From NCBI RefSeq assembly GCF_004777465.1, contig NZ_CP038462.1:434001-498000 (forward strand): DNA of 64,000 nucleotides. Direction: 5' to 3'. The notes under the pieces were generated by a model, which made no database searches, was not told the DNA's origin, and worked only from the letters and a program-made list of their open reading frames with translations. Position 1 is the first letter of the stretch; every line of letters starts with the position of its first letter. Shown here in pieces: positions 1 through 64,000 of the stretch. The position numbers and the translations under genes were made by a program. The DNA comes from Nocardioides daphniae. Lineage in GTDB: Bacteria; Actinomycetota; Actinomycetes; Propionibacteriales; Nocardioidaceae.

Positions 1-1120
1 CCCAGACGGGAGTGGTGGCGTCGAGCGCCAGGGCCAGTGCGGCCGTGGCCACGACGGCGCACGCGAAGCCGAAAACGGTGAGCGTACGCGGGTGCTCGCG
101 GTCGGTCAGCCCGCCGACGAGGCGCGCGAGCACGATCGAGCCGACGGCGAGCGGCGTCATCAGCATGCCGGCCTGGAAGGGCGTCCACTCACGCACGGAC
201 TGGGCGTAGAGCATGAGCGGGAAGCCCATCGTCATGAACGAGAACGAGACCGTGGCGATCGCCAGGTTGGCCACCGAGAAGTTGCGGTCGCGGAAGAGGC
301 TGAGCGGGAGCAGCGGCTCGGCCCGGTTGCGCGACTGCCAGAAGACGAAGAGCGCCAGCAGGCCGACGCCGCCGATGATGAGCCGCCACACGGTGACCGG
401 GCCGTCGATGCGGCCCCAGTCGTACTGGTGGCCCTCCTGGATGCCGAAGACGAGCCCGAACATGCCGCTGCCGAAGAGCAGGACGCCCAGCCAGTCGAAG
501 CGGTGCTGGTGGGTGGTCAGGTCGGGGAGCAGCCGGGTCGCGGCGACGAAGGCGACCACGCCGACCGGCACGTTGATGAAGAAGATCCACTCCCAGCCCC
601 ACGCCCCGACCAGGAAGCCGCCGAGCAGGGGGCCGACCATGGTGGCCACGCCGGCCGTCGCGCCCCACAGGGCCATGGCCTGGCCACGGTGGGCGGCCGG
701 GAAGATCCGGGTGATCATCGCCATCGTCTGCGGCGACATCAGGGCGGCACCCAGCCCCTGCACGGCGCGCGCCGCGACGAGGCTGGTGACGTCGTCGGCC
801 AGCCCGCACCACAGCGACGAGGCGGTGAAGACGACTAGGCCGACGAGGTAGATGCGCTTGGGGCCGTACCGGTCACCGAGGCGGCCGGTGATCAGCAGCG
901 GCACCGCGTAGGTCAGCAGGTAGGCGCTGGTCACCCAGATCGCCTCGTTGACCTCGGCGCCGAGGTCGGAGATGAGCGCAGGGGTCGCCACGGTGAGGAT
1001 CGAGGCGTCGACCATGATCATGAAGAACCCGAGGACCAGCGCCCACAGCGCCGGCCACGGATTGTCCAGTGTCTCGTCGAGCCCGTCCCTCGCCCTGACG
1101 TCCCCCTGCGCCCGACTCAC
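1..1120 (-). CDS. DHA2-type MFS drug/proton antiporter, 3' end outside window
   Basis: Integral membrane exporter of the major facilitator superfamily, probably a 14-helix multidrug/proton antiporter of the EmrB/QacA group. The GTG start (1118-1120) is followed by an open frame to the window edge, about 373 residues. Helix 1 carries MVDASILTVATP and the helix 2-3 loop has motif A, GRLGDRYGPKRIY (residues about 79-91); VGPLLGG later fits motif C. The start lies 3 nt after the stop of the DUF3151 gene, so the two are probably cotranscribed. Family assignment is firm. The substrate cannot be read from the sequence. Confidence 0.9.
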   Translation of the reverse strand, partial: MSRAQGDVRARDGLDETLDNPWPALWALVLGFFMIMVDASILTVATPALISDLGAEVNEAIWVTSAYLLTYAVPLLITGRLGDRYGPKRIYLVGLVVFTASSLWCGLADDVTSLVAARAVQGLGAALMSPQTMAMITRIFPAAHRGQAMALWGATAGVATMVGPLLGGFLVGAWGWEWIFFINVPVGVVAFVAATRLLPDLTTHQHRFDWLGVLLFGSGMFGLVFGIQEGHQYDWGRIDGPVTVWRLIIGGVGLLALFVFWQSRNRAEPLLPLSLFRDRNFSVANLAIATVSFSFMTMGFPLMLYAQSVREWTPFQAGMLMTPLAVGSIVLARLVGGLTDREHPRTLTVFGFACAVVATAALALALDATTPVW

Positions 1121-1123
1121 GAC

Positions 1124-1537
1124 TCAGCCCAGCAGGGCGTCGTACGCAGCAGGGCTCGAGTCGCGCAGGAACTCCGAGCAGCGCTCCCACTCGCCGGTCT
1201 CGCCGATGGCGCGGGCGGAGAGGGCGAGCAGCGCGAGCGCGCGCAGGAAGCCGCGGTTGGGCTCGTGCTCCCACGGCACCGGGCCGTGGCCCTTCCAGCC
1301 GTTGCGGCGCAGCATGTCGAGCGAGCGGTGGTACCCGACGCGTGCGTAGGCGTAGACCGTGACGTCGTCGGCGCCGGCGTCGCGGGCCTGCTCGGCCAGC
1401 GTCGCCCAGGCGACGGGGGACTCGGGGTGGCTGCGGACCACCGCAGCAGGGGTGGCGCCGCCCTCGAGCTCGGCGGCAGCAGGGTCAACGGGGAGGTGCG
1501 TGGGCGGGGGTCCCGCCATCAGGTCGACGTGAGGCAT
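1124..1537 (-). CDS. DUF3151 family protein
   Basis: Small soluble protein of 137 residues matching the actinobacterial DUF3151 family, whose function is unknown. Seen directly: an early GPPPTHLP segment and the characteristic core RRNGWKGHGPVPWEHEPNRG followed by FLRALALLA and an ERCSEFLRDS tail. The ATG at 1535-1537 is the family-typical start (MPHVDLMAGPPP). The open frame continues upstream into the remnant of a DUF1275 gene without a stop, so a gene caller would fuse the two. I treat them as separate because each half matches a known stand-alone family. The MFS gene follows after 3 nt. Confidence 0.85.
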   Translation of the reverse strand: MPHVDLMAGPPPTHLPVDPAAAELEGGATPAAVVRSHPESPVAWATLAEQARDAGADDVTVYAYARVGYHRSLDMLRRNGWKGHGPVPWEHEPNRGFLRALALLALSARAIGETGEWERCSEFLRDSSPAAYDALLG

Positions 1538-2046
1538 GCCGACAAGCCTGCCACGGCGCTCCGACAACCGGGCGAGGGCGACCGGGACGAGCCGCTCACC
1601 GGGAGGGCGCCCCCGTCCCTTCAGGTCGGCGAGCAGCAGCGCGCTCGCCGCGGCCAGCAGGCACAGCGCGAGCGGGACGACCACGGCGAAGCCGAACTCG
1701 AGGTAGCCGAGCGTGCCCAGCACGCCGCCCACGAAGAAGAGGCCGACGAGCAGGGAGAGCACGCCGAGCTTGCGGACGTCGGCGACCACCGGGTCGAGGT
1801 CGTGGCGCCGGTGGCGGTAGGCGAGCTTGCCCAGCTCGATGCCGATGTCGGTGACCATGCCGGTCACGTGCGTGGTGCGGATCTGGGCGAACGAGATCTT
1901 GGTGATCACCGCGTTCTGCATGCCCATCGTGAAGCACAGCACCCCGATGAAGACGAGCTCGCGCCGCTCCCACGTCAGCTGGTCGGCGAGCAGCCCGAAG
2001 CAGCACCAGGAGTGCTTCGAGGACCGGTACAGACGGTCGCGGCGCA
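1538..2046 (-). pseudogene. DUF1275 (YoaK-like) membrane protein, 5'-truncated remnant
   Basis: C-terminal half of a DUF1275/YoaK-type membrane protein. The family core MQNAVITKIS, IRTTHVTGMVTDIGIELGKL and LLVGLFFVGGVLGTLG is clear. The first half, normally about 100 residues with the SHMTG-type segment, is absent: upstream sequence becomes the promoter and start of the divergent secreted-protein gene (TAGGTT at 2048). A frameshift near 2015-2030 is also visible, since PVLEALLVLL lies in another frame from FGLLADQL. No stop precedes the DUF3151 start. Either a real deletion removed the 5' half or the assembly is collapsed here. Confidence 0.7.
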
Positions 2047-2047
2047 C

Positions 2048-2053
2048 TAGGTT
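2048..2053 (+). promoter_or_regulatory. -10 hexamer TAGGTT, leaderless promoter
   Basis: TAGGTT lies 7 nt before the GTG at 2061, with no Shine-Dalgarno sequence between. The spacing matches many other leaderless starts in this window and supports the GTG at 2061 as the real start of the secreted-protein gene. Confidence 0.5.
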
Positions 2054-2060
2054 GCCTTGG

Positions 2061-2794
2061 GTGACCACGCGTACGACGCCCGAGGGCGTCCCCGACCTTC
2101 CCCCGCTGCACCCGCCTGGACGCTGCTGACGACGCTCGTGCTGGGGGTTGCGGGTCTGGCGCTGCCCGCCGGGTTGGCCCAGGCGTACCCGTCGGGCCTG
2201 GAGATGGTCGACGGGGTCGTCCAGTACTCACCCGAGGCGCCGGGGGCGAAGCTGCGCGGCGATGGCGGCACCGGCGGCATGGTGGCGTTGAACGACATTC
2301 CTGCCGGCAGCGACGAGAAGCGCCAGTTCGTCGTGGGCCTCTTCTTCTTCTGCACCGACCCGGGCGTCGAGGCGGAGCTGACGGGCGTACGGGCGGTACC
2401 ACGGGCCGGCACGCCGGAGATCCCGACCTCCGGTGTCGTCCGGCGATTCGAGCCCGGCACCGTCCAGCCCGGGGAGTACCGGCTGGCGGTCGGCTACTAC
2501 TTCGGCTCACCTGCAGATGACATGGACGACGTCGGCACCTGGCATCCGCTGCGTGGGGCCGACGTGACCGGCACCTGCCGCGAGGAGGAGTTCGACGCCT
2601 TCGAGCACGGTGGCGAGGAGGTGGTCGCCCTCCTGGAGGTGGGCGCCGAGGGAGCCGACGTCGACCGCTTCGAGCTGGAGGCGACCGTCGACGGACGCCC
2701 CCACCGCCTGGTGATCGACGGCGGGGTCACGATCTGCGGGACCGAGGTCCGCGGCGACGCCTACGACCCCGACAACTGCGACAGCGACGACTGA
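2061..2794 (+). CDS. Secreted protein of unknown function (probable frameshift near N terminus)
   Basis: Exported hypothetical protein of about 244 residues. A hydrophobic signal segment (LLTTLVLGVAGLALPAGLAQA) is followed by an acidic mature domain with paired cysteines (FFFCTDPG, VTGTCREEE, TICGTE, PDNCDSDD), suggesting an extracytoplasmic disulfide-bonded fold. The GTG at 2061 sits at leaderless-promoter spacing, but its frame stops at about 2129; the frame with the signal peptide needs a one-base shift around 2090-2110 at a CCCCC run. Without the shift the only start is a TTG at 2057. It is convergent with lysS, with the stops 3 nt apart or overlapping. I recognise no family. Confidence 0.65.
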
Positions 2795-2796
2795 CG

Positions 2797-4602
2797 TCAG
2801 CGACCGAGAGCAGCGTACGCACCTTCTCCGCGCCCAGCGCCACGACGAGCGTGGGCAGGCGCGGACCGCGGTCGGCGTCGACCAGCAGGTTGTAGAGCAG
2901 CTTGAAGAAGGCCTTCTGGTCGGCCTTCACCTCGTCGGTGGGCGCCGCGTCGACGGTCAGGCCGTGGGCCAGCTTCGGCACGCCGTAGATCACCGTGGTC
3001 ACCTCGTTCTGGGTGAGCTCGTCGGGCAGGTGCTCCACCAGCAGGTCGACCCAGCGCTGCTCGTCGGGCGACAGGGCGGCCAGGCGCTCGGTGTCCGGGG
3101 TCTCGCGCACGGTCGTACGCTCCTCGGCCGGCACGAACTCGGCCGTCCACTGCATCGCCTTGTCGAGGCGTGGCTCGAGGTCGGCGACCGAGTCGTGCGG
3201 GAAGCCGACCGACGAGATGACCTGGCTGATCAGCTCGGCCGACCCGGCGGTCACGTCGGCGACCGACGAGAGGGTGCGGAAGGGGACGTTGACGGCGCTG
3301 ACCGGCAGCGGGCCGGCCGCGGTCGCGGAAGCCCGCTCGTGGGCCAGCACGGCGACGTCGCGCTTGGCCGGGTCGGCGGCCTTCTTCGTGAGCGCGTCCC
3401 ACTCGTCGTACAGCCGCACGACCTCGGGACCGAAGTCGATGCTGAAGGTCTGCTTGGGCGCGCGACGGACGTACAGCCAGCGCAGGATCGACGGCTCGAG
3501 GATCCGGAGCGCGTCGGCCGCGGTCGGCACGCCGCCCGACGACGACGACATCTTCTGCATGCCGGCGAAGCCGACGAAGCCGTAGGCGACGAACGAGGGC
3601 GCGCGGCCGCCGAAGACCTTCACGACGTCCTTGCCGACGGTGTACGACGACCCCGGGGTCGCGTGGTCGGCGCCGCCCGGCTCGAAGTCGACGCCCCTCG
3701 TAGGTCCAGCGCATCGGCCAGTCGACCTTCCATACGAGCTTGCCCTCGTCCTGCGTGGCGACGTTGGTGACGCCCTCGAAGGAGCAGGCGGTGCAGGCGT
3801 AGGCGAGGTCGGTGGTCTCGTCGTCGTACGACAGCAGCGTCGTGGTGTCACGGCCGCAGCCACGGCAGTAAGGCTTGTAGGGGAAGCGGGAGAGGTCCTC
3901 GCCGCCGGCCGGGGTGGCGACGGCCTCGACCGTCTCCTCCTCCATCGTCGACTCGGGCGCCTCGACGCCCTCCTCGGTGCCGTCGAGCGCAGGTGCGGCG
4001 GCCTTGGTGCGGTAGCGGGCGAGCACGGACTCGATCGCGTGGCGCTCCCGGATGGCGAGCAGGATCTGGTCGCGGTAGGCGCCCGAGCGGTACATCTCGG
4101 TCTGGGAGATCTCCTCCATCTCCACGCCGAGCTCGGCCAGCGCGGCGCGCAGCGGGGCCTTGAAGTGCTCGGCCCAGGAGGTGTGGCAGTCCCACGGGTC
4201 AGGCACGGCGCTCAGCGGGCGGCCGATGTGCTCGGCCCATGACGGGTCGACGCCGGCCGGCACCTTGCGGAAGCGGTCGTAGTCGTCCCAGCTGTGCAGG
4301 TGACGGGTGCGTACGCCGCGGCGGCGCAGCTCGTCGGCGACGAAGTGCACCGTGAGGAACTCGCGCAGGTTGCCCAGGTGGACCGGGCCCGAGGGGGAGG
4401 CGCCCGACGCGCAGGTGACCAGGTCGCGGCCGTCGGCGTGACGGACGGCCTCGTCGGCGGCGCGGGTCACCCAGTCGGTCGGGGGCTGGTCGCCGCGACC
4501 CTTGCCGCGGCCCCGGCCCTGCTTCTCGCCCCGCTTCGCGCCCTGCTGCTCAGCGGACGGCTGTGCGTCGGGGGTGGGCTGGGGCTGGGCGTCGGAAGGC
4601 AC
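2797..4602 (-). CDS. lysS: Lysine--tRNA ligase, class I
   Basis: Charges tRNA-Lys with lysine in the cytoplasm. This is the archaeal-type class I enzyme: the HIGH-like motif is PSGPVHLGN, the KMSKS loop is KMSSSSG, and a zinc-knuckle pair CRGC and CTAC lies between. The GTG start (4600-4602) gives a hydrophilic, basic N-terminal extension rich in Gln and Lys/Arg before the catalytic domain. A frameshift at the CCCC run 3694-3697 separates TYEG from VDFEPGG; removing one base restores the frame. The C terminus is uncertain: one frame stops at 2797, the other runs to 2727 across the convergent gene, and a small shift in the last codons would give RTLLGR at 2797. Confidence 0.88.
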   Translation of the reverse strand: MPSDAQPQPTPDAQPSAEQQGAKRGEKQGRGRGKGRGDQPPTDWVTRAADEAVRHADGRDLVTCASGASPSGPVHLGNLREFLTVHFVADELRRRGVRTRHLHSWDDYDRFRKVPAGVDPSWAEHIGRPLSAVPDPWDCHTSWAEHFKAPLRAALAELGVEMEEISQTEMYRSGAYRDQILLAIRERHAIESVLARYRTKAAAPALDGTEEGVEAPESTMEEETVEAVATPAGGEDLSRFPYKPYCRGCGRDTTTLLSYDDETTDLAYACTACSFEGVTNVATQDEGKLVWKVDWPMRWTYEGRRLRAGRRRPRDPGVVVHRRQGRREGLRRPRALVRRLRLRRLRRHAEDVVVVGRRADRGRRAPDPRAVDPALAVRPSRAQADLQHRLRSRGRAAVRRVGRAHEEGRRPGQARRRRAGPRAGFRDRGRPAAGQRRQRPLPHPLVGRRRDRRVGRADQPGHLVGRLPARLGRRPRATPRQGDAVDGRVRAGRGAYDRARDPGHRAPGRPVARRAALGRPAGGAPARRAHPERGDHGDLRRAEAGPRPDRRRGAHRRGEGRPEGLLQAALQPAGRRRPRSAPAHARRGAGRGEGAYAALGR

Positions 4603-4863
4603 GACCGTACTCCTGGGGTCAGAGGGGCTTGCTGCGCGTCGAACGCTACCCGCCGGGGCGGGCAGCCGCCGAATGAGATCTTGGCGGAGCGACGCACGCT
4701 CGGGAAAGACGCGCTGGAGAAAGAGATGTGGCCGCAGGAACATCCCCCCACGGTGTCCTGCGGCCAACATCCGAACGACGGCGGGGACCCCCAGGTTCCG
4801 TGCCGCTGCGCAGCATCATGCCACGTGTCGGACCGACCGCGCGAGACAAGCGGCCACTGGCAC

Positions 4864-4869
4864 TAAGAT
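4864..4869 (+). promoter_or_regulatory. -10 hexamer TAAGAT, leaderless promoter
   Basis: TAAGAT ends 6 nt before the ATG at 4876, giving a leaderless transcript for the LuxR/TrmB-type regulator. The remaining 4603-4863 interval upstream of lysS shows no other feature I can support. Confidence 0.5.
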
Positions 4870-4875
4870 GCCGAC

Positions 4876-5846
4876 ATGTCGAACGGGCAGATCGGGTCCT
4901 CGCTGGGCCTCACCGAGGAGACCGAGCGGTTCTACCGCGAGGTCATGGGGGCCGACGGTTCACGCGTGGAGCAGGCGGCAGCGCTCCTCCTGATCACCGT
5001 CGAGGAGTTCGAGGAGAAGCTCCAGCCCCTGGTCGACATGGTGTGAGCAAGATCACAGACGGAGTGCTCTCCGTGCTTCCTCCTCGGCAGGCGGTCGGCG
5101 TCTACCTCGAGCGCCACGCGGCGGCCATGGTCGACTCCGCCAAGCTGATCGCACGGGCCACGAGCGCGCTGCGCTACGTCGAGGACCAGCCCTCCCGGGC
5201 CATCGCCGGCGGCGAGGTGCTCAAGGCGGAGGTGGTCACCGGGGCCGCGCCCGTGGAGCTGATGGAGGCCTGGATCGCCTGAAGCGCGGGCGAGGTCATG
5301 CTGATGCGCCCCGACCAGTGGCGGCTCCCCAGCGAGCCCACGATGGCAGCCGCGTCGAGCCGGGCCGCCGCGCAGGGCCGCAGGGTCCGGGCGATCTACC
5401 CGGTGCGCGCGCTGCACCAGGCGCGTTCCACCCTGCTCGACCGGGCCGCGGCCGGCGAGGAGATCCGACTCCTGCCCGAGGTGCGCAGCCGGTTGGCCAT
5501 CGTGGGGGACGACCGGGCGCTGATCCCCGAGCAGCCGGGACTGACCAACGTACGCGCGATCGTGCTGCGCGACGCCGCCATCGTCGCCCCGCTGCGGCTC
5601 TACTACGAGGAGCTGTGGAACCAGGCCGTCGCGCTGCCGGTCTTCGACGCCCACGACGTACGCCAGGACGCCCGCCGGCTGCTGCTCTCCCAGATGGCGG
5701 ACGGCGCGCGGGACGAGCAGATCGCCCGCACCCTCGGCATCGGGCTGCGCACGGTGCGCCGCCGGATCGCGAGCCTGATGGAGGAGCTCGGTGCCGAGAC
5801 CCGCTTCCAGGCCGGGGTCGAGGCCGTCCGCCGCGGCTGGATCTGA
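4876..5846 (+). pseudogene. TrmB-like/LuxR-type transcriptional regulator in three pieces
   Basis: Three consecutive short frames together resemble one actinobacterial regulator of about 320 residues. Piece 1 (4876-5046, LGLTEETERFYREVMG) is a TrmB-like winged-helix segment. Piece 2 (5043-5282) carries LPPRQAVGVYLERHA and EVLKAEVVTGAAPVELMEAW. Piece 3 (5298-5846) has the PGLTNVRAIVLRDA region and a C-terminal LuxR-type helix-turn-helix (DEQIARTLGIGLRTVRRRIA). Pieces 1 and 2 differ by one frame at 5043; pieces 2 and 3 share a frame broken by TGA at 5280-5282. Either this is a decayed regulator or two sequencing errors fell in one gene. Regulated genes are unknown. Confidence 0.65.
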
Positions 5847-5873
5847 CCTCGGACCGTGCTGCGAGAAATGATC

Positions 5874-5885
5874 GAACGGCCGTTC
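5874..5885. promoter_or_regulatory. Perfect 12-bp palindrome GAACGGCCGTTC
   Basis: A perfect palindrome in the 76-bp convergent gap between the LuxR-type gene and the lipid kinase. It resembles TetR-family operators, but with no promoter nearby it may equally act as a small bidirectional terminator stem. Confidence 0.3.
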
Positions 5886-5922
5886 ATCCTTCGCGACCCT
5901 CGTGGCCCGTCCGGAATTGTGC

Positions 5923-6831
5923 TCAGCCCTCGGGCAGCAGCATCCGGAAGGCGGCGCGCTCCAGGCGCCAGCTGCGCTCGGTGTGCGGTCCGCTCAGCTC
6001 GCCGTCGGCCGACGTCCAGAACTTCTCGCCGGTGATCCGCACGCTCTGGCCGTGCAGGTAGCTCACGTCGTCACGCTCGGGGTGGGCGCCCCGGGCCAGC
6101 GCAGCCACGTAGGCGACCCGGGCGAGCGGGCCGGTGGCCGTGGAGACCATGACGTCGATGCGGCCGTCGCTCACGTCGGCGTCGGGGGTGAGCTCCGCGC
6201 CGCCGCCGACCGAGGCGCCGTTGCCGAGCGCCACCATCAGGACCTCCTCGTCGGAGACCGTCTGCCCGTCGACCTCGATGCGCACCCTCACCGGCTCGGT
6301 CGCCGCGGCCTTGATCGCGCCGAGCGGGTAGCCCAGCTTGCCGAGGTTGACCTTGCCGACCCCTGCCTCGCCGAGCTTCTCCTTGAGCTCCGCGCCGTAC
6401 CGCGCGGCCTGGGCGCCGGCCCCCAGGTGGACGTTGTTGACGACCACGGTGCCGTCGTCGGCGACCACCAGGTCGACCGGGCGGGCGGTCGCCGCGACCA
6501 GGGCGCGGGCGGCCGCGTCGGCCTCCAGGGGCAGCTCGACGCCGCGGGCGAAGTCGTTGCCGGTGCCCAGCGGCAGCAGTCCGAGGGTGGCGCCGGACAG
6601 CTCGCCGCGGTCGTGCAGCGTCTGCACGACGGCGTGCAGGCTCCCGTCGCCGCCGGCGACCACGACCGTACGTCCGCCGGCCCGGCCCAGTGCGTCGTCG
6701 AGCTCGTCGAGGGACGAGGTCGCGACGACCTCGACCTCGTACGCGTCGCGCAGCACCTCGAGCGCGGCCTCGAGGTTCTCCTCGTCAGCGGTCCCGGCGC
6801 CCGAGTTGGTGATGACCAGCAGTCGTTCCAT
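5923..6831 (-). CDS. Diacylglycerol/lipid kinase family protein (YegS/DagK-like)
   Basis: Cytosolic or membrane-associated ATP-dependent lipid kinase of the DAGK catalytic family, 302 residues and complete. Seen directly: the nucleotide-binding segment VVVAGGDGSLHAVVQTL and the LLPLGTGNDFARG motif, both diagnostic, then VNNVHLGAGAQAARYG and a C-terminal domain with GAELTPDADVSDGRIDV. The ATG at 6829-6831 lies 6 nt after a TACCTT hexamer, giving a leaderless start. It is divergent from purA. The exact lipid substrate (diacylglycerol, ceramide or another) cannot be deduced. Confidence 0.88.
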   Translation of the reverse strand: MERLLVITNSGAGTADEENLEAALEVLRDAYEVEVVATSSLDELDDALGRAGGRTVVVAGGDGSLHAVVQTLHDRGELSGATLGLLPLGTGNDFARGVELPLEADAAARALVAATARPVDLVVADDGTVVVNNVHLGAGAQAARYGAELKEKLGEAGVGKVNLGKLGYPLGAIKAAATEPVRVRIEVDGQTVSDEEVLMVALGNGASVGGGAELTPDADVSDGRIDVMVSTATGPLARVAYVAALARGAHPERDDVSYLHGQSVRITGEKFWTSADGELSGPHTERSWRLERAAFRMLLPEG

Positions 6832-6837
6832 GACGAG

Positions 6838-6843
6838 AAGGTA
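6838..6843 (-). promoter_or_regulatory. -10 hexamer TACCTT (minus strand) for the lipid kinase
   Basis: On the minus strand TACCTT is followed by 6 nt and then the ATG of the lipid kinase, the same leaderless geometry as elsewhere in the window. Confidence 0.45.
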
Positions 6844-6860
6844 GCCCAGTGGAGTTTTGG

Positions 6861-8219
<1,359 letters not shown>

Positions 8220-8279
8220 CGTCGGAGTCCGGCTGACGAGTCCTTGCCAGCGGCGCTGGCGTCGTACAGGGTGTGCCCC

Positions 8280-9092
8280 ATGTCACACAGAGAACTGGGT
8301 CAGCTCACCGTCGCCATCACCGGCGGCGCCCGCGGCATCGGCGCCGCCGCCGCACGCCAGCTGCGCGACGCGGGGGCGCGCGTGGTCATCAGCGACCGCG
8401 ACGAGACGTTGCTCGGTCGGACGGCCGACGAGCTGGGGGTCCTCGGGCACCCGCTCGACGTGACCGACCCGGAGCAGTGGGAGGCCTTCGCCTCCACGGT
8501 CGGCCGCATCGACGTGCTGGTCAACAACGCCGGGATCATGCCGGTCGGGCTCTTCACCGAGGAGCGGCCGGGCGTCACCGAGCAGGTCTTCGCGATCAAC
8601 ACCATGGGGCCGATCCACGGCACCCGGACCTTCGCGCCGCGGATGATCGCGCAGGGCGGCGGCCACATCGTCAACATCGCCTCCGCCGTCGGCCGCGTCG
8701 CCCTGCCCGGTGGGGCGACCTACTCGGCCTCGAAGCACGCCGTCGTCGGCTTCACCGAGGCGGTCCGCGAGGAGCTCGCGCCCTACGGCGTCGACGTCTC
8801 GATGGTGCTGCCCGTGATCGTGCAGACCGACCTCTCCCGTGGCGTCTCCTCGACCCGTGGCGTGCCGGAGACGAAGCCGGAGGACGTCGCCGACGTGATC
8901 GTCGACGTGATCCGGCGGCCGGTCGCCGAGGCGTGGGCCCCGTGCTGGGGCCAGCCCGTCGCGAAGGTCTCCTCGATCCTGCCGCGCCGGATGAAGGACC
9001 TCGCCTCGCGCGCCTTCAAGGCCGACTCCGTGCTCACCGGCGCCGACGCGAACGTCAGGGCGGCGTACGAGGCGGACGTGCGCGGGCGCTGA
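8280..9092 (+). CDS. Short-chain dehydrogenase/reductase
   Basis: NAD(P)-dependent oxidoreductase of the classical SDR family, 270 residues and complete. The cofactor motif TGGARGIG (residues about 14-21), the LVNNAGIM stretch, the catalytic Ser in NIASAVG, and YSASK with Tyr148 and Lys152 are all present. The Asp-rich SDRDE after beta-2 may favour NAD(H), an inference from position only. The C-terminal part (WGQPVAKVSSILPRRMKDL) resembles SDRs of mycobacteria and nocardioforms of unknown substrate. The ATG at 8280 gives MSHRELGQLTVAIT. It lies 60 bp after purA with no terminator visible between. Confidence 0.9.
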   Translation: MSHRELGQLTVAITGGARGIGAAAARQLRDAGARVVISDRDETLLGRTADELGVLGHPLDVTDPEQWEAFASTVGRIDVLVNNAGIMPVGLFTEERPGVTEQVFAINTMGPIHGTRTFAPRMIAQGGGHIVNIASAVGRVALPGGATYSASKHAVVGFTEAVREELAPYGVDVSMVLPVIVQTDLSRGVSSTRGVPETKPEDVADVIVDVIRRPVAEAWAPCWGQPVAKVSSILPRRMKDLASRAFKADSVLTGADANVRAAYEADVRGR

Positions 9093-9136
9093 GCTCTCGC
9101 TCGCTGAGACGCCCGGTCCACGCCTGTGCCGGTCGC

Positions 9137-9142
9137 TACGGT
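9137..9142 (+). promoter_or_regulatory. -10 hexamer TACGGT, leaderless promoter
   Basis: TACGGT is followed by 7 nt and the GTG at 9150, supporting that start for the secreted LHH-domain protein. Confidence 0.45.
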
Positions 9143-9149
9143 GCCGAGC

Positions 9150-9956
9150 GTGACTTCTCGGACGAGCCTGCCGTTCCTGCTGACGACGCTGGTCGCTGCC
9201 CTGCTGGTGCCGGCGGCGCCGGCGGGTGCGGCGAGCGCTGACGGGACCCGGCACCCCCACGTGCAGCCCGGACTCCCGGACAACAAGGCCGTGACCACGC
9301 CGGGCGGCACCTTCGCCTCCCTGGTCCCGCTGGTCAACCGGACGCGCACGAAGCAGACCGCCTGGGTGACCTTCTCCCGCACCTGCCTGGTCGGCGGGAG
9401 CAAGCAGGAGGTCCTGGTCAGCCAGCAGAAGGTCACCGTCCCGGCCGACAAGAACCCCACGGCCACGGGGGCCTACCCGGTCCGCTTCGTGAAGGCCGCG
9501 GTGCCGGTGCCCCAGGAGTGCGCCGACGGGCTGGAGGTCGGCGACCAGATCGGGTGGACGTCGGTCAACGTCACCACCGACCGCCCCACCGCGCCCGGGG
9601 GAGCGGTCTACGAGCTCCTCCACTGGGGCAGGCCGCTCACGCGGAAGAACCGTGAGTTCAACCTCAAGATCCACGCGAAGGCGCCGAAGCCGCGCAGGAA
9701 CTACGAGCTCCACCACGCCTACCCGGTGAAGTACGCGAAAAAGTTCGCTGCGCTCGGCCTGCCGGTGCACGACCCGCGACACTTGCGCTGGTGGTGCGAC
9801 AAGCCGAACCAGGAGGGCGGCTACCGCTCGCGGGTCGGGGCGTACAACGCGGCGTGGAAGAAGTTCTTCGCCCGGAACAAGAAGCCGTCCCTGACCAAGG
9901 TGGTCCTCTTCCGCCGGGACCTCGAGCGCCCGACGAGGTTCAGCTACCACTGTTGA
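9150..9956 (+). CDS. Secreted protein with C-terminal LHH/HNH-nuclease-like domain
   Basis: Exported protein of 268 residues with a Sec signal peptide ([21 protein letters not shown]). The middle part looks beta-rich ([23 protein letters not shown]). The last 85 residues contain [20 protein letters not shown] (residues about 184-203), then RHLRWW and [14 protein letters not shown]. This is the layout of LHH/WHH members of the HNH/endonuclease VII superfamily common in polymorphic toxins: an HH dyad, an amphipathic helix and a terminal WxxxW-like helix. No immunity gene is visible beside it; purD starts 65 bp downstream. The nuclease assignment is by motif resemblance only. Confidence 0.6.
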
Positions 9957-10006
9957 CGGCGGTCCCACGGGCCCTCGCGCTGGCGGAGCGGTCGACGACC
10001 AGGCCC

Positions 10007-10012
10007 TAGAAT
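10007..10012 (+). promoter_or_regulatory. -10 hexamer TAGAAT of purD
   Basis: TAGAAT followed by 8 nt and the GTG start of purD; no Shine-Dalgarno sequence. Leaderless promoter. Confidence 0.55.
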
Positions 10013-10020
10013 CACCCCAC

Positions 10021-11300
10021 GTGAAGACCCTCGTGATCGGTACCGGCGGCCGCGAGCACGCGCTCGCCCTGGCTCTCTCCCGTGACCCGAGCGTCACCGA
10101 GGTGCACGCAGCCCCGGGCAACCCGGGCATCGGCGCCTTCGCCATCCTGCACCCGGTCGACCTGATGGACGGCGACGCCGTGGCGGCGCTCGCCACCTCG
10201 ATCGGTGCCGACCTGGTCGTCGTCGGCCCCGAGGCCCCCCTCGTCGCAGGCGTCGCCGACGCCGTCCGCGCCGCCGGCGTGGCGGTGTTCGGCCCGTCGG
10301 CCGCGGCCGCGCAGCTCGAGGGCTCCAAGGCCTTCTCCAAGGAGGTCATGGCCGCAGCGGGCGTCCCGACCGCCGGCTCGCGGACCTGCACCACCGCCGA
10401 CGAGTACGCCGCCGCGCTCGACGCCTTCGGCGCCCCGTACGTCGTCAAAGACGACGCGTTGGCGGCCGGCAAGGGCGTGGTGGTCACTCTCGACCGTGCG
10501 GAGGCGCTCGCCCACGCCGAGGCCTGCGGCCGGGTCGTCATCGAGGAGTTCCTCGACGGCCCCGAGGTCTCCCTCTTCGCGGTCTGCGACGGTGGTACCG
10601 CCCGCCCGCTGCAGCCCGCCCAGGACTTCAAGCGGATCTTCGACGGCGGCCAGGGCCCCAACACCGGCGGCATGGGGTCGTACTCACCGCTGCCGTGGCG
10701 CCGGCCGACCTCGCCGAGACCGTGATGGCGACCGTCGTGCAGCCCACCCTCGACGAGATGGCCCGCCGCGGCGCCCCCTTCGTCGGCTGCCTCTACGTCG
10801 GCCTGGCGCTGACCGCCAGCGGCCCGCGGGTGATCGAGTTCAACGTCCGCTTCGGCGACCCCGACATCCAACCCGTGCTGGCCGTCCTCACCTCCCCGCT
10901 GGGTGAGCTGCTCAAGGCGGCGGCCGACGGCGAGCTCGACCGCGTCGCCGCGCCCACCTTCTCCGCCGGCGCCTCGGTCACCGTCGTGCTGGCCTCGGCT
11001 GGCTACCCCGAGTCGTCCTCGAAGGGCGACGTCATCACCGGCGTCGAGGATGCCGGCCTGATGGCTGACGTCGACGTGATCCACGCCGGCACCGCCACCG
11101 ACGACCAGGGCCGCCTGGTCACCGCCGGCGGCCGCGTCCTGGCCGTCCGCGCGCTCGGCAGCGACGTCGCCGAGGCCCGCGCGAAGGCGTACGCAGGCGC
11201 CGAGAAGATTTCGTTCGACGGCCTCCAGCGCCGCTCGGACATCGCAGCCGAACCGTTGGGCGTCATCGAGGGCGCCTCACTCAAGGAGTCTGACCGCTGA
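10021..11300 (+). CDS. purD: Phosphoribosylamine--glycine ligase (frameshifted)
   Basis: GARS, second step of de novo purine synthesis: ATP-dependent ligation of glycine to phosphoribosylamine. Seen: N-terminal [12 protein letters not shown] and APGNPG, the ATP-grasp core [48 protein letters not shown], and the C-terminal [11 protein letters not shown] domain. One base is missing near 10690-10697 (SYSPLPW in one frame, [10 protein letters not shown] in the next), so two half-size frames appear; restored length is 426 residues. The stop and the purB ATG overlap as TGATG, implying translational coupling. The loss of an essential biosynthetic gene is unlikely, so a sequencing error is preferred. 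Confidence 0.93.
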
Positions 11301-12720
11301 TGGCCACCGTTCCCAACGTCCTGGCGACCCGCTACGCCGCCGCCGACCTCGCCGCGATCTGGTCGCCCGAGCACAAGATCGTCCTGGAGCGTCAGCTCTG
11401 GATCGCCGTCCTCAAGGCGCAGAAGGACCTCGGCATCGACGTGCCCGACGGCGTCGTCGAGGCCTACGAGGCCGTCGTCGACCAGGTCGACCTCGGCTCC
11501 ATCGCCGACCGTGAGCGGATCACCCGCCACGACGTGAAGGCGCGCATCGAGGAGTTCTCGGCGCTCGCCGGCCACGAGCACATCCACAAGGGCATGACCT
11601 CGCGCGACCTCACCGAGAACGTCGAGCAGCTCCAGCTCAAGCAGAGCCTCGAGCTGCTGCGTGACCGCGCCGTCGCCACCCTGGCCCGCCTCGCGCGCCT
11701 GGCCACCGAGCACGAGACCACCGTGATGGCCGGCCGCTCGCACAACGTCGCCGCGCAGGCCACCACGCTGGGCAAGCGCTTCGCCACCGTCGCCGACGAG
11801 ATGCTGATCGCCGTCCAGCGCATCGAGGAGCTGCTCGCCCGCTTCCCGCTGCGCGGCATCAAGGGCCCGATGGGCACCGCCCAAGACATGCTCGACCTGC
11901 TCGACGGCGACGCCGACAAGCTCGCCGAGCTCGAGCAGCGCGTCGCCGCCCACCTCGGCTTCGACCACGTGCTGACCTCGGTCGGCCAGGTCTACCCGCG
12001 CTCGCTCGACTTCGAGGCGCTCTCCGCCGTCGTGCAGCTCGTCGCCGGCCCCTCCAACCTGGCCACCACGATCCGCCTGATGGCCGGCATCGAGCTGGTC
12101 ACCGAGGGCTTCAAGGAGGGCCAGGTCGGCTCCTCGGCGATGCCGCACAAGATGAACACCCGCTCCTGCGAGCGCGTCAACGGCCTGGCCGTCATCACCC
12201 GTGGCTACCTGTCGATGGTCGGCGAGCTCGCCGGCGACCAGTGGAACGAGGGCGACGTCTCCTGCTCCGTGGTCCGCCGCGTGGCCCTGCCCGACGCCTT
12301 CTTCGCCGCCGACGGCCTCTTCCAGACCTTCCTCACCGTGCTCGACGAGTTCGGTGCCTTCCCGGCGGTCATCCAGCGCGAGCTCGACCGCTACCTGCCC
12401 TTCCTGGCCACCACCAAGGTGCTCATGGACGCCGTCAAGAATGGCGTCGCCGCGAGGTCGCCCACGAGGTGATCAAGGAGGCTGCGGTCGGCACGGCGCT
12501 CGCGATGCGCAAGGGGCAGGTCGAGAACGACGTCTTCGAGAAGCTCGCCGCCAGCCCGGAGCTGGGCCTGACCCGCGAGCAGATCGACGCGCTGGTCGCC
12601 GACCCGATCACCTTCACCGGTGCCGCGGTCGCGCAGACCCAGGCCGTCGTACGCCAGGTCGCGGCGCTCGCCGAGAAGTACCCGGCCGCGGCGGCGTACG
12701 CCCCCGGCGCCATCCTCTGA
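11300..12720 (+). CDS. purB: Adenylosuccinate lyase (frameshifted)
   Basis: Cleaves SAICAR to AICAR and adenylosuccinate to AMP, both with release of fumarate. The fumarase/aspartase-superfamily signature is GSSAMPHKMNT (usually KMNP or KRNP), with HKGMTSRDLTEN and GRSHNVAAQATTLGKRFA for substrate binding. Restored length is 473 residues. A base is missing around 12448-12452: KNG and REVAHEVIKEAA lie in different frames, and adding one G in GGCGTCG gives KNGVGREVAHE. The ATG overlaps the purD stop, so purD-purB form one operon. Confidence 0.94.
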
Positions 12721-12739
12721 CGCCTGCCCTTCGGCGCGG

Positions 12740-13321
12740 TCAGTCCTCGACGCCCCGTCCCCAGGTCACCGTCTCGGTGACCGCGGGCGGGGCGTCGTCG
12801 CGCAGCTGGGGGTCGGGCGTCGCGCCCAGCGCACCGTTGACCGTCGAGAAGGCGTGGCGCAGGGCGACGTACGTCGTGAGCGCGAAGACCTGCCGGTCGT
12901 CGAAGCCGACGCCACGCAGCGCCGCGACGTCGTCCGGGCCGGTGGCGCTCGGGTCGAGGACGACGGCGCGCGCCCACGCGGCGAGCACGCGCAGGCGCTC
13001 CGGCAACGCCTCCAGCTCACCCTTCAGCACCGCCAGCGCCGTCTCCTCGTCGGCGAACCGGCTCAGCCGTCCGCCCCAGGCCAGCGCGCAGTAGCTGTCA
13101 CCGCGGGCCGCCGCGGTGGCGCAGACCAGGACGCCGCGCTCGACCGTGGTCAGCCCCGCGATCTCGGCGGTGCGCACCAGCAGGCTGGTGAAGGAGTCGT
13201 TGGTGGCGGGGTCGTGCGCCCAGAGCCGGGACAGGTTCATCACGAAGCCGTCCTGGTCGACGTCGGCGGCGTAGAGCGCCTCCACGTCGGGTGAGCCGGG
13301 GGGTTCGCTGAGGAAGGTCAT
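12740..13321 (-). CDS. AhpD-like/carboxymuconolactone decarboxylase-fold protein
   Basis: Soluble protein of 193 residues resembling the peroxidase-related branch of the AhpD-like superfamily. NDSFTSLLVRTAEIAGLTTVERGVL and AAARGDSYCALAWGGRLSRF look like the helical core, with a single Cys in SYCALAWG where AhpD-like proteins have CxxC or one Cys. DDRQVFALTTYVALRHAFSTVN fits the last helices. The ATG at 13319-13321 gives MTFLSEPPGS. It is convergent with purB (20 bp between stops). An antioxidant role is likely from the family, but the single cysteine means disulfide chemistry would need a partner. Confidence 0.6.
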   Translation of the reverse strand: MTFLSEPPGSPDVEALYAADVDQDGFVMNLSRLWAHDPATNDSFTSLLVRTAEIAGLTTVERGVLVCATAAARGDSYCALAWGGRLSRFADEETALAVLKGELEALPERLRVLAAWARAVVLDPSATGPDDVAALRGVGFDDRQVFALTTYVALRHAFSTVNGALGATPDPQLRDDAPPAVTETVTWGRGVED

Positions 13322-13476
13322 GCTCCATTGGAAGGCCGTCGGGGGCGGCGGGGCAACGGTCCGACGTGACTCTCGTCGCGTCTCTCCCCAGTTTGAGGGA
13401 CGGTGCTGGATGGGGATGCTGGACCAGTCCTGACCCTCGAGCTCCAAGGAGGGGCGCCACACGCGCCGCACACCAC

Positions 13477-15367
13477 ATGGGAGACCACAAGCAACACCGT
13501 CCGGGGCCGCAGCTGACGCCCGACCCCGAGCTCGGCCCCGGCGCCTCCGGCGACCCGGACGAGCGCCACCCGGCGCTGGACTTCCCGCCCGTCGACACCG
13601 ACGAGACCGGCGGCGGCTTCGACCGGGTGGTCTTCGGCGTGACGGCCGCGATCGTGCTGGCCTTCCTCGCCTGGGGCGCCACCGACACCGAGGGGCTCTC
13701 CTCCTGGTCGTCGAGCGCGCTCGGCTGGGTGATCGAGCACACCGGCTGGCTCTTCATCCTGGTCTCCAGCGGCTTCGTGGTCTTCGTGCTGTGGCTGGCG
13801 ATCGGCAAGTACGGCAACATCCCGCTCGGCCGTGACGACGAGGAGCCGGAGTTCCGAACCACCTCGTGGGTCGCGATGATGTTCAGCGCCGGCATGGGCA
13901 TCGGGCTGATGTTCTGGGGCGCCGCCGAGCCGCTGGAGTACGTCCGCAACGTCGTCCCGGGCACCGACGGCGACCACGCCGTCGAGACCGCGATGGCGCA
14001 GACCCTCTTCCACTGGACCCTGCACCCTTGGGCGATCTACTGCGTCGTCGGTCTGGCGGTCGCCTACGGCCTCTACCGCAAGGGCCGCGTCCAGCTGATC
14101 AGCGCCGTCTTCCGCCCGCTGCTCGGCAAGGCCGTCGACGGCCCGGCCGGCAAGGTCATCGACATGCTCGCGATCTTCGCGACCCTCTTCGGCTCGGCCG
14201 CCTCGCTCGGCCTGGGCGCCCTGCAGATCGCCGAGGGCTACCGGATCGTCTCCGGCGGCAGCCAGGTCACCAACGCCTTCCTGGTGCTGCTGATCGTCGG
14301 GCTCACCGTGTGCTTCATCGCCTCGGCCGTCTCCGGCGTCGCCCGCGGCATCCAGTGGCTGAGCAACATCAACATGGGTGCTGGCCCTGCTCCTGGCGCT
14401 CTTCGTCTTCCTGGTCGGCCCGACCGTCTTCGTGCTCAACATGGTGCCCACCGCGCTGGGCGCCTACGTCGACCAGATGGGCGTGATGGCCGGCCGCACC
14501 GGCGCCGAGGGCCCCGAGGTCGCCTCGTGGCTCGGCTCCTGGACCGTCTTCTACTGGGCCTGGTGGGTCAGCTGGACCCCCTTCGTCGGCATGTTCATCG
14601 CCCGCATCTCGCGCGGCCGCACCATCCGCCAGTTCGTCTCCGGCGTGCTGCTCGTGCCGAGCGTGGTGAGCCTGCTCTGGTTCGCGATCTTCGGTGGCGC
14701 CGCCATCTTCGAGACGCAGAACGGCGCCGACCTCGGCGACAACTCCACCCAGGTGCTCTTCCGGCTGCTCGACCAGTACCCGATCGCCGAGGTCACCAGC
14801 ATCCTGGTGATGGTCCTGGTCGGCATCTTCTTCGTCTCCGGCGCCGACGCGGCCTCCATCGTGATGGGGTCGCTGTCGGAGCGCGGCGCGGTCGAGCCCA
14901 AGCGGCTCAACGTCATCTTCTGGGGCTCCCTCACCGGCGCCGTTGCCGCGGTCATGCTGGTGATCGGCAACAACTCCGGCCAGGGCGGCGACGCGGCCCT
15001 CCAGGGCCTGCAGAACGTCACGATCGTGGCGGCGCTGCCGTTCGTCGCGGTGATGATCGGCATCTGCGTCTCGCTGGTGCGCGACCTCAGCCGCGACCCG
15101 ATCGTCGTACGCCGCGCCTACGCCATCTCGCGCGTCGAGGAGGCCGTCGTGCAGGGCCTCACCGACCACGGCGACGAGTTCGCCCTGGCGGTCGTGCACG
15201 ACGAGGCGGGCACCAACCCGGTCGTGCCGGCCGAGGTGGACGAGCCCGGCGCGGCCGTGGTGGCCGAGGGGGTCGCCGACGTCCCGGTCGACGTCACCCG
15301 CGACAGCGAGGCCGCCGGGACCGTCGATGACGGTGACGCTGCCGGCGACAAGCAACCGGTGGCCTGA
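13477..15367 (+). CDS. BCCT-family betaine/choline/carnitine transporter (frameshifted)
   Basis: Secondary transporter for compatible solutes (glycine betaine or related), in the cytoplasmic membrane. Hallmarks: MMFSAGMGIGLMFWGAAEPL after helix 3 and the BCCT signature SWTVFYWAWWVSWTPFVGMF, with RISRGRTIR following. A hydrophilic N terminus of about 45 residues and an acidic C-terminal tail of about 70 residues lie outside the transport core; BCCT tails often sense osmotic stress. One extra G in the GGG at about 14376-14378 splits the gene (LSNINM, then VLALLLALF); corrected length is 629 residues. The ATG at 13477 is 22 nt after AAGGAGGGG, a long spacing. Confidence 0.92.
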
Positions 15368-15381
15368 ACCCACCCGCGGAC

Positions 15382-15421
15382 GACGAAGGTCCGGCCCCCG
15401 AACGGGAGCCGGACCTTCGTC
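15382..15421. terminator. Bidirectional intrinsic-type terminator hairpin
   Basis: GACGAAGGTCCGGC (15382-15395) pairs perfectly with GCCGGACCTTCGTC (15408-15421). It sits between the convergent stops of the BCCT transporter and the secreted Big-domain protein. Confidence 0.85.
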
Positions 15422-15436
15422 ATGTCGGGGGCCGGA

Positions 15437-16189
15437 TCAGTCCTGGCGCAGCGAGCGCACCGGCGACAGCCAGCCGTCGTACGCGCCCGTGGAGCCCGTG
15501 CCCCAGAACGCCTTCAGCGGGGAGAAGTAGCGCGGACGCGGGCTCGGCGGCAGCGGCTTCGGCTTCTTGGGCAGCTTGATGCCCGGAGGTAGCCGACCTT
15601 CATGGAGCCGTTGTTCTCGTTGGCGGCCACCCACGTGATCGCCTTGCGACGGACCGAGATGATCTTGGTCTTCTTCTTGCCGATCCGGATCTGCTTGTCC
15701 GGGTTGGCCTTGTCGGCGTGGCCCCACGCGAAGTCGACGAAGAAGTCGTTCTTGTTGACGACCTTGACCTTGCCGGGACGGTTCTTGATCTTGGTGACCG
15801 AGACGTTCATCTTCGGCGACGGCTTCACGACCACGGTGAGCGTGCCGGGCACCAGCGTCTCGAATCGTCGCGGCCCAGTACTTGAAGGTGTAGGTCCCGG
15901 CCGACTTGGCGTCGGCGAGCAGCACGGTCATGCCCAGCAGGTCACCGAACATCACCTTGCCCTCGAGCACCTCCTGGATGCGGCAGACCTCCAGCACGTC
16001 GCCGTCGGGGTCGGTGTCGTTGGCGAGCAGCTCGGGCAGGGCGATGGTGTTCTCGTACATCGTGATCGTGTCGTCGACGACCACCGGCGGGGCGGCGTTG
16101 GCCGGGGCGGCCAGTGAGAGCGCCCCCAGCGTCGAGGCCACCAGACCGGTGGCGAGGAGGGCGGCGAGGCGTGAAGTCAGTCTGCGCAT
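15437..16189 (-). CDS. Secreted protein with bacterial Ig-like (Big_9-type) domain (two frameshifts)
   Basis: Exported protein of about 250 residues. A signal peptide (RLAALLATGLVASTLGALSLA, cut after PANA) is followed by a domain reading DDTITMYENTIALPELLAND then TDPDGDVLE, the pattern of tandem cadherin/Big_9 modules in cell-surface proteins. A basic Lys-rich region with KVKVVNKNDFFVDFAWG follows, and the protein ends SPVRSLRQD. The frame breaks near 15860 (KYWA to the next frame) and near 15590 (VGYL to PPGIKLPKK). The ATG is at 16187-16189. It is divergent from purC. Function is unknown; a wall-exposed adhesive or structural role is inferred from the module type. Confidence 0.65.
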   Translation of the reverse strand: MRRLTSRLAALLATGLVASTLGALSLAAPANAAPPVVVDDTITMYENTIALPELLANDTDPDGDVLEVCRIQEVLEGKVMFGDLLGMTVLLADAKSAGTYTFKYWAATIRDAGARHAHRGREAVAEDERLGHQDQEPSRQGQGRQQERLLRRLRVGPRRQGQPGQADPDRQEEDQDHLGPSQGDHVGGRQREQRLHEGRLPPGIKLPKKPKPLPPSPRPRYFSPLKAFWGTGSTGAYDGWLSPVRSLRQD

Positions 16190-16315
16190 GGGGAGGAAAC
16201 TAGCGGCTGGCGCCGACGCTCCGCAGGCGTATCGCCAGTCGTCCCCGGGGGCGGGCCGGCGGCTGTGGACTGTCCGACGGGGAGCGCTCAGGTCCGCACG
16301 ACGCCGAACGGTGGT

Positions 16316-16321
16316 TAGGCT
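16316..16321 (+). promoter_or_regulatory. -10 hexamer TAGGCT of purC
   Basis: TAGGCT followed by 6 nt and the purC GTG at 16328; leaderless geometry. Confidence 0.5.
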
Positions 16322-16327
16322 CTGGGC

Positions 16328-17222
16328 GTGGCCGACCTCAACATTCCCGCTGCTCCCGCGATCGACGGCACCACCCACCTGCACAGCGGCAAGGTGCGCG
16401 ACCTGTACCGGATCGACGAGGGCGAGCACGCCGGCCGCCTCCTCATGGTGGCCAGCGACCGGATCTCGGCCTACGACCACGTCCTCTCCTCGACCATCCC
16501 CGACAAGGGCGAGATCCTCACCCGGATGTCGCTGTGGTGGTTCGACCAGCTCTCCGACCTGGTGCCCAACCACGTCGTCTCCACCGACGTGCCCGACGCC
16601 GTCGCCGGGCGGGCGGTGATCTGCGAGAACCTCGACATGTACCCCGTCGAGTGCGTGGCCCGCGGCTACCTGACCGGCTCCGGCCTGGCCGACTACGAGG
16701 CCACCGGCGAGGTCTGCGGCATCGCGCTGCCGGCCGGCCTCGAGGACGGCTCCGGCTGCCGTCGCCGATCTTCACCCCCGCCGCGAAGGCCGCCGTGGGC
16801 GACCACGACGAGAACGTCTCGTACGCCGCCGTCGAGGGCGTCGTGGGCGCCGAGCGCGCCGCCGAGCTGCGTGACCTGACCCTGGCGATCTACGCCCGCG
16901 CCGAGGAGGTCGCCCGCGAGCGCGGCATCATCCTGGCGGACACCAAGTTCGAGTTCGGCGCCCGCACCGACGGCACCACCGTGCTCGGCGACGAGGTCCT
17001 CACCCCGGACTCCTCGCGCTTCTGGCCTGCCTCCGACTGGCAGCCGGGCCTGATCCAGCCGTCGTACGACAAGCAGATCGTGCGCAACTGGCTGACCTCC
17101 GACGCCTCGGGCTGGGACCGCTCCTCCGACACCCCCCCCCGTCGCTCCCCATCGAGGTCGTCGAGCTGACCCGCTCGAAGTACGTGGAGGCGTACGAGCG
17201 CCTCACCGGCCTCACCTTCTGA
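16328..17222 (+). CDS. purC: SAICAR synthetase (two frameshifts)
   Basis: Phosphoribosylaminoimidazole-succinocarboxamide synthase: condenses CAIR with aspartate using [12 protein letters not shown] near the N terminus, [25 protein letters not shown] and LADTKFEFG are the conserved substrate- and metal-binding segments, ending with [17 protein letters not shown]. About 297 residues when corrected. Frames break near 16752-16760 (LEDGS to LPSPIFTP) and at the C8 run 17133-17140 (SSDTPP to [10 protein letters not shown]). Both fall beside C-rich runs, typical of sequencing error. It has its own leaderless promoter and is not in an operon with purS. Confidence 0.93.
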
Positions 17223-17385
17223 CCGAGGTCGCCCAGCTGGCTGAGCGAGCTCGAAGAGCGCGTCCAGGCGCTCCCAGAACTTTTTCTCGATTTCTTTCCT
17301 CCAGGTGCATCCGTGCGGGGCACAACTGCGGAGAAGAGGGCAACAGGGCGCCACGGTGGCGCCCGGACGATCGAGAGGAAGTCCC

Positions 17386-18023
17386 ATGAAGCGCCTCACC
17401 GGTTCCATCGCAGCCCTCGCCACGGCCGCCACCGTCTTCGCCACCGTCGGCCCGGTCAGCCCGGCCAACGCCGCCCCAAGGAGCGTTCGCTCGTCAAGGT
17501 CCTCACCTCCGACGGCAACCACTTCGACAAGAACCGCAACGACTTCGACATCGTCACCGAGGCCGCCCTGGCCGTGGTGAAGGCGAAGCCCGAGTCGCCC
17601 GTCGCCCTGCTGGCCGACGGCAGCGTCAAGCTGACCGCCTTCATCCCCAACGACGAGGCCTTCCGCCTGCTCGCCCAGGACCTGACCGGCAAGCGCCTCA
17701 AGTCCGAGAAGCGGATCTTCAACACCCTGGTCAAGGTGGCCGGCGTCGACACCATCGAGCAGGTCCTGCTCTACCACGTGGTGCCGGGCGTGAAGATCAA
17801 CAGCAAGGCGGCCCTCAAGGCCAACAACGCGGTGCTCACCACCGCGCAGGGCGGCACCTTCAAGGTCAAGGTCCGCGGGGGCAAGAAGCCGCAGATCAAG
17901 CTGCTCGACCGCGACCCCAACAACCGCAACCCGCGCGTGATCCTGTCGAAGGTCGACATCAACAAGGGCAACAAGCAGATCGCGCACGGCATCGACCGCG
18001 TGCTGCGCCCGATCGACCTCTGA
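17386..18023 (+). CDS. Secreted fasciclin (FAS1) domain protein (frameshifted near signal peptide)
   Basis: Exported FAS1-domain protein of about 212 residues, of the MPT70/MPT83 type. The signal peptide ends PVSPANA. The FAS1 core shows KLTAFIPNDEAFRLLAQDL, VLLYHVVPGVKI, and an H-box-like end IAHGIDRVLRPIDL. One base is missing in the CCCC at about 17474-17477 (ANAAP, then KERSLVKVLTSDG). The ATG at 17386 follows GAGAGGAAGTCCC. sigK and rskA follow directly, as mpt70/mpt83 associate with sigK-rskA in mycobacteria, so this is probably a SigK target. The preceding 163 bp hold a CATCCG (about 17308-17313) that may be a SigK-type -35; I see nothing else there. Confidence 0.82.
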
Positions 18024-18194
18024 CCTGGTCGACCGCTCGAGTCGTGAGGTCGAGTCGTGAGCACCGCACTCGGGCCCCCGGGCCCGACCTCGGTCGCCGG
18101 CCGTCCCGGGACGCAGAGCGTCGCGGGGCGGCCGGCCACGACGCCGCTCGCCACCGTGCCTCCTCAGACGCCCCGGGCGCTGACCGACAGGCTG

Positions 18195-18200
18195 TACGGT
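18195..18200 (+). promoter_or_regulatory. -10 hexamer TACGGT of sigK
   Basis: TACGGT followed by 6 nt and the GTG at 18207, which favours this start over the in-frame GTG at 18057. The 18024-18206 gap otherwise holds only GC-rich sequence with a CGGGCCC palindrome near 18070. Confidence 0.45.
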
Positions 18201-18206
18201 GTCGGC

Positions 18207-18765
18207 GTGAGCGCCCGAACCGACGAGCGGACGGTCGTCGACCTGGCTGCCGGGCTGCGCGACGGCGACCGTGACTGCCTCGAAGAGGTCTACCGCCGCT
18301 GGTCCCCGCTCGTGCACTCCGTGGCCCTTCGCGCGCTCGGCGCCCACCACGAGGCGGAGGACGTCACGCAGCAGGTCTTCATCTCGGCCTGGCGCAGCCG
18401 CCACCCTCCCCCGACCGCCAGCCCTGCCGGCCTGGCTGATCGGATCACCCGCCGCCGGGTGGCCGACCGCGACGGGCCGGACGCCCGAAGGTCGCCTCCG
18501 GCTGGTGAGGCGCGTCCGCCACCGACGAGGCCCTCGCTCCCGACGCGACGGGCGCGTGGTCGACCGGCTGTGCTCGCCCAGGCAGGTCGACGACCTGGGT
18601 GAGCCGCGGCGTACGATCCTGCGACTGGCCTTCCACGAGGACCTCACCCACGAACAGATCTCGACCCGGACCGGGCTGCCGCTCGGCACCGTGAAGAGCC
18701 ACCTGCGACGCGGGCTGGTCCACCTACGACGGACGCTGGAGGAGGTGCGTCATGAGTTCGCCTGA
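18207..18765 (+). CDS. sigK: ECF RNA polymerase sigma factor, SigK-like (several frameshifts)
   Basis: Group 4 sigma factor. Region 2 is seen as DCLEEVYRRWSPLVHSVALR and HHEAEDVTQQVFISAWRSR; region 4 as RRTILRLAFHEDLTHEQIST then RTGLPLGTVKSHLRRGLVHL, the recognition helix for the -35 element. The linker between (18400-18590) switches frame several times, so the written length of about 186 residues is approximate. It overlaps the anti-sigma gene by 14 nt, and gene order (fasciclin, sigma, anti-sigma) matches the SigK/RskA arrangement. RskA presumably holds it inactive at the membrane until a redox or other signal; that part is family knowledge. Confidence 0.82.
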
Positions 18766-19500
18766 GCACGACCACGTCGCGACCGACCTCCTGGCCGCCC
18801 TCGCCATGGGCGACGACCCGGCCGAGCTCGGCCCTCGACGCCGACGCGCGCGACCACCTCGCCTCCTGCCCCAGCTGCACCGACGAGGTCGCGGCGCTGC
18901 GCGAGACCCTCGAGCTGATCGCGGCCGGCGGCGGTACGACGCTGACGCCCCCGCCCCCCTCGGTCTGGGAGGCCGTCAAGGCCGAGATCGACCGCCCGGC
19001 CGGTGCGCCGGCAGCGGCGCCCGCCCCGGTGACCTCGCTCGCCAGCCGCGACGCGGCGTCCCGACCTGGCTGGCCACCGTCGCCGCCACGGTCGCCCTGG
19101 CTGCCGGGGTCGGCCTCGGCGCCTGGGTCGTCCAGCCCGACGAGAAGGACGACGCCACTCCGCAGGCGCAGGTCCTGGGCGAGGCCCCCCTGGCCTCCCT
19201 CGACGCGGCGGCGGAGGACCGCGGTGCTGCGGTCGTACGCCGTGCCGACGACCACCTCGTCCTGCACGTCGAGGCCAGTGACCTCGGCGGCCCCGACGGC
19301 ACCCGTGAGGTGTGGCTGATCAACGTCGACGGCAAGCGGATGGTCTCCCTCGGGCTCCTGCCTGTCGGGGAGGCCGGCGACTTCGACTTCCCCGAGCGCC
19401 TGCTCGACCAGGCTACCGGATCGTCGACATCTCCTTCGAGCCCGACGACGGCAACCCGGTGCACTCCGGGACGAGCCTGGCGCGCGGCGAGATCGCCTGA
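18752..19500 (+). CDS. rskA: Anti-sigma-K factor RskA-like, membrane protein (three frameshifts)
   Basis: Single-pass anti-sigma factor. An N-terminal zinc-binding anti-sigma domain has the HxxxCxxC pattern in DHLASCPSCTDEV; one transmembrane helix is WLATVAATVALAAGVGLGAWVV; the periplasmic RskA domain shows VVRRADDHLVLHVEASDL, EVWLINVDGKRMVSLGLLP and YRIVDISFEPDDGNPVHSG. Frames break near 18830, 19060 and 19412; corrected length is about 249 residues. The ATG at 18752 overlaps sigK. By family knowledge it sequesters SigK and is degraded by regulated proteolysis; the target here is inferred from the neighbouring FAS1 gene. Confidence 0.82.
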
Positions 19501-19540
19501 GCCACGCGCTCCGGGTACTCCCCCGTGTGGTGCGGACCAC

Positions 19541-19546
19541 TACATT
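19541..19546 (+). promoter_or_regulatory. -10 hexamer TACATT, leaderless promoter
   Basis: TACATT followed by 6 nt and the ATG at 19553 of the acyl-CoA ligase. Confidence 0.5.
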
Positions 19547-19552
19547 CGCTCC

Positions 19553-21101
19553 ATGACGAATCTCGCGTCCCTGTCTCGGACACCGCCGCCCGTTACGGCG
19601 ACCGCACAGCTCGTGATCGGCGACATGCGCCTCAGCTATGCCCAGCTCGACCAGTACTCCACGCTCTGCGCGAGCCTGCTGGCCGCACGCGGCATCGGCC
19701 CGGGCGACAAGGTGGCGCTGACCTGCCCCAACCTGCCCTACTTCACGATCGCCTACTACGGCATCCTCAAGGCCGGGGCGACCGTGGTGCCGCTCAACGT
19801 GCTGCTCAAGGGACGCGAGGTCGCCTACCACCTGGCCGACTCGGAGGCGAAGGCCTACTTCTGCTTCGAGGGCACGCCCGCTGCCCATGGGGCAGGAGGT
19901 ACGCCGGGTTCACGGCCACCGACTCGTGCGAGCACTTCTTCGTGATCACCGCCCAGATGGGTGCGCCGTCGCCGATCCCCGGCACCGACACCATGGTCGG
20001 CGCGATGGGGGGCGCTGCCGCTGACTTCACCGGTCCGGAGCTGTCGGGCGACGACGGCGCGGTCATCCTCTACACCTCGGGCACCACCGGCCAGCCCAAG
20101 GGCGCCGAGCTGACCCACACCAACATGCTCTCCAACGCGCTCGCCTCCGACCGGCTCTTCGGGGCCGACGCGGAGCACCCCGACACCTACCTCTGCGTGC
20201 TGCCGCTCTTCCACTCCTTCGGGCAGACGGTGATCCAGAACAGCGCCATCGCCTTCGGCGGCACCATCGTGATGCTGCCGCGCTTCGAGGCCGAGGCGGC
20301 GCTGCAGCTGATGGCCGCGGAGAAGATCACCTTCTTCGCCGGCGTCCCGACGATGTACTGGGGCCTGCTCGGTGTCCTCGACGACTCCGGCGTCGACGTG
20401 AAGGCGCTCGCCGAACAACTGCGCGTCGCGGTCTCCGGCGGCGCCGCGCTGCCGGTCGAGGTGCACCGCGAGTTCGAGCGGCGCTTCGGGATCACCATCA
20501 TGGAGGGCTACGGCCTCTCGGAGACCTCGCCGGTCGCGAGCTTCTCGAAGTTCGGCGAGCCGGTGCGCGTCGCTCCATCGGCCCGGCCATCCCTGACGTC
20601 GAGATGAAGCTGATCAACCCCGAGCCCGGCCAGTGGGACGAGGTGCCCGAGGGCGAGGTCGGCGAGATCGCGATCAAGGGCCCCAACGTCATGAAGGGCT
20701 ACTACAACCGCCCCGAGGCGACCGCCGAGGTCATCCGCGACGGCTGGTTCCGCTCCGGCGACCTGGCCCGCGTCGACGAGGACGGCTGGTACTACATCGT
20801 CGACCGGACCAAGGACCTGATCATCCGCGGTGGTTACAACGTCTACCCCCGCGAGATCGAGGAGGTCCTGCTCACCCACCCCGACGTCTCGCTGGCCGCC
20901 GTGATCGGGGTCCCGCACGACAGCCACGGCGAGGAGATCAAGGCCGTGGTGATCCGCAAGCCGGGGGCCACGGTGACCGAGGACGAGCTGCTCGCCTGGG
21001 GCAAGGAGCAGATGGCGACGTACAAGTATCCGCGCATCGTCGAGTTCCGCGAGTCGCTGCCGATGACCGCGACGGGCAAGATCCTCAAGCGCGAGCTGTG
21101 A
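19553..21101 (+). CDS. Long-chain acyl-CoA synthetase/AMP-dependent ligase (four frameshifts)
   Basis: ANL-superfamily adenylating enzyme, most like long-chain fatty acid CoA ligases; activates a carboxylate with ATP and transfers it to CoA. Motifs: P-loop YTSGTTGQPKGAELTH, GYGLSETSP, RSGDLARVDEDGWYYIVDR with the hinge Asp, YNVYPREIEEVL and the C-terminal catalytic Lys in TATGKILKREL. Corrected length is about 515 residues. Frames break near 19570, 19610 (VSDTAARYGDRTA lies in another frame), 19890 and 20575. It has its own leaderless promoter after rskA and is followed by a small membrane protein. The acyl substrate is not identifiable. Confidence 0.88.
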
Positions 21102-21112
21102 GCCGCTGACCG

Positions 21113-21118
21113 TAGGCT
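21113..21118 (+). promoter_or_regulatory. -10 hexamer TAGGCT, leaderless promoter
   Basis: TAGGCT followed by 7 nt and the ATG at 21126 of the small membrane protein. Confidence 0.45.
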
Positions 21119-21125
21119 GCGCGCC

Positions 21126-21317
21126 ATGGCCAAGTCCTTCGGCATCGCGCTCGGCGTCCTCATGCTCATCTCCGGCGCCGTGTGGACCTTCCAGGGACTC
21201 GGCTGGATCGGCGGGTCGGCGATGAGCGGTGTGGAGATCTGGGCCACCATCGGCCCGATCGTCGCGGGCCTCGGGCTGGCGCTGGTCATCGTCGCGGTCA
21301 AGGGCCAGCCCAAGTAG
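21126..21317 (+). CDS. Small two-helix membrane protein
   Basis: Protein of 63 residues with two hydrophobic helices: ALGVLMLISGAVWTFQGLG and TIGPIVAGLGLALVIVAV, joined by GWIGGSAMSGVEIW and ending in a short basic tail. The GGSAMSG loop and overall size recall a small uncharacterised actinobacterial membrane family. Complete, with its own leaderless promoter, and followed by the 46-nt hairpin before purS. No function can be assigned. Confidence 0.7.
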   Translation: MAKSFGIALGVLMLISGAVWTFQGLGWIGGSAMSGVEIWATIGPIVAGLGLALVIVAVKGQPK

Positions 21318-21340
21318 CCGGCGCCGGGACCTGAGTGGCG

Positions 21341-21386
21341 GACGTCATCACCAGTGGTCGCGGGAGCGACCGTTGGTGATGACGTC
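21341..21386. repeat. 46-nt extended palindrome upstream of purS
   Basis: GACGTCATCACCA (21341-21353) pairs perfectly with TGGTGATGACGTC (21374-21386); inside it GGTCGC (21356-21361) pairs with GCGACC (21366-21371) around a GGGA loop. It could terminate the small membrane-protein transcript or bind a regulator of the purS promoter 14 bp downstream. No T-run follows. Confidence 0.6.
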
Positions 21387-21399
21387 GCCCGGAGGCGGA

Positions 21400-21405
21400 T
21401 AGACT
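21400..21405 (+). promoter_or_regulatory. -10 hexamer TAGACT of the purSQ operon
   Basis: TAGACT 39 nt before the purS GTG; with AGGAGCAG at about 21432 as ribosome binding site this is a leadered start. Confidence 0.45.
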
Positions 21406-21443
21406 CGCCGCGGAGATTTCCCCGCGCGCACAGGAGCAGCCCC

Positions 21444-21698
21444 GTGGCCACAGTCGTCGTCGACGTCATGCCCAAGCCCGAGATCCTCGACCCCCAGGGG
21501 AAGGCCGTCCTCGGCGCCCTCCCGCGCCTGGGCTTCGGCGGCGTCACCGACGTACGCCAGGGGAAGCGGTTCGAGCTCACCTTCGAGGGTGAGGTGACCG
21601 ACGAGATCCTCGCCGAGGTCGCCCAGATGGCCGAGACCCTGCTCTCCAACCCGGTGATCGAGGACTTCGAGGTCCGCGTCGAGGCGGACGCCCGATGA
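21444..21698 (+). CDS. purS: Phosphoribosylformylglycinamidine synthase subunit PurS
   Basis: Small subunit (84 residues) of the three-part FGAM synthetase PurSQL; it bridges PurQ and PurL for ammonia channelling. The family pattern [18 protein letters not shown], then [17 protein letters not shown] and the end [12 protein letters not shown] are seen. The GTG start at 21444 has AGGAG 9 nt upstream. The stop overlaps the purQ start as ATGA. purL is not adjacent but lies 3.7 kb downstream, past DUF3817, DUF1906 and two other genes. Confidence 0.95.
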
Positions 21699-22362
21699 AG
21701 GTCGGTGTCGTCACCTTCCCGGGCACGCTCGACGACGTCGACGCCCAGCGTGCCGTCCGCATCGGCGGCAACGAGGCGGTCGCGCTCTGGCACGGCGACC
21801 ACGACCTCAAGGGTGTCGACGCGGTGGTCCTGCCCGGCGGCTTCTCGTACGGCGACTACCTGCGCTGCGGCGCCATCTCGCGCTTCTCGCCGGTGATGAC
21901 CGAGGTCATCGAGGCGGCTGGCAAGGGCATGCCCGTGCTCGGCATCTGCAACGGCTTCCAGATCCTCTGCGAGTCGCACCTGCTGCCCGGCGCGCTGATC
22001 CGCAACGACCACCGCAAGTTCGTCTGCCGCGACCAGAAGCTGCGCATCGAGAACAACACCACCGCCTGGACCTCGGCGTACGCCCAGGGCCAGGAGATCA
22101 CCGTGGTGCTGAAGAACGGTGAGGGCAACTACATCGCCGACGAGGCGACCCTCGACATGCTCGAGGGGAGGGGCGCGTCGTCGCCCGCTACCTCGACGTC
22201 AACCCCAACGGCTCGGCGCGCGACATCGCGGGCATCACCAACGAGCGCGGCAACGTGGTCGGCCTCATGCCGCACCCCGAGCACGCCGTCGAGGCCATGA
22301 CCGGCCCCGGCACCGAAGGGCTGGGCTTCTTCACGAGCCTGGTCGAAGGAGTCTTTGCGTGA
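21695..22362 (+). CDS. purQ: FGAM synthase glutaminase subunit PurQ (frameshifted)
   Basis: Class I glutamine amidotransferase that supplies ammonia to PurL. The nucleophile is Cys85 in [10 protein letters not shown] and the His/Glu pair is in [24 protein letters not shown] is the conserved early segment. One base is missing around 22165-22172 in a G-rich run (DMLEG, then [13 protein letters not shown]). Corrected length is 222 residues. ATGA overlap with purS and GTGA overlap with the DUF3817 gene indicate a tightly coupled three-gene operon. Confidence 0.94.
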
Positions 22363-22850
22363 CCCGCACCACCACCGCGGCTGCGACCACGACGACGGTC
22401 ACGCCGCGCCGCTTCTTCCTGTGGATCTCGCGCGCGGAGGCCGTCACCTGGTCGCTGCTGCTGCTCGGTCTCTTCCTCAAGTACGGCACCGAGACCACCG
22501 ACCTCGCGGTCAGGGTCTTCGGCATGGCGCACGGCGTCGTCTTCATCGCCTACTGCCTGACCAACGGCCTGCTCTGGGTCGACCAGAAGTGGAAGTTCGG
22601 CCAGCTGGTGCTGGGCGTCCTGTGCGCCATCCCGCCCTTCGTGACGCTGTGGTTCGACCACCACGCCGAGAAGAAGAACCTCGTCTCCGACGAGTGGCGC
22701 CTGCGTGAGCAGGAGCCCCGCTCGATCCTCGAGAAGGCCGCCGCCTTCGTCATCCGCAAGCCGGTGCTGGGCGTCGTGATCGGCGTCGTCGCCGTCATCG
22801 TGCTCACTGGTGTCGCCCTGCTGATCGGCCCGCCCGGCGGCGAGCACTGA
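22359..22850 (+). CDS. DUF3817 integral membrane protein
   Basis: Membrane protein of 163 residues with the DUF3817 pattern: [35 protein letters not shown] and [21 protein letters not shown] further C-terminal helix ([20 protein letters not shown]) extends past the usual end. The GTG start overlaps the purQ stop (GTGA), so it is translated with the purine operon, although no link to purines is known for this family. Terminator at 22881. Confidence 0.88.
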
Positions 22851-22880
22851 CGCCTGCGCGGCAACGCAGCTCTGCAGCAC

Positions 22881-22924
22881 AACGAGGCCCGGTCCACCCG
22901 CTCACGCGGGGGCCGGGCCTCGTT
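22881..22924. terminator. Intrinsic-type terminator after purSQ-DUF3817
   Basis: AACGAGGCCCGG (22881-22892) pairs with CCGGGCCTCGTT (22913-22924), 31 bp after the DUF3817 stop and ahead of the convergent DUF1906 gene. Confidence 0.85.
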
Positions 22925-22989
22925 CGTCTGGTTGCCTGCTGGGTTGTCGGTGTCGCTGGGACGCCTCGCGTCGTCGGCTCGCGCGCTTC

Positions 22990-23069
22990 GGAAGGAAACT
23001 CCGCCCGAGTCGCGGTGCGCTGAGCGTACGACCGCGCGAAAGGCTGCTGAGTTTCCTTCCGAGTCGCGG
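22990..23069. repeat. 80-bp cruciform-type intergenic element
   Basis: GGAAGGAAACTC (22990-23001) and GAGTTTCCTTCC (23049-23060) form a perfect 12-bp inverted repeat; inside, CGCGGT (23011-23016) pairs with ACCGCG (23031-23036). Each arm is associated with a direct copy of CCGAGTCGCGG (23005-23015 and 23059-23069). It lies between the terminator and the end of the DUF1906 gene, as expected for a dispersed REP-like element; copy number in the genome is unknown. Confidence 0.5.
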
Positions 23070-23103
23070 CGGCGCCGCGCCCGAAACCCCGAACCAGCTC
23101 GGG

Positions 23104-24497
23104 TCAGCGCACCCGGCGTACAGGTAGCGCCAGACGACGGGGTTGGCGATCCCGGTCTGGGTCATCTTGCGGCGCTTCTGATAGCTCTTCACCGCCGCCT
23201 TGGTCTTGCCGTCGTAGATGCCGGTCGGCACCTCCTTCGTCACGCCGGTGGCGACCAGCGCGCGCTGCAGGCGACGGACGGCGTTGCTGGCCGAGCCGAC
23301 CTTCAGCACCGGGCGGGCGCCGAGGGAGTGCATCCGCACCCAGTTGCTCTCGGAGAACGTCGTGGAGGTGGGCAGGCCGTTGGCCTTCTGCCACGCCGCG
23401 ACCCCCGCCTGGGTGCGCTTGTTGTACTTGCCGTGCATGCGCCACGGGTAGTGGCCCTGCTCCTTCAGGGCGCACTGCAGCGCCTGGACCCGACCCTTGT
23501 ACGTCGTGCCCGGCTTCAGCGCGGGGTAGGAGCCGAACGAGGTCTTGATCCCGTTGCAGCGCACCTCGGTGCCGGGGTTGTTGCCCTTGCCCAGGTCGAG
23601 GTAGTTGGTGTCGATGTTGATCGTGACGTTGCCGTACTTCTCGTCGTGGCCGCCGAGGTACTGCTTCATCCGGCCACCGGGACGCCAGCCGTCCTCACGG
23701 ATGTAGTCGGTGGAGGTGTTGGCCTTGCCGTCCCAGCGGGCGATCCAAATGAACTTGGGCAGCTTGAACTTCCCCGGGCGCTCGACGCGGGCGTCGTCGA
23801 CCATCTTGATGCCGGAGCTGGCGCCGGAGTACATGCCCGAGACGTAGCCGAGCTGGTGGATCCGGTTGACCCACGCCGAGACGAAGGCCAGCGCCGACTC
23901 GCGGCAGTGCGTGTTGGAGAGGGTGAAGCCCTCGAGGTCGTACCAGAGCGTGCTGCCGTGGCGCAGGCCCAGCGCCTCCGCGTCGGCGGCGTTCTTCTCG
24001 GCTTCCCGGGCGCCCTGCTTGCGGGCCTTGCCGTAGCGGCCGTCCTTGCCGGGCGTCGGGTCGATCTTGAAGTCGTCGTCGTACCGCGGGAAGCGGTCGA
24101 GGCACGAGGCCTGCGGGCCCAGCGCGATCGGCAGCAGGCGCCACCCCTTGCGGAGCTGGGTCGAGATCCAGGTCGGCGTGAGGTTCGGCTGGTCGCGGCA
24201 GGCGCGGGAGTCGCCGGAGATGTAGATCCCGACGGCGAGGTAGGGGGAGTGGTTCAACCAGGCGTCCATCTTCGCCTGCGTCGGCGCGAGGCACTGGTCG
24301 AAGCCGTAGCCACGGAAGTTGCCGGGGGTGACGGGGTTGGTCACCGTCTTCTTCGCGGCCGCCTTGGCCGCGACGACCGGGGTCGCGGGGGTGGCTGCGG
24401 GCGTCGTCGTGGTGAGCAGGGCGGCGCTGAGCGCCAGCGTCCCTGCGGCGGCGCCGAGGCGTCGTACGAGGGTGCGTGCGGGGTGTTGCGAGGGCAT
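23104..24497 (-). CDS. Secreted DUF1906 (glycoside-hydrolase-like) protein with two peptidoglycan-binding domains
   Basis: Exported wall-associated protein of about 463 residues. A signal peptide (LGAAAGTLALSAALLTTT) is followed by a DUF1906/Rv2525c-like TIM-barrel-type domain (FRGYGFDQCLAPTQAKMDAW, LAVGIYISGDSR, GSTLWYDLEGF, GYVSGMYSGAS, WIARWDG). Two PG_binding_1-like units follow (RVQALQCALKEQGHYP and AVRRLQRALVATGV). In mycobacteria the family is Tat- or Sec-exported and tied to cell-wall homeostasis. The long minus-strand frame reads on through the terminator, so a frameshift in the last codons (YAG, about 23110) is likely, with the true stop at 23104. The ATG is at 24495-24497. Confidence 0.82.
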
Positions 24498-24599
24498 GGC
24501 TGACTCCGGTGGTACGAGGGGAAGTTCTCGCACGATAACCCCACGAGTCACACGAGTCACAGACTTGGGGTCTAACTACAAACGTGTAGTTTTCGCAGG

Positions 24600-25721
24600 T
24601 CAGGGGTGCAGCGGGTTCCGGGCTGCTTCCTCGCGGGTCAGCACCATGGCCCCGAAGTCGCTCGCCGCCTGCGCCAGCAGCCCCGCGTCGGGGGCCTGCG
24701 TCAACCACGCCTCGAGGTCGGGGTGACGGACGAGCCATCGTTGCGGAGCGACGCCCTCGACGTGCCAGCCGGAGAGGTCGCTGGCCCGGTCGAGGTGGTC
24801 GGTGGTGAGGAGCTGCACGGCGTGCGGCGCCGGCACGTACGACGCCCACAGGTGCCGCCGGGTGCGCCAGGGGCTGTTCCCGGTCAGGTGCAGGTGGGCA
24901 GAGGTGGTGGCGGCGCAGTGCCCCACGAACCCGACGTCGAGGTGGGCCGCGAACCGCCGCAGCGCGGCCTCGAGCGCGTACGCAGCCCGCACGCCGCCAC
25001 CGCTCGGGTCGCCGTCCCGGGGTGCCGTGCCCCAGGTCACCCTGCCCAGGCTGCCCATCGTCACCACGTCGCGCACGACCTCCGGCCCTGACTCGGTCCC
25101 GACCTCGGTGGCGTAGGTGAGGAGGTCGCACTCGCTGCGGCGCTCCAGCTCCAGCTCGATGGCCTCGCGGGTGTGCTCCGGGTGCGTGGGCACCATGGCG
25201 CAGTCGCCGATGCGCCCTGCCGCAGCGGCGTCCACGAGCGTGGTCACGTGGTCGAGCCAGGCGGCGTGACCAGCCGGTGCTGCCGACCAGCGAGGCTCGG
25301 GGACCCGGGCGTCGTTGAACGGTCCGGCGGAGACGGGTGGGTCGATGGTGAACCCCGCCAGCGCGACGGGGACGGAGAGATTGCGAGGGCCACTCCGCGA
25401 CGCCGGTGCGTCGGTGGCGACGACCGATCCGTGCAGACCGCGGCTGTTCAGGCGCTCGGCGAACGAGCGGAGCGTGGCCATGGCGGCGACCGGCCGGGAG
25501 GCCAGGGTCAGCAGGGCGAGCGTTCCCCCGACGGTCGGGTAGGCGGTGCTGCCCTGGGCCAGGCTCGGCTCGGCGGCAATGGCTTCCTCGGTGGCGCGCC
25601 AGGACTCATGCCGGTCGAGCCCGTCGAGGTGGACGCGGAGCTCGGCCACTCCGAGCCTCTGCTTGCCGCGGCGCAGGGCAACGCGGGCGGCGACGGACGG
25701 CTCGTCGATGGTGACCGGCAT
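24600..25721 (-). CDS. Hypothetical protein, 373 residues
   Basis: Complete soluble protein that I do not recognise. The N terminus is hydrophilic (MPVTIDEPSVAARVALRRGK). Notable segments are STAYPTVGGTLALLTLASRP, LSVPVALAGFTIDPPV, CAMVPTHPEHTREAIELELE and a second half with GFVGHCAATTSAHLHLTGN and LWASYVPAPHAVQLLTTDHL. There is no signal peptide or transmembrane helix. The ATG at 25719-25721 is the first good start. The gene abuts a truncated Dabb-domain gene upstream, suggesting insertion or deletion here. The downstream 24498-24599 gap has a small hairpin ACTACA/TGTAGT (24575-24590) and a doubled CACGAGTCA. Confidence 0.6.
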   Translation of the reverse strand: MPVTIDEPSVAARVALRRGKQRLGVAELRVHLDGLDRHESWRATEEAIAAEPSLAQGSTAYPTVGGTLALLTLASRPVAAMATLRSFAERLNSRGLHGSVVATDAPASRSGPRNLSVPVALAGFTIDPPVSAGPFNDARVPEPRWSAAPAGHAAWLDHVTTLVDAAAAGRIGDCAMVPTHPEHTREAIELELERRSECDLLTYATEVGTESGPEVVRDVVTMGSLGRVTWGTAPRDGDPSGGGVRAAYALEAALRRFAAHLDVGFVGHCAATTSAHLHLTGNSPWRTRRHLWASYVPAPHAVQLLTTDHLDRASDLSGWHVEGVAPQRWLVRHPDLEAWLTQAPDAGLLAQAASDFGAMVLTREEAARNPLHP

Positions 25722-25796
25722 GGCACTCCCTGCGGGTTCGGGGCCGAGGTGACGGGTGCCCGCATCGTGGCACAGGAGGCCAGTTCCCGCGCCTGA

Positions 25797-25994
25797 CCTG
25801 CTGGCTCGAAGCAGCGAGGCCCGATCCGTGAGGGCAACGCCGACGTGCTCTTCGCCATGACCTTCGACACCCAGGAGTCGTGGGCCGCGTACGGCGCCCA
25901 CCCCGCGCACGTGGCGGTCGTCGAGGAGCACGTGAAGCCGGTGCTGGAGTCGAAGGTGTTCATCCAGAGCGCAGGCCCGAACTTCCTGTCCTGA
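25797..25994 (+). pseudogene. Dabb (stress-responsive A/B barrel) domain, 5'-truncated
   Basis: The C-terminal two thirds of a Dabb-family protein: REGNADVLFAMTFDTQESWA then AYGAHPAHVAVVEEHVKPVL, ending in NFLS and TGA at 25992-25994. Family members are about 100 residues and start with VRHVVLFKW-like sequence; the first 35 or so residues are missing. Upstream sequence instead holds the start region of the divergent hypothetical gene, with a stop at 25794. No plausible start codon. It ends 9 bp before the purL promoter. Confidence 0.6.
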
Positions 25995-26002
25995 GCGCCG
26001 GG

Positions 26003-26008
26003 TAGATT
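26003..26008 (+). promoter_or_regulatory. -10 hexamer TAGATT of purL
   Basis: TAGATT followed by 7 nt and the purL GTG at 26016; leaderless. Confidence 0.55.
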
Positions 26009-26015
26009 GCTCCCT

Positions 26016-28298
26016 GTGGCCGAGACTTCCCGCACCCCCAGTCAGCTCGACACGGTGGCCGTCGCCACCCAGGACCCGGAGCGCGAGCAGCCGTGGTCCG
26101 ACCTCGGCCTGAAGGCCGACGAGTACGCACGCATCCGCGAGATCCTCGGGCGTCGCCCCACCAGCTCCGAGCTGGCGATGTACTCGGTCATGTGGAGCGA
26201 GCACTGCTCCTACAAGTCGACCAAGGTGCACCTCAAGCAGTTCGGTGAGATCCCGCAGGAGAACCCCGGTCGGCAAGATGCTCGCCGGCATCGGCGAGAA
26301 CGCCGGCGTCATCGACATCGGCCAGGGCTACGCGGTCACCTTCAAGGTCGAGTCGCACAACCACCCGTCGTTCGTCGAGCCCTACCAGGGCGCCGCGACC
26401 GGCATCGGCGGCATCGTGCGCGACATCCTCGCGATGGGCGCCCGCCCGGTCGCCGTGATGGACCCGCTGCGCTTCGGCCCGCTCGACGAGCCGACACCCA
26501 CCGCGTGCTGCCGGGCATCGTCGCCGGCGTCGGCGGCTACGGCAACTGCCTGGGCCTGCCCAACATCGGCGGCGAGGCCGTCTTCGACCAGACCTACCTC
26601 GGCAACCCGCTGGTCAACGCCGGCGCGATCGGCGTCCTGCGCCACGAGGACCTGCACCTCGCCAACGCCACCGGCCTCGGCAACAAGGTCATCCTGTACG
26701 GCGCCCGCACCGGCGGCGACGGCATCGGCGGCGTCTCGGTGCTCGCCTCCGAGACCTTCGACGAGGGCGGCCCCGCCAAGCGCCCCAGCGTCCAGGTCGG
26801 CGACCCGTTCATGGAGAAGCTGCTCATCGAGTGCACCCTCGAGCTCTTCGCCGCGGGCGTCGTCTCCGGCATCCAGGACCTCGGCGGAGCGGGCCTCTCC
26901 TGCGCCACCTCCGAGCTGGCCTCGGCCGGTGACGGTGGCATGCACGTCGAGCTCGACCTCGTACCGCTGCGCGACTCCACGCTCGCTCCCGAGGAGATCC
27001 TCATGAGCGAGTCGCAGGAGCGGATGATGGCCGTCGTCACGCCCGACAACGTCGACTCCTTCATGGAGATCTGCCGCAAGTGGGACGTCGAGGCCACGGT
27101 CATCGGCGAGGTCACCGACACCGGCCGCCTCGAGATCGACTGGCACGGCGAGCGCGTCGTCGACGTGCCTCCGGGCTCGGTCGCCCACGACGGCCCCGTC
27201 TACGAGCGCCCGTACGCTCGCCCCGAGTGGCAGGACGCGCTGCAGGCCGACGCTGCCGAGGCGCTGCCGCGGCCCGCGTCGGGTGACGAGCTCAAGCAGA
27301 CGCTGCTCACCCTGGTCGGCAGCCCCAACCTCTGCGACAAGTCCTGGATCACCGACCAGTACGACCGCTACGTGCGCGGCAACACCGTCTCGGCGCAGCC
27401 CGAGGACTCCGGCATGGTCCGCGTCGACGACGAGACCGGCCTCGGCGTCTCGCTCTCCACCGACTGCAACGGTCGCTACGCCAAGCTCGACCCCTACACG
27501 GGCGCCCAGCTCGCGCTGGCCGAGTCGTACCGCAACGTCGCCACCGGCGGCGCCACCCCGCTGGCGATCTCCGACTGCCTCAACTTCGGCTCGCCGGAGG
27601 ACACCGGCGTGATGTGGCAGTTCGCCGAGGCCTGCCGCGGCCTCAAGGACGCCTGCCTCGAGCTCGGCATCCCGGTCACCGGCGGCAACGTGTCGCTCTA
27701 CAACCAGACCGGCGAGACCGCGATCCTGCCGACCCCGGTCGTCGCCGTCCTCGGCGTCATCCAGGACGTCGCGCAGCGCACCCCGAGCCACTTCCGCGCG
27801 GCCGGCGAGCAGGTCCTGCTGCTCGGCGAGACCCGTGAGGAGCTGTCGGGCTCGGAGTGGGCCCACGTCGTCCACGGCCACCTCGGCGGCCTCCCGCCGA
27901 AGATCGACCTGGCGGCCGAGAAGGCGCTGGCCGACGTGCTGACCACCGCCTCCACCGAGGGTCTGGTCACCTCTGCCCACGACCTCTCCGACGGTGGTCT
28001 CGCGATCGCCCTGGCCGAGGCCGGCTTCCGCCACGGCATCGGCGCCACGGTCGACGTCTCCGGGGTCGCCGACGACGCCTTCGTCGCCCTCTTCTCCGAG
28101 TCGGCCGCCCGTGTTCTGGTCACCGTCACCGACGAGCAGGCCGAGCGCTTCACCGCGCTCGCCGCCGAGCACGGCGTCACGGTCACCGCGCTGGGTCGTA
28201 CCGGCGGAGACGAGCTCGTCGTCGAGGGCGCCTTCTCGGTGCCCGTGGCCGAGGTCAAGGGCGTCTGGTCCGCCACCCTCCCCGCCGCGCTGGGCTGA
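26016..28298 (+). CDS. purL: FGAM synthase large subunit PurL (two frameshifts)
   Basis: ATP-dependent amidation of FGAR to FGAM, working with PurS and PurQ. Small bacterial type, about 760 residues. Motifs: [69 protein letters not shown], and the second AIRS-like half with [10 protein letters not shown] and [21 protein letters not shown] one-base shift at about 26268 (ENPG to [13 protein letters not shown]) and a compensating one at about 26500 (DEPT to [13 protein letters not shown]) put 230 bp in another frame. GTG start at 26016 with its own leaderless promoter. Confidence 0.94.
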
Positions 28299-28304
28299 GC
28301 CGGC

Positions 28305-29222
28305 GTGGAGCCGCTGCAGGTCGTCGTCCCGTCCGCCCCGCTCGCCGAGGCGATCGGGCGGGTCGACGGCGCCGAGGTGTCGGTCTGGGACGGCACGGGT
28401 GCGGCGCCGTCGCGCGCTGACCTGTGGGTGCCGGCGTACGCCACCAGCGCCGAGGTCGTCAGCCGCGCCGGCGACATCGACCACCTCGGCGTCGTGCAGC
28501 TGCAGTCGGCCGGCTACGACGGCGTCCCCGAGCGGCTGCCCGCCGGCGTGACCCTGTGCAACGGCAGCGGGGTGCACGACGACGCCACCGCCGAGCACGC
28601 GGTCGGCATGATCCTGGCGGTGCTGCGCGGCACCGTCGAGGCCGTGCGCCACCAGGACGAGGGGCGCTGGGTGAAGATGCCCGGCCGCCAGTCGCTCGCC
28701 GACGCCCGGGTCCTGATCCTCGGCTACGGCTCGATCGGCCGCGCGCTCGCCGAGCGGCTCCTCCCGATGAAGGCTCGCGTCACCGGCGTCGCCAGCCGCC
28801 CGCGCACCGACGACCTGCTCGACCAGGTGCACGGCTTCGGCGACCTGCCGGCGCTGCTGCCCAACCAGGACGTCGTCGTGCTGCTGGTGCCGCACACCGA
28901 GCGCACCGAGAAGATGGTCGACGCCGCCTTCCTGGCGAAGCTGGCCGACGGTGCCCTGCTGGTCAACGTGGCCCGCGGGCTCGTCGTCGACACCGACGCG
29001 GCGCTCGCCGAGGCCGGTCGCCTGCGCTTCGCCCTCGACGTGACCGACCCCGAGCCGTTGCCCGACGGACACCCGCTCTGGTCGGCGCCGGAGGTGCTCA
29101 TCACCCCGCACGTGGCCGGTGGAACCACCGCGATGCTGCCGCGGATCGCGGCGCTGGTGCGCAGCCAGGCCGAGCGGCTGGTGGCCGGCCAGGAGCCGCA
29201 GCACGTCGTGCACCGCAGCTGA
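28305..29222 (+). CDS. D-2-hydroxyacid dehydrogenase family protein
   Basis: NAD-dependent dehydrogenase of the phosphoglycerate/glyoxylate reductase family, 305 residues and complete. The Rossmann motif LGYGSIGRALAERLLP, catalytic Arg in VNVARGLVVD, Glu in DPEPLPDGHPL and His in VLITPHVAGG are present. There is no C-terminal ACT domain, so it is not a serine-pathway PGDH of the long type. GTG start 6 bp after purL, so it is probably cotranscribed with purL. Substrate unknown. Confidence 0.9.
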   Translation: MEPLQVVVPSAPLAEAIGRVDGAEVSVWDGTGAAPSRADLWVPAYATSAEVVSRAGDIDHLGVVQLQSAGYDGVPERLPAGVTLCNGSGVHDDATAEHAVGMILAVLRGTVEAVRHQDEGRWVKMPGRQSLADARVLILGYGSIGRALAERLLPMKARVTGVASRPRTDDLLDQVHGFGDLPALLPNQDVVVLLVPHTERTEKMVDAAFLAKLADGALLVNVARGLVVDTDAALAEAGRLRFALDVTDPEPLPDGHPLWSAPEVLITPHVAGGTTAMLPRIAALVRSQAERLVAGQEPQHVVHRS

Positions 29223-29325
29223 CCCGCTGACCCCCGCCGGCGCCGCTGGCACCGCCCCCGTGTCGCCTGGGCCACAGTCGGCCCCCGGCTCCGGCGTTCG
29301 CCGGACGCAGGCACTGCCCGCGACC

Positions 29326-29331
29326 TAGAGT
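29326..29331 (+). promoter_or_regulatory. -10 hexamer TAGAGT, leaderless promoter
   Basis: TAGAGT followed by 6 nt and the GTG at 29338 of the large secreted protease-like protein. Confidence 0.5.
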
Positions 29332-29337
29332 CCGTGC

Positions 29338-32300
29338 GTGAAGGCTGTGAGTCAGTACCGTCGTCCCCTGAGCGCCCTCGTGGCAGTGCTCCTCGTGCCG
29401 GCCTCCTTGGGGCTCGTCCCCGGTGCCGCAGCCGCCGAGCCCACCGCCCCACCTGCCGCCCCGTCCGCGGCCCCGTCCACGGCAGGGGCCGACGTCGAGC
29501 TGACCGCGGCAGCGCCGCTGCTCGACGCCCCGGTCAACGGCCCGGAGGCACTGCGTGAGCTGGGTGACCAGGTCGCCGTGGCGGCCGCGCGCAACGAGCT
29601 CTCGACGACCGAGCTGCGTACGCTGCTGCGCACGGACGAGACTGCCTGGGTCGCCCGGGACGGAGCCGTCTACTACGTCGACCCGGCGCCCGAGACGCTC
29701 GACGCCCAGCCGGCGTCCGCCGAGCGCATCGCGCCGCTGGCCGGCACCTTCTCGCTCAACAGCAACCCCGGCGCCGCCCTCACGATCCTGCTCGACTTCG
29801 ACGGCGCCACCGTCACCGGTACCCAGTGGAACGCCAGCAACGGCGTACTCGCCGGGGCGCACCCCGCCTGGGACCCGGCCGGCAACGGCCCCGCCTTCAG
29901 CGACGACGAGCTGGTGAAGATCCAGCAGGTGTGGGCCATCGTGGCGGAGGACTACGCCCCCTTCGACGTCAACGTCACCACCCAGGACCCGGGCCAGGAC
30001 GCGATGGTGCGCAGCTCCTCCTCCGACGGCGTCTACGGCACGCGGGTCCTCGTCAGCCCGAGCGACGACGCCTACGCCAAGATCTGCAACCGCCAGTGCG
30101 GCGGCGTGGCCTTCCTCGGGGTCTTCGACCGCGTCGGCACCTACACGCAGCCCGCCTGGGTCTTCCCGCAGGCCCTGGGTGACGGCGCCAAGTACGTCGC
30201 CGAGGCCGCCAGCCACGAGGCCGGGCACAACCTCGACCTCCAGCACGACGGCACCTCCACGCTGGGCTACTACGAGGGGCACGGGATCTGGGCCCCGATC
30301 ATGGGCGTCGGCTACGGCGTCCCGCTGAGCCAGTGGAGCCGCGGCTCCTACGTCGACGCCGACAACCCCCAGGACGACGTCGCGATCCTCACCGGCTACC
30401 TGGGCGCGCGGGCCGACGACGCCTCCGACGCGGTCATGGCCGCCTCCCCGCTGCCGACCGGCCAGGCCCTGATCGGTTCGCGCGACGACGTCGACTCCTA
30501 CCTCCTCGGCTCGTGCCCCGCCGGCTCCGTGGTCGAGGTCGCGCCGAGCGCGCTCGCGCCCAACCTCGACGTGAGGGCCGTGCTGTACGACGCCACGGGC
30601 GCCCAGCGCGCCGTCTCGGCGCCCGCGTCCGGTCGAGGCACGATGTTCAGGGCGACCGGGCTGGACACCGCCCTGGTCGTGCCCGAGGCCGGTCACGGCT
30701 GGGTCGTGACGGTCGAAGGCGCCGGGCAGGGGGAGTGGGCGTCCCTGGGCTACGACGACTACGGCAGCCTCGGGTCTTACACCGTGACCGCCCCGGGCTG
30801 CACGGTCGAGGGCACCACGGGCGTCCCCTCCGAGCCGACCGGCCTCACGACGGGCACGGCAGGGCTCGACAGCGTCACCCTCACCTGGAGCGAGCCTGCG
30901 GAGCTCGCGGGCGGTCCGGTGACCGCGTACGTCGTCACGCGCTCGGGCTCGTCCGAGAGCCACACGCTGGCCGCCACCGCACGCAGCCACACCTTCGCGG
31001 GCCTCGCGCCCGAGACCTCGTACACACTCTCGGTGCGCGCGGTCAACGCGGCGGGTGCGGGCCAGTGGGCCTCGGTCACCGCGACGACGCAGGCGCCTCC
31101 GCCCGTCGCCCCCAGCGCCCCTCGGAACCTGGCCGGCAGCCACAACCAGCAGGACGGACGTCTCGAGGTCACCTGGAGCGAGCCGGCGGACTCCGGGACC
31201 CAGCCCGTCACCGGCTACGCGGTGTACCTCAACGGTGTCCATCTGGGGCAGCTGGGTGCCACGGCGCGCGGCGCCTACCTGACCCGTGACGGTGGATACC
31301 CCGACGGGACGTACGTCGTCGGCGTCGCCGCCGTCAGCGCCGCCGGGCAGTCCCCGACCGCCCAGGTCACCATCACCGTCGCGAGACCGGTCGCGCCGTC
31401 GAACGACGCCGTCGCCGCGGCCGAGGTCATCGCCGGGGTGAGTGGGTCGGTCGTCGGTGACAACACGTCTGCCACTCGTGAGGCGACCGACCCCGTCCCG
31501 TACGGAACCGGGGCCGGCGGCTACTCGGTCTGGTACGCATGGACCCCGACGTCGACCGGTTGGGTGAGCATGTCGACCTCCGGCGGTGGCGCCGGCCGCA
31601 GCACGACGCTGAGCGTCATGCAGGGCGACCCCGGGTCGTGGTGGGAGCAGCCGGGCGCCAACTACACGTACGGCATGCACGCCTCCATCTGGTTCAAGGC
31701 GCAGGCCGGTACGCGGTACCTGGTCGCCGTCGACGGGTACAGCCGTGCAGGCGGCGTCGGCCCCTTCACCCTGACCTGGGACCAGGCCCCCGAGGTGAAG
31801 CCCGGAGTCCCGCGCAACGTGAAGGCCCGCGCCGTCCTCAACTCTGCCCACGTCACCTGGGACGCGCCGGACGGTGGTCCCGGAAGCGGCCCGACCGACT
31901 ACGTGGTGAGGGCCAGTCCCGGTGGGCAGGAGTGCTCGACGTTCCAGTTCCCCTTCGACGTCACTCGCCTGCAACCGAGTGCACGGTGAGCGGGCTGACG
32001 AACGGCCAGGCGTACACCTTCACCGTCACCGCGTCGAACAGCGCCGGCAGCACCACCTCGGCGCCGACGGCGCCGGTCACGCCGCAGGCCGACACGACGC
32101 CGCCGCGGATGTCCGAGGTGACGGTCACCCCTGACCGGGTCTCGCTCTTCGGCGGGACCGTCACGGTGACGATGCGTGTCACCGACGAGGGCTCCGGCCT
32201 GCAGGGCTCGCCGAACTTCACGTTCAGCGGCGGGGGCGGCGGCCTCGGCAGCATGACGCGGATCTCCGGCGACAAGTACGACGGCGTCTACCGCGGCACG

Positions 32301-34404
32301 TACACCTTCGCCGCGCTCAGCGCGCTGGGCACGCGGACGCTGTCGGTCTACCCGCTGCGTGACGAGGCGGGGAACTCCACGTTCTTCGTCGACGGGCCCT
32401 CGGTGGTCGTGGGGGCTCCGGGCACCCCGGCCGCCCCGACCGCGACGGTCCGCGACGACCGTCGCGTCGCACTAGGCTGGGTCGCCCCGGACCAGGACGG
32501 CAACGTCATCGACTCCTACGAGGTGGAGCTGGTGCCGACCGGTGAGGTCTTCACGACCACGAGCACGTCGTACGTCCACGCCCTCGGCAACCGTCCGGCC
32601 AGCCAGCCGGTCAGCTACCGGGTGCGCGCGCACAACGCGGGCGGCTGGTCCCGGTGGAGCCCCGCCACCCCCAGCCTCGTGGTGCCTGCCCTGGCGCCCG
32701 ACACGGTCACGGGCGTGCAGGCCACGCGTGGCGACCGGCAGGCCACGGTCTCGTGGGCTGCCCCGGATGACAACGGTTCCCCGATCACGGGCTACACCGT
32801 GTCGGTGCGGGCTGGTGGCCAGGAGGTCCGGACGGTGACGGCGGCTGCGGGTCAGCGGTCTGCCACGGTCACGGGTCTGGTCAACGGCACGAGCTACACC
32901 TTCACCGTGGCGGCGTCGAACACGGTGGGTTCGTCGGCGGCTTCGCTGCCGTCGGCGCCGGTGGTCCCGGCGGGTGTCCCCGCTGCACCGGCCGCGCCGT
33001 CGGTGGGGCGTGGCGATGCCGCCGTGACGGTGACGTGGGTCGCCCCGGATGACAACGGTTCGCCGATCACGGGCTACACCGTGTCGGTGCGGGCTGGTGG
33101 CCAGGAGGTCCGGACGGTGACGGCGGCTGCGGGTCAGCGGTCTGCCACGGTCACGGGTCTGGTCAACGGCACGAGCTACACCTTCACCGTGGCGGCGTCG
33201 AACACGGTGGGTTCGTCGGCGGCTTCGCTGCCGTCGGCGCCGGTGGTCCCGGCGGGTGTCCCCGCTGCACCGGCCGCGCCGTCGGTGGGGCGTGGCGATG
33301 CCGCCGTGACGGTCTCGTGGGCTGCCCCGGATGACAACGGTTCGCCGATCACGGGCTACACCGTGTCGGTGCGGGCTGGTGGCCAGGAGGTCCGGACGGT
33401 GACGGCGGCTGCGGGGCAGCGGTCTGCCACGGTCACGGGTCTGGTCAACGGCACGAGCTACACCTTCACCGTGGCGGCGTCGAACACGGTGGGTTCGTCG
33501 GCGGCTTCGCTGCCGTCGGCGCCGGTGGTCCCGGCGGGTGTCCCCGCTGCACCGGCCGCGCCGTCGGTGGTGCGTGGCGATGCCGCCGTGACGGTGACGT
33601 GGGTCGCCCCGGATGACAACGGTTCGCCGATCACGGGCTACACCGTGTCGGTGCGGGCTGGTGGCCAGGAGGTCCGGACGGTGACGGCGGCTGCGGGTCA
33701 GCGGTCGGCCACGGTCACGGGTCTGGTGAACGGGACGAGCTACACCTTCGTGGTGAGCGCGGTGAACGCGGTGGGCTCGTCGGCGGCCTCGCTGCCGTCG
33801 GTGCCGGTGGTCCCGGCGGGTGTCCCGGACGCACCGGCCGCGCCGTCGGTGGTGGGCGGCGATGCCGCGGTGACGGTGTCGTGGGCCGAGGTCCCTGGCA
33901 ACGGGGACCCGGTGACGGGCTACGTGGTCCGGGCGTACGCCGGTGGTGCGGTGAAGAAGGTCGTCGAGGTGGGCGCTGGCGTCACGTCGACGACGGTGAC
34001 GGGCCTGGTCAACGGCACGAGCCACACCTTCACGGTCACCGCGGTGAACGGAGTCGGCGCCTCGCCGGAGTCGGCCGCCTCGGCGGCCGTCACCCCGGTG
34101 GCCCCGCCGAAGCCCGGCCCCAAGGCCAAGGCCCCGAGCCAGATGGCGCCGCCCAAGGTGACGGTGCGCGGCAAGAACGCGGTCCTCCGGTGGAAGGCGG
34201 CCAAGGCCAACGGCGCCAAGGTCACCAGCTACCTGATCGACATCGCGCCCAACAAGCGGGTGAAGGACCGCGTGGTGAAGGGGTCGGCCCGCCAAATCAC
34301 CCTCAAGAAGCTGCGGCCCGGCACCTACCGGGTGCGGATCGCGGGCTCGCAACGCTGCCGGCACGTCGAAGTACAGCCGCTGGGTGAAGATCCGCATCCG
34401 CTGA
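29338..34404 (+). CDS. Large secreted metzincin-like zinc protease with tandem fibronectin type III domains (two frameshifts)
   Basis: Exported protein of about 1,688 residues. A signal peptide (LSALVAVLLVPASLGLVPGAA) and a pro-region of about 110 residues precede a catalytic domain with HEAGHNLDLQH (His293, Glu294, His297, His303), the HExxHxxxxxH zinc site, and a Met-turn-like APIMGVGYG downstream. After it come two fn3 domains, a beta-rich PPC-like domain (YSVWYAWTPTSTGWVSMSTS), an fn3, an Ig-like module (TVTPDRVSLFGGTVTVTMRV), another fn3, four near-identical fn3 copies, and two divergent fn3 units ending SRWVKIRIR. Frames break near 31970 and 34345 with net zero shift. There is no LPXTG or anchor, so it is probably released. 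The substrate may be a polymer or host/prey protein. Confidence 0.85.
32752..33830 (+). repeat. Four tandem 282-bp repeats encoding near-identical fn3 domains
   Basis: The phrase CCCCGGATGACAACGGTTC recurs at 32761, 33043, 33325 and 33607, exactly 282 bp (94 codons) apart, with only scattered differences (SWAA or TWVA; GRG or VRG). The fourth copy diverges at its end. Such identity implies recent duplication or gene conversion, and makes copy number uncertain in short-read assemblies. Confidence 0.95.
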
Positions 34405-34427
34405 CGTGTTCGTCCGGCCCGGAGGGG

Positions 34428-34498
34428 CCATCACGTCGGAAGTTCGCGTGGTCTGCGCTCCTGCGGCGCAGAAATCGGTCGAACTTCCGCCGTGGTGG
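34428..34498. repeat. 71-nt nested inverted repeat after the fn3 protease gene
   Basis: Three nested stems: CCATCACG with CGTGGTGG (34428-34435/34491-34498, one G-U), CGGAAGTTCG with CGAACTTCCG (34437-34446/34480-34489), and TCTGCGC with GCGCAGA (34452-34458/34466-34472). It lies between the protease stop and the next start, and could be a terminator or a dispersed palindromic element. Confidence 0.6.
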
Positions 34499-34513
34499 CT
34501 CCAGACTGGCCGC

Positions 34514-35257
34514 GTGCTGACCCCCGACGCCTTCCGCGCCCTCGCCCGGTCCTCCCCGTGGCGCTGCTCGACCGCGCACTTCACGCACCGCGGCGACGGG
34601 ACCGGCGAGGTCGAGGCGTGGCTGGAGCGCCCGGGGACGGTGACGGTCCGCGACGAGCACGGCACCCACCGGTGGGTGGACGACCCCGGGAACAGGGGCC
34701 AGGTGGTGGTCGTGCGGGCCTACGAGGAGATGCCCGGCCGGTACCCCGACGACGACCCGGTCGCCGCGGACCTGCACCCCCCGGCCGTCCGGGCCCGCGA
34801 CCTCACCCCGATCACCCGCGACGACGGTCTCGTCCTGGTCCGCCCCGACGACGAGTCCTGGCCGGGTGCCTGGCAGCCCTACTTCGACCCCGACGACCCG
34901 ATGTACGGCAACTACCGCTGGGTCGCCATGCTCGACCCCCGTGAGCTCGCCCGGGGCGTCGAGGTGAGCGACGTGCGCGAGGTGCGGCACCACGGACGTA
35001 CGGCGTGGGCGGCGCGCTGCGTGCCTATCGAGGGGTACGACCCCAGGTGCGGCTGCTGCGAGCATGTGTGGAGCGAGGTGAGCGTGCGCGCCGAAGTCGA
35101 GGCCGGCGGCCCGGAGCCGCGGCCCGGCACCGTCTTCCCCGAGGCGTACGACGTGGTGCTCGACCACGCGACCGGCTTCGTCGTCCACCTCGTCCCCGTC
35201 GGGGAGAGCTCGCGCGACGACCTGGAGCTCGACGTGCAGATCCACTCGGCCAGCTGA
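34514..35257 (+). CDS. Hypothetical protein, 247 residues
   Basis: Complete cytoplasmic-looking protein; I do not recognise the family. It starts LTPDAFRALARSSPWRCSTA, then HFTHRGDGTGEVEAWLERPG, and has a Trp/Pro-rich middle (WPGAWQPYFDPDDPMYGNYR). A cysteine cluster YDPRCGCCEHVWSE may bind metal. LDHATGFVVHLVP near the end is beta-strand-like. Repeated short strands suggest an all-beta fold. The GTG at 34514 is 16 nt past the nested inverted repeat. No operon partner: the ABC permease on the other strand ends 21 bp downstream. Confidence 0.6.
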   Translation: MLTPDAFRALARSSPWRCSTAHFTHRGDGTGEVEAWLERPGTVTVRDEHGTHRWVDDPGNRGQVVVVRAYEEMPGRYPDDDPVAADLHPPAVRARDLTPITRDDGLVLVRPDDESWPGAWQPYFDPDDPMYGNYRWVAMLDPRELARGVEVSDVREVRHHGRTAWAARCVPIEGYDPRCGCCEHVWSEVSVRAEVEAGGPEPRPGTVFPEAYDVVLDHATGFVVHLVPVGESSRDDLELDVQIHSAS

Positions 35258-35278
35258 GCCGAGTGGATCTGCCTGGCT

Positions 35279-36054
35279 TCAGTCGGCCCGGCGCATCGAC
35301 CGGACGCCCACCACGATCCCCAGCGCAGCGACCACGCCAGCCCCGGCGAAGCCGGAAGCCACGGTGTCGAGCGCGAACTGGCCGGCGAAGAGGGCACGGA
35401 CCCCCTCGACGACGTAGGTCAGCGGGTTGAGGTCGGAGGCCACCTGCATCCACCGCGGCGCGCCCTCGACCGGCAGCAGCACGCCGGCGAGCAGCAGGAC
35501 CGGGAAGAGGAAGGTCTGCTGCACGGTCCAGAACATCCAGTCCTGGCCCTTCGAGGCGAGCGCCAGCGCGAACGACAGCGCCCCGATCCCGATGCTGAAG
35601 AGCGCCAGGATGAGCAGCCCCACCAGCACCCCGCCGACGTGCAGGTCGAAGCTGAAGGGCGTCACGACCGTCAGGATGATCGCGGTCTGCATCAGCATCG
35701 GCACGACCTCCTTCAGGGCACGGCCGACGAGCAGCGCCGGCCGCCCGAGCGGCGAGACCAGCTGGCGCTCGTGGGAGCCCGACTGCATCTCCTCCATCAG
35801 GTTGGCGCCGGTGAAGCTGGCGCCCATCAGGCAGGTCATCGCGACGATGCCCGGCACGAACCACTGCAGCGCCGAGCCCTCGGCCAGCTCCGGGAGCAGC
35901 GGCGCGAAGAGGGCCAGGAAGACCAGTGGCTGCACCATCGCGAAGAGCACCGACATCGGCTCGCGCCAGACCGGCTTGAGCTCGCGGGTCATCACGTTGA
36001 GGGTGTCGCCGAAGAAGTTGCCGCGCGGGGCGGTGCGGTCTGCGGTCAGCGTGC

Positions 36055-36058
<4 letters not shown>
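35279..36058 (-). CDS. ABC-2 type transporter permease (DrrB-like)
   Basis: Membrane subunit of a type V ABC exporter, 259 residues, six predicted helices. MTRELKPVWREPMSVLFAMV starts the family domain; FMGASF-like (TCLMGASFTGANLMEEMQSG), SPLGRPALLVGRALKEVV and ASDLNPLTYVVEGVRALFAG are the conserved ABC-2 segments. The ATG at 36056-36058 overlaps the stop of the ATPase gene (ATGA), so both are made together. In the DrrAB family it exports hydrophobic drugs or lipids; the cargo here is unknown. Confidence 0.9.
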
Positions 36059-37098
<1,040 letters not shown>

Positions 37099-37161
37099 GG
37101 GATCGACGCTAGGGATGATTCAGGTCAGTTCCTGGCCGCAATCAGAACCAGTCTCGATCTC

Positions 37162-38118
37162 ATGAGCACCACCCACCGCATGCTCCGCCTCCTGTCGCTG
37201 CTGCAGACCCACCGCTACTGGCCCGGCGGCGAGCTCGCCGACCGGCTCGAGGTCAGCGCCCGTACGCTGCGCCGCGACGTCGAGCGGTTGCGCGAGCTGG
37301 GCTACGAGGTCGACGCCGTACGCGGTGTCGCCGGCGGCTACCAGCTGCGGGCCGGTGGGTCGATGGCGCCGCTCCTGCTCACCGACGAGGAGGCGGTCGC
37401 GGTCGCGGTCGCCCTGCGGGGCGCCGCCGGGGTCGCCGCCGCCGTGGCGGGCGGGCCCGACTGGGCCCTGCAGGCGCTCACCAAGGTGGTCGGACTGATG
37501 CCGCCGCACCTGCGCCGGCGGATGGACGCCGTGCGCTCGCAGACCGACACCCCGGAGCCCTGGTCGGGCACGCCGGTGATCGACGCCGGCGTGTTGGGCA
37601 CGATCGCGCAGGCCTGCCGCGACGACGAGCCGTTGCGCTTCGGCTACGCCGCCCGCGACGCCGAGCCGAGCCACCGCTGGGTCGAGCCGCACCGCCTGGT
37701 CGCCCTCGGGCGCCGGTGGTACCTGGTGGCGTACGACCGCGACCGCCAGGACTGGCGGACCTTCCGCGTCGACCGGATCAGCGCGCCGGAGCCGACCGGT
37801 CAGCGCTTCCGCCCGCGCGAGCTGCCCGCGGGAGACGCCGTCGAGTTCGTCCGCAGCGGCATCCGGAGCACGCAGGTGCACCACGAGGTGCGGGTGCGGA
37901 TCGACGCCACCCCCGAGCAGGTCACGGCGGTCGTGGGGCGGTGGGGCAGGGTGAGTGCCGTGGGCGACGGCGCCCTGCTGGAGATGGACGCCGACTCCCT
38001 GGGCTGGCCGCTCATGGTGCTGGGCGAGGTCGGCGCCGACTTCACCGTGGAGTCACCTCCGGCGCTGGCCGAGGCCGTCGCCGAGGTGGCCGCCCGCTTC
38101 GGCCGGGCCGCTGGATAA
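37162..38118 (+). CDS. HTH/WYL-domain transcriptional regulator
   Basis: Cytoplasmic DNA-binding regulator of the DeoR/YafY type, 318 residues and complete. The N-terminal winged helix reads ELADRLEVSARTLRRDVERL then RELGYEVDAVRGVAGGYQL; the WYL domain includes VEPHRLVALGRRWYLVAYDR and WRTFRVDRIS. WYL domains bind small effectors or nucleic acid. It is divergent from the DrrAB-like exporter, so exporter control is likely. The ATG at 37162 has a weak upstream signal; TAA at 38116-38118 overlaps the next promoter. Confidence 0.9.
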   Translation: MSTTHRMLRLLSLLQTHRYWPGGELADRLEVSARTLRRDVERLRELGYEVDAVRGVAGGYQLRAGGSMAPLLLTDEEAVAVAVALRGAAGVAAAVAGGPDWALQALTKVVGLMPPHLRRRMDAVRSQTDTPEPWSGTPVIDAGVLGTIAQACRDDEPLRFGYAARDAEPSHRWVEPHRLVALGRRWYLVAYDRDRQDWRTFRVDRISAPEPTGQRFRPRELPAGDAVEFVRSGIRSTQVHHEVRVRIDATPEQVTAVVGRWGRVSAVGDGALLEMDADSLGWPLMVLGEVGADFTVESPPALAEAVAEVAARFGRAAG

Positions 38119-38121
38119 CCT
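38116..38121 (+). promoter_or_regulatory. -10 hexamer TAACCT, leaderless promoter
   Basis: TAACCT, overlapping the WYL regulator stop, followed by 6 nt and the ATG at 38128. Confidence 0.4.
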
Positions 38122-38127
38122 CGAGGC

Positions 38128-38472
38128 ATGCCTCCCCGTCTCCGCGCCGCCACCCGTGACGAGGTCGCCGCGGCCCTCGCCGGACGTACGCGCGCCGACC
38201 TGAAGCTGCTCACCAAGCACTACATGGCGGTGCTCAACGAGCGGGCGCCCGGGCACTCCGTCGAGGTGCGCGTGCCGCCCTTCGCGGCGGTGCAGGTCAT
38301 CCCCGGCGTCCGCCACACCCGCGGCACCCCGCCGGCCGTGGTGGAGATGGACGCGGAGACCTGGATCGCGCTGGCCCGCGGCGAGCTGTCGTGGGCCGAG
38401 GCGGAGTCGTCGGGCCGGGTCGTGGCCAGCGGCCAGCGGGCCGACCTGACGCCCTACCTCCCGCTCGGGTGA
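38128..38472 (+). CDS. Sterol-carrier-family protein
   Basis: Small soluble protein of 114 residues matching a short actinobacterial sterol-carrier-like family. KLLTKHYMAVLNERAPGHSV and the C-terminal PPAVVEMDAETWIALARGEL then SWAEAESSGRVVASGQRADL resemble SCP2-fold proteins, where the last helix closes a lipid pocket. It could bind a lipid or acyl-CoA; this is family inference. Complete, with its own leaderless promoter. Confidence 0.75.
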   Translation: MPPRLRAATRDEVAAALAGRTRADLKLLTKHYMAVLNERAPGHSVEVRVPPFAAVQVIPGVRHTRGTPPAVVEMDAETWIALARGELSWAEAESSGRVVASGQRADLTPYLPLG

Positions 38473-38492
38473 CGCTGGTGCAGGATGTGCGC

Positions 38493-39283
38493 ATGCAGAT
38501 CAGCTCGCTCGGCTTCCGCACCGACATCGCGATCCTGGCCGCCGCCGGCAGCACGGTCACCGACTGCGGCACGCACCTGCTGGTGACGACGCCGGACAAC
38601 CCCACCTATCACTGGGGCAACTTCATGCTGCTGCGCCGGATGCCGCTGCCCGGCGGCGCGCGCGAGGTCATGGGCGCCTTCGACACCTGGTTCGCAACCG
38701 CGCGTCACCGGGCGATCGGCATCGACTCCCCGGTCGAAATCGACGTCACCGAGTTCGAGGCGGCCGGGATGACCAAGGACGTCTCCCACGTGATGACGGC
38801 CGAGCGCCTCGTCGCCCCCGAGCGTCCCTTCACCGGTGGCGGCATCCGGCCCCTGACGCCGGACGAGTGGCACATGGGGTCGACCTCGACCTCGCCGTCT
38901 TCGCCCCGGACGACCGGAACAACCAGCGCCCCTTCGTCGAGGGGAAGGCCCGTCAGGAGCAGCGCCTGGTCGCGGCGGGGCTGGGGGAGCGGTGGGGCGT
39001 CTTCGTCGACGGGCGCCTGGCCGCCAGCGTCGGCCTGTACGACACCGGTGACGGCGTCTTCCGCTTCCAGAGCGTCGCCACTCACCCGCGTCGGCAGGGT
39101 CAGGGGATCGCCTCGACGCTGCTGCACCGGATGGCCGAGCGCGCGGTCGCGCGTGGTGCCCGCCAGCTGGTGATGGTCGCCGACCCGACGGGTCCGGCGA
39201 TCAGCCTCTACCGCCGCCTCGGTCTCGAGACCACCGAGGTCGCGATCGAGCTCTACCAGTCGCTGCCGGGCCAGATTGCCTGA
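38493..39283 (+). CDS. GNAT family N-acetyltransferase (frameshifted)
   Basis: Acetyl-CoA-dependent acetyltransferase of about 263 residues. The C-terminal GNAT domain has FQSVATHPRRQGQGIASTLL (motif A with RxxGxG/A) and PAISLYRRLGLETTE (motif B). The N-terminal part (LVTTPDNPTYHWGNFMLLRR) is typical of two-domain GNATs. One base is gained or lost near 38873-38880 (LTPDEWH, then GVDLDLAVFAPDD). ATG at 38493, 20 bp after the sterol-carrier gene. Acetyl acceptor unknown. Confidence 0.83.
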
Positions 39284-39340
39284 CGCTCCGCTCGGGGCGT
39301 CCCGGGTGGGTCTCGGCGAGGGACACGCGTACGCCGCCGC

Positions 39341-39346
39341 TAGGGT
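39341..39346 (+). promoter_or_regulatory. -10 hexamer TAGGGT, leaderless promoter
   Basis: TAGGGT followed by 7 nt and the ATG at 39354 of the M20 peptidase. Confidence 0.5.
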
Positions 39347-39353
39347 GGAGCGC

Positions 39354-40697
39354 ATGACTGACGCGTTGCGTGCCCGCATCACCGAACTTCTTCCCGGCCT
39401 CCGCCGCGACCTCGAGGATCTTGTCCGGATCCAGTCCGTCTCGGCCGACCCGGCCCGCGCCGGCGAGGTCCAGCGCAGCGCCGAGGCCGTGCGTGACCTC
39501 TTCGCCGCGGAGGGCTTCTCCGCCCGCATCGTCTCGGGCAACGAGGACGGCTCCGCCCCGGCCGTCATCGCCCGCAAGGAGGGTCCGGCCGGCGCCCCGA
39601 CCGTGCTGCTCTACGCCCACCACGACGTGCAGCCGGAGAATGACCACGCCGACTGGGACTCCCCGCCGTGGGAGCCCACCGAGCGCGGCGACCGCCTCTA
39701 CGGCCGCGGCACCGCCGATGACAAGGCCGGCGTCATCACCCACCTGGCGGCGGCGCGCGCCTTCGGCGACGACCTCCCCGTCACCCTCGTCCTCTTCGTC
39801 GAGGGCGAGGAGGAGATGGGCTCGGAGTCGCTGCCTGCCCTGCTCGCCACCTACAAGGACGAGCTCGCCGCCGACGTCATCGTCATCGCCGACTCCGGCA
39901 ACTGGGACATCGGCGTGCCGGCGCTCACCACGAGCCTGCGCGGCCTGGTCCGCCTCGACGTCGAGGTGCGTACGCTGACCCACGCGGTCCACTCCGGCAT
40001 GTGGGGCGGCCTCGTCCCCGACGCGATCATGACGCTGAGCCGGCTCATCGCCTCCTGCTTCGACGACGCCGGCAACTTGGTCATCGAGGGACTCAAGAGC
40101 AGCCCGGCCGCCGACGTCGACTACCCGGAGGAGCGTCTGCGCGCCGAGTCGGGCGCTGCCCCCGGCATCGAGTGGATCGGGTCGGGCCCGGTCGTGGAGC
40201 GCCTCTGGACGCAGCCGGCCCTGTCGATCACCGGCTTCGACGCGCCGAAGGTCGAGGGTGCGTCCAACACGCTGGTCCCGGCGGCCCGCGCCCGTTTCAG
40301 CCTGCGCACCGCCCCGGCGGACACCTCCGCCAACGCCCTGGCGGCGCTCCAGGCCCACCTGGAGAAGCACGTCCCGTGGGGCGCGACGCTCAGCACCACC
40401 GTCGTCGACACCGGTGAGGCCACCCAGATCGAGGCCACCGGACCGGCGTACGACGCTGCTCGCGCCGCCTTCACCGAGGCGTGGGAGGGCACGGCTCCCG
40501 TCGACATGGGCGTCGGCGGGTCGATCCCCTTCATCGCCGAGTTCCTCGACGCCTTCCCGCAGGCGAGCGTGCTGGTGACCGGTGTCGAGGACCCTGACAC
40601 CCGCGCCCACGGCGCCAACGAGGGCCTGCACCTGGCCGAGTGGGAGAAGGTCCTGCTGGCCGAGACGCTGCTGCTGCGCAACCTCGGTCAGCGCTGA
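39354..40697 (+). CDS. M20/M28-type dizinc dipeptidase
   Basis: Metallopeptidase of the M20 family, 447 residues, intact. Metal ligands lie in LYAHHDVQPEND and GRGTADDKAGV, the catalytic Glu pair in VEGEEEMGSES, and a later metal His in GANEGLHLAEWE. The dimerisation domain is inserted between (VRTLTHAVHSGMWGGLVPD). Closest in pattern to dipeptidases annotated as M20/CNDP-like in actinobacteria; cytoplasmic, no signal peptide. Own leaderless promoter and a strong terminator after it: a single-gene unit. Confidence 0.92.
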   Translation: MTDALRARITELLPGLRRDLEDLVRIQSVSADPARAGEVQRSAEAVRDLFAAEGFSARIVSGNEDGSAPAVIARKEGPAGAPTVLLYAHHDVQPENDHADWDSPPWEPTERGDRLYGRGTADDKAGVITHLAAARAFGDDLPVTLVLFVEGEEEMGSESLPALLATYKDELAADVIVIADSGNWDIGVPALTTSLRGLVRLDVEVRTLTHAVHSGMWGGLVPDAIMTLSRLIASCFDDAGNLVIEGLKSSPAADVDYPEERLRAESGAAPGIEWIGSGPVVERLWTQPALSITGFDAPKVEGASNTLVPAARARFSLRTAPADTSANALAALQAHLEKHVPWGATLSTTVVDTGEATQIEATGPAYDAARAAFTEAWEGTAPVDMGVGGSIPFIAEFLDAFPQASVLVTGVEDPDTRAHGANEGLHLAEWEKVLLAETLLLRNLGQR

Positions 40698-40706
40698 CCG
40701 ACGGAC

Positions 40707-40749
40707 AACGCACGAGGCCCCCGCCGGGACGGCGGGGGCCTCATGCGTT
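40707..40749. terminator. Strong bidirectional terminator hairpin
   Basis: GAGGCCCCCGCC (40714-40725) pairs with GGCGGGGGCCTC (40731-40742) around GGGAC; AACGCA and TGCGTT extend the stem outward. It separates the convergent M20 peptidase and Tat-exported protein genes. Confidence 0.88.
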
Positions 40750-40759
40750 CGCGTGGACG

Positions 40760-41271
40760 TCAGACGGTGAAGGTCTGCTCGGACGCGGGGCCGCCGTTCG
40801 ACGCCACGATCGTGGTGTCGAGGGTCGTGGGCGTGGAGCTGCTGGTCTCCAGGGTGAGGGCAACCGGGACGCTCATCGTGCCGCCGCGGCGGCGGCGTTA
40901 CGGCCGAAGAAGTTCGGCGGAAGGGTGAGGACGGCGGTGGGCGTGCCGTAGCCGGTCACGGTCATGCCGGAGAAGCCGTTGGCATCCATGCCCGCAGCGG
41001 AGATGCGGTTGATGTTGGCGCCGGCGAGCTCGAAGGTGAAGACGATGCCGATCGTGTCGGCCGTGCCGGTGTTGGTCAGGGTGAACCCGGGGACGTTGAT
41101 GTTGGCGCCGGCACGCGCCGGGGTCGGCAGCGCAGTCGTCGACATGTCGGGCAGGGCCACCGGCGGCGGCGACGTGGCGAAGGCCGGCGCCGCGGTGGCG
41201 ACCGTCACGGCAGGCACGGACCAGGCCGCGGTACGGATGACAGCGCGGCGGCTGGGAGTGGCGTGGGTGAT
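40760..41271 (-). CDS. Tat-exported protein, paralogue of 41442-42092, with apparent ATC start
   Basis: Exported protein of about 170 residues. THATPSRRAVIRTAAWSVPA then VTVATAAPAFA is a twin-arginine signal nearly identical to that of the neighbouring gene (PTRRAVIRTAAWSVPAVTVA). The mature part is beta-rich (PGFTLTNTGTADTIGIVFTF) and ends ASEQTFTV. A frameshift near 40905 in GCC repeats separates LPPNFFGRNAAAAAA from the C-terminal strand. No ATG, GTG or TTG sits before the signal; GGAGG lies 8 nt upstream of an ATC at 41269-41271, which is either a non-AUG start or one miscalled base (ATG). Function unknown. Confidence 0.65.
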
Positions 41272-41390
41272 GAGAGGTTCCTCCGAGAAGTGACGGGAAT
41301 CTCACATATATTCTCTAGCCTGCTAGTCGCGGCTACTTTTGCGGGACGAGTTGTCTTGGAATCGGTTTGTTCGCACCGGTGAAACGCAAC

Positions 41391-41418
41391 GAAGCCCCCG
41401 CCGGGGGGCGGGGGCTTC
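41391..41418. terminator. Terminator hairpin between the Tat-exported paralogues
   Basis: GAAGCCCCCGCC (41391-41402) pairs with GGCGGGGGCTTC (41407-41418) around GGGG, 24 bp past the stop of the upstream paralogue (minus strand). The rest of the 41272-41441 gap holds the likely promoter of the downstream gene, including paired CTAG-containing arms near 41315-41335. Confidence 0.82.
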
Positions 41419-41441
41419 GCGGGTTTGCTGCGCTGGTGGGA

Positions 41442-42092
41442 TCAGACGATCTCGAAGGTGCCCAGCGTGTAGTCGGCGCCGGCGATCGCGCGGAGCTCGG
41501 ACGCGTACGGGGTGGCGTTGGTCGGGGCGCCCGACGCGTTGCGTCCCTGCAGCTGCGAGGCCGGCGGCTGGAGGGTGAGGGTGACCGCACCGGTCGGGTT
41601 GCCCGCCGGGATGGTCAGACCCTCGGCGCCGGAGCCGGAGGCCGTGAGCGAGAGCGGGGCAGCGAACGGCGTCTGCGGGATGGTGAGGTTGGTGATCGAC
41701 TCGCCCGTGAAGGAGCCGGCCAGGGTGGTCCGGGAGACCGAGGTGCCCTCGACCGTGGCCGGGTTGCCCAGGATCAGGCTGCCGAGGATGCCGGCAAGGC
41801 CTGCCGGGATCGTCACGGTCGACTGGGTCTGGACGGGGGCAGCGGTCTCGCCGACGGGGATCGTCGCCGGGATGGTGGCGGTCACGTCGACGGTCACGAT
41901 GTTGACGGGGTCGGTGTTGACCGTGCCCAGGATGACCGGGTTGAACTGGAACGACTTGGTGACGGTCTGGTACGTGACCTGCGCCGGCGACGAGGCGGCG
42001 AACGCCGGGGCGGCGGCAGCAACCGTGACGGCCGGGACCGACCAGGCGGCGGTCCGGATGACTGCGCGCCGAGTGGGCTTGATTTCAGGCAT
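41442..42092 (-). CDS. Tat-exported protein of unknown function
   Basis: Exported protein of 216 residues, complete. The twin-arginine signal PTRRAVIRTAAWSVPAVTVA ends APAFA. The mature region is Thr/Pro/Val-rich with strands such as VDVTATIPATIPVGETAAPV and VTIPAGLAGILGSLILGNPA, with no cysteines, looking like an extracellular beta sandwich. GGGAGGG precedes the ATG at 42090-42092 by 9 nt. Paralogue of the next gene by its signal region and general composition. The upstream 42093-42282 gap holds its promoter region and nothing else I can support. Confidence 0.7.
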   Translation of the reverse strand: MPEIKPTRRAVIRTAAWSVPAVTVAAAAPAFAASSPAQVTYQTVTKSFQFNPVILGTVNTDPVNIVTVDVTATIPATIPVGETAAPVQTQSTVTIPAGLAGILGSLILGNPATVEGTSVSRTTLAGSFTGESITNLTIPQTPFAAPLSLTASGSGAEGLTIPAGNPTGAVTLTLQPPASQLQGRNASGAPTNATPYASELRAIAGADYTLGTFEIV

Positions 42093-42282
42093 GGTGGAAT
42101 TCCCTCCCAATAGCTTTGATGTCCCAGACCGGGTCAGCGCCGTGGCGCCGCTCCCTCCCGATGTGTGACTTAGTGCACTCCCGTGGACATTAGGGCAGCG
42201 ACACTCCGAGGCTACTGATCCGTAGATTCCTTCTCGGATCGTGAGATTCGTGGACTTTCTCCACGTGCGCCGGCGTGCTGGG

Positions 42283-44034
42283 TCAGGCGCGGGGGAGCAG
42301 CACGCTGAAGGTGGTGCCCTTCCCCAGCGTCGACTCGCAGGTGATCCGGCCGTCGTGGCGCTCCACGATGCTCTTGACGATCGCCAGTCCGAGGCCGGTG
42401 CCGGGCAGGGCGACCGCCGCCGGGTTGGTGGAGCGGAAGAACTCGCTGAAGAGCTGCTCCTGGTCGCGCCGGGAGATCCCGATCCCGCTGTCGACCACGT
42501 CCAGGCGGACCTGCCGCTTGAGCGCCCGCAGGCTCACCGTGACCCGGCCACCCTCGGGCGTGTACTTGATGGCGTTGCTGACCAGGTTGGAGACGATCCG
42601 GTCGATCCCGTCGCTCTCGGCGAGCACCTTCAGGCTCTCGTCCGGGGCGTCGACGACCACGTCGAGCTCCTTGCGGTTGATGGTCACGCGCATCAGGTCC
42701 ACGGCGTCCAGCACTGCGGCGTGCAGGTCGATCGGCGAAGGGTCGAACGCTGCGTGCGGGTCACCGGCGCGGGCCAGGACGAGCAGGTCGTCGACGAGGC
42801 GCTGCATCCGCGCCGCCCCCCGCTCGACGGCCGCGATCGAGTTGCGGGCCGACGGGGTGAGCTCCGGACTCGCCTCCAGCATCTCGGTGTGCCCGAGGAT
42901 CGCGGTGAGCGGGTTCTTGAGCTCGTGGGAGAGCGTGGCGATCAGGTTGGACTTGTAGGAGTTGAGCTCCCGCAGCTCGGCGACCAGCTGCCGCTCGCGC
43001 TCGAAGGAACGGGCGTTGAGCAGGGCGCGGCCGAGGTCGTGGCCGATGTCGAGGGCGACGCGTCGCTCGACCTCCGACCACTCCGTACGCAGCTCTCCGT
43101 GCCGCGTGAGCACGAGGTTGCCGAGGCACTCCTTGCCCGCGCCGAGCGGGATGAAGAGCATCGACGTCACGTCGATCGTCTTCATGAAGCTGTAGATCTG
43201 CTCGCGCTGCGCGTCCGTGAGGATGTCGGGGGTGATCGACGAGCGGCCGATCGCGGCGACGTCCTGGGAGGCCCACATCATCCGCGCCGCCGGTCGGGCG
43301 ATGCGGCGCAGGTCCTCGGAGAGCCGGATCTCCGCGCCGTTGGAGGCGTGGATGGCGCCCTGCCCGTCGCCGCCCTCGTCGAAGGTCTGGATCCACATGC
43401 CGAAGGCGTCGAAGCAGCGGGTGACCGCGCTCTGGATGACCTCGATGATCCGCTCGATGGAGAGCTCGGAGCTGGCCTGGCGCACCACCAGGCGGGCGGC
43501 GTCGGCCAGGCGCACCTGGGCCGCGAGCTCGGAGCGCTCGATCAGGTTGAGCACCGCCGGCCGGGTCTGCTCGACGAAGCTCGCCAGGTCCTCGCGGACC
43601 GCCTGGGTGGGGCGCATCCGGTTCTCGGGGCTGTCCACGGAGATGAGCGCCCGCAGGCGCCCGCCACCGTCGTACAGCGGGGCGACCAGCACGTCGAGGG
43701 GGTGCCAGCGGGTCGGGTCGTCGGTGGCCTCGACCTCGCTGGAGATCCAGGCGAAACGCTCGGCGTCGAGCTTCAGTCGGTCGTGCGGGACGAAGCGCCA
43801 CGGTCCCCACTCCTCGGCGTCGACCAGCTCGGCGTGCACCAGGTCGACCTCGACGCGGTGCCCGCGCAGGGCCGACTTCGCCTCGTCGCTGCCGGCGACC
43901 GCGACGGTCTCGAGGACCCCGTCGACGTGGGCCACGCTGATGGTGGCGACCTCGAAGCCCATCAGGTCGGTGACGCCGGCCAGGATGCTGTCGAGCGTGT
44001 CGACGACAGCAGCGTCGATGCTGCGTACCGGCAT
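42283..44034 (-). CDS. Soluble sensor histidine kinase with two GAF-like domains
   Basis: Two-component kinase of 583 residues without membrane helices. Two GAF-like sensor regions (about residues 10-150 and 190-340; e.g. VLVAPLYDGGGRLRALISVD and SMLFIPLGAGKECLGNLVLT) precede a HisKA domain with His370 in TLSHELKNPLTAILGHTEML. The HATPase_c shows the N box VSNLVSNAIKYTPEGG, G1 VVDSGIGIS and G2 GTGLGLAIVKSIVERHDG. The ATG at 44032-44034 gives MPVRSIDAAVV. No response regulator is adjacent, so it is an orphan. It is divergent from purF with a 259-bp gap. The ligand of the GAF domains is unknown. Confidence 0.9.
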   Translation of the reverse strand: MPVRSIDAAVVDTLDSILAGVTDLMGFEVATISVAHVDGVLETVAVAGSDEAKSALRGHRVEVDLVHAELVDAEEWGPWRFVPHDRLKLDAERFAWISSEVEATDDPTRWHPLDVLVAPLYDGGGRLRALISVDSPENRMRPTQAVREDLASFVEQTRPAVLNLIERSELAAQVRLADAARLVVRQASSELSIERIIEVIQSAVTRCFDAFGMWIQTFDEGGDGQGAIHASNGAEIRLSEDLRRIARPAARMMWASQDVAAIGRSSITPDILTDAQREQIYSFMKTIDVTSMLFIPLGAGKECLGNLVLTRHGELRTEWSEVERRVALDIGHDLGRALLNARSFERERQLVAELRELNSYKSNLIATLSHELKNPLTAILGHTEMLEASPELTPSARNSIAAVERGAARMQRLVDDLLVLARAGDPHAAFDPSPIDLHAAVLDAVDLMRVTINRKELDVVVDAPDESLKVLAESDGIDRIVSNLVSNAIKYTPEGGRVTVSLRALKRQVRLDVVDSGIGISRRDQEQLFSEFFRSTNPAAVALPGTGLGLAIVKSIVERHDGRITCESTLGKGTTFSVLLPRA

Positions 44035-44281
44035 CCCGCCCCCCCGTTTTCCCTGCGTCGTGCCCGAGTCTTCCCTGCGCCGTGCTGCGCCTCCGCGTGC
44101 GAGTAGGACGCTTGTATCACTTCGTTCCTCGTCAGCGTAGCGGTGAGCCCATGGACCGAGATACCTAATTTGGGTGATCCGCCCCTCAAGTTTTGCCCGC
44201 CGTCCACCCGCGCGGGAGGTGGGCGCCGCGTACGTCGTGTCCGCGCGCGGTCCGGAGGCGAGCGCGGCCGGCAGTCCGCCG

Positions 44282-44287
44282 TACACT
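44282..44287 (+). promoter_or_regulatory. -10 hexamer TACACT of purF
   Basis: TACACT followed by 6 nt and the purF GTG at 44294; leaderless. The 44035-44281 interval shared with the histidine kinase has an AT-richer patch near 44160-44200 but no operator I can name. Confidence 0.5.
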
Positions 44288-44293
44288 TTGGGC

Positions 44294-45865
44294 GTGGGCC
44301 AGGCCAGCAACATGCGCAAGGGCGGCGACGGGCGACTGTCGGCCGCCATCGACCCCCAGGACCAAGGTCCTCAGGACGCCTGTGGTGTCTTCGGAGTGTG
44401 GGCACCCGGCGAGGACGTCGCCAAGCTCACCTACTTCGGCATCTACGCGTTGCAGCACCGCGGCCAGGAGTCGGCCGGCATCGCGGTCAGCAACGGCAAG
44501 CAGATCCTCGTCTACAAGGACATGGGCCTGGTCTCTCAGGTCTTCGACGACGCGACCCTCGACTCGCTCAAGGGACACGTGGCCATCGGCCACGCGCGCT
44601 ACTCGACCACCGGCGCCAGCACGTGGCACAACGCCCAGCCCACCTTCCACCCGACGCCCAACGGCTCGCTCGCCCTCGCCCACAACGGCAACCTCACCAA
44701 CACCGCCGACCTGGCCGAGCTGCTCGCCGAGGGTTCCGACCCCGACCAGCGGATGCCGGCGTCGACCAACGACACCAGCGTCGTCACGGCCCTGCTGGCC
44801 GACCACCCCGACATGACGGTCGAGGAGCGTGCCCTCGAGCTCCTCCCGCAGGTGAAGGGCGCCTTCTCCTTCGTCTGGATGGACGAGCACACCCTGTACG
44901 CAGCGCGCGACCCGCAGGGCATCCGCCCGCTGGTGCTCGGACGCCTCGAGCGCGGCTGGGTGGTCGCCTCCGAGACCGCTGCCCTCGACATCGTCGGCGC
45001 CTCCTTCATCCGCGAGATCGAGCCCGGTGAGCTGGTCGCCATCGACGAGTCGGGGCTGCGTACGAACCGCTTCGCCGAGCCCGCCCCCAAGCACTGCCTC
45101 TTCGAGTTCGTCTACCTGGCCCGCCCCGACACGCTGATGAACGACCAGCGCGTGCACTCGGTGCGCGTCGAGATCGGCCGCCGCCTGGCGCGCCAGTTCC
45201 CGGCCGAGGCCGACCTGGTCATCCCGGTGCCGGAGTCGGGCACCCCGTCGGCCATCGGCTACGCCGAGGAGTCCGGGATCCCCTACGGCGTCGGCCTGGT
45301 CAAGAACTCCTACGTCGGCCGCACCTTCATCCAGCCGTCGCAGACGATCCGCCAGCTCGGCATCCGCCTCAAGCTCAACCCGCTGCGCGACGTGATCGAG
45401 GGCAAGCGCCTGGTCGTCGTCGACGACTCGATCGTGCGCGGCAACACCCAGCGCGCGCTGATCCGCATGCTCCGCGAGGCCGGCGCCCGCGAGGTGCACG
45501 TGCGCATCTCCTCCCCGCCGGTGAAGTGGCCGTGCTTCTACGGCATCGACTTCGCCACCCGCGCGGAGCTGATCGCCAACGGCCTCACCACCGAGGAGAT
45601 CCGTCGCTCGATCGACGCCGACTCGCTCGGCTACATCGACCTCGACGACCTGGTCGACGCCACCACGGTGCCCAAGCAGAACCTCTGCCGCGCCTGCTTC
45701 GACGGTGACTACCCGATCCCGCTGCCCGACCCGACCCTGGGCGGCAAGAGCGTGCTCGAGCAGCCGCAGCTCAGCCTCGAGCTGGGCGGGACGGCCGGTG
45801 ACGTCGACGGACTGGCCACCTCCCTCGCCGGTGGCGGTGCCGCCGACGCGCTCGAGCGCCCCTGA
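44294..45865 (+). CDS. purF: Amidophosphoribosyltransferase
   Basis: First committed step of purine synthesis: PRPP plus glutamine to phosphoribosylamine. 523 residues, intact. The Ntn nucleophile is expected at Cys30 after a 29-residue propeptide (GPQDACGVFGVW). FGIYALQHRGQESAGIAVSN, HARYSTTG and AHNGNLTN mark the glutaminase domain; LVVVDDSIVRGNTQRALIRM is the PRPP-binding motif; NLCRACFDGDYP supplies cluster-type Cys. GTG start with a leaderless promoter. purM follows after a 73-bp spacer containing a 12-bp repeat. Confidence 0.97.
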   Translation: MGQASNMRKGGDGRLSAAIDPQDQGPQDACGVFGVWAPGEDVAKLTYFGIYALQHRGQESAGIAVSNGKQILVYKDMGLVSQVFDDATLDSLKGHVAIGHARYSTTGASTWHNAQPTFHPTPNGSLALAHNGNLTNTADLAELLAEGSDPDQRMPASTNDTSVVTALLADHPDMTVEERALELLPQVKGAFSFVWMDEHTLYAARDPQGIRPLVLGRLERGWVVASETAALDIVGASFIREIEPGELVAIDESGLRTNRFAEPAPKHCLFEFVYLARPDTLMNDQRVHSVRVEIGRRLARQFPAEADLVIPVPESGTPSAIGYAEESGIPYGVGLVKNSYVGRTFIQPSQTIRQLGIRLKLNPLRDVIEGKRLVVVDDSIVRGNTQRALIRMLREAGAREVHVRISSPPVKWPCFYGIDFATRAELIANGLTTEEIRRSIDADSLGYIDLDDLVDATTVPKQNLCRACFDGDYPIPLPDPTLGGKSVLEQPQLSLELGGTAGDVDGLATSLAGGGAADALERP

Positions 45866-45876
45866 CGTACGCCCTC

Positions 45877-45942
45877 GTGACCGCCGCCGTGACCCCAGCC
45901 GTGACCCCAGCCGTGACCCCAGCCCCAGGAGCGCCCTCGTGA
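45877..45942 (+). CDS. Possible 21-codon leader minigene overlapping the purM start
   Basis: GTG at 45877 opens a 21-codon frame (VTAAV then repeats of TPAV) whose TGA (45940-45942) overlaps the purM GTG at 45939 as GTGA. It is built of the 12-bp repeat and starts GTGACC like purM. It could couple purM translation to upstream ribosomes, or be a chance product of the repeat. There is no clear ribosome binding site of its own. Confidence 0.25.
   Translation: MTAAVTPAVTPAVTPAPGAPS
45889..45924 (+). repeat. 12-bp tandem repeat, three perfect copies (GTGACCCCAGCC)
   Basis: Perfect copies at 45889, 45901 and 45913 in the purF-purM spacer, just before the purM ribosome binding site (CAGGAG). Likely to vary in copy number by slippage. 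Confidence 0.95.
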
Positions 45943-47009
45943 CCGACGCAACCAACGCCTACGCCGCCGGTGTCGACATCGAGGCCGCCGACCGCGCCAT
46001 CGACCTGATGAAGGAGTGGGTCGAGAAGGCCCGCCGTCCCGAGATGCTCGGTGGCCTGGGCGGCTTCGCCGGCCTCTTCGACGCCTCCGCGCTGACCAAG
46101 TACAAGCGGCCGCTGCTCGCGACCTCCACCGACGGCGTCGGCACCAAGGTCGCCATCGCGCAGAAGATGGACGTCCACGACACCATCGGCCACGACCTCG
46201 TCGGCATGGTCGTCGACGACCTGGTCGTCTGCGGCGCCGAGCCGCTCTTCATGACCGACTACATCGCCACCGGCAAGGTCGTCCCCGAGCGCATCGCCGC
46301 GATCGTCAAGGGCATCGCCGAGGCGTGCGCGCTGGCCGGTACCGCCCTCATCGGCGGCGAGACCGCCGAGCACCCCGGGCTGCTGCACCCCGACGAGTAC
46401 GACGTCGCCGGCGCCACCACCGGTGTCGTCGAGGCCGACGAGCTCCTCGGCGCCGACCGGGTGCGCGCGGGCGACGTGGTCATTGCCATGGAGGCCTCGG
46501 GCCTGCACTCCAACGGCTACTCCCTGGTGCGCCACGTCCTGCTGAACACGGCCAAGTGGGAGCTCGACCGCCACGTCGACGAGCTCGGCACCACCCTGGG
46601 CGAGGAGCTGTTGGTCCCCACGCGGATCTACGCCAAGGCCTGCCTCGACCTGGCCAAGCGCACCGAGACCCACGCGATGTCGCACGTCACCGGTGGTGGC
46701 CTCGCCGCCAACCTGGAGCGCGTCATGCCGAAGACCATGACGGCCGTCATCGACCGCGCCACCTGGACCCCGCAGCCGATCTTCGACCTGGTCCGCCAGG
46801 TCGGCAGCGTGCCGCAGCCCGACCTCGAGGCGACCCTCAACCAGGGCGTCGGCATGGTCTCGCTGACCGCCCCCTCTGACGTGGACGCCGCGATCGCCGG
46901 CTTGGCGGAGTTCGGCATCCGCGCCTGGGTCGCCGGTGAGGTCCGCGAGGCCGCCGGTGACGCCGAGGCGGGCCGCGTACGCTTGGAGGGTCAGCACCCC
47001 GGCTGGTGA
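45939..47009 (+). CDS. purM: Phosphoribosylformylglycinamidine cyclo-ligase
   Basis: AIR synthetase: ATP-dependent ring closure of FGAM to AIR. 356 residues, intact. LLATSTDGVGTKVAIAQKMD, DLVGMVVDDLVVCGAEPLFM, GGETAEHPG, GLHSNGYSLVRHVLL and HVTGGGLAANLERVMP are the family's phosphate- and substrate-binding segments. The GTG at 45939 is preceded by CAGGAG at 8-nt spacing; an earlier start in this frame is unlikely because the upstream spacer is repeat sequence. Probably an operon with purF. Confidence 0.97.
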   Translation: MTDATNAYAAGVDIEAADRAIDLMKEWVEKARRPEMLGGLGGFAGLFDASALTKYKRPLLATSTDGVGTKVAIAQKMDVHDTIGHDLVGMVVDDLVVCGAEPLFMTDYIATGKVVPERIAAIVKGIAEACALAGTALIGGETAEHPGLLHPDEYDVAGATTGVVEADELLGADRVRAGDVVIAMEASGLHSNGYSLVRHVLLNTAKWELDRHVDELGTTLGEELLVPTRIYAKACLDLAKRTETHAMSHVTGGGLAANLERVMPKTMTAVIDRATWTPQPIFDLVRQVGSVPQPDLEATLNQGVGMVSLTAPSDVDAAIAGLAEFGIRAWVAGEVREAAGDAEAGRVRLEGQHPGW

Positions 47010-47013
47010 CGCC

Positions 47014-47047
47014 TCACCACCGAATTCACCACTGAACTCACCACTGG
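47014..47047. repeat. 12-bp imperfect tandem repeat over a stop codon (three copies)
   Basis: TCACCACCGAAT, TCACCACTGAAC and TCACCACTGG follow each other at 47014, 47026 and 47038. On the minus strand each copy begins TGGTGA, so the lipoprotein gene has three in-frame TGA stops 12 nt apart, in the gap convergent with purM. Confidence 0.9.
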
Positions 47048-48180
47048 GGCAGCACGAAGCCCGAGATGGTGGCGTTGAGCTGCAGCTCCTGGTCGGTGAG
47101 GGCGACGGTCATCTCGCCGAACTGGTGGGAGAACCACCCGCCGTTGATCCGCGCCACCTCCTTGAGCTCCTCCCCGGTGCGCGGGTCCACCGCGGTGATG
47201 ACCATCGGCGTGCTGGAGGCGACGAGCACGTTGTCGGGGTGCTCGTACGACACCCGCGCCACCCCGGAGGGGGCCACGAAGTAGGTCACGTCGCGCGACC
47301 AGGCGCCGCCGTAGGGGTCCTGCGTGAGGGCCTCCTGCCAGAGCGTCCTGCCGCTGTCCAGGTCGTGCGCACGGACGGCGTAGCCCGACTCGAGCGTGCC
47401 GTCGGCCAGCGACTCCTCGACGCGGTCGCGCACCAGGAGCACGTCGTCGGTGCGCCCCAGCTCCACCCGGTCGGCGTCGGTCGCAGCCCCGAACGCCAGC
47501 GGCACCGGCTCGCCGGCGGGGTCGACGAGCTCCGGGAGGTCGGCGTGGGTGTGGTGGTCCCGCAGTGCCTGGCAGGTGGCGTCGTCGGCGGCCACCGCGG
47601 CGCCGTCGTCGAGGCGCCGGCACACGACGCGGCCGGTGTCGTCCACCAGCGCTGCCAGCTCGTCGTCGACGGCGAAGCTGATCCTCGGGGAGAGGGACGT
47701 GAGGTCGAGGTCCTCGGCGACGACCTCGACCTTGCCGGTCGAGAGGTCGAAGACCGCCAGGCGGTTGCACGTACGAGGGTCGTCGGGCGCGGGCTTCCTC
47801 GCCGAGGCGACGAGCAGCGGTGCGCGGCCGCCGGGCGAGACTGCGGCGAGGCCCCAGCACCACCGCAGGGCCCTGTCCAGCTGCATCGTCTGGATCGTGC
47901 CGGTGCGGGCGTCGACGGCCTGGGTGCCCATGTAGGTGAAGGTGGTGCCCCAGCCGATGCCGTTGCGCTGGAACGCCCGGGTCAGCCAGTGGTGGTCCCC
48001 GGTGGCCTCCGGCTTGAGGTTCAACCCCGGAACGGTCCACGCCCGCTCGAGCGTCGGCGCCGGACCGGGATCCAGCACCTTGGCCAAGGGGCCGCTGCAG
48101 CTGCTCAGCAGGACTGCGCCGGCCGCGGCGACGACGGCCACGAGGAGCCGGGGAGCGAGCACCGGCGTACGGCGGGTCAT
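47038..48180 (-). CDS. Lipoprotein with PQQ-like beta-propeller
   Basis: Exported lipoprotein of 380 residues. The lipobox LLSSC ends the signal peptide (LLVAVVAAAGAVLLSSCSG), so it is anchored outside the membrane. Repeated strands with AVDARTG, LAVFDLSTGKVEVV, YAVRAHDLDSGRTLW and ITAVDPRTGEELKE are blades of a PQQ/quinoprotein-like propeller. Paired cysteines (LRWCWG, RTCNR, VCRRL, TCQAL) may form disulfides. The ATG is at 48178-48180. The ligand is unknown. Convergent with purM. Confidence 0.82.
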   Translation of the reverse strand: MTRRTPVLAPRLLVAVVAAAGAVLLSSCSGPLAKVLDPGPAPTLERAWTVPGLNLKPEATGDHHWLTRAFQRNGIGWGTTFTYMGTQAVDARTGTIQTMQLDRALRWCWGLAAVSPGGRAPLLVASARKPAPDDPRTCNRLAVFDLSTGKVEVVAEDLDLTSLSPRISFAVDDELAALVDDTGRVVCRRLDDGAAVAADDATCQALRDHHTHADLPELVDPAGEPVPLAFGAATDADRVELGRTDDVLLVRDRVEESLADGTLESGYAVRAHDLDSGRTLWQEALTQDPYGGAWSRDVTYFVAPSGVARVSYEHPDNVLVASSTPMVITAVDPRTGEELKEVARINGGWFSHQFGEMTVALTDQELQLNATISGFVLPQW

Positions 48181-48427
48181 GGTCGGAGTATGGCAGCGGA
48201 CAGGGGCGCCGGGGGAGGGCTTCGTCACCCCGAGGACGGGAGTGAGCGGGCGGTTCTTGCGCTGTCAGCGAATTTCGCACCGAAACCGGCGTGAATACCG
48301 ACCTGGGTGTGCGGGAACAGCCAAGCAGCCGGTAACGTTGCCCCCACGAGAGTATCCAGACCAGAGACCGGGTGCCGCGGCGTTCGCGCCAAGAGCCCCG
48401 GCCAAGCGTGCGAGGGGGTCGGACCCT

Positions 48428-48616
48428 ATGGGGCGCGGCCGAGCTAAGGCTAAGCAGACGAAGGTCGCTCGCGACCTGAAGTACCGCACTCACGAGACGG
48501 ACTTCGGGGCGCTGGCCAAGGAGCTGCACGGTGGTGACACCGGCACAAGACAAACTGAGCAGTCGGCGGACGATGCCGACGACTGGTCTGACTACGCTGA
48601 CCCTCAGCGCGATTGA
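48428..48616 (+). CDS. DUF3073 small basic/acidic protein
   Basis: Protein of 62 residues: MGRGRAKAKQTKVARDLKYR is the strongly conserved DUF3073 start, followed by an acidic tail (ADDADDWSDYADPQ). Widespread in actinobacteria, function unknown; the basic N terminus could contact nucleic acid. The ATG follows GGTCGGACCCT, in which GGGTC and GACCC could fold. The upstream 48181-48427 gap contains its promoter and a long GC-rich leader, but I cannot name an RNA motif there. Confidence 0.9.
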   Translation: MGRGRAKAKQTKVARDLKYRTHETDFGALAKELHGGDTGTRQTEQSADDADDWSDYADPQRD

Positions 48617-48722
48617 CTGGGGGGCGTGACCGCACCGATCCCATCGGCTCTCGCCGTCAGGACCCGTGCGACCACGCCCCGCCCGTCTTCACACCCTGTG
48701 TCGACGCCCGCTGTGGCGCGCC

Positions 48723-49811
48723 TCAGGGCAGGTGGATGCCTCGCAGGCGTCCCACCGCGTGGATGCGCTGTTCGGCCACCCGTTCGGCTGCCTCGGCAGT
48801 CGTCGTGCCGTCGCTGGCTGCCCTGTCGAGGATGGCCAGCGTCGTCGCGAAGATGCCGTGCGCCCGACGCTTGGCGCGCTCGAAGTTGAACCCTTCGAGC
48901 TCGTCGGCGACCTGGATGACGCCGCCCGAGTTCACGACGAAGTCGGGCGCGTAGAGGACTCCGCGCTGCGCGAGCACCTCTCCGGCCTCCGGGGTGGCGA
49001 GCTGGTTGTTGGCTGCCCCGCAGACGACGCGCGCGCCGAGGTGCCGCGCGACGTCGACGGTGAGCGCTCCGCCGAGCGCGCACGGGGCGTACACGTCGAG
49101 CGAGCCCGCGTCGCCGGCCAGCATCGACTCGGTCGAGCTGGCCACCGAGACGCCCGGGTGCAGGTCGAGGATGCGGTCGAGCGCGGGCTGCCACACGTCG
49201 GTGACGACGACCTTGGCGCCCTCCTCGACGAGGTGGCCGACGAGGTGCACGCCGACCTTCCCGACCCCGGCGACGCCGACGGTGCGACCCTCCAGTGAGG
49301 GCTGCCCCCACAGGTGCGACGCCGACGCCCGCATGCCTTGGTGCACGCCGTACGCGGTGAGCACCGACGAGTCGCCGGCGCCGCCGTGCTCGACGGTGCG
49401 GCCGGTGACGTACGACGTCTCGCGCGCGACCACGTCCATGTCGGCGGAGAAGGTGCCGACGTCGCAGGCGGTGTAGTAGCGACCGGCCAGCGCCTCGACG
49501 AAGCGGCCGTACGCCCGCAGCAGCGCCTCGTTCTTGTCGGTGCGCGGGTCGCCGATGATCACGGCCTTGCCGCCGCCGAGGTCGAGGCCGGCGAGCGCGT
49601 TCTTGTACGTCATCCCCTTCGACAGCGCGAGCACGTCGCGCACCGCGTCGTCGGTGCTGGCGTAGGGGTGGAAGCGGGTGCCGCCCAGGCCGGGGCCCAG
49701 CGCGGTCGAGTGGATCGCGATGACGGCGCGCAGGCCGCTCTCACGGTCGTGGGCGAAGACGACCTGCTCGTGGTCGGTGTCGGCGAACAGGTCGACGGGG
49801 GCGTCGGGCAT
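48723..49811 (-). CDS. Glu/Leu/Phe/Val dehydrogenase (branched-chain type)
   Basis: NAD-dependent oxidative deaminase of valine, leucine or phenylalanine, 362 residues and complete. [12 protein letters not shown] and the catalytic-Lys region [20 protein letters not shown] are present; the Rossmann segment is [20 protein letters not shown] and [11 protein letters not shown] and [14 protein letters not shown] follow. The length and GPGLGGTRF fit leucine/valine dehydrogenases better than hexameric glutamate dehydrogenases. The ATG is at 49809-49811. Role: branched-chain amino acid catabolism feeding anteiso/iso fatty acid precursors, by family knowledge. Confidence 0.9.
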
Positions 49812-49895
49812 CAGGACTCCTGACGGTCAGGGCCACGTGGATGGTGTGGCGCGTGGTGGCGGGACCACGAGGGTGTGTGGTCCACGTCACTCAGC

Positions 49896-51263
49896 CTAGT
49901 GCGCGCCCGCCTCGCCCGACGACCGCATCAGGACCAGGTCGCCGTGGGTGCCGTAGCCGAGGATGTCGCCCCCGGTCGGGGTGCCGTCGAAGGTTGCCAT
50001 CAGCCAGCCGTCGGCGGTCGGCACCACCGTCGGCCAGGGCAGGTTCGAGGGGTAGGGCGCGTCGAGGGTGCCGACCTCGCGCAGCTGCTCGTCGAGGACG
50101 ACGAACCGCTCGCGGGCACCTGCCCGGCCGTCGCGGCCGTCGCTGGCCAGCACCCGCAGCTGTCCGTCGACCTCGAGCCACGTGGTGCCCTCGGTCGCGC
50201 GGCGAGCGGCGTCGTACGCCGTCACCTCGAGCGCGTCGAGCGAGGGCCCGGCAGCGAGCACGGGGTGGAAGACGAAGTACTTGCGCGCGCTGACGTAGCC
50301 GACCCGCCAGCCCGTCGCGTCGCGGCGCAGGTGCGGGTCCCAGACGCCGACCGAGCGGAAGCCGTCGGTGGGCAGCGCAAGGTCGCGGGCGGGCAGCAGG
50401 TGCTCACCGTTGAGCAGGTCGGCGTCGGTCTCGGCCAGGACCACCCGCACCGGCCGGGTCGCCCTGTCGAAGTCGCCCCACGTGCTGGTCGCCACCAGCC
50501 ACCGCCCTCCGTCGCGGACGACGTGGGTCGCGTGGTCGCCGTACGCCCCCACGCGCCCGGCCGCGTCGCGTCGGGAGAAGAAGAGGTCGGAGAGGTGCAC
50601 GAGCTCGAGGGTGTCGGGGTGCAGCCGCCACAGGCTCGTGTGGGCGGTGTCGAAGAAGCCCGGGCCGGCCGAGGTGGCGCTCAGCACGAGGTGCCCGTCG
50701 AGGAGCACCGGCGTGCCGTCGGTCTCGGTCACCCAGCGCACGTCACGCAGGCCGAGCTGGCCGAAGCCGCCCGCCACCACGTCGCGCAGCACCCCGTCGG
50801 TGCCGGGCGCCCCGGCCTCCAGCGCCGACAACCAGCCCGCGTCACGGACGTCGCAGCGTCCGACGACGTCGTACCGCGCGTGCGCCTCCCACGTGCCGTC
50901 GGTGCCGGAGAAGAGGGTCAGGTGGGTGCCGGTGAGGGTGAGCGCCAGCGCGTGTGGGCGGTGGGGGAGGCGCCCACGGCGTCGGCTGACGTGGGTGCTG
51001 GTCTGCTCCCCGGTGGTCACCTCGAGGCCGACGGCGCCGGTGACCGGGTCCCACCAGGCGGTGAACCGGTCGCTGCCGCTGGCCAGCACGAGGTCGACGC
51101 GTGCCTGGGCGGCGACGTGCGGCGCGACGGCAGCGCGCACCGCTGCGTACGGCGCCGGTCGCGGCAGCGCCCGCAGCACCCCGGGCGGCAGCGGGGTCGC
51201 CGAGCGGGGAGCCACCAGGTCGACGGGTCGGCGCCGCGCGACCTCGGTGAACTCACCGAGCAC
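49896..51263 (-). CDS. Hypothetical protein with probable beta-propeller fold
   Basis: Soluble protein of 455 residues. From about residue 140, repeated units such as VRWVTETDGTPVLLDGHLVL, GDHATHVVRDGGRWLVATST, SVGVWDPHLRRDATGWRVGY and WPTVVPTADGWLMATFDGTP resemble the WDP/DGxW strands of five-bladed glycosidase-like propellers (GH43/GH32 layout). I cannot assign catalytic carboxylates with certainty. No signal peptide. The ATG is at 51261-51263, divergent from the pst locus with a 214-bp shared gap. Confidence 0.55.
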   Translation of the reverse strand: MLGEFTEVARRRPVDLVAPRSATPLPPGVLRALPRPAPYAAVRAAVAPHVAAQARVDLVLASGSDRFTAWWDPVTGAVGLEVTTGEQTSTHVSRRRGRLPHRPHALALTLTGTHLTLFSGTDGTWEAHARYDVVGRCDVRDAGWLSALEAGAPGTDGVLRDVVAGGFGQLGLRDVRWVTETDGTPVLLDGHLVLSATSAGPGFFDTAHTSLWRLHPDTLELVHLSDLFFSRRDAAGRVGAYGDHATHVVRDGGRWLVATSTWGDFDRATRPVRVVLAETDADLLNGEHLLPARDLALPTDGFRSVGVWDPHLRRDATGWRVGYVSARKYFVFHPVLAAGPSLDALEVTAYDAARRATEGTTWLEVDGQLRVLASDGRDGRAGARERFVVLDEQLREVGTLDAPYPSNLPWPTVVPTADGWLMATFDGTPTGGDILGYGTHGDLVLMRSSGEAGAH

Positions 51264-51386
51264 GGGCCTGCTCCGGGGTGGCGATCAGCACCGCGTCATT
51301 CTGGCAGGTGGTCGGTCGCCGGACCGTCGTGGCGGGCTCCGGGCCGGCGCCCTGTTGGCCGACGCGGTGTCGAGAGTTGGCGCGGC

Positions 51387-51397
51387 GTTCACCCGGG
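51387..51397 (+). promoter_or_regulatory. Candidate PHO box GTTCACCCGGG
   Basis: Matches the actinobacterial PhoP direct-repeat unit (GTTCACC core) and lies 81 bp before pstC; GTTCAGC (51438) and GTTCTCTCGGG (about 51449) may be further, weaker units. It would place the locus under PhoR-PhoP phosphate control. The second unit of the first box is poor. Confidence 0.5.
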
Positions 51398-51477
51398 ACC
51401 ATGCTCGAGTTTCTCTTCGGCCGCCACGATCAGTGCGTTCAGCAGATCGTTCTCTCGGGTCGTACGAAAGCATCGAA

Positions 51478-52497
51478 GTGACCATCCTTCCCGCAGCGGG
51501 GAGGTCGTCGAGGGACGACCTGCCCGTGCTCCCGCGCCGCATCTCCCGGCGTCCGGTCGGCTCCGACCGGGCGTTCGAGTGGGGCGCCCGCGCCGTCGGC
51601 GCGACCGTGCTCGTCGTCACCGGCGGCATCGGTGCCTTCCTCGCGTGGCAGTCGGTGCCGACCCTCCAGCGCTACGGCTGGAGCTTCTTCACCGAGCAGG
51701 CGTGGGAGCCGGAGGCCGACGTCGTCGGCATGGCGGCCGTGCTGCTCGGCACGGTCCAGGTGGCGGCCGTCGCGATGGCGATCGCCTTCCCGCTCTCGCT
51801 GCTGACCGCTCTCTACATCAGTGAGTACGCCCCCGCGCGGATCCGCGCCACGCTGGTCTCGCTCGTCGACCTGATGGCCGCGGTGCCCTCGATCATCTAC
51901 GGGATGTGGGGCTACTTCCTGGTCATGCCTCACGCCGCGGAGCTCGCGCTGTGGCTGCACCGCACGTTCGGCTGGATCCCCTTCTTCGCGGTCGACTCCG
52001 ACCCGGACGCCGCCGTCTGGGACACCTCCCGCTACATCAGCTCGGCCTTCTGCGCGGGCATCGCGGTGGCGATGATGGTGATGCCGATGGCGTGCGCGGT
52101 GATGCGCCAGGTCTTCTCCCAGACCCCGCCCGGGGAGAAGGAGGCGGCGCTGGCCCTGGGCGCCACCCGCTGGGGCATGATCCGCAGCGTCGTGCTGCCC
52201 TTCGGCCGCGGCGGCATCATCGGTGGCACGATGCTCGGCCTGGGCCGCGCCCTGGGCGAGACCATCGCGGTGCTGCTGATCATCTCGCCCGACTTCGTGA
52301 TGAAGGCGAGCGTCCTCGAGGTCGGCACCAACACCGTCTCGGCACTCATTGCCGGTCGTTTCGGCGACGCCAGCCAGGCCCAGCTCTCCGCCCTGCTCAC
52401 CGCGGGCTTCGTGCTCTTCCTCATCACCCTGGTCGTCAACACGCTGGCGGCCGTGATCGTGAACCGGAGCCGCTCCGGGGCCGGGACGGACGCCTGA
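51478..52497 (+). CDS. pstC: Phosphate ABC transporter permease PstC
   Basis: Inner-membrane permease of the high-affinity Pst phosphate importer, 339 residues, intact, six helices after a hydrophilic N terminus. ATLVSLVDLMAAVPSIIYGM and the EAA loop EKEAALALGATRWGMIRSVV are diagnostic; LGLGRALGETIAVLLI follows. GTG start; the ribosome binding site is weak. The TGATG overlap with pstA indicates coupling. Confidence 0.95.
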   Translation: MTILPAAGRSSRDDLPVLPRRISRRPVGSDRAFEWGARAVGATVLVVTGGIGAFLAWQSVPTLQRYGWSFFTEQAWEPEADVVGMAAVLLGTVQVAAVAMAIAFPLSLLTALYISEYAPARIRATLVSLVDLMAAVPSIIYGMWGYFLVMPHAAELALWLHRTFGWIPFFAVDSDPDAAVWDTSRYISSAFCAGIAVAMMVMPMACAVMRQVFSQTPPGEKEAALALGATRWGMIRSVVLPFGRGGIIGGTMLGLGRALGETIAVLLIISPDFVMKASVLEVGTNTVSALIAGRFGDASQAQLSALLTAGFVLFLITLVVNTLAAVIVNRSRSGAGTDA

Positions 52498-53737
52498 TGA
52501 CGATCCTCACGCCGCCCGGGCCGGGCCCCGAGGCCGCTGCTCCCCCTCGGCAGCGACGCGCGAGGGCCTGGTCCGTGGCACCACCCACCTGCCCACCCGC
52601 GACGAGGCTGCCCCGGCGCCGCTGCCGCGCCCCGGCCTCGGGCGTCCCACCGCCGAGGAGCGGTTCGCCGTGCTGGGCGCCTGGGTGGCCGCCTTCGCGA
52701 TGGCCTTCCTGACCACCCAACGGCTCCTGCCGCTGGGTGGCGTGGCCTGGCTGCTGGTGGCCTGGTTCGTGCTCGGGCTCGTCCTCTCCGGCGTCACCGC
52801 CGCGCTCGTCGGGCGCAAGGTCGACGTCCTCGACCGCGTGGTGCAGGGCGTGGTGACCTCCGGCGCCCTGCTGGTCGGTGCGGCCCTGCTGTCGGTGATG
52901 GTTTTCGTGGTGCTGCGGGGCTGGGGGCCGTTGACCCACCTCAACTTCTACGTCCACGACATGGCCGGCGTCGGGCCCCGCGACGCCCTCGACCGGGGCG
53001 GCGTCGTGCACGCCGTCGTCGGGTCGCTGGTGCAGATGGGCATCGCGATCCTGGTGACGCTGCCGCTGGGCATCGGCACGGCGGTCTTCATGACCGAGGT
53101 CGGCGGGCGGCTCGCCCGGGTCGTCCGCACGATCGTCGAGGCGATGACGGCGCTGCCCTCCATCGTCGCCGGCCTCTTCGTCTACACGGTCCTGGTCGTG
53201 ACGCTCGGCTTCCCGCGCTCCGGCCTGGCCGCCGCGATGGCGCTGAGCGTGATGATGCTCCCGATCATCGCCCGTGCCGCCGACGTGGTGCTGCGCGTCG
53301 TCCCGGGCGGCCTGCGCGAGGCGAGCCTGGCGCTGGGGGCCAGCCGCTGGCGCACCGTGTGGCACGTCGTCCTGCCGACCGCCCGCCCGGGGCTGGCCAC
53401 CGCGTTGATCCTCGGGGTGGCCCGCGGGATCGGCGAGACCAGCCCGGTGCTGCTGACCTCGGGCGTCGCCAACTTCACCGTGCTCAACCCCGGTGACGGG
53501 GTGATGAACTCCCTGCCCCTCTTCATCTTCACCGGCGCGCGAAGCCCCGAGCCGATGATGATCGAGCGTGCCTTCGGCGCCGCCACGGTCCTGCTCGTCC
53601 TGGTGCTGGTGCTCTTCGTCGCCGCCCGTCTGGTGGCCCGCCCCCGTCGGGCCGCCGCCCGCCCCGGCCTCGTACGCCGCTTCGCCGGCCTGCGCCTCAC
53701 CCTTCCTCGTCGTGCCCGCTCCCAGGAGGACTCGTGA
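52497..53737 (+). CDS. pstA: Phosphate ABC transporter permease PstA (frameshifted near N terminus)
   Basis: Second Pst permease, about 413 residues with a long hydrophilic and partly hydrophobic N-terminal extension. Core: EVGGRLARVVRTIVEAMTAL then PSIVAGLF; EAA loop REASLALGASRWRTVWHVVL; GVARGIGETSPVLLTSG. A one-base shift near 52555-52570 separates MTILTPPGPG from the long frame. Extra helices before the permease domain (LGAWVAAFAMAFLTT, WLLVAWFVLGLVLSG) are common in actinobacterial PstA. Overlaps pstC (TGATG) and pstS (GTGA). Confidence 0.92.
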
Positions 53738-55410
53738 CCACCCCCACCCCTCGTACGCGGTCGCTCGCCGCCCGCGCGCTGCTCACCCTCGGCCTGCTCG
53801 TCGGCGCCGTCGCGGGCCCCGCAGCGATCGCTGGCGCGACCCCGACCACCGGCATCGGGAACGACCAGCGCCCGGGTGCGCGGCCGGCGTACGCCCAGAT
53901 CGAGGGGTCGGGGTCGACCTGGTCGGAGGTGATCGTGCAGCAGTGGATCTCCGACGTCGACTCGCTCGGCATGAAGGTCACCTACAACGGTGGCGGCTCC
54001 TCGCAGGGCCGCAAGAACTTCGCCCAGAACGTCACCGACTTCGGCATCTCCGAGATCCCCTACCCGGGCGTCGACGAGTTCGGCAACGCCGACAACGCCG
54101 GTGGGCGCGAGTTCGCCTACCTGCCCGTGGTGGCCGGCGGCACCGCCTTCACCTACCAGCTCAAGATCGGCAACGAGCTGGTCCGCAACCTGCGGCTGTC
54201 GGGGGAGACGCTCGCCAAGATCTTCACCAACAGGATCACCAACTGGAACGACCCGGCGATCACCAAGGACAACAACGGTCGGAAGTTCCCCTCGCTGGCG
54301 ATCACGCCGGTGGTCCGCTCCGACGGCTCCGGCACCACGGCGCAGCTGACCACCTGGATGGACGCTGAGCACGCGGGCCTGTGGCGCCCGTTCTTCGGGC
54401 GGTCGGGCTACACCTCGTACTTCCCTAAGAAGGGCCGGATGATCGGCCAGGCCGGCTCCGACCAGATGATGAACTACATCTCCGGCTTCGCCGGCAACGG
54501 CTCGATCGGCTACGTCGAGTACGCCTACCCGCTCAACAAGAAGTATCCGGTCGTCAAGGTGCTCAACAAGGGCGGCTACTTCGTGGAGCCGACGCAGTAC
54601 AACGTCGCCGTCGCGCTGACCAAGGCCCGGATCAACCAGGACCGGAAGTCCAAGGACTACCTGACGCAGATCCTCACCGACGTCTACCGCTCGACCGACA
54701 AGCGTGCCTACCCGCTGTCGTCGTACTCCTACATGATCATCCCGACCGGGTCGAAGGACCAGCGGATGACGACGTCGAAGCGCCAGACGCTCGGCGACTT
54801 CCTCTACTACTCGCTGTGCGAGGGGCAGTCGAAGGCCGGTCCCTACGGCTACTCGCCACTGCCGCTCAACCTGGTGCAGGCCGCCTTCACGCAGGTGGGG
54901 CGGCTCCAGCAGGCCGACCCGGGCGTCGACCTCAGCAACCGCTCGGTCAGCAAGTGCAACAACCCGACCTTCACCGGCTCCGACCTCAAGCGCAACAAGC
55001 TCGCGGAGATCGCACCCCAGCCCGCCGCGTGCGACGCCGTCGGGCAGGGCCCGTGCGGCACCGCGACCGGCACCGGCAAGCCCAGCACCGATGGGGGTGG
55101 TGGCGCGAGCGGCGACGCTCCCTCGCAGGGCGGCGGCAACGTCCCGTCCGGGGGAGGCGCCACACCGGGGGAGGTGCCGGCCGGGGGAGACGTCGGCTCC
55201 GGCGTCGACCCCACGACCGGCGAGGTGGTCGGGGGCGCCGTGGTCGGCGACGTCGCGGTGAGCGCGACCCCGACCGAGCTCACGGCCGCACGGCCCGGCG
55301 ACGCGACCCCCTTCGCGTGGCTGGCCCTGGCCCAGCTGCTGGCGCTGGTGCTGCTGCCCGGACTCCTCCTGGCCCGACGTGGGCGTCCCTCCGCGGGCGG
55401 TCGTCGATGA
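53734..55410 (+). CDS. pstS: PstS-type phosphate-binding protein with C-terminal membrane anchor
   Basis: Extracytoplasmic phosphate-binding protein of 558 residues. The signal peptide (LTLGLLVGAVAGPAAIAGA) lacks a lipobox Cys. The PBP domain includes IEGSGSTWSEVIVQQWISDV, FGISEIPYPG, LAKIFTNRITNWNDPAI, VRSDGSGTTAQLTTWM and GNGSIGYVEYAYPL, the phosphate-cradle segments. A cysteine-bearing extension, a Gly-rich linker (DGGGGASGDAPSQGGGNVPS) and a final helix FAWLALAQLLALVLLPGLLL then basic RRG follow. So it is held by a C-terminal helix rather than a lipid, unlike classical PstS. Strong ribosome binding site AGGAGGA before GTG 53734. Confidence 0.9.
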   Translation: MTTPTPRTRSLAARALLTLGLLVGAVAGPAAIAGATPTTGIGNDQRPGARPAYAQIEGSGSTWSEVIVQQWISDVDSLGMKVTYNGGGSSQGRKNFAQNVTDFGISEIPYPGVDEFGNADNAGGREFAYLPVVAGGTAFTYQLKIGNELVRNLRLSGETLAKIFTNRITNWNDPAITKDNNGRKFPSLAITPVVRSDGSGTTAQLTTWMDAEHAGLWRPFFGRSGYTSYFPKKGRMIGQAGSDQMMNYISGFAGNGSIGYVEYAYPLNKKYPVVKVLNKGGYFVEPTQYNVAVALTKARINQDRKSKDYLTQILTDVYRSTDKRAYPLSSYSYMIIPTGSKDQRMTTSKRQTLGDFLYYSLCEGQSKAGPYGYSPLPLNLVQAAFTQVGRLQQADPGVDLSNRSVSKCNNPTFTGSDLKRNKLAEIAPQPAACDAVGQGPCGTATGTGKPSTDGGGGASGDAPSQGGGNVPSGGGATPGEVPAGGDVGSGVDPTTGEVVGGAVVGDVAVSATPTELTAARPGDATPFAWLALAQLLALVLLPGLLLARRGRPSAGGRR

Positions 55411-57941
55411 GCGCCGTCGCAGGGCCGCGCGCCCGGCTGCGCGCGCTGGTGGCCGGGCTGGTGCTGGCCGCCTCGGCGGCGGTGGGGCTCGCTCCGACCC
55501 CTCCGGCCCAGGCCGCCGAGGACGGCTGGAGCGCGACGAAGAAGCTCGAGCGCACGTTCGTCAACGGCGCCCGCACGCTCACCGTCGACGAGCGCGACGT
55601 GACCGTCCGCGTCGACCGCACCACCAACCTGCGCGGGCGTGAGCGCGTCGCGATCAGCTGGAGCGGCGCGCACCCCACGGGCGGCCGCTCGGCCAGCCCC
55701 TTCGGCGAGGAGGGGCTGCTCCAGGAGTACCCCGTCGTCGTCCTGCAGTGCCGTGGCGTGGAGAAGCCGAGGGCCGGCCAGGAGAAGCTCTCGCCCGAGA
55801 CCTGCTGGACCTCCAGCCGGATGCAGCGCAGCCAGATGCTGCCCGCAACCAGCGCCCCGTGGCTGCACGACCTGCACGCCTCGCCGGAGCAGCGCGCCCT
55901 CAAGTCGGGCCTGGTCCCGGTGCCGGAGAAGTGCGAGGACGCCGCCTCCTTCGCCACCCGTACGACGCCCTTCCGCGCCGCCGACGGCACGACGTACGCC
56001 TCGTGCACCGCCGACACGATGGCGCCCGAGGCAGCGGTCGGGGCGGCCTTCCCGCCCGCCGAGGTCGCCGCCTTCACCGACGGCAACGGCCGCGGCGAGG
56101 TGCAGTTCGAGGTGCGCAGCAACGTGGAGAACCAGTCGCTGGGCTGCTCCACCGAGGTGGACTGCTCGATCGTGGTCATCCCGATCCAGGGGCTGAGCTG
56201 CGAGGGGCCCGACCCGGAGTGCCGCAAGGGCGGGCAGTTCGCCGCGGGTGAGTCCAACTTCGCCGGGCGCGCCATCGACCTGGCGGTCGCGCCGCACCTG
56301 TGGTGGGCCGAGTCCAACTGGCGCGGCCGCTTCTCGGTGCCGATCAGCTTCGGCCTCCCGCCGGACGCCTGCGACGTGATGGACGACCGCGCCCCCACCG
56401 GCTTCTACGGCTCCGAGCTGCTCAGCCAGGCGGCGCTGCAGTGGTCGCCCGCCTACTGCCTGCGCAAGGACCGCTTCAAGTTCCAGCACAACCGGATGGC
56501 CGACGGCGCCGCCTTCGCGCTGATGGAGAACGGCCAGGCCGTCGCCGCGCTGGTCTCCGGCCGTCACGAGACCACCGGCGCCGACCCCGTCGCGTACGCC
56601 CCGACCGCGGTCACCGGCTTCGCCGTCGGCTACGTCGTCGACCGCCCCGGCAACGCCGGTGAGGTGGGGCAGCTCAAGCTCAACGCCCGCCTGGTCGCCA
56701 AGCTGATCACCCAGTCCTACCCGGCCAGCGACCGGGGCCGCTCACGCCCCGGCCTGGAGAAGAACCCCGTCTCGATCAACCTCGACCCGGAGTTCCGGGC
56801 GCTCAACCCCGGCCTCGACCAGATCGCCCGGGAGTCGGCGGCGACCCTGCTGTCGCTGTCGGAGGAGAGCGACGTGATCACCGCGCTCACCTCCTACGTC
56901 GCGCAGGACCCCGACGCCCGCGCCTTCGTCGCCGGCACACCCGACCGGTGGGGCATGCGGGTCAACCCCGCGTACGAGGACATCTCGCTGCCGCGCGCCG
57001 AGTGGCCGCTGCTCGACGACTACGTGCCGCCGACCAACCAGGAGTGCTACCAGCAGAACCCGGCGCCCTACCTCGGCCAGGTCGCGGCACCGGTCACCTC
57101 GCTGCGCAAGATCGCCGAGGCGGTCCTCGACGGCTGGCCCAACGTGCAGACCAAGTGCGAGCGCGCCACCACCTCCGACCCCTGGAAGATCGGCCGCGTC
57201 GACCGCCAGGGCGTCGGCACCCGCTTCGTGCTCGGTGTCGTCGGCCTCGGTGACGCCGCCCGCTTCGGGCTGCGCTCCGCCTCGCTGGCGACCAGGGGTG
57301 GCACGTACGTCGCCCCGACGACCTCAGCGATGAACAGGGCCGTCGCGCTGGCCACCCCCGCGGACGACGGCACCTCGCCCTTCGCGATGGACATGGCGAC
57401 GCTGGTCAAGGCGCGGCAGGCCTACCCCGGCACGCTCGTCGTCTACACGGCCGCCCGGCTGCGGGGCGTCGGCAAGGCCGACGCCGCCAAGGTCGCCCAG
57501 TTCATCCGGGTCTCGACCTCCGAGGGTCAGCGGGCCGGCCGCGGCAACGGCGACCTCCCGTCGGGCTTCGTCCCGATCCTGGCGCAGGGCACCACCGCGC
57601 GGCTGCACGCCCAGGCCCAGCGGGTGGCGCGCCTGGTCGAGGCCCAGGGCGGCGCCCCGAAGAGCTCGCAGGCGCCGGCGCCCACCACCGGGGGACCGGG
57701 CAGCGCGCCCACCGGAAGCAGCGGCGTGCCGGACCAGGCCCTGCCGGAGGTCCCGCTGGCACAGGCCGACACCCCGAAGGCGGACGCACCGGGGGAGCAG
57801 GTGGTGACCATGCCGCCGACCGCCCGGGTCTCCTCCGGCGTCGCCTCGCGCCTGCTGCCGCTGCTCCTGGTCGGTGCCCTGCTGGCCGGGCTCGTCGGCG
57901 CCGGCAGCCGACTGCTGCTCACCGTGCGGGGGCAGCGATGA
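55407..57941 (+). CDS. Large membrane-anchored surface protein, PstS/PBP-like C-terminal region
   Basis: Exported protein of 844 residues, intact. The signal peptide ends TPPAQA. The first half is a Cys-rich beta domain (VVVLQCRGVEKP, ETCWTSSRMQRSQ, VENQSLGCSTEVDCSIVVIP, LSCEGPDPECRKGG). The second half resembles a PBP: VTGFAVGYVVDRPGNAGEVG, LKLNARLVAKLITQSYP, and SLRKIAEAVLDGWP echo the PstS KLNxxxLAKIF region. A Pro/Ala linker and a C-terminal helix (LLPLLLVGALLAGLVGAGSR) anchor it. ATGA overlaps on both sides place it firmly in the pst operon. Whether it binds phosphate or a phosphorylated polymer is not known. Confidence 0.7.
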   Translation: MSAVAGPRARLRALVAGLVLAASAAVGLAPTPPAQAAEDGWSATKKLERTFVNGARTLTVDERDVTVRVDRTTNLRGRERVAISWSGAHPTGGRSASPFGEEGLLQEYPVVVLQCRGVEKPRAGQEKLSPETCWTSSRMQRSQMLPATSAPWLHDLHASPEQRALKSGLVPVPEKCEDAASFATRTTPFRAADGTTYASCTADTMAPEAAVGAAFPPAEVAAFTDGNGRGEVQFEVRSNVENQSLGCSTEVDCSIVVIPIQGLSCEGPDPECRKGGQFAAGESNFAGRAIDLAVAPHLWWAESNWRGRFSVPISFGLPPDACDVMDDRAPTGFYGSELLSQAALQWSPAYCLRKDRFKFQHNRMADGAAFALMENGQAVAALVSGRHETTGADPVAYAPTAVTGFAVGYVVDRPGNAGEVGQLKLNARLVAKLITQSYPASDRGRSRPGLEKNPVSINLDPEFRALNPGLDQIARESAATLLSLSEESDVITALTSYVAQDPDARAFVAGTPDRWGMRVNPAYEDISLPRAEWPLLDDYVPPTNQECYQQNPAPYLGQVAAPVTSLRKIAEAVLDGWPNVQTKCERATTSDPWKIGRVDRQGVGTRFVLGVVGLGDAARFGLRSASLATRGGTYVAPTTSAMNRAVALATPADDGTSPFAMDMATLVKARQAYPGTLVVYTAARLRGVGKADAAKVAQFIRVSTSEGQRAGRGNGDLPSGFVPILAQGTTARLHAQAQRVARLVEAQGGAPKSSQAPAPTTGGPGSAPTGSSGVPDQALPEVPLAQADTPKADAPGEQVVTMPPTARVSSGVASRLLPLLLVGALLAGLVGAGSRLLLTVRGQR

Positions 57942-58882
57942 CGACCCTCGCCGAGCCGGGTGCGACCCAGTCGTCGGCAGGGTCGTCGGCAGGGTCGTCG
58001 GCAGGGTCGTCGGCCGCGCCGTCGCAGCCTCCCACCCAGCTGTCGCCTCCCGCGGAGCGGACCGCCCTGGTCGTCTCGACCGCAGCGACGGTGCTCCTGC
58101 TGGTGACCGCCTGGGCGCTGACCCAGATGCTCTTCCTCGGCGCGCTCAGCCAGCAGCGGGCCCAGGCCACGCTGTACGACGACTTCCGCGCCCAGCTCGC
58201 CGCCGCCACCGCCCCGGTCGGGCCGGTCGTCGATGTCGGCGAGCCGGTGGCGCTGCTGCGGGTGCCGCGCCTGGGCATCGAGCAGGTCGTCGTCGAGGGC
58301 ACCGCCTCGGGCGACTTGCTGCGGGGCCCCGGCCACCAGCGCAACACCGTGCTCCCCGGCCAGGTCGGCACGTCCGTCGTCGCCGGCCGCGCGACGACGT
58401 ACGGAGGCCCGTTCGCCACCCTGGGTGAGCTGACGGCGGGGGACGCCGTGGTCGCGGTCACCGCGCAGGGCACCACCAAGTTCCGGGTGAGCGGCGTACG
58501 ACGTGCCGGCGACCCGCTGCCGCAGCCGCGTCCCGACGGGGCCGCGCGCCTCGTCCTGGTCACCGCCGAGGGGCAGGGGCGGTTGGGTGCGCTGTCGCCG
58601 GGCGAGGTCATCCATGTCGACGCCGAGGCGCAGAAGGGCCTGGGCGCCCCCGCGGGCCTGCCTGCCGCGGTGCCCGACTCCGAGCAGCCGATGGGCACCG
58701 AGCAGACGGCGTGGCCGTTGCTGACCCTCTGCCTCGGACTTCTCGTGGCGATCACCACCGGGGTGGTCGTTGCTCGCCAGCGCTGGAGTGCAGCGCTGGT
58801 CTGGGTGGTCGCGGCTCCCGTCGTGATCGCCAGCGCATGGGTCACCACCGACGTGGTGATGCGTGTGCCCAACCTGTTGTGA
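57938..58882 (+). CDS. Sortase-fold membrane protein lacking both catalytic residues
   Basis: Membrane protein of 314 residues. An N-terminal low-complexity Ser/Ala/Gly region and one helix (LVVSTAATVLLLVTAWALTQ) precede a sortase domain: VALLRVPRLGIEQVVVEGTA, LLRGPGHQRNTVLPGQVG, VVAGRATTYGGPFATLGELT. Class E/D sortases have AGH and TLxTC; here Arg151 replaces the His and LVLVTAEG (Ala210) replaces the Cys. Two C-terminal helices (LLTLCLGLLVAITTGVVV, ALVWVVAAPVVIASAWVT) follow. The frame is intact, so the losses are not sequencing shifts. Probably a scaffold or binding protein rather than a transpeptidase. ATGA overlap with the upstream gene. Confidence 0.8.
   Translation: MTTLAEPGATQSSAGSSAGSSAGSSAAPSQPPTQLSPPAERTALVVSTAATVLLLVTAWALTQMLFLGALSQQRAQATLYDDFRAQLAAATAPVGPVVDVGEPVALLRVPRLGIEQVVVEGTASGDLLRGPGHQRNTVLPGQVGTSVVAGRATTYGGPFATLGELTAGDAVVAVTAQGTTKFRVSGVRRAGDPLPQPRPDGAARLVLVTAEGQGRLGALSPGEVIHVDAEAQKGLGAPAGLPAAVPDSEQPMGTEQTAWPLLTLCLGLLVAITTGVVVARQRWSAALVWVVAAPVVIASAWVTTDVVMRVPNLL
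57971..58006 (+). repeat. 12-bp tandem repeat, three perfect copies (TCGTCGGCAGGG)
   Basis: Copies at 57971, 57983 and 57995, with a partial fourth at 58007, encode the SSAG repeats in the N-terminal tail of the sortase-fold protein. In-frame slippage would only lengthen the linker. Confidence 0.95.
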
Positions 58883-58919
58883 ATCCAACCAGATGCATCA
58901 CCTGAGCAAAGGAACCCAG

Positions 58920-60500
58920 ATGTCCGTTCGCAGGTTGTTCGCCGGCGTGGCCGCCACGTCGGTCCTCGTCTCGACGGCGGCCCTCGTGGCGCCGGCCCAG
59001 GCCGACCCCGCCTTCACCCCCGTCGCCAGCGACGTCGTCGGCGCCGGCTCCGACACCTCCATGTACGCCCTGAGCTACCTGGCCGAGGGCCACGGCGGCC
59101 TCACCGGCTACAACGCCGGGCGTACGACGGGACGCCTCGTCTCCTTCGACGCCAAGACCGTCGACGCGACCGGCACCCAGACCAACTCGGCCACGGTGAC
59201 CCTGGTCCAGGGCGCCAGCCCGATCACCCGTCCCAACGGATCGGGCGCGGGCAAGAGCCTGCTGCACGGCGCCGGCAACAACCCCGACGTCGACTACGCC
59301 CGCTCCTCCTCCGGCCTCAACGCCGCGGAGAAGTCGGCCAACCTCCAGGCCTTCCCGTTCGCCAAGGACACCCTCGGCATGGCGGTGGCCGCCACCTCCA
59401 ACGCCCCGGTGACCCTCACCCCGGCCCAGATCGTCGGCATCTACGCCGGCGACATCACCGACTGGAGCGCCGTCGGCGGCAAGGCCGGCACCATCGTCCC
59501 GCTCATCCCGCAGGCCGGCTCCGGCACGCGCTCCTTCTTCGAGGGCGAGCTGACCACCATGAACAGCGGCGTGAAGGTGACGCTGAGCAAGGCGGTCAAG
59601 GAGGTCCAGGAGCACGACGACTCGCCCGTCAAGGACGACCCCAACGCCGTCGCGCCCTTCTCCGTCGGTCGTGCCGGCCTGCTCGGCACCCTGCGCGTGA
59701 CGAAGGGCTTCGAGGCCGCCCGCGCCCTCTACAACGTGGTCCGTCAGGCCGACGTCGCCAAGCCCGAGATCACCTCGATCTTCGGCCCGACCGGCTTCGT
59801 CTGCTCCCCGGCCGCCGCACCCCTGATCGCCGACGCCGGCTTCGAGCAGCTCCTCAGCCAGGCCGAGGGTGGCGCCTGCGGCGTCGCGACCCAGGACGCG
59901 CCCAGCCTCGCCACGGCGCTCGTGGAGACCAGCACCACCGTCGCCGCGGTCTCCAAGGTCGCCGGCGCGCTGGAGATCACCGCCACCGTCGGTGGCGGCG
60001 GTGCACTGAAGCCGCAGGGCCTGGTCGAGTTCACCGTCGACGGTCGTGACGCTGGCACCGCGCTGCTGAGCGGCGGCAGGGCCACCCGCACCGTCACCGG
60101 CCTCTCGGCCGGCACCCACACGGTCAAGGCCACCTTCGTGGCCGACGAGGGCACCGTCTTCTCCGGCTCGGTGAGCAGCGAGGGCACCTTCACCGTCGCC
60201 GGCCCCAAGGCACCGGTCCTGGTGAAGTCCAGCCTCAAGGAGACCTTCAAGGCCACCAACGCCAAGGGCAAGCGCGCCAAGGGCGCCGTGGTGGTCACCC
60301 TGGCCAACAAGAAGAAGGCGACCGGCACGGTCGTCATCCGCGACGGCAAGAAGGTCGTCGCGAAGGGCAAGGTGAAGAACGGTCGCGTGACGCTCACCCT
60401 GAAGAAGCTCGCCAAGGGCAAGCGCACCCTCGTCGCCACCTACACCGGCCCCACGTCCGTGAAGGGCTCGACGCTGCGCTTCGTCATCCGCCAGCGCTGA
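58920..60500 (+). CDS. Second PstS-like phosphate-binding protein with Ig-like domain
   Basis: Exported protein of 526 residues, intact. The signal peptide ends APAQA with no lipobox. The PBP domain shows [59 protein letters not shown] and [17 protein letters not shown]. An Ig-like/Big_3_5-type domain ([40 protein letters not shown]) and a Lys-rich C-terminal unit follow, with no anchor helix. RBS AAAGGA 9 nt before ATG 58920. The only gene of the locus separated by clear spacers on both sides, so it may be expressed separately or more strongly. Confidence 0.85.
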
Positions 60501-60534
60501 CCCTCACCGGCGCCGACCCGCGCCACCCCACCGG

Positions 60535-60570
60535 GCGGGTCCGGCCGGCCACGAGCCGCGCCGGGCCCGC
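60535..60570 (+). terminator. Hairpin between the second pstS-like gene and pstB
   Basis: GCGGGTCCGGC (60535-60545) pairs with GCCGGGCCCGC (60560-60570) with one G-U. No T-run follows. It could be a partial terminator or an RNA stabiliser that lets the binding protein be made in excess of PstB. Confidence 0.5.
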
Positions 60571-60610
60571 CCACCCGCACCCCACCTCGTACGACTGCAA
60601 GGACGCACCC

Positions 60611-61480
60611 ATGACGCTCGACGACCGCACCACCGTCCTCCCGCCCGTGCCGCCGCAGGCGCCTGCCGCCCCCGGTGCGCCGCTCGACGGTGCTGACGGA
60701 CGCTCGCTGGCCTCCCTCGAGGCGCGTGAGGTCACTGCCTGGTTCGGCGACCGGAAGGTCCTCGACCGGGTCTCGCTCACGATGCCCGCGGGGCGGATCA
60801 CGGCGCTGATCGGGCCGTCCGGCTGCGGCAAGTCGACCTTCCTGCGCATCCTCAACCGGATGCACGAGCTGGTGCCGTCGGCCGCGCTGGCCGGTGAGGT
60901 GCTGCTCGACGGCGACGACCTCTACGACCCGCAGTTCAAGCTGACCGATGCCCGCCGTGCGGTGGGGATGGTCTTCCAGAAGCCCAACCCCTTCCCGGCG
61001 ATGTCGATCCGTGAGAACGTCCTGGCCGGCCTGAAGCTGACCGGCACCAGGGCCTCGCGCAGCGACAAGGACGACCTCGTGGAGCAGTGCCTGACCCGCG
61101 GCGGGCTGTGGAACGAGGTGAAGGACCGGCTCGACGCGCCCGGCGGCGGGCTCTCCGGTGGGCAGCAGCAGCGGCTCTGCATCGCACGCTCGCTGGCCAT
61201 CAGGCCGAAGGTGCTGCTGATGGACGAACCGTGCTCCGCGCTGGACCCGACCTCCACTCGCGTCATCGAGGAGACGATGAAAGAGTTGGCCCAGGAGGTC
61301 ACCATCGTCATCGTGACGCACAACATGCAGCAGGCCGCGCGGGTCTCCGACCAGTGCGCCTTCTTCCTCGCTGCCCACGGCACCCCCGGAGTCATCGTCG
61401 AGCACGGTGACACCGAGGCGATGTTCTCCCGTCCGCGCGACCAGCGCACCGCCGACTACGTGCACGGTCGGTTCGGGTGA
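60611..61480 (+). CDS. pstB: Phosphate ABC transporter ATP-binding protein PstB
   Basis: ATPase of the Pst importer, 289 residues, intact. Walker [21 protein letters not shown] (with the PstB-typical NRMH), [20 protein letters not shown], signature [17 protein letters not shown], Walker [14 protein letters not shown] and the His switch in [19 protein letters not shown]. The N-terminal Pro/Ala tail of about 35 residues is longer than usual. The stop overlaps the transglycosylase start (GTGA). Confidence 0.96.
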
Positions 61481-62228
61481 GGGCTGGCGTCGCCCTCACG
61501 GTGGTGGCCGCGCTCGTGGGGCTCGGCGCCACCGGCGTGCTGGCCCAGGAGTTCCTGGCCGACCGCTCGGCCTCGGTGACCGGGCAGCAGGTCCGGGCGG
61601 GCGCCGCCCTGCCCGTCACCCCGCAGGTGAGCCGTCCGGTCGCCGCCTCGCGCGGCGGGAGGGGCCGGTTGCCCCAGGTCGACGCGAGCTGGGCCGCACG
61701 GGCCGCGCAGGCCACCGGGATCCCGGTGCCGGCCGTGACGGCGTACGCCCGGGCGACGCTCGCTGCCCCGAAGCGCTGCGAGCTCGGCTGGACCACCCTG
61801 GCCGGCATTGGCTGGGTCGAGTCGCAGCACGGCACGATCGGCGGTCGTACGCTCGGCCGCGACGGCCGCTCCTCCTCGCCGATCCTCGGCCGGCCCTCGA
61901 CGGCGGTGAGGGCCTGGCGGCGATCCGCTCCACGGCGCAGACCGCCGCGCTGCACGGCAACCCCACCTGGGACCACGCCATGGGGCCGATGCAGTTCATC
62001 CCGTCGACCTGGAGCCGGTTCAGCCGCGACGGCGACGGCGACGGCGTGAAGGACCCGCACGACATCGACGACGCCGCCGCGTCCGCTGCCGCCTACCTCT
62101 GCTTCGACGGCCACGACCTGACGACCTCGTCGGGCTGGAACGCCGCGATCTTCTCCTACAACCACGACAACGGCTACGTGAACGCGGTGTACGCCGCGGC
62201 GAACCGTTACGGGCTCGCCGTCCAGTGA
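61477..62228 (+). CDS. Secreted lytic transglycosylase (frameshifted)
   Basis: Exported muramidase-like enzyme of about 250 residues, MltB/SLT type. The N-terminal helix [20 protein letters not shown] is a signal or anchor. Catalytic Glu115 lies in [58 protein letters not shown] and [20 protein letters not shown] follow. One base is missing near 61895 (SSPILGRP, then [13 protein letters not shown]). GTGA overlap with pstB places a peptidoglycan-cleaving enzyme in the phosphate operon, perhaps to make room for or process the surface proteins. Confidence 0.87.
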
Positions 62229-62230
62229 GC

Positions 62231-62278
62231 TGACTGGAGTTCTGCAGTCACCAGATGACTGGAGAACTCCACCGAAGC
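62231..62278. repeat. 48-bp hairpin repeat, copy 1
   Basis: Direct repeat starting TGACTGGAGTTCTGCAG and ending AACTCCACCGAAGC. GGAGTTCT with AGAACTCC and CAGTCA with TGACTG form a hairpin of about 15 bp around CCAGA. Matches copy 2 (63292-63339) at 44 of 48 positions, about 1.06 kb away. Confidence 0.85.
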
Positions 62279-62352
62279 TGATGGGAACCGGTTCTCCACA
62301 GCGACCAGTGGCGCGCCAGCGGGACAGGGCTCGCGGAGGCCACGCTGGCCAC

Positions 62353-63283
62353 ATGTCGCTGCCGCCCGAGCTCCTCGCCCTCGCTGGTCCCCAGGACGGG
62401 GTCGTGAGCCGCGCGCAGCTGGTGGCTGCCGGGCTGGGGGACCACGTCGTACGTCGGCTCGTGCGCCGTCGACTGCTGGCGCCGGTCCACCGCGGGGTCT
62501 TCGTCGACCACACCGGCACGCTCACCTGGCGCCAGGCGGCGTGGGCCGCGGTCCTGCTCACAGCGCCGTCGGCCCTCGACGGCTGTCCGCGCTGCGCGCC
62601 TCGGGCCTGCGGACGGCCAGCACGGACGGGCCGATGCACGTCGTGGTCGCGGAGGAGAGGCGGCTGGTGCCGCCACCCGACATCGTCGTACGACGCGGGC
62701 GTGACCTCGGGCCTCGCGTGCTCTGGGCAGCGAGCCCGCCTCGGCTGCGCACGGAGGAGGCGGTGGTGCTGGTGGCTTCACAGGCAGTCGATGACCGTAC
62801 GGCTGTCGGCGTCCTGACCGATGCCGTGCAGACGCGTCACACGACGGTGGAGCGGTTGCGTGCCTCCTTGGCCCGACGGGATCGGTGGTCGCGCCGGCCC
62901 CTGATGGAGGACGTGCTCGACGGACTGGAGCACGGGGCGGACTCCGTGCTGGAGCACGCATACCTGCGGCGGGTCGAGGGCCTCCACGGGTTGCCGCGCG
63001 GCGTACGACAGGTCTCGCTGGCCGGCCCCGACCGGTGCGACGTGCCGAGCGGCAGCAGGTCATCGTCGAGCTCGACGGGCGTGCGTACCACTCCGTTGCG
63101 CGCGACCGGTTCCGCGACCTCGAGCGGGACGTCGCCTCGACCCTGGCCGGGCACGTGACGGTCAGGCTCGGCTGGGGTCAGGTGCTCGGGGCGCCCTGCG
63201 ACACAGCGCGGCGGGTGGGGGAGCTGCTGGGTGTACGCGGCTGGGCCGGGACAACGCGGCGGTGCGCGCGGTGCAGCGGGTGA
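62353..63283 (+). CDS. AbiEi-antitoxin-like/DUF559 protein with VSR-type endonuclease domain (two frameshifts)
   Basis: Cytoplasmic protein of about 310 residues. The N-terminal winged-helix segment DGVVSRAQLVAAGLGDHVVR then RLVRRRLLAPVHRGVFVDHT is the AbiEi-type domain common in actinobacteria. The C-terminal DUF559 region has VIVELDGRAYHSVARDRFRD (PD-(D/E)XK-like ELDG and His), then WGQVLG and a final RRCARCSG. Frames break near 62580 and 63045. ATG at 62353. The gene is bracketed by 48-bp hairpin repeats, consistent with a mobile or duplicated cassette. Whether it cuts DNA or acts as a regulator is unknown. Confidence 0.7.
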
Positions 63284-63291
63284 CGCGCCTC

Positions 63292-63339
63292 TGACTGGAG
63301 TCCTGTGGTCACCAGGTGACTGGAGAACTCCACCGAAGC
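63292..63339. repeat. 48-bp hairpin repeat, copy 2
   Basis: Second copy of the element at 62231-62278 in the same orientation, starting TGACTGGAGTCCTGTGG and ending AACTCCACCGAAGC. Its left arm has drifted so the hairpin is weaker. It lies 8 bp past the DUF559 stop. Confidence 0.85.
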
Positions 63340-63359
63340 GGCTCCGCCGGGCTGAAATG

Positions 63360-63391
63360 CCGAAGGGCCCGACCGGAGTCGGGCCCTTCGG
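63360..63391 (-). terminator. Terminator hairpin downstream of tRNA-Phe
   Basis: CCGAAGGGCCCGAC (63360-63373) pairs perfectly with GTCGGGCCCTTCGG (63378-63391) around CGGA, 7 bp past the 3' end of the minus-strand tRNA-Phe; CATTTC follows on that strand. Confidence 0.85.
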
Positions 63392-63397
63392 TGCTTG

Positions 63398-63471
63398 TGG
63401 GCAGGGGCGGGGTCGAACCGCCGACCTTTCGAGTTTCAGTCGAACGCTCGTACCAACTGAGCTACCTGCCC
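63398..63471 (-). tRNA. tRNA-Phe (GAA)
   Basis: On the minus strand GGGCAGG pairs with CCTGCCC (acceptor), the D arm reads GCTCAGTTGGTACGAGC, the anticodon stem TTCGA/TCGAA encloses CTGAAAC (anticodon GAA), and the T arm is GGCGGTTCGACCCCGCC. 74 nt, discriminator A, CCA not encoded. Confidence 0.95.
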
Positions 63472-63572
63472 AAGCGGGTGAAACCATACATGAGCCCGCG
63501 GAGGTTGCGAAAACGCGGTCGGCCCCGTTTGGGGAGTTGATCGAGCGGCCCCTATGCTGTGAAGCGTTGCTA

Positions 63573-63645
63573 GCCCCCATCGTCTAGCGGCCTAGGACGT
63601 CGCCCTTTCACGGCGGTAGCACGGGTTCGAATCCCGTTGGGGGTA
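63573..63645 (+). tRNA. tRNA-Glu (TTC)
   Basis: 73 nt starting GCCCCCATCGTCTAGCGG; anticodon loop CTTTCAC gives anticodon TTC; T arm CGGGTTCGAATCCCG; acceptor closes with TGGGGGT and discriminator A. CCA not encoded. The anticodon stem reads GTCGCC where GCCGCC is usual, a possible mismatch or base error. Confidence 0.95.
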
Positions 63646-63743
63646 CGACCCGGAAGCGGTCAGGGCCCCCGATTGGGAAGTCCGGACGGGGATGGGTTAG
63701 AGTTCCACTCGCTTCGCAAGGAGCAAAACAGCAAGACAAGCAA

Positions 63744-63820
63744 GGCCCTGTAGCGCAGTTGGTTAGCGCGCCGCCCTGTCACGGCGGAGGTCGCGAGTTC
63801 GAGTCTCGTCAGGGTCGCCA
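63744..63820 (+). tRNA. tRNA-Asp (GTC)
   Basis: Starts GGCCCTGTAGCGCAGTTGG; anticodon stem CCGCC/GGCGG encloses CTGTCAC (anticodon GTC); T arm CGAGTTCGAGTCTCG; acceptor CAGGGTC with discriminator G and an encoded CCA at 63818-63820. Confidence 0.95.
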
Positions 63821-63822
63821 GC

Positions 63823-63854
63823 CTCAAGGCCCGCTCTTCGGAGCGGGCCTTGAG
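63823..63854 (+). terminator. Intrinsic terminator after tRNA-Asp
   Basis: CTCAAGGCCCGCTC (63823-63836), TTCG tetraloop, GAGCGGGCCTTGAG (63841-63854), followed by TCATTTCT. Perfect 14-bp stem, 3 nt past the encoded CCA. Confidence 0.93.
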
Positions 63855-63911
63855 TCATTTCTGGCCGGCTTCCGGCACCCGGCGGCGTACGTCGTCGTGG
63901 GACGCCCTGAC

Positions 63912-63917
63912 TAGGCT
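63912..63917 (+). promoter_or_regulatory. -10 hexamer TAGGCT, leaderless promoter
   Basis: TAGGCT followed by 6 nt and the GTG at 63924. Confidence 0.5.
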
Positions 63918-63923
63918 CGCGGC

Positions 63924-64000
63924 GTGGAGTTCACCGACGTCACCGCCCGGGAGTTCGACGCGCTCGTGGAGGAGGCCCTGGACGCGGTTCCGGCCGAGCT
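63924..64000 (+). CDS. Metallopeptidase-family protein, N-terminal fragment cut by window edge
   Basis: Only 25 codons are visible: VEFTDVTAREFDALVEEALD then AVPAEL, which matches the start of the short zincin-like metallopeptidase family common in actinobacteria (EFExLVxEALDxIPxEL pattern). The HExxH site would lie beyond the window. GTG start with a leaderless promoter. Confidence 0.6.
   Translation, partial: MEFTDVTAREFDALVEEALDAVPAE

Follow-up and report, generated by a model that had tools for sequence, protein, structure and literature searches.

A conserved sortase-fold protein without the sortase catalytic residues is linked to a second Pst-type operon in Nocardioides daphniae and other Actinomycetota

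Results

A second Pst operon includes a sortase-like gene

The window analysed here, a stretch of 64,000 nucleotides from Nocardioides daphniae (contig NZ_CP038462.1, positions 434,001 to 498,000 of the forward strand), carries a second Pst operon with the gene order pstC-pstA-pstS-X-sortase-PBP2-pstB (Table 1). Since pstC, pstA, pstB and a PstS gene lie within one operon, it is predicted to encode a phosphate importer. The stop codon of gene X overlaps the ATG of the sortase-like gene (ATGA). PBP2, which is presumably secreted, joins a binding protein-like domain to a bacterial Ig-like domain. The phosphate-regulon (PHO) box motif matches the window 4 times, where shuffling predicts 5.4 matches, and none of the four is convincing; one, with 2 mismatches, lies upstream of pstC.

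Table 1. Genes of the second Pst operon and catalytic positions of the sortase-fold protein (window coordinates)
Feature	Position	Strand	Evidence
pstC	51478..52497	+	ORF, homologues in order; probable start at GTG 51478
pstA	52670..53737	+	ORF, homologues in order
pstS, phosphate-binding protein	53734..55410	+	PBP_like_2 1.3e-44, TIGR00975 186.7 bits
gene X, 844 aa	55407..57941	+	homologues, structure comparison, hydropathy
Pst-linked pseudosortase	57938..58882	+	ORF, Pfam Sortase, model, PDB fold matches, hydropathy
Arg151 codon CGC, catalytic His position	58388..58390	+	alignment with relatives, controls, known sortases
Ala210 codon GCC, catalytic Cys position	58565..58567	+	alignment with relatives, controls, known sortases
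Val224 codon GTC, catalytic Arg position (SrtE1 Arg329)	58607..58609	+	alignment
PBP2	58920..60500	+	PBP_like_2 2.5e-14, Big_3_5 1.8e-16; probable start at ATG 58920
pstB ATPase	60611..61480	+	TIGR00972 340.2 bits, cut-off 343.2

Sortases are enzymes that attach proteins to bacterial walls. The sortase-like gene, which we call the pseudosortase, starts with ATG and encodes 314 amino acids with no internal stop, in agreement with the open frame reported in the initial annotation. Its product consists of a first transmembrane helix (TM1, residues about 42-71), a sortase barrel (about 98-235) and two further helices (TM2, about 257-281; TM3, about 282-308), and it ends in -RVPNLL; the N-terminal tail is likely to be cytoplasmic. 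The sortase-like domain described in the same annotation is borne out by the Pfam Sortase profile (E 3.8e-14, 52.9 bits against a cut-off of 26.6), by an AlphaFold model, computed as a single chain, and by fold matches in the PDB. The protein thus belongs to the Sortase superfamily (PF04203), for which membership is defined by the barrel fold or a Pfam profile match above the gathering score. The nearest curated class is class E (NF033747), at 77.6 bits well below the cut-off of 160, and the protein reaches none of the NCBIfam sortase cut-offs; class E is also the commonest profile matched by all 88 members of set A3. Chance resemblance to a sortase was dropped given the Pfam and PDB matches. 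A frameshift or annotation artefact was likewise dropped, the frame being open in the window protein and in its relatives, except at L187, where the entire locus is fragmented.

The pseudosortase belongs to a widespread family

Relatives were gathered by similarity to the pseudosortase from 198 genomes of the Nocardioidaceae and 197 of the class, and from a single scan across named genomes, which yielded 111 relatives; the best 80 of these were kept. Part of the matches were fetched, and they comprise 159 rows whose residue 151 is Arg or Lys and 14 that have His and Cys. The latter, our controls, are a selection from many weaker, partial matches in the family and class searches. The 159 rows had been de-duplicated on one stretch; setting aside the 4 repeats that were left gives 155 sequences distinct over the domain. 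A piece of a broken gene (row L187_2) was excluded. One of the two patterns used in the named scan requires Arg135, which is Pro in 12 of the 14 controls, so active sortases could hardly have entered the named set; the whole-protein searches of family and class genomes are free of this bias.

Among the best 80 of the 111 named relatives are members from Nocardioides, Aeromicrobium, Mumia, Cellulomonas, Motilibacter, Dactylosporangium, Phytohabitans, Plantactinospora, Agromyces, Microbacterium and an Acidimicrobiaceae metagenome-assembled genome. The family extends past the Nocardioidaceae into other families and other classes of Actinomycetota, and a search of the phylum with a distant member as query found it in 6 of 198 genomes at E 1e-20. 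Four loci outside the class, which are not counted among the 155, all lie beside pst genes; read by eye, residue 151 is Arg in each of them and residue 210 either Ala or Ser. That the pseudosortase is a family trait and not a peculiarity of a single gene is near certain.

Three catalytic residues are replaced throughout the family

PMC5148588 gives His251, Cys320 and Arg329 as the catalytic residues of the class E sortase SrtE1 and Tyr229 as a substrate residue. The replacement of the catalytic His by Arg151 and of the Cys by Ala210, claimed in the initial annotation, is confirmed by our alignment, which also reveals a loss that had been overlooked, that of the catalytic Arg (Val224). Gln134 occupies the class E substrate tyrosine position (SrtE1 Tyr229, in the beta3/beta4 loop). 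Among the 155 distinct relatives, residue 151 is Arg in 146 and Lys in 9. Cys never occurs at position 210, which has Ala in 112, Ser in 28, Gly in 10, Thr in 3 and Val in 2, and Arg never occurs at position 224, where Val (84), Ala (31) and Thr (25) predominate. No relative has Tyr or Phe at position 134, where the 14 controls have 7 Tyr, 5 Phe and 2 Ile. His, Cys and Arg are all kept in every control, and no sequence among the 159 rows and 14 controls holds His without Cys or Cys without His. As for the Arg/Ala pair, whose conservation the initial annotation proposed to check, position 151 is always basic and position 210 varies among residues other than Cys.

Two observations had been named as evidence against a pseudo-enzyme, homologues that keep His and Cys at the same locus and a predicted structure in which another His/Cys pair fills the active site. 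Neither was found: none of the 159 rows and none of the four further loci retains His or Cys. The ectodomain of the window protein contains no Cys, and a Cys anywhere in columns 90-235 occurs in just 1 of the 155 relatives, leaving no alternative Cys to fill the site; a hidden one was dropped as an explanation on the same count.

Ranked by conservation among the 132 domain positions, residue 151 is 19th, residue 210 is 53rd and residue 224 is 85th. Because position 151 ranks highly and is Arg or Lys in every relative while the other two drift, we favor replacement fixed through selection over decay: the His place received a new, fixed basic residue, and the Cys and Arg places drifted. The Arg codon CGC is a single transition away from the His codon CAC. 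The retained fold and the Ser found at 210 in some relatives might point to an enzyme that carries out some other chemistry there, but this seems very unlikely to us, since most relatives have Ala, Gly, Thr or Val at that position, Arg224 never occurs and no nucleophile is conserved.

The better-conserved domain positions include R151, Q177, R188, R204 and D228. Arg188 is found in 151 and Arg204 in 147 of the 155 relatives, and both positions vary among the 14 controls. In the C-terminal transmembrane region, Trp289 (152/155) and Pro311 (153/155) are near-invariant, and L-P-N occurs inside the last 8 residues in 132 of 155. These residues bear on two alternatives. The protein could be a ligand sensor, with a putative anion pocket formed by Arg/Lys151 and perhaps Arg188 that would bind phosphate, pyrophosphate or a carboxylate and signal through TM2-TM3 to the channel. 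The conserved basic residues and the two extra helices with their near-invariant Trp and Pro would suit such a role, but the strand order probably puts Arg204 on the far end of strand 7, and we regard a sensor as unlikely. Conservation of TM2, TM3 and the L-P-N motif would also fit a channel assembly factor whose three transmembrane helices stabilise PstC-PstA, the sortase domain being a mere spacer; in one common gene order the gene in fact directly precedes pstB (below). However, R151, Q177, R188 and D228 are conserved beyond the needs of a spacer, and we consider this alternative unlikely.

The family is linked to pst genes

A pstA, pstB or pstC gene, scored as a PstA/B/C match above 150 bits in the fetched stretch, accompanies 148 of the 159 pseudosortase rows and 0 of the 14 controls, although the fetched stretches were shorter for the controls (5-11 kb) than for the pseudosortase rows (median 16.8 kb). 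Ten more rows, mostly short stretches and including the window's own short locus (L002), show X, PBP2 or PstS only, and a single row, at a contig end (L127), has no pst-linked gene. Pst-linked genes of any kind were found in 0 of the 14 controls; the control stretches L141-L144 do show PstB matches, but at 57-78 bits and 25-30% identity these were counted as other ABC ATPases. Homologues beside pst genes, proposed earlier as a check within the Nocardioidaceae, thus exist both in that family and beyond it. Two gene orders are common, that of the window and an alternative one that opens with X, PBP2 and further proteins and places the pseudosortase directly before pstB; among the proteins between PBP2 and the pseudosortase at least one, in Motilibacter, is Ig-like.

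A search with X only identified 58 of the 198 Nocardioidaceae genomes, the very ones in which the pseudosortase gives a full-length match (above 100 bits and reaching residue 307 or further; the next matches are partial, at 74 bits). The two sets were copied by hand from the search outputs for comparison, and as a rule 11 candidates per genome were scored for the pseudosortase and 4 for X, so absences are less firm than presences. Fisher's test on the co-occurrence gives p 1.6e-51, a value that ignores kinship and is not readable as a probability. In fifteen congeners that are not among the 58, the pst locus is a plain pstS-C-A-B with no match to X, PBP2 or the pseudosortase. A close match of the canonical PstA is also present in 18 of 20 genomes tested that carry the second Pst operon. 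Gene order and co-occurrence with X back the placement of this protein among phosphate-binding surface proteins, and the pseudosortase is, by genomic linkage, a candidate member of the Pst complex.

PstS and X carry C-terminal hydrophobic helices

The PstS of the window has an RSDGSGTT motif, a linker containing VDPTTG, and a C-terminal hydrophobic helix with a basic tail; no lipobox was seen in it. X comprises an N-terminal domain (about 37-325), a PstS-fold domain (326-748; the structure comparison spans residues 328-750), a linker and a C-terminal transmembrane segment, and lacks the RxDxSGT motif of PstS. That motif occurs in 80 of 104 PstS and 1 of 86 X sequences. At the C-terminus, 102 of 104 PstS and 86 of 86 X have 19 residues in a row with a mean hydropathy >1.6. 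None of the 15 canonical loci of the congeners has a hydrophobic PstS C-terminus at its printed end. A plausible PstS lipobox, with the pattern applied to loosely placed starts, is found in 8 of these 15; 6 have none in the stretch printed, and L264 has a match upstream that was not counted. The lipobox pattern also occurs within the first 45 residues of 5 of the 104 tethered PstS proteins, so the split between tether and lipobox is imperfect.

The linkers of both proteins are of low complexity with conserved short motifs. DPxTG is present in 74 of the 104 PstS tails, where shuffling predicts 0.7% per tail, and in 1 of 86 X tails; the 30 PstS tails without it include one broken reading frame and one gapped record. 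The looser xPxTG is found in 83 of 104 PstS and 15 of 86 X tails (the shuffled expectation was computed for DPxTG only), and LPxTG in 0 of 104 and 2 of 86. Just 36 of the 86 X tails have [LM]PxT, and Thr (94%) and Ser (86%) precede the X helix. Unlike a genuine sorting signal, DPxTG sits about 30 residues from the membrane. The N. daphniae genome has no Gram_pos_anchor match (a profile that may miss LAXTG proteins) and no PF04203 match besides the pseudosortase; thus no ordinary sortase pathway was detected for the pseudosortase to serve, and the idea that it assists an active sortase encoded in this genome was dropped. Some family genomes do hold both kinds of protein, for instance G158, with a pseudosortase (L040) and a His/Cys sortase (L143). 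Even so, the gene order is with pst, and we think it highly improbable that the family serves a catalytic sortase of the same cell as helper or decoy.

Origin and selection

A single branch (100/99) parts 68 representative pseudosortase rows from the 14 controls in a tree whose bootstrap had not settled, and the separation was repeated in a tree of 37 + 14 rows. In the latter, L282, from outside the class, is among the first branches inside the pseudosortase clade. It reads ...GRRTTYGAPF... and ...LTTSNPEYLASERLVV..., with His and Cys gone, and by eye appears to keep an Arg nine residues past the Cys place, so that it looks like an early stage of triad loss. The simplest reading of these trees, which have no outgroup, is that His, Cys and Arg were lost in one event.

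Among 87 close pairs drawn from 95 sequences, with some sequences shared between pairs, dN/dS has a median of 0.24 and a maximum of 0.36. Drift at the Cys and Arg positions is what a decaying, functionless relic might show, but such a relic is hardly credible in view of these ratios, the open frames, the fixed Arg/Lys151 and the distribution over the identical 58 of 198 genomes as X. The proposal of a selected pseudo-enzyme in the initial annotation is strongly supported by the fixed basic residue, the dN/dS values and the failure to find either of the observations named against it.

Discussion

We propose, at about even confidence, that the pseudosortase is a membrane scaffold without catalytic activity, on which tethered phosphate-binding proteins dock. 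In this lineage His, Cys and Arg were lost, in the simplest reading a single time, while a sortase-fold membrane protein was retained, which would have become a constant component of the second Pst-type phosphate importer. PstS and X would be held at the membrane by their C-terminal helices. The old substrate groove, with a basic residue at the His position, could serve as a docking site that does not cleave, gathering the tethered binding proteins, perhaps via their linkers, beside the PstC-PstA channel. Docking of linkers is preferred because the sortase groove is a peptide-binding groove. PstS and X are not necessarily the partners, since other proteins lie between PBP2 and the pseudosortase in the alternative gene order. 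The "docking or assembly role" suggested in the initial annotation is thus plausible and, as a putative function, our best guess.

In a more specific version of the docking proposal, the groove would act as a reader that binds, and never cuts, the xPxTG motif (mostly DPxTG) in the linker of tethered PstS. Recognition without ligation could then array phosphate-binding proteins around the second Pst channel across the Actinomycetota. We consider this version doubtful, because 30 of 104 tails are without DPxTG and the distance of the motif from the membrane is unlike that of a sorting signal.

These findings define a conserved family of dead sortases that goes with an alternative phosphate importer whose binding proteins are tethered to the membrane. 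Evolution seems to have kept the sortase shape in this family for a new function that is not enzymatic. They make testable the use of a transpeptidase fold after catalysis is lost. They also carry a warning for annotation, as genes of this family match the Sortase profile yet are not sortases.

No description of an inactive sortase linked to pst was recognised in open-access full texts, a scope that leaves subscription papers aside. Among the nearest papers, PMC8615915 concerns a degenerate cleavage motif and not a sortase, PMC3516528 a laboratory-made mutant, and PMC5882110 PstS glycosylation and a separate SrtE-like gene.

Compared with the class E sortases SrtE1 of Streptomyces coelicolor (5cuw) and SrtE of S. 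avermitilis (5go5), the pseudosortase has the triad and the substrate Tyr replaced, adds two C-terminal transmembrane helices and sits in a pst locus; sorting-signal substrates for it were not found, LPxTG occurring in no PstS tail and in 2 of 86 X tails, and the Gram_pos_anchor profile, which may miss LAXTG proteins, having no match in its own genome. The alignment of SrtF of Corynebacterium diphtheriae (5uus) shows GH where the catalytic His belongs, and a second, weak segment has TTC where the Cys does. Class C (pilin) sortases have a C-terminal transmembrane segment. With that class the pseudosortase shares the fold and such a segment, but not the triad. The second operon has PstC, PstA, PstB and a PstS with RSDGSGTT in common with the canonical PstSCAB importer. 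It differs in gene order and in the C-terminal membrane helix of PstS, and it adds X, with a PstS fold but without the motif, the pseudosortase and PBP2. The fold and the transporter class are known, and what appears to be new is a non-catalytic family that joins the two.

The pseudosortase, a sortase-fold membrane protein without the catalytic His, Cys and Arg, has a pst-linked relative outside the class (L282) in which His and Cys are replaced and Arg is apparently retained; L282 is a likely transitional form. X, encoded in the same operon, possibly represents a second 'pseudo' protein, as its homologues suggest: despite the PstS fold of X, the RxDxSGT motif is absent from 85 of 86.

In the other gene order, seen at L205, the gene product between PBP2 and the pseudosortase contains a bacterial Ig-like domain (60.6 bits to Big_3_5). 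The pst locus of Nocardioides ungokensis (L187) is split among several frames, which likely reflects assembly errors. A canonical-type PstA (71% identity to the PstA of a congener) is encoded about 30 kb past the end of the window. Downstream of the pseudosortase, SLT_2 was matched only in the frame 61407-62225, and the N-terminal part of this lytic transglycosylase gene seemingly lies in a different frame (61477-62049); a frameshift or sequencing error is possible.

Coordinates of features in the window and in related loci
Feature	Position	Remark
PstS gene	window 53734-55410	VDPTTG in linker, residues about 492-496
X	window 55407-57941	
Conserved pseudosortase C-terminus	window 58860-58879	also in relatives
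Lytic transglycosylase gene	window 61407-62228	SLT_2 match
Canonical-type PstA	G000:C1:528629-529528	same genome
Ig-like-domain protein	L205 6466-7956	
Pseudosortase relative	L282 9288-10157	pst-linked, early-branching

Of the tails of 104 tethered PstS proteins, 74 contain a DPxTG motif, which in the window reads VDPTTG. The pseudosortase itself ends in a conserved sequence, mostly R-L-L-P-N-L (LPN in 132 of 155 distinct relatives), whereas the distant relatives L281 and L282 both have LPST; this C-terminal motif resembles LPxT.
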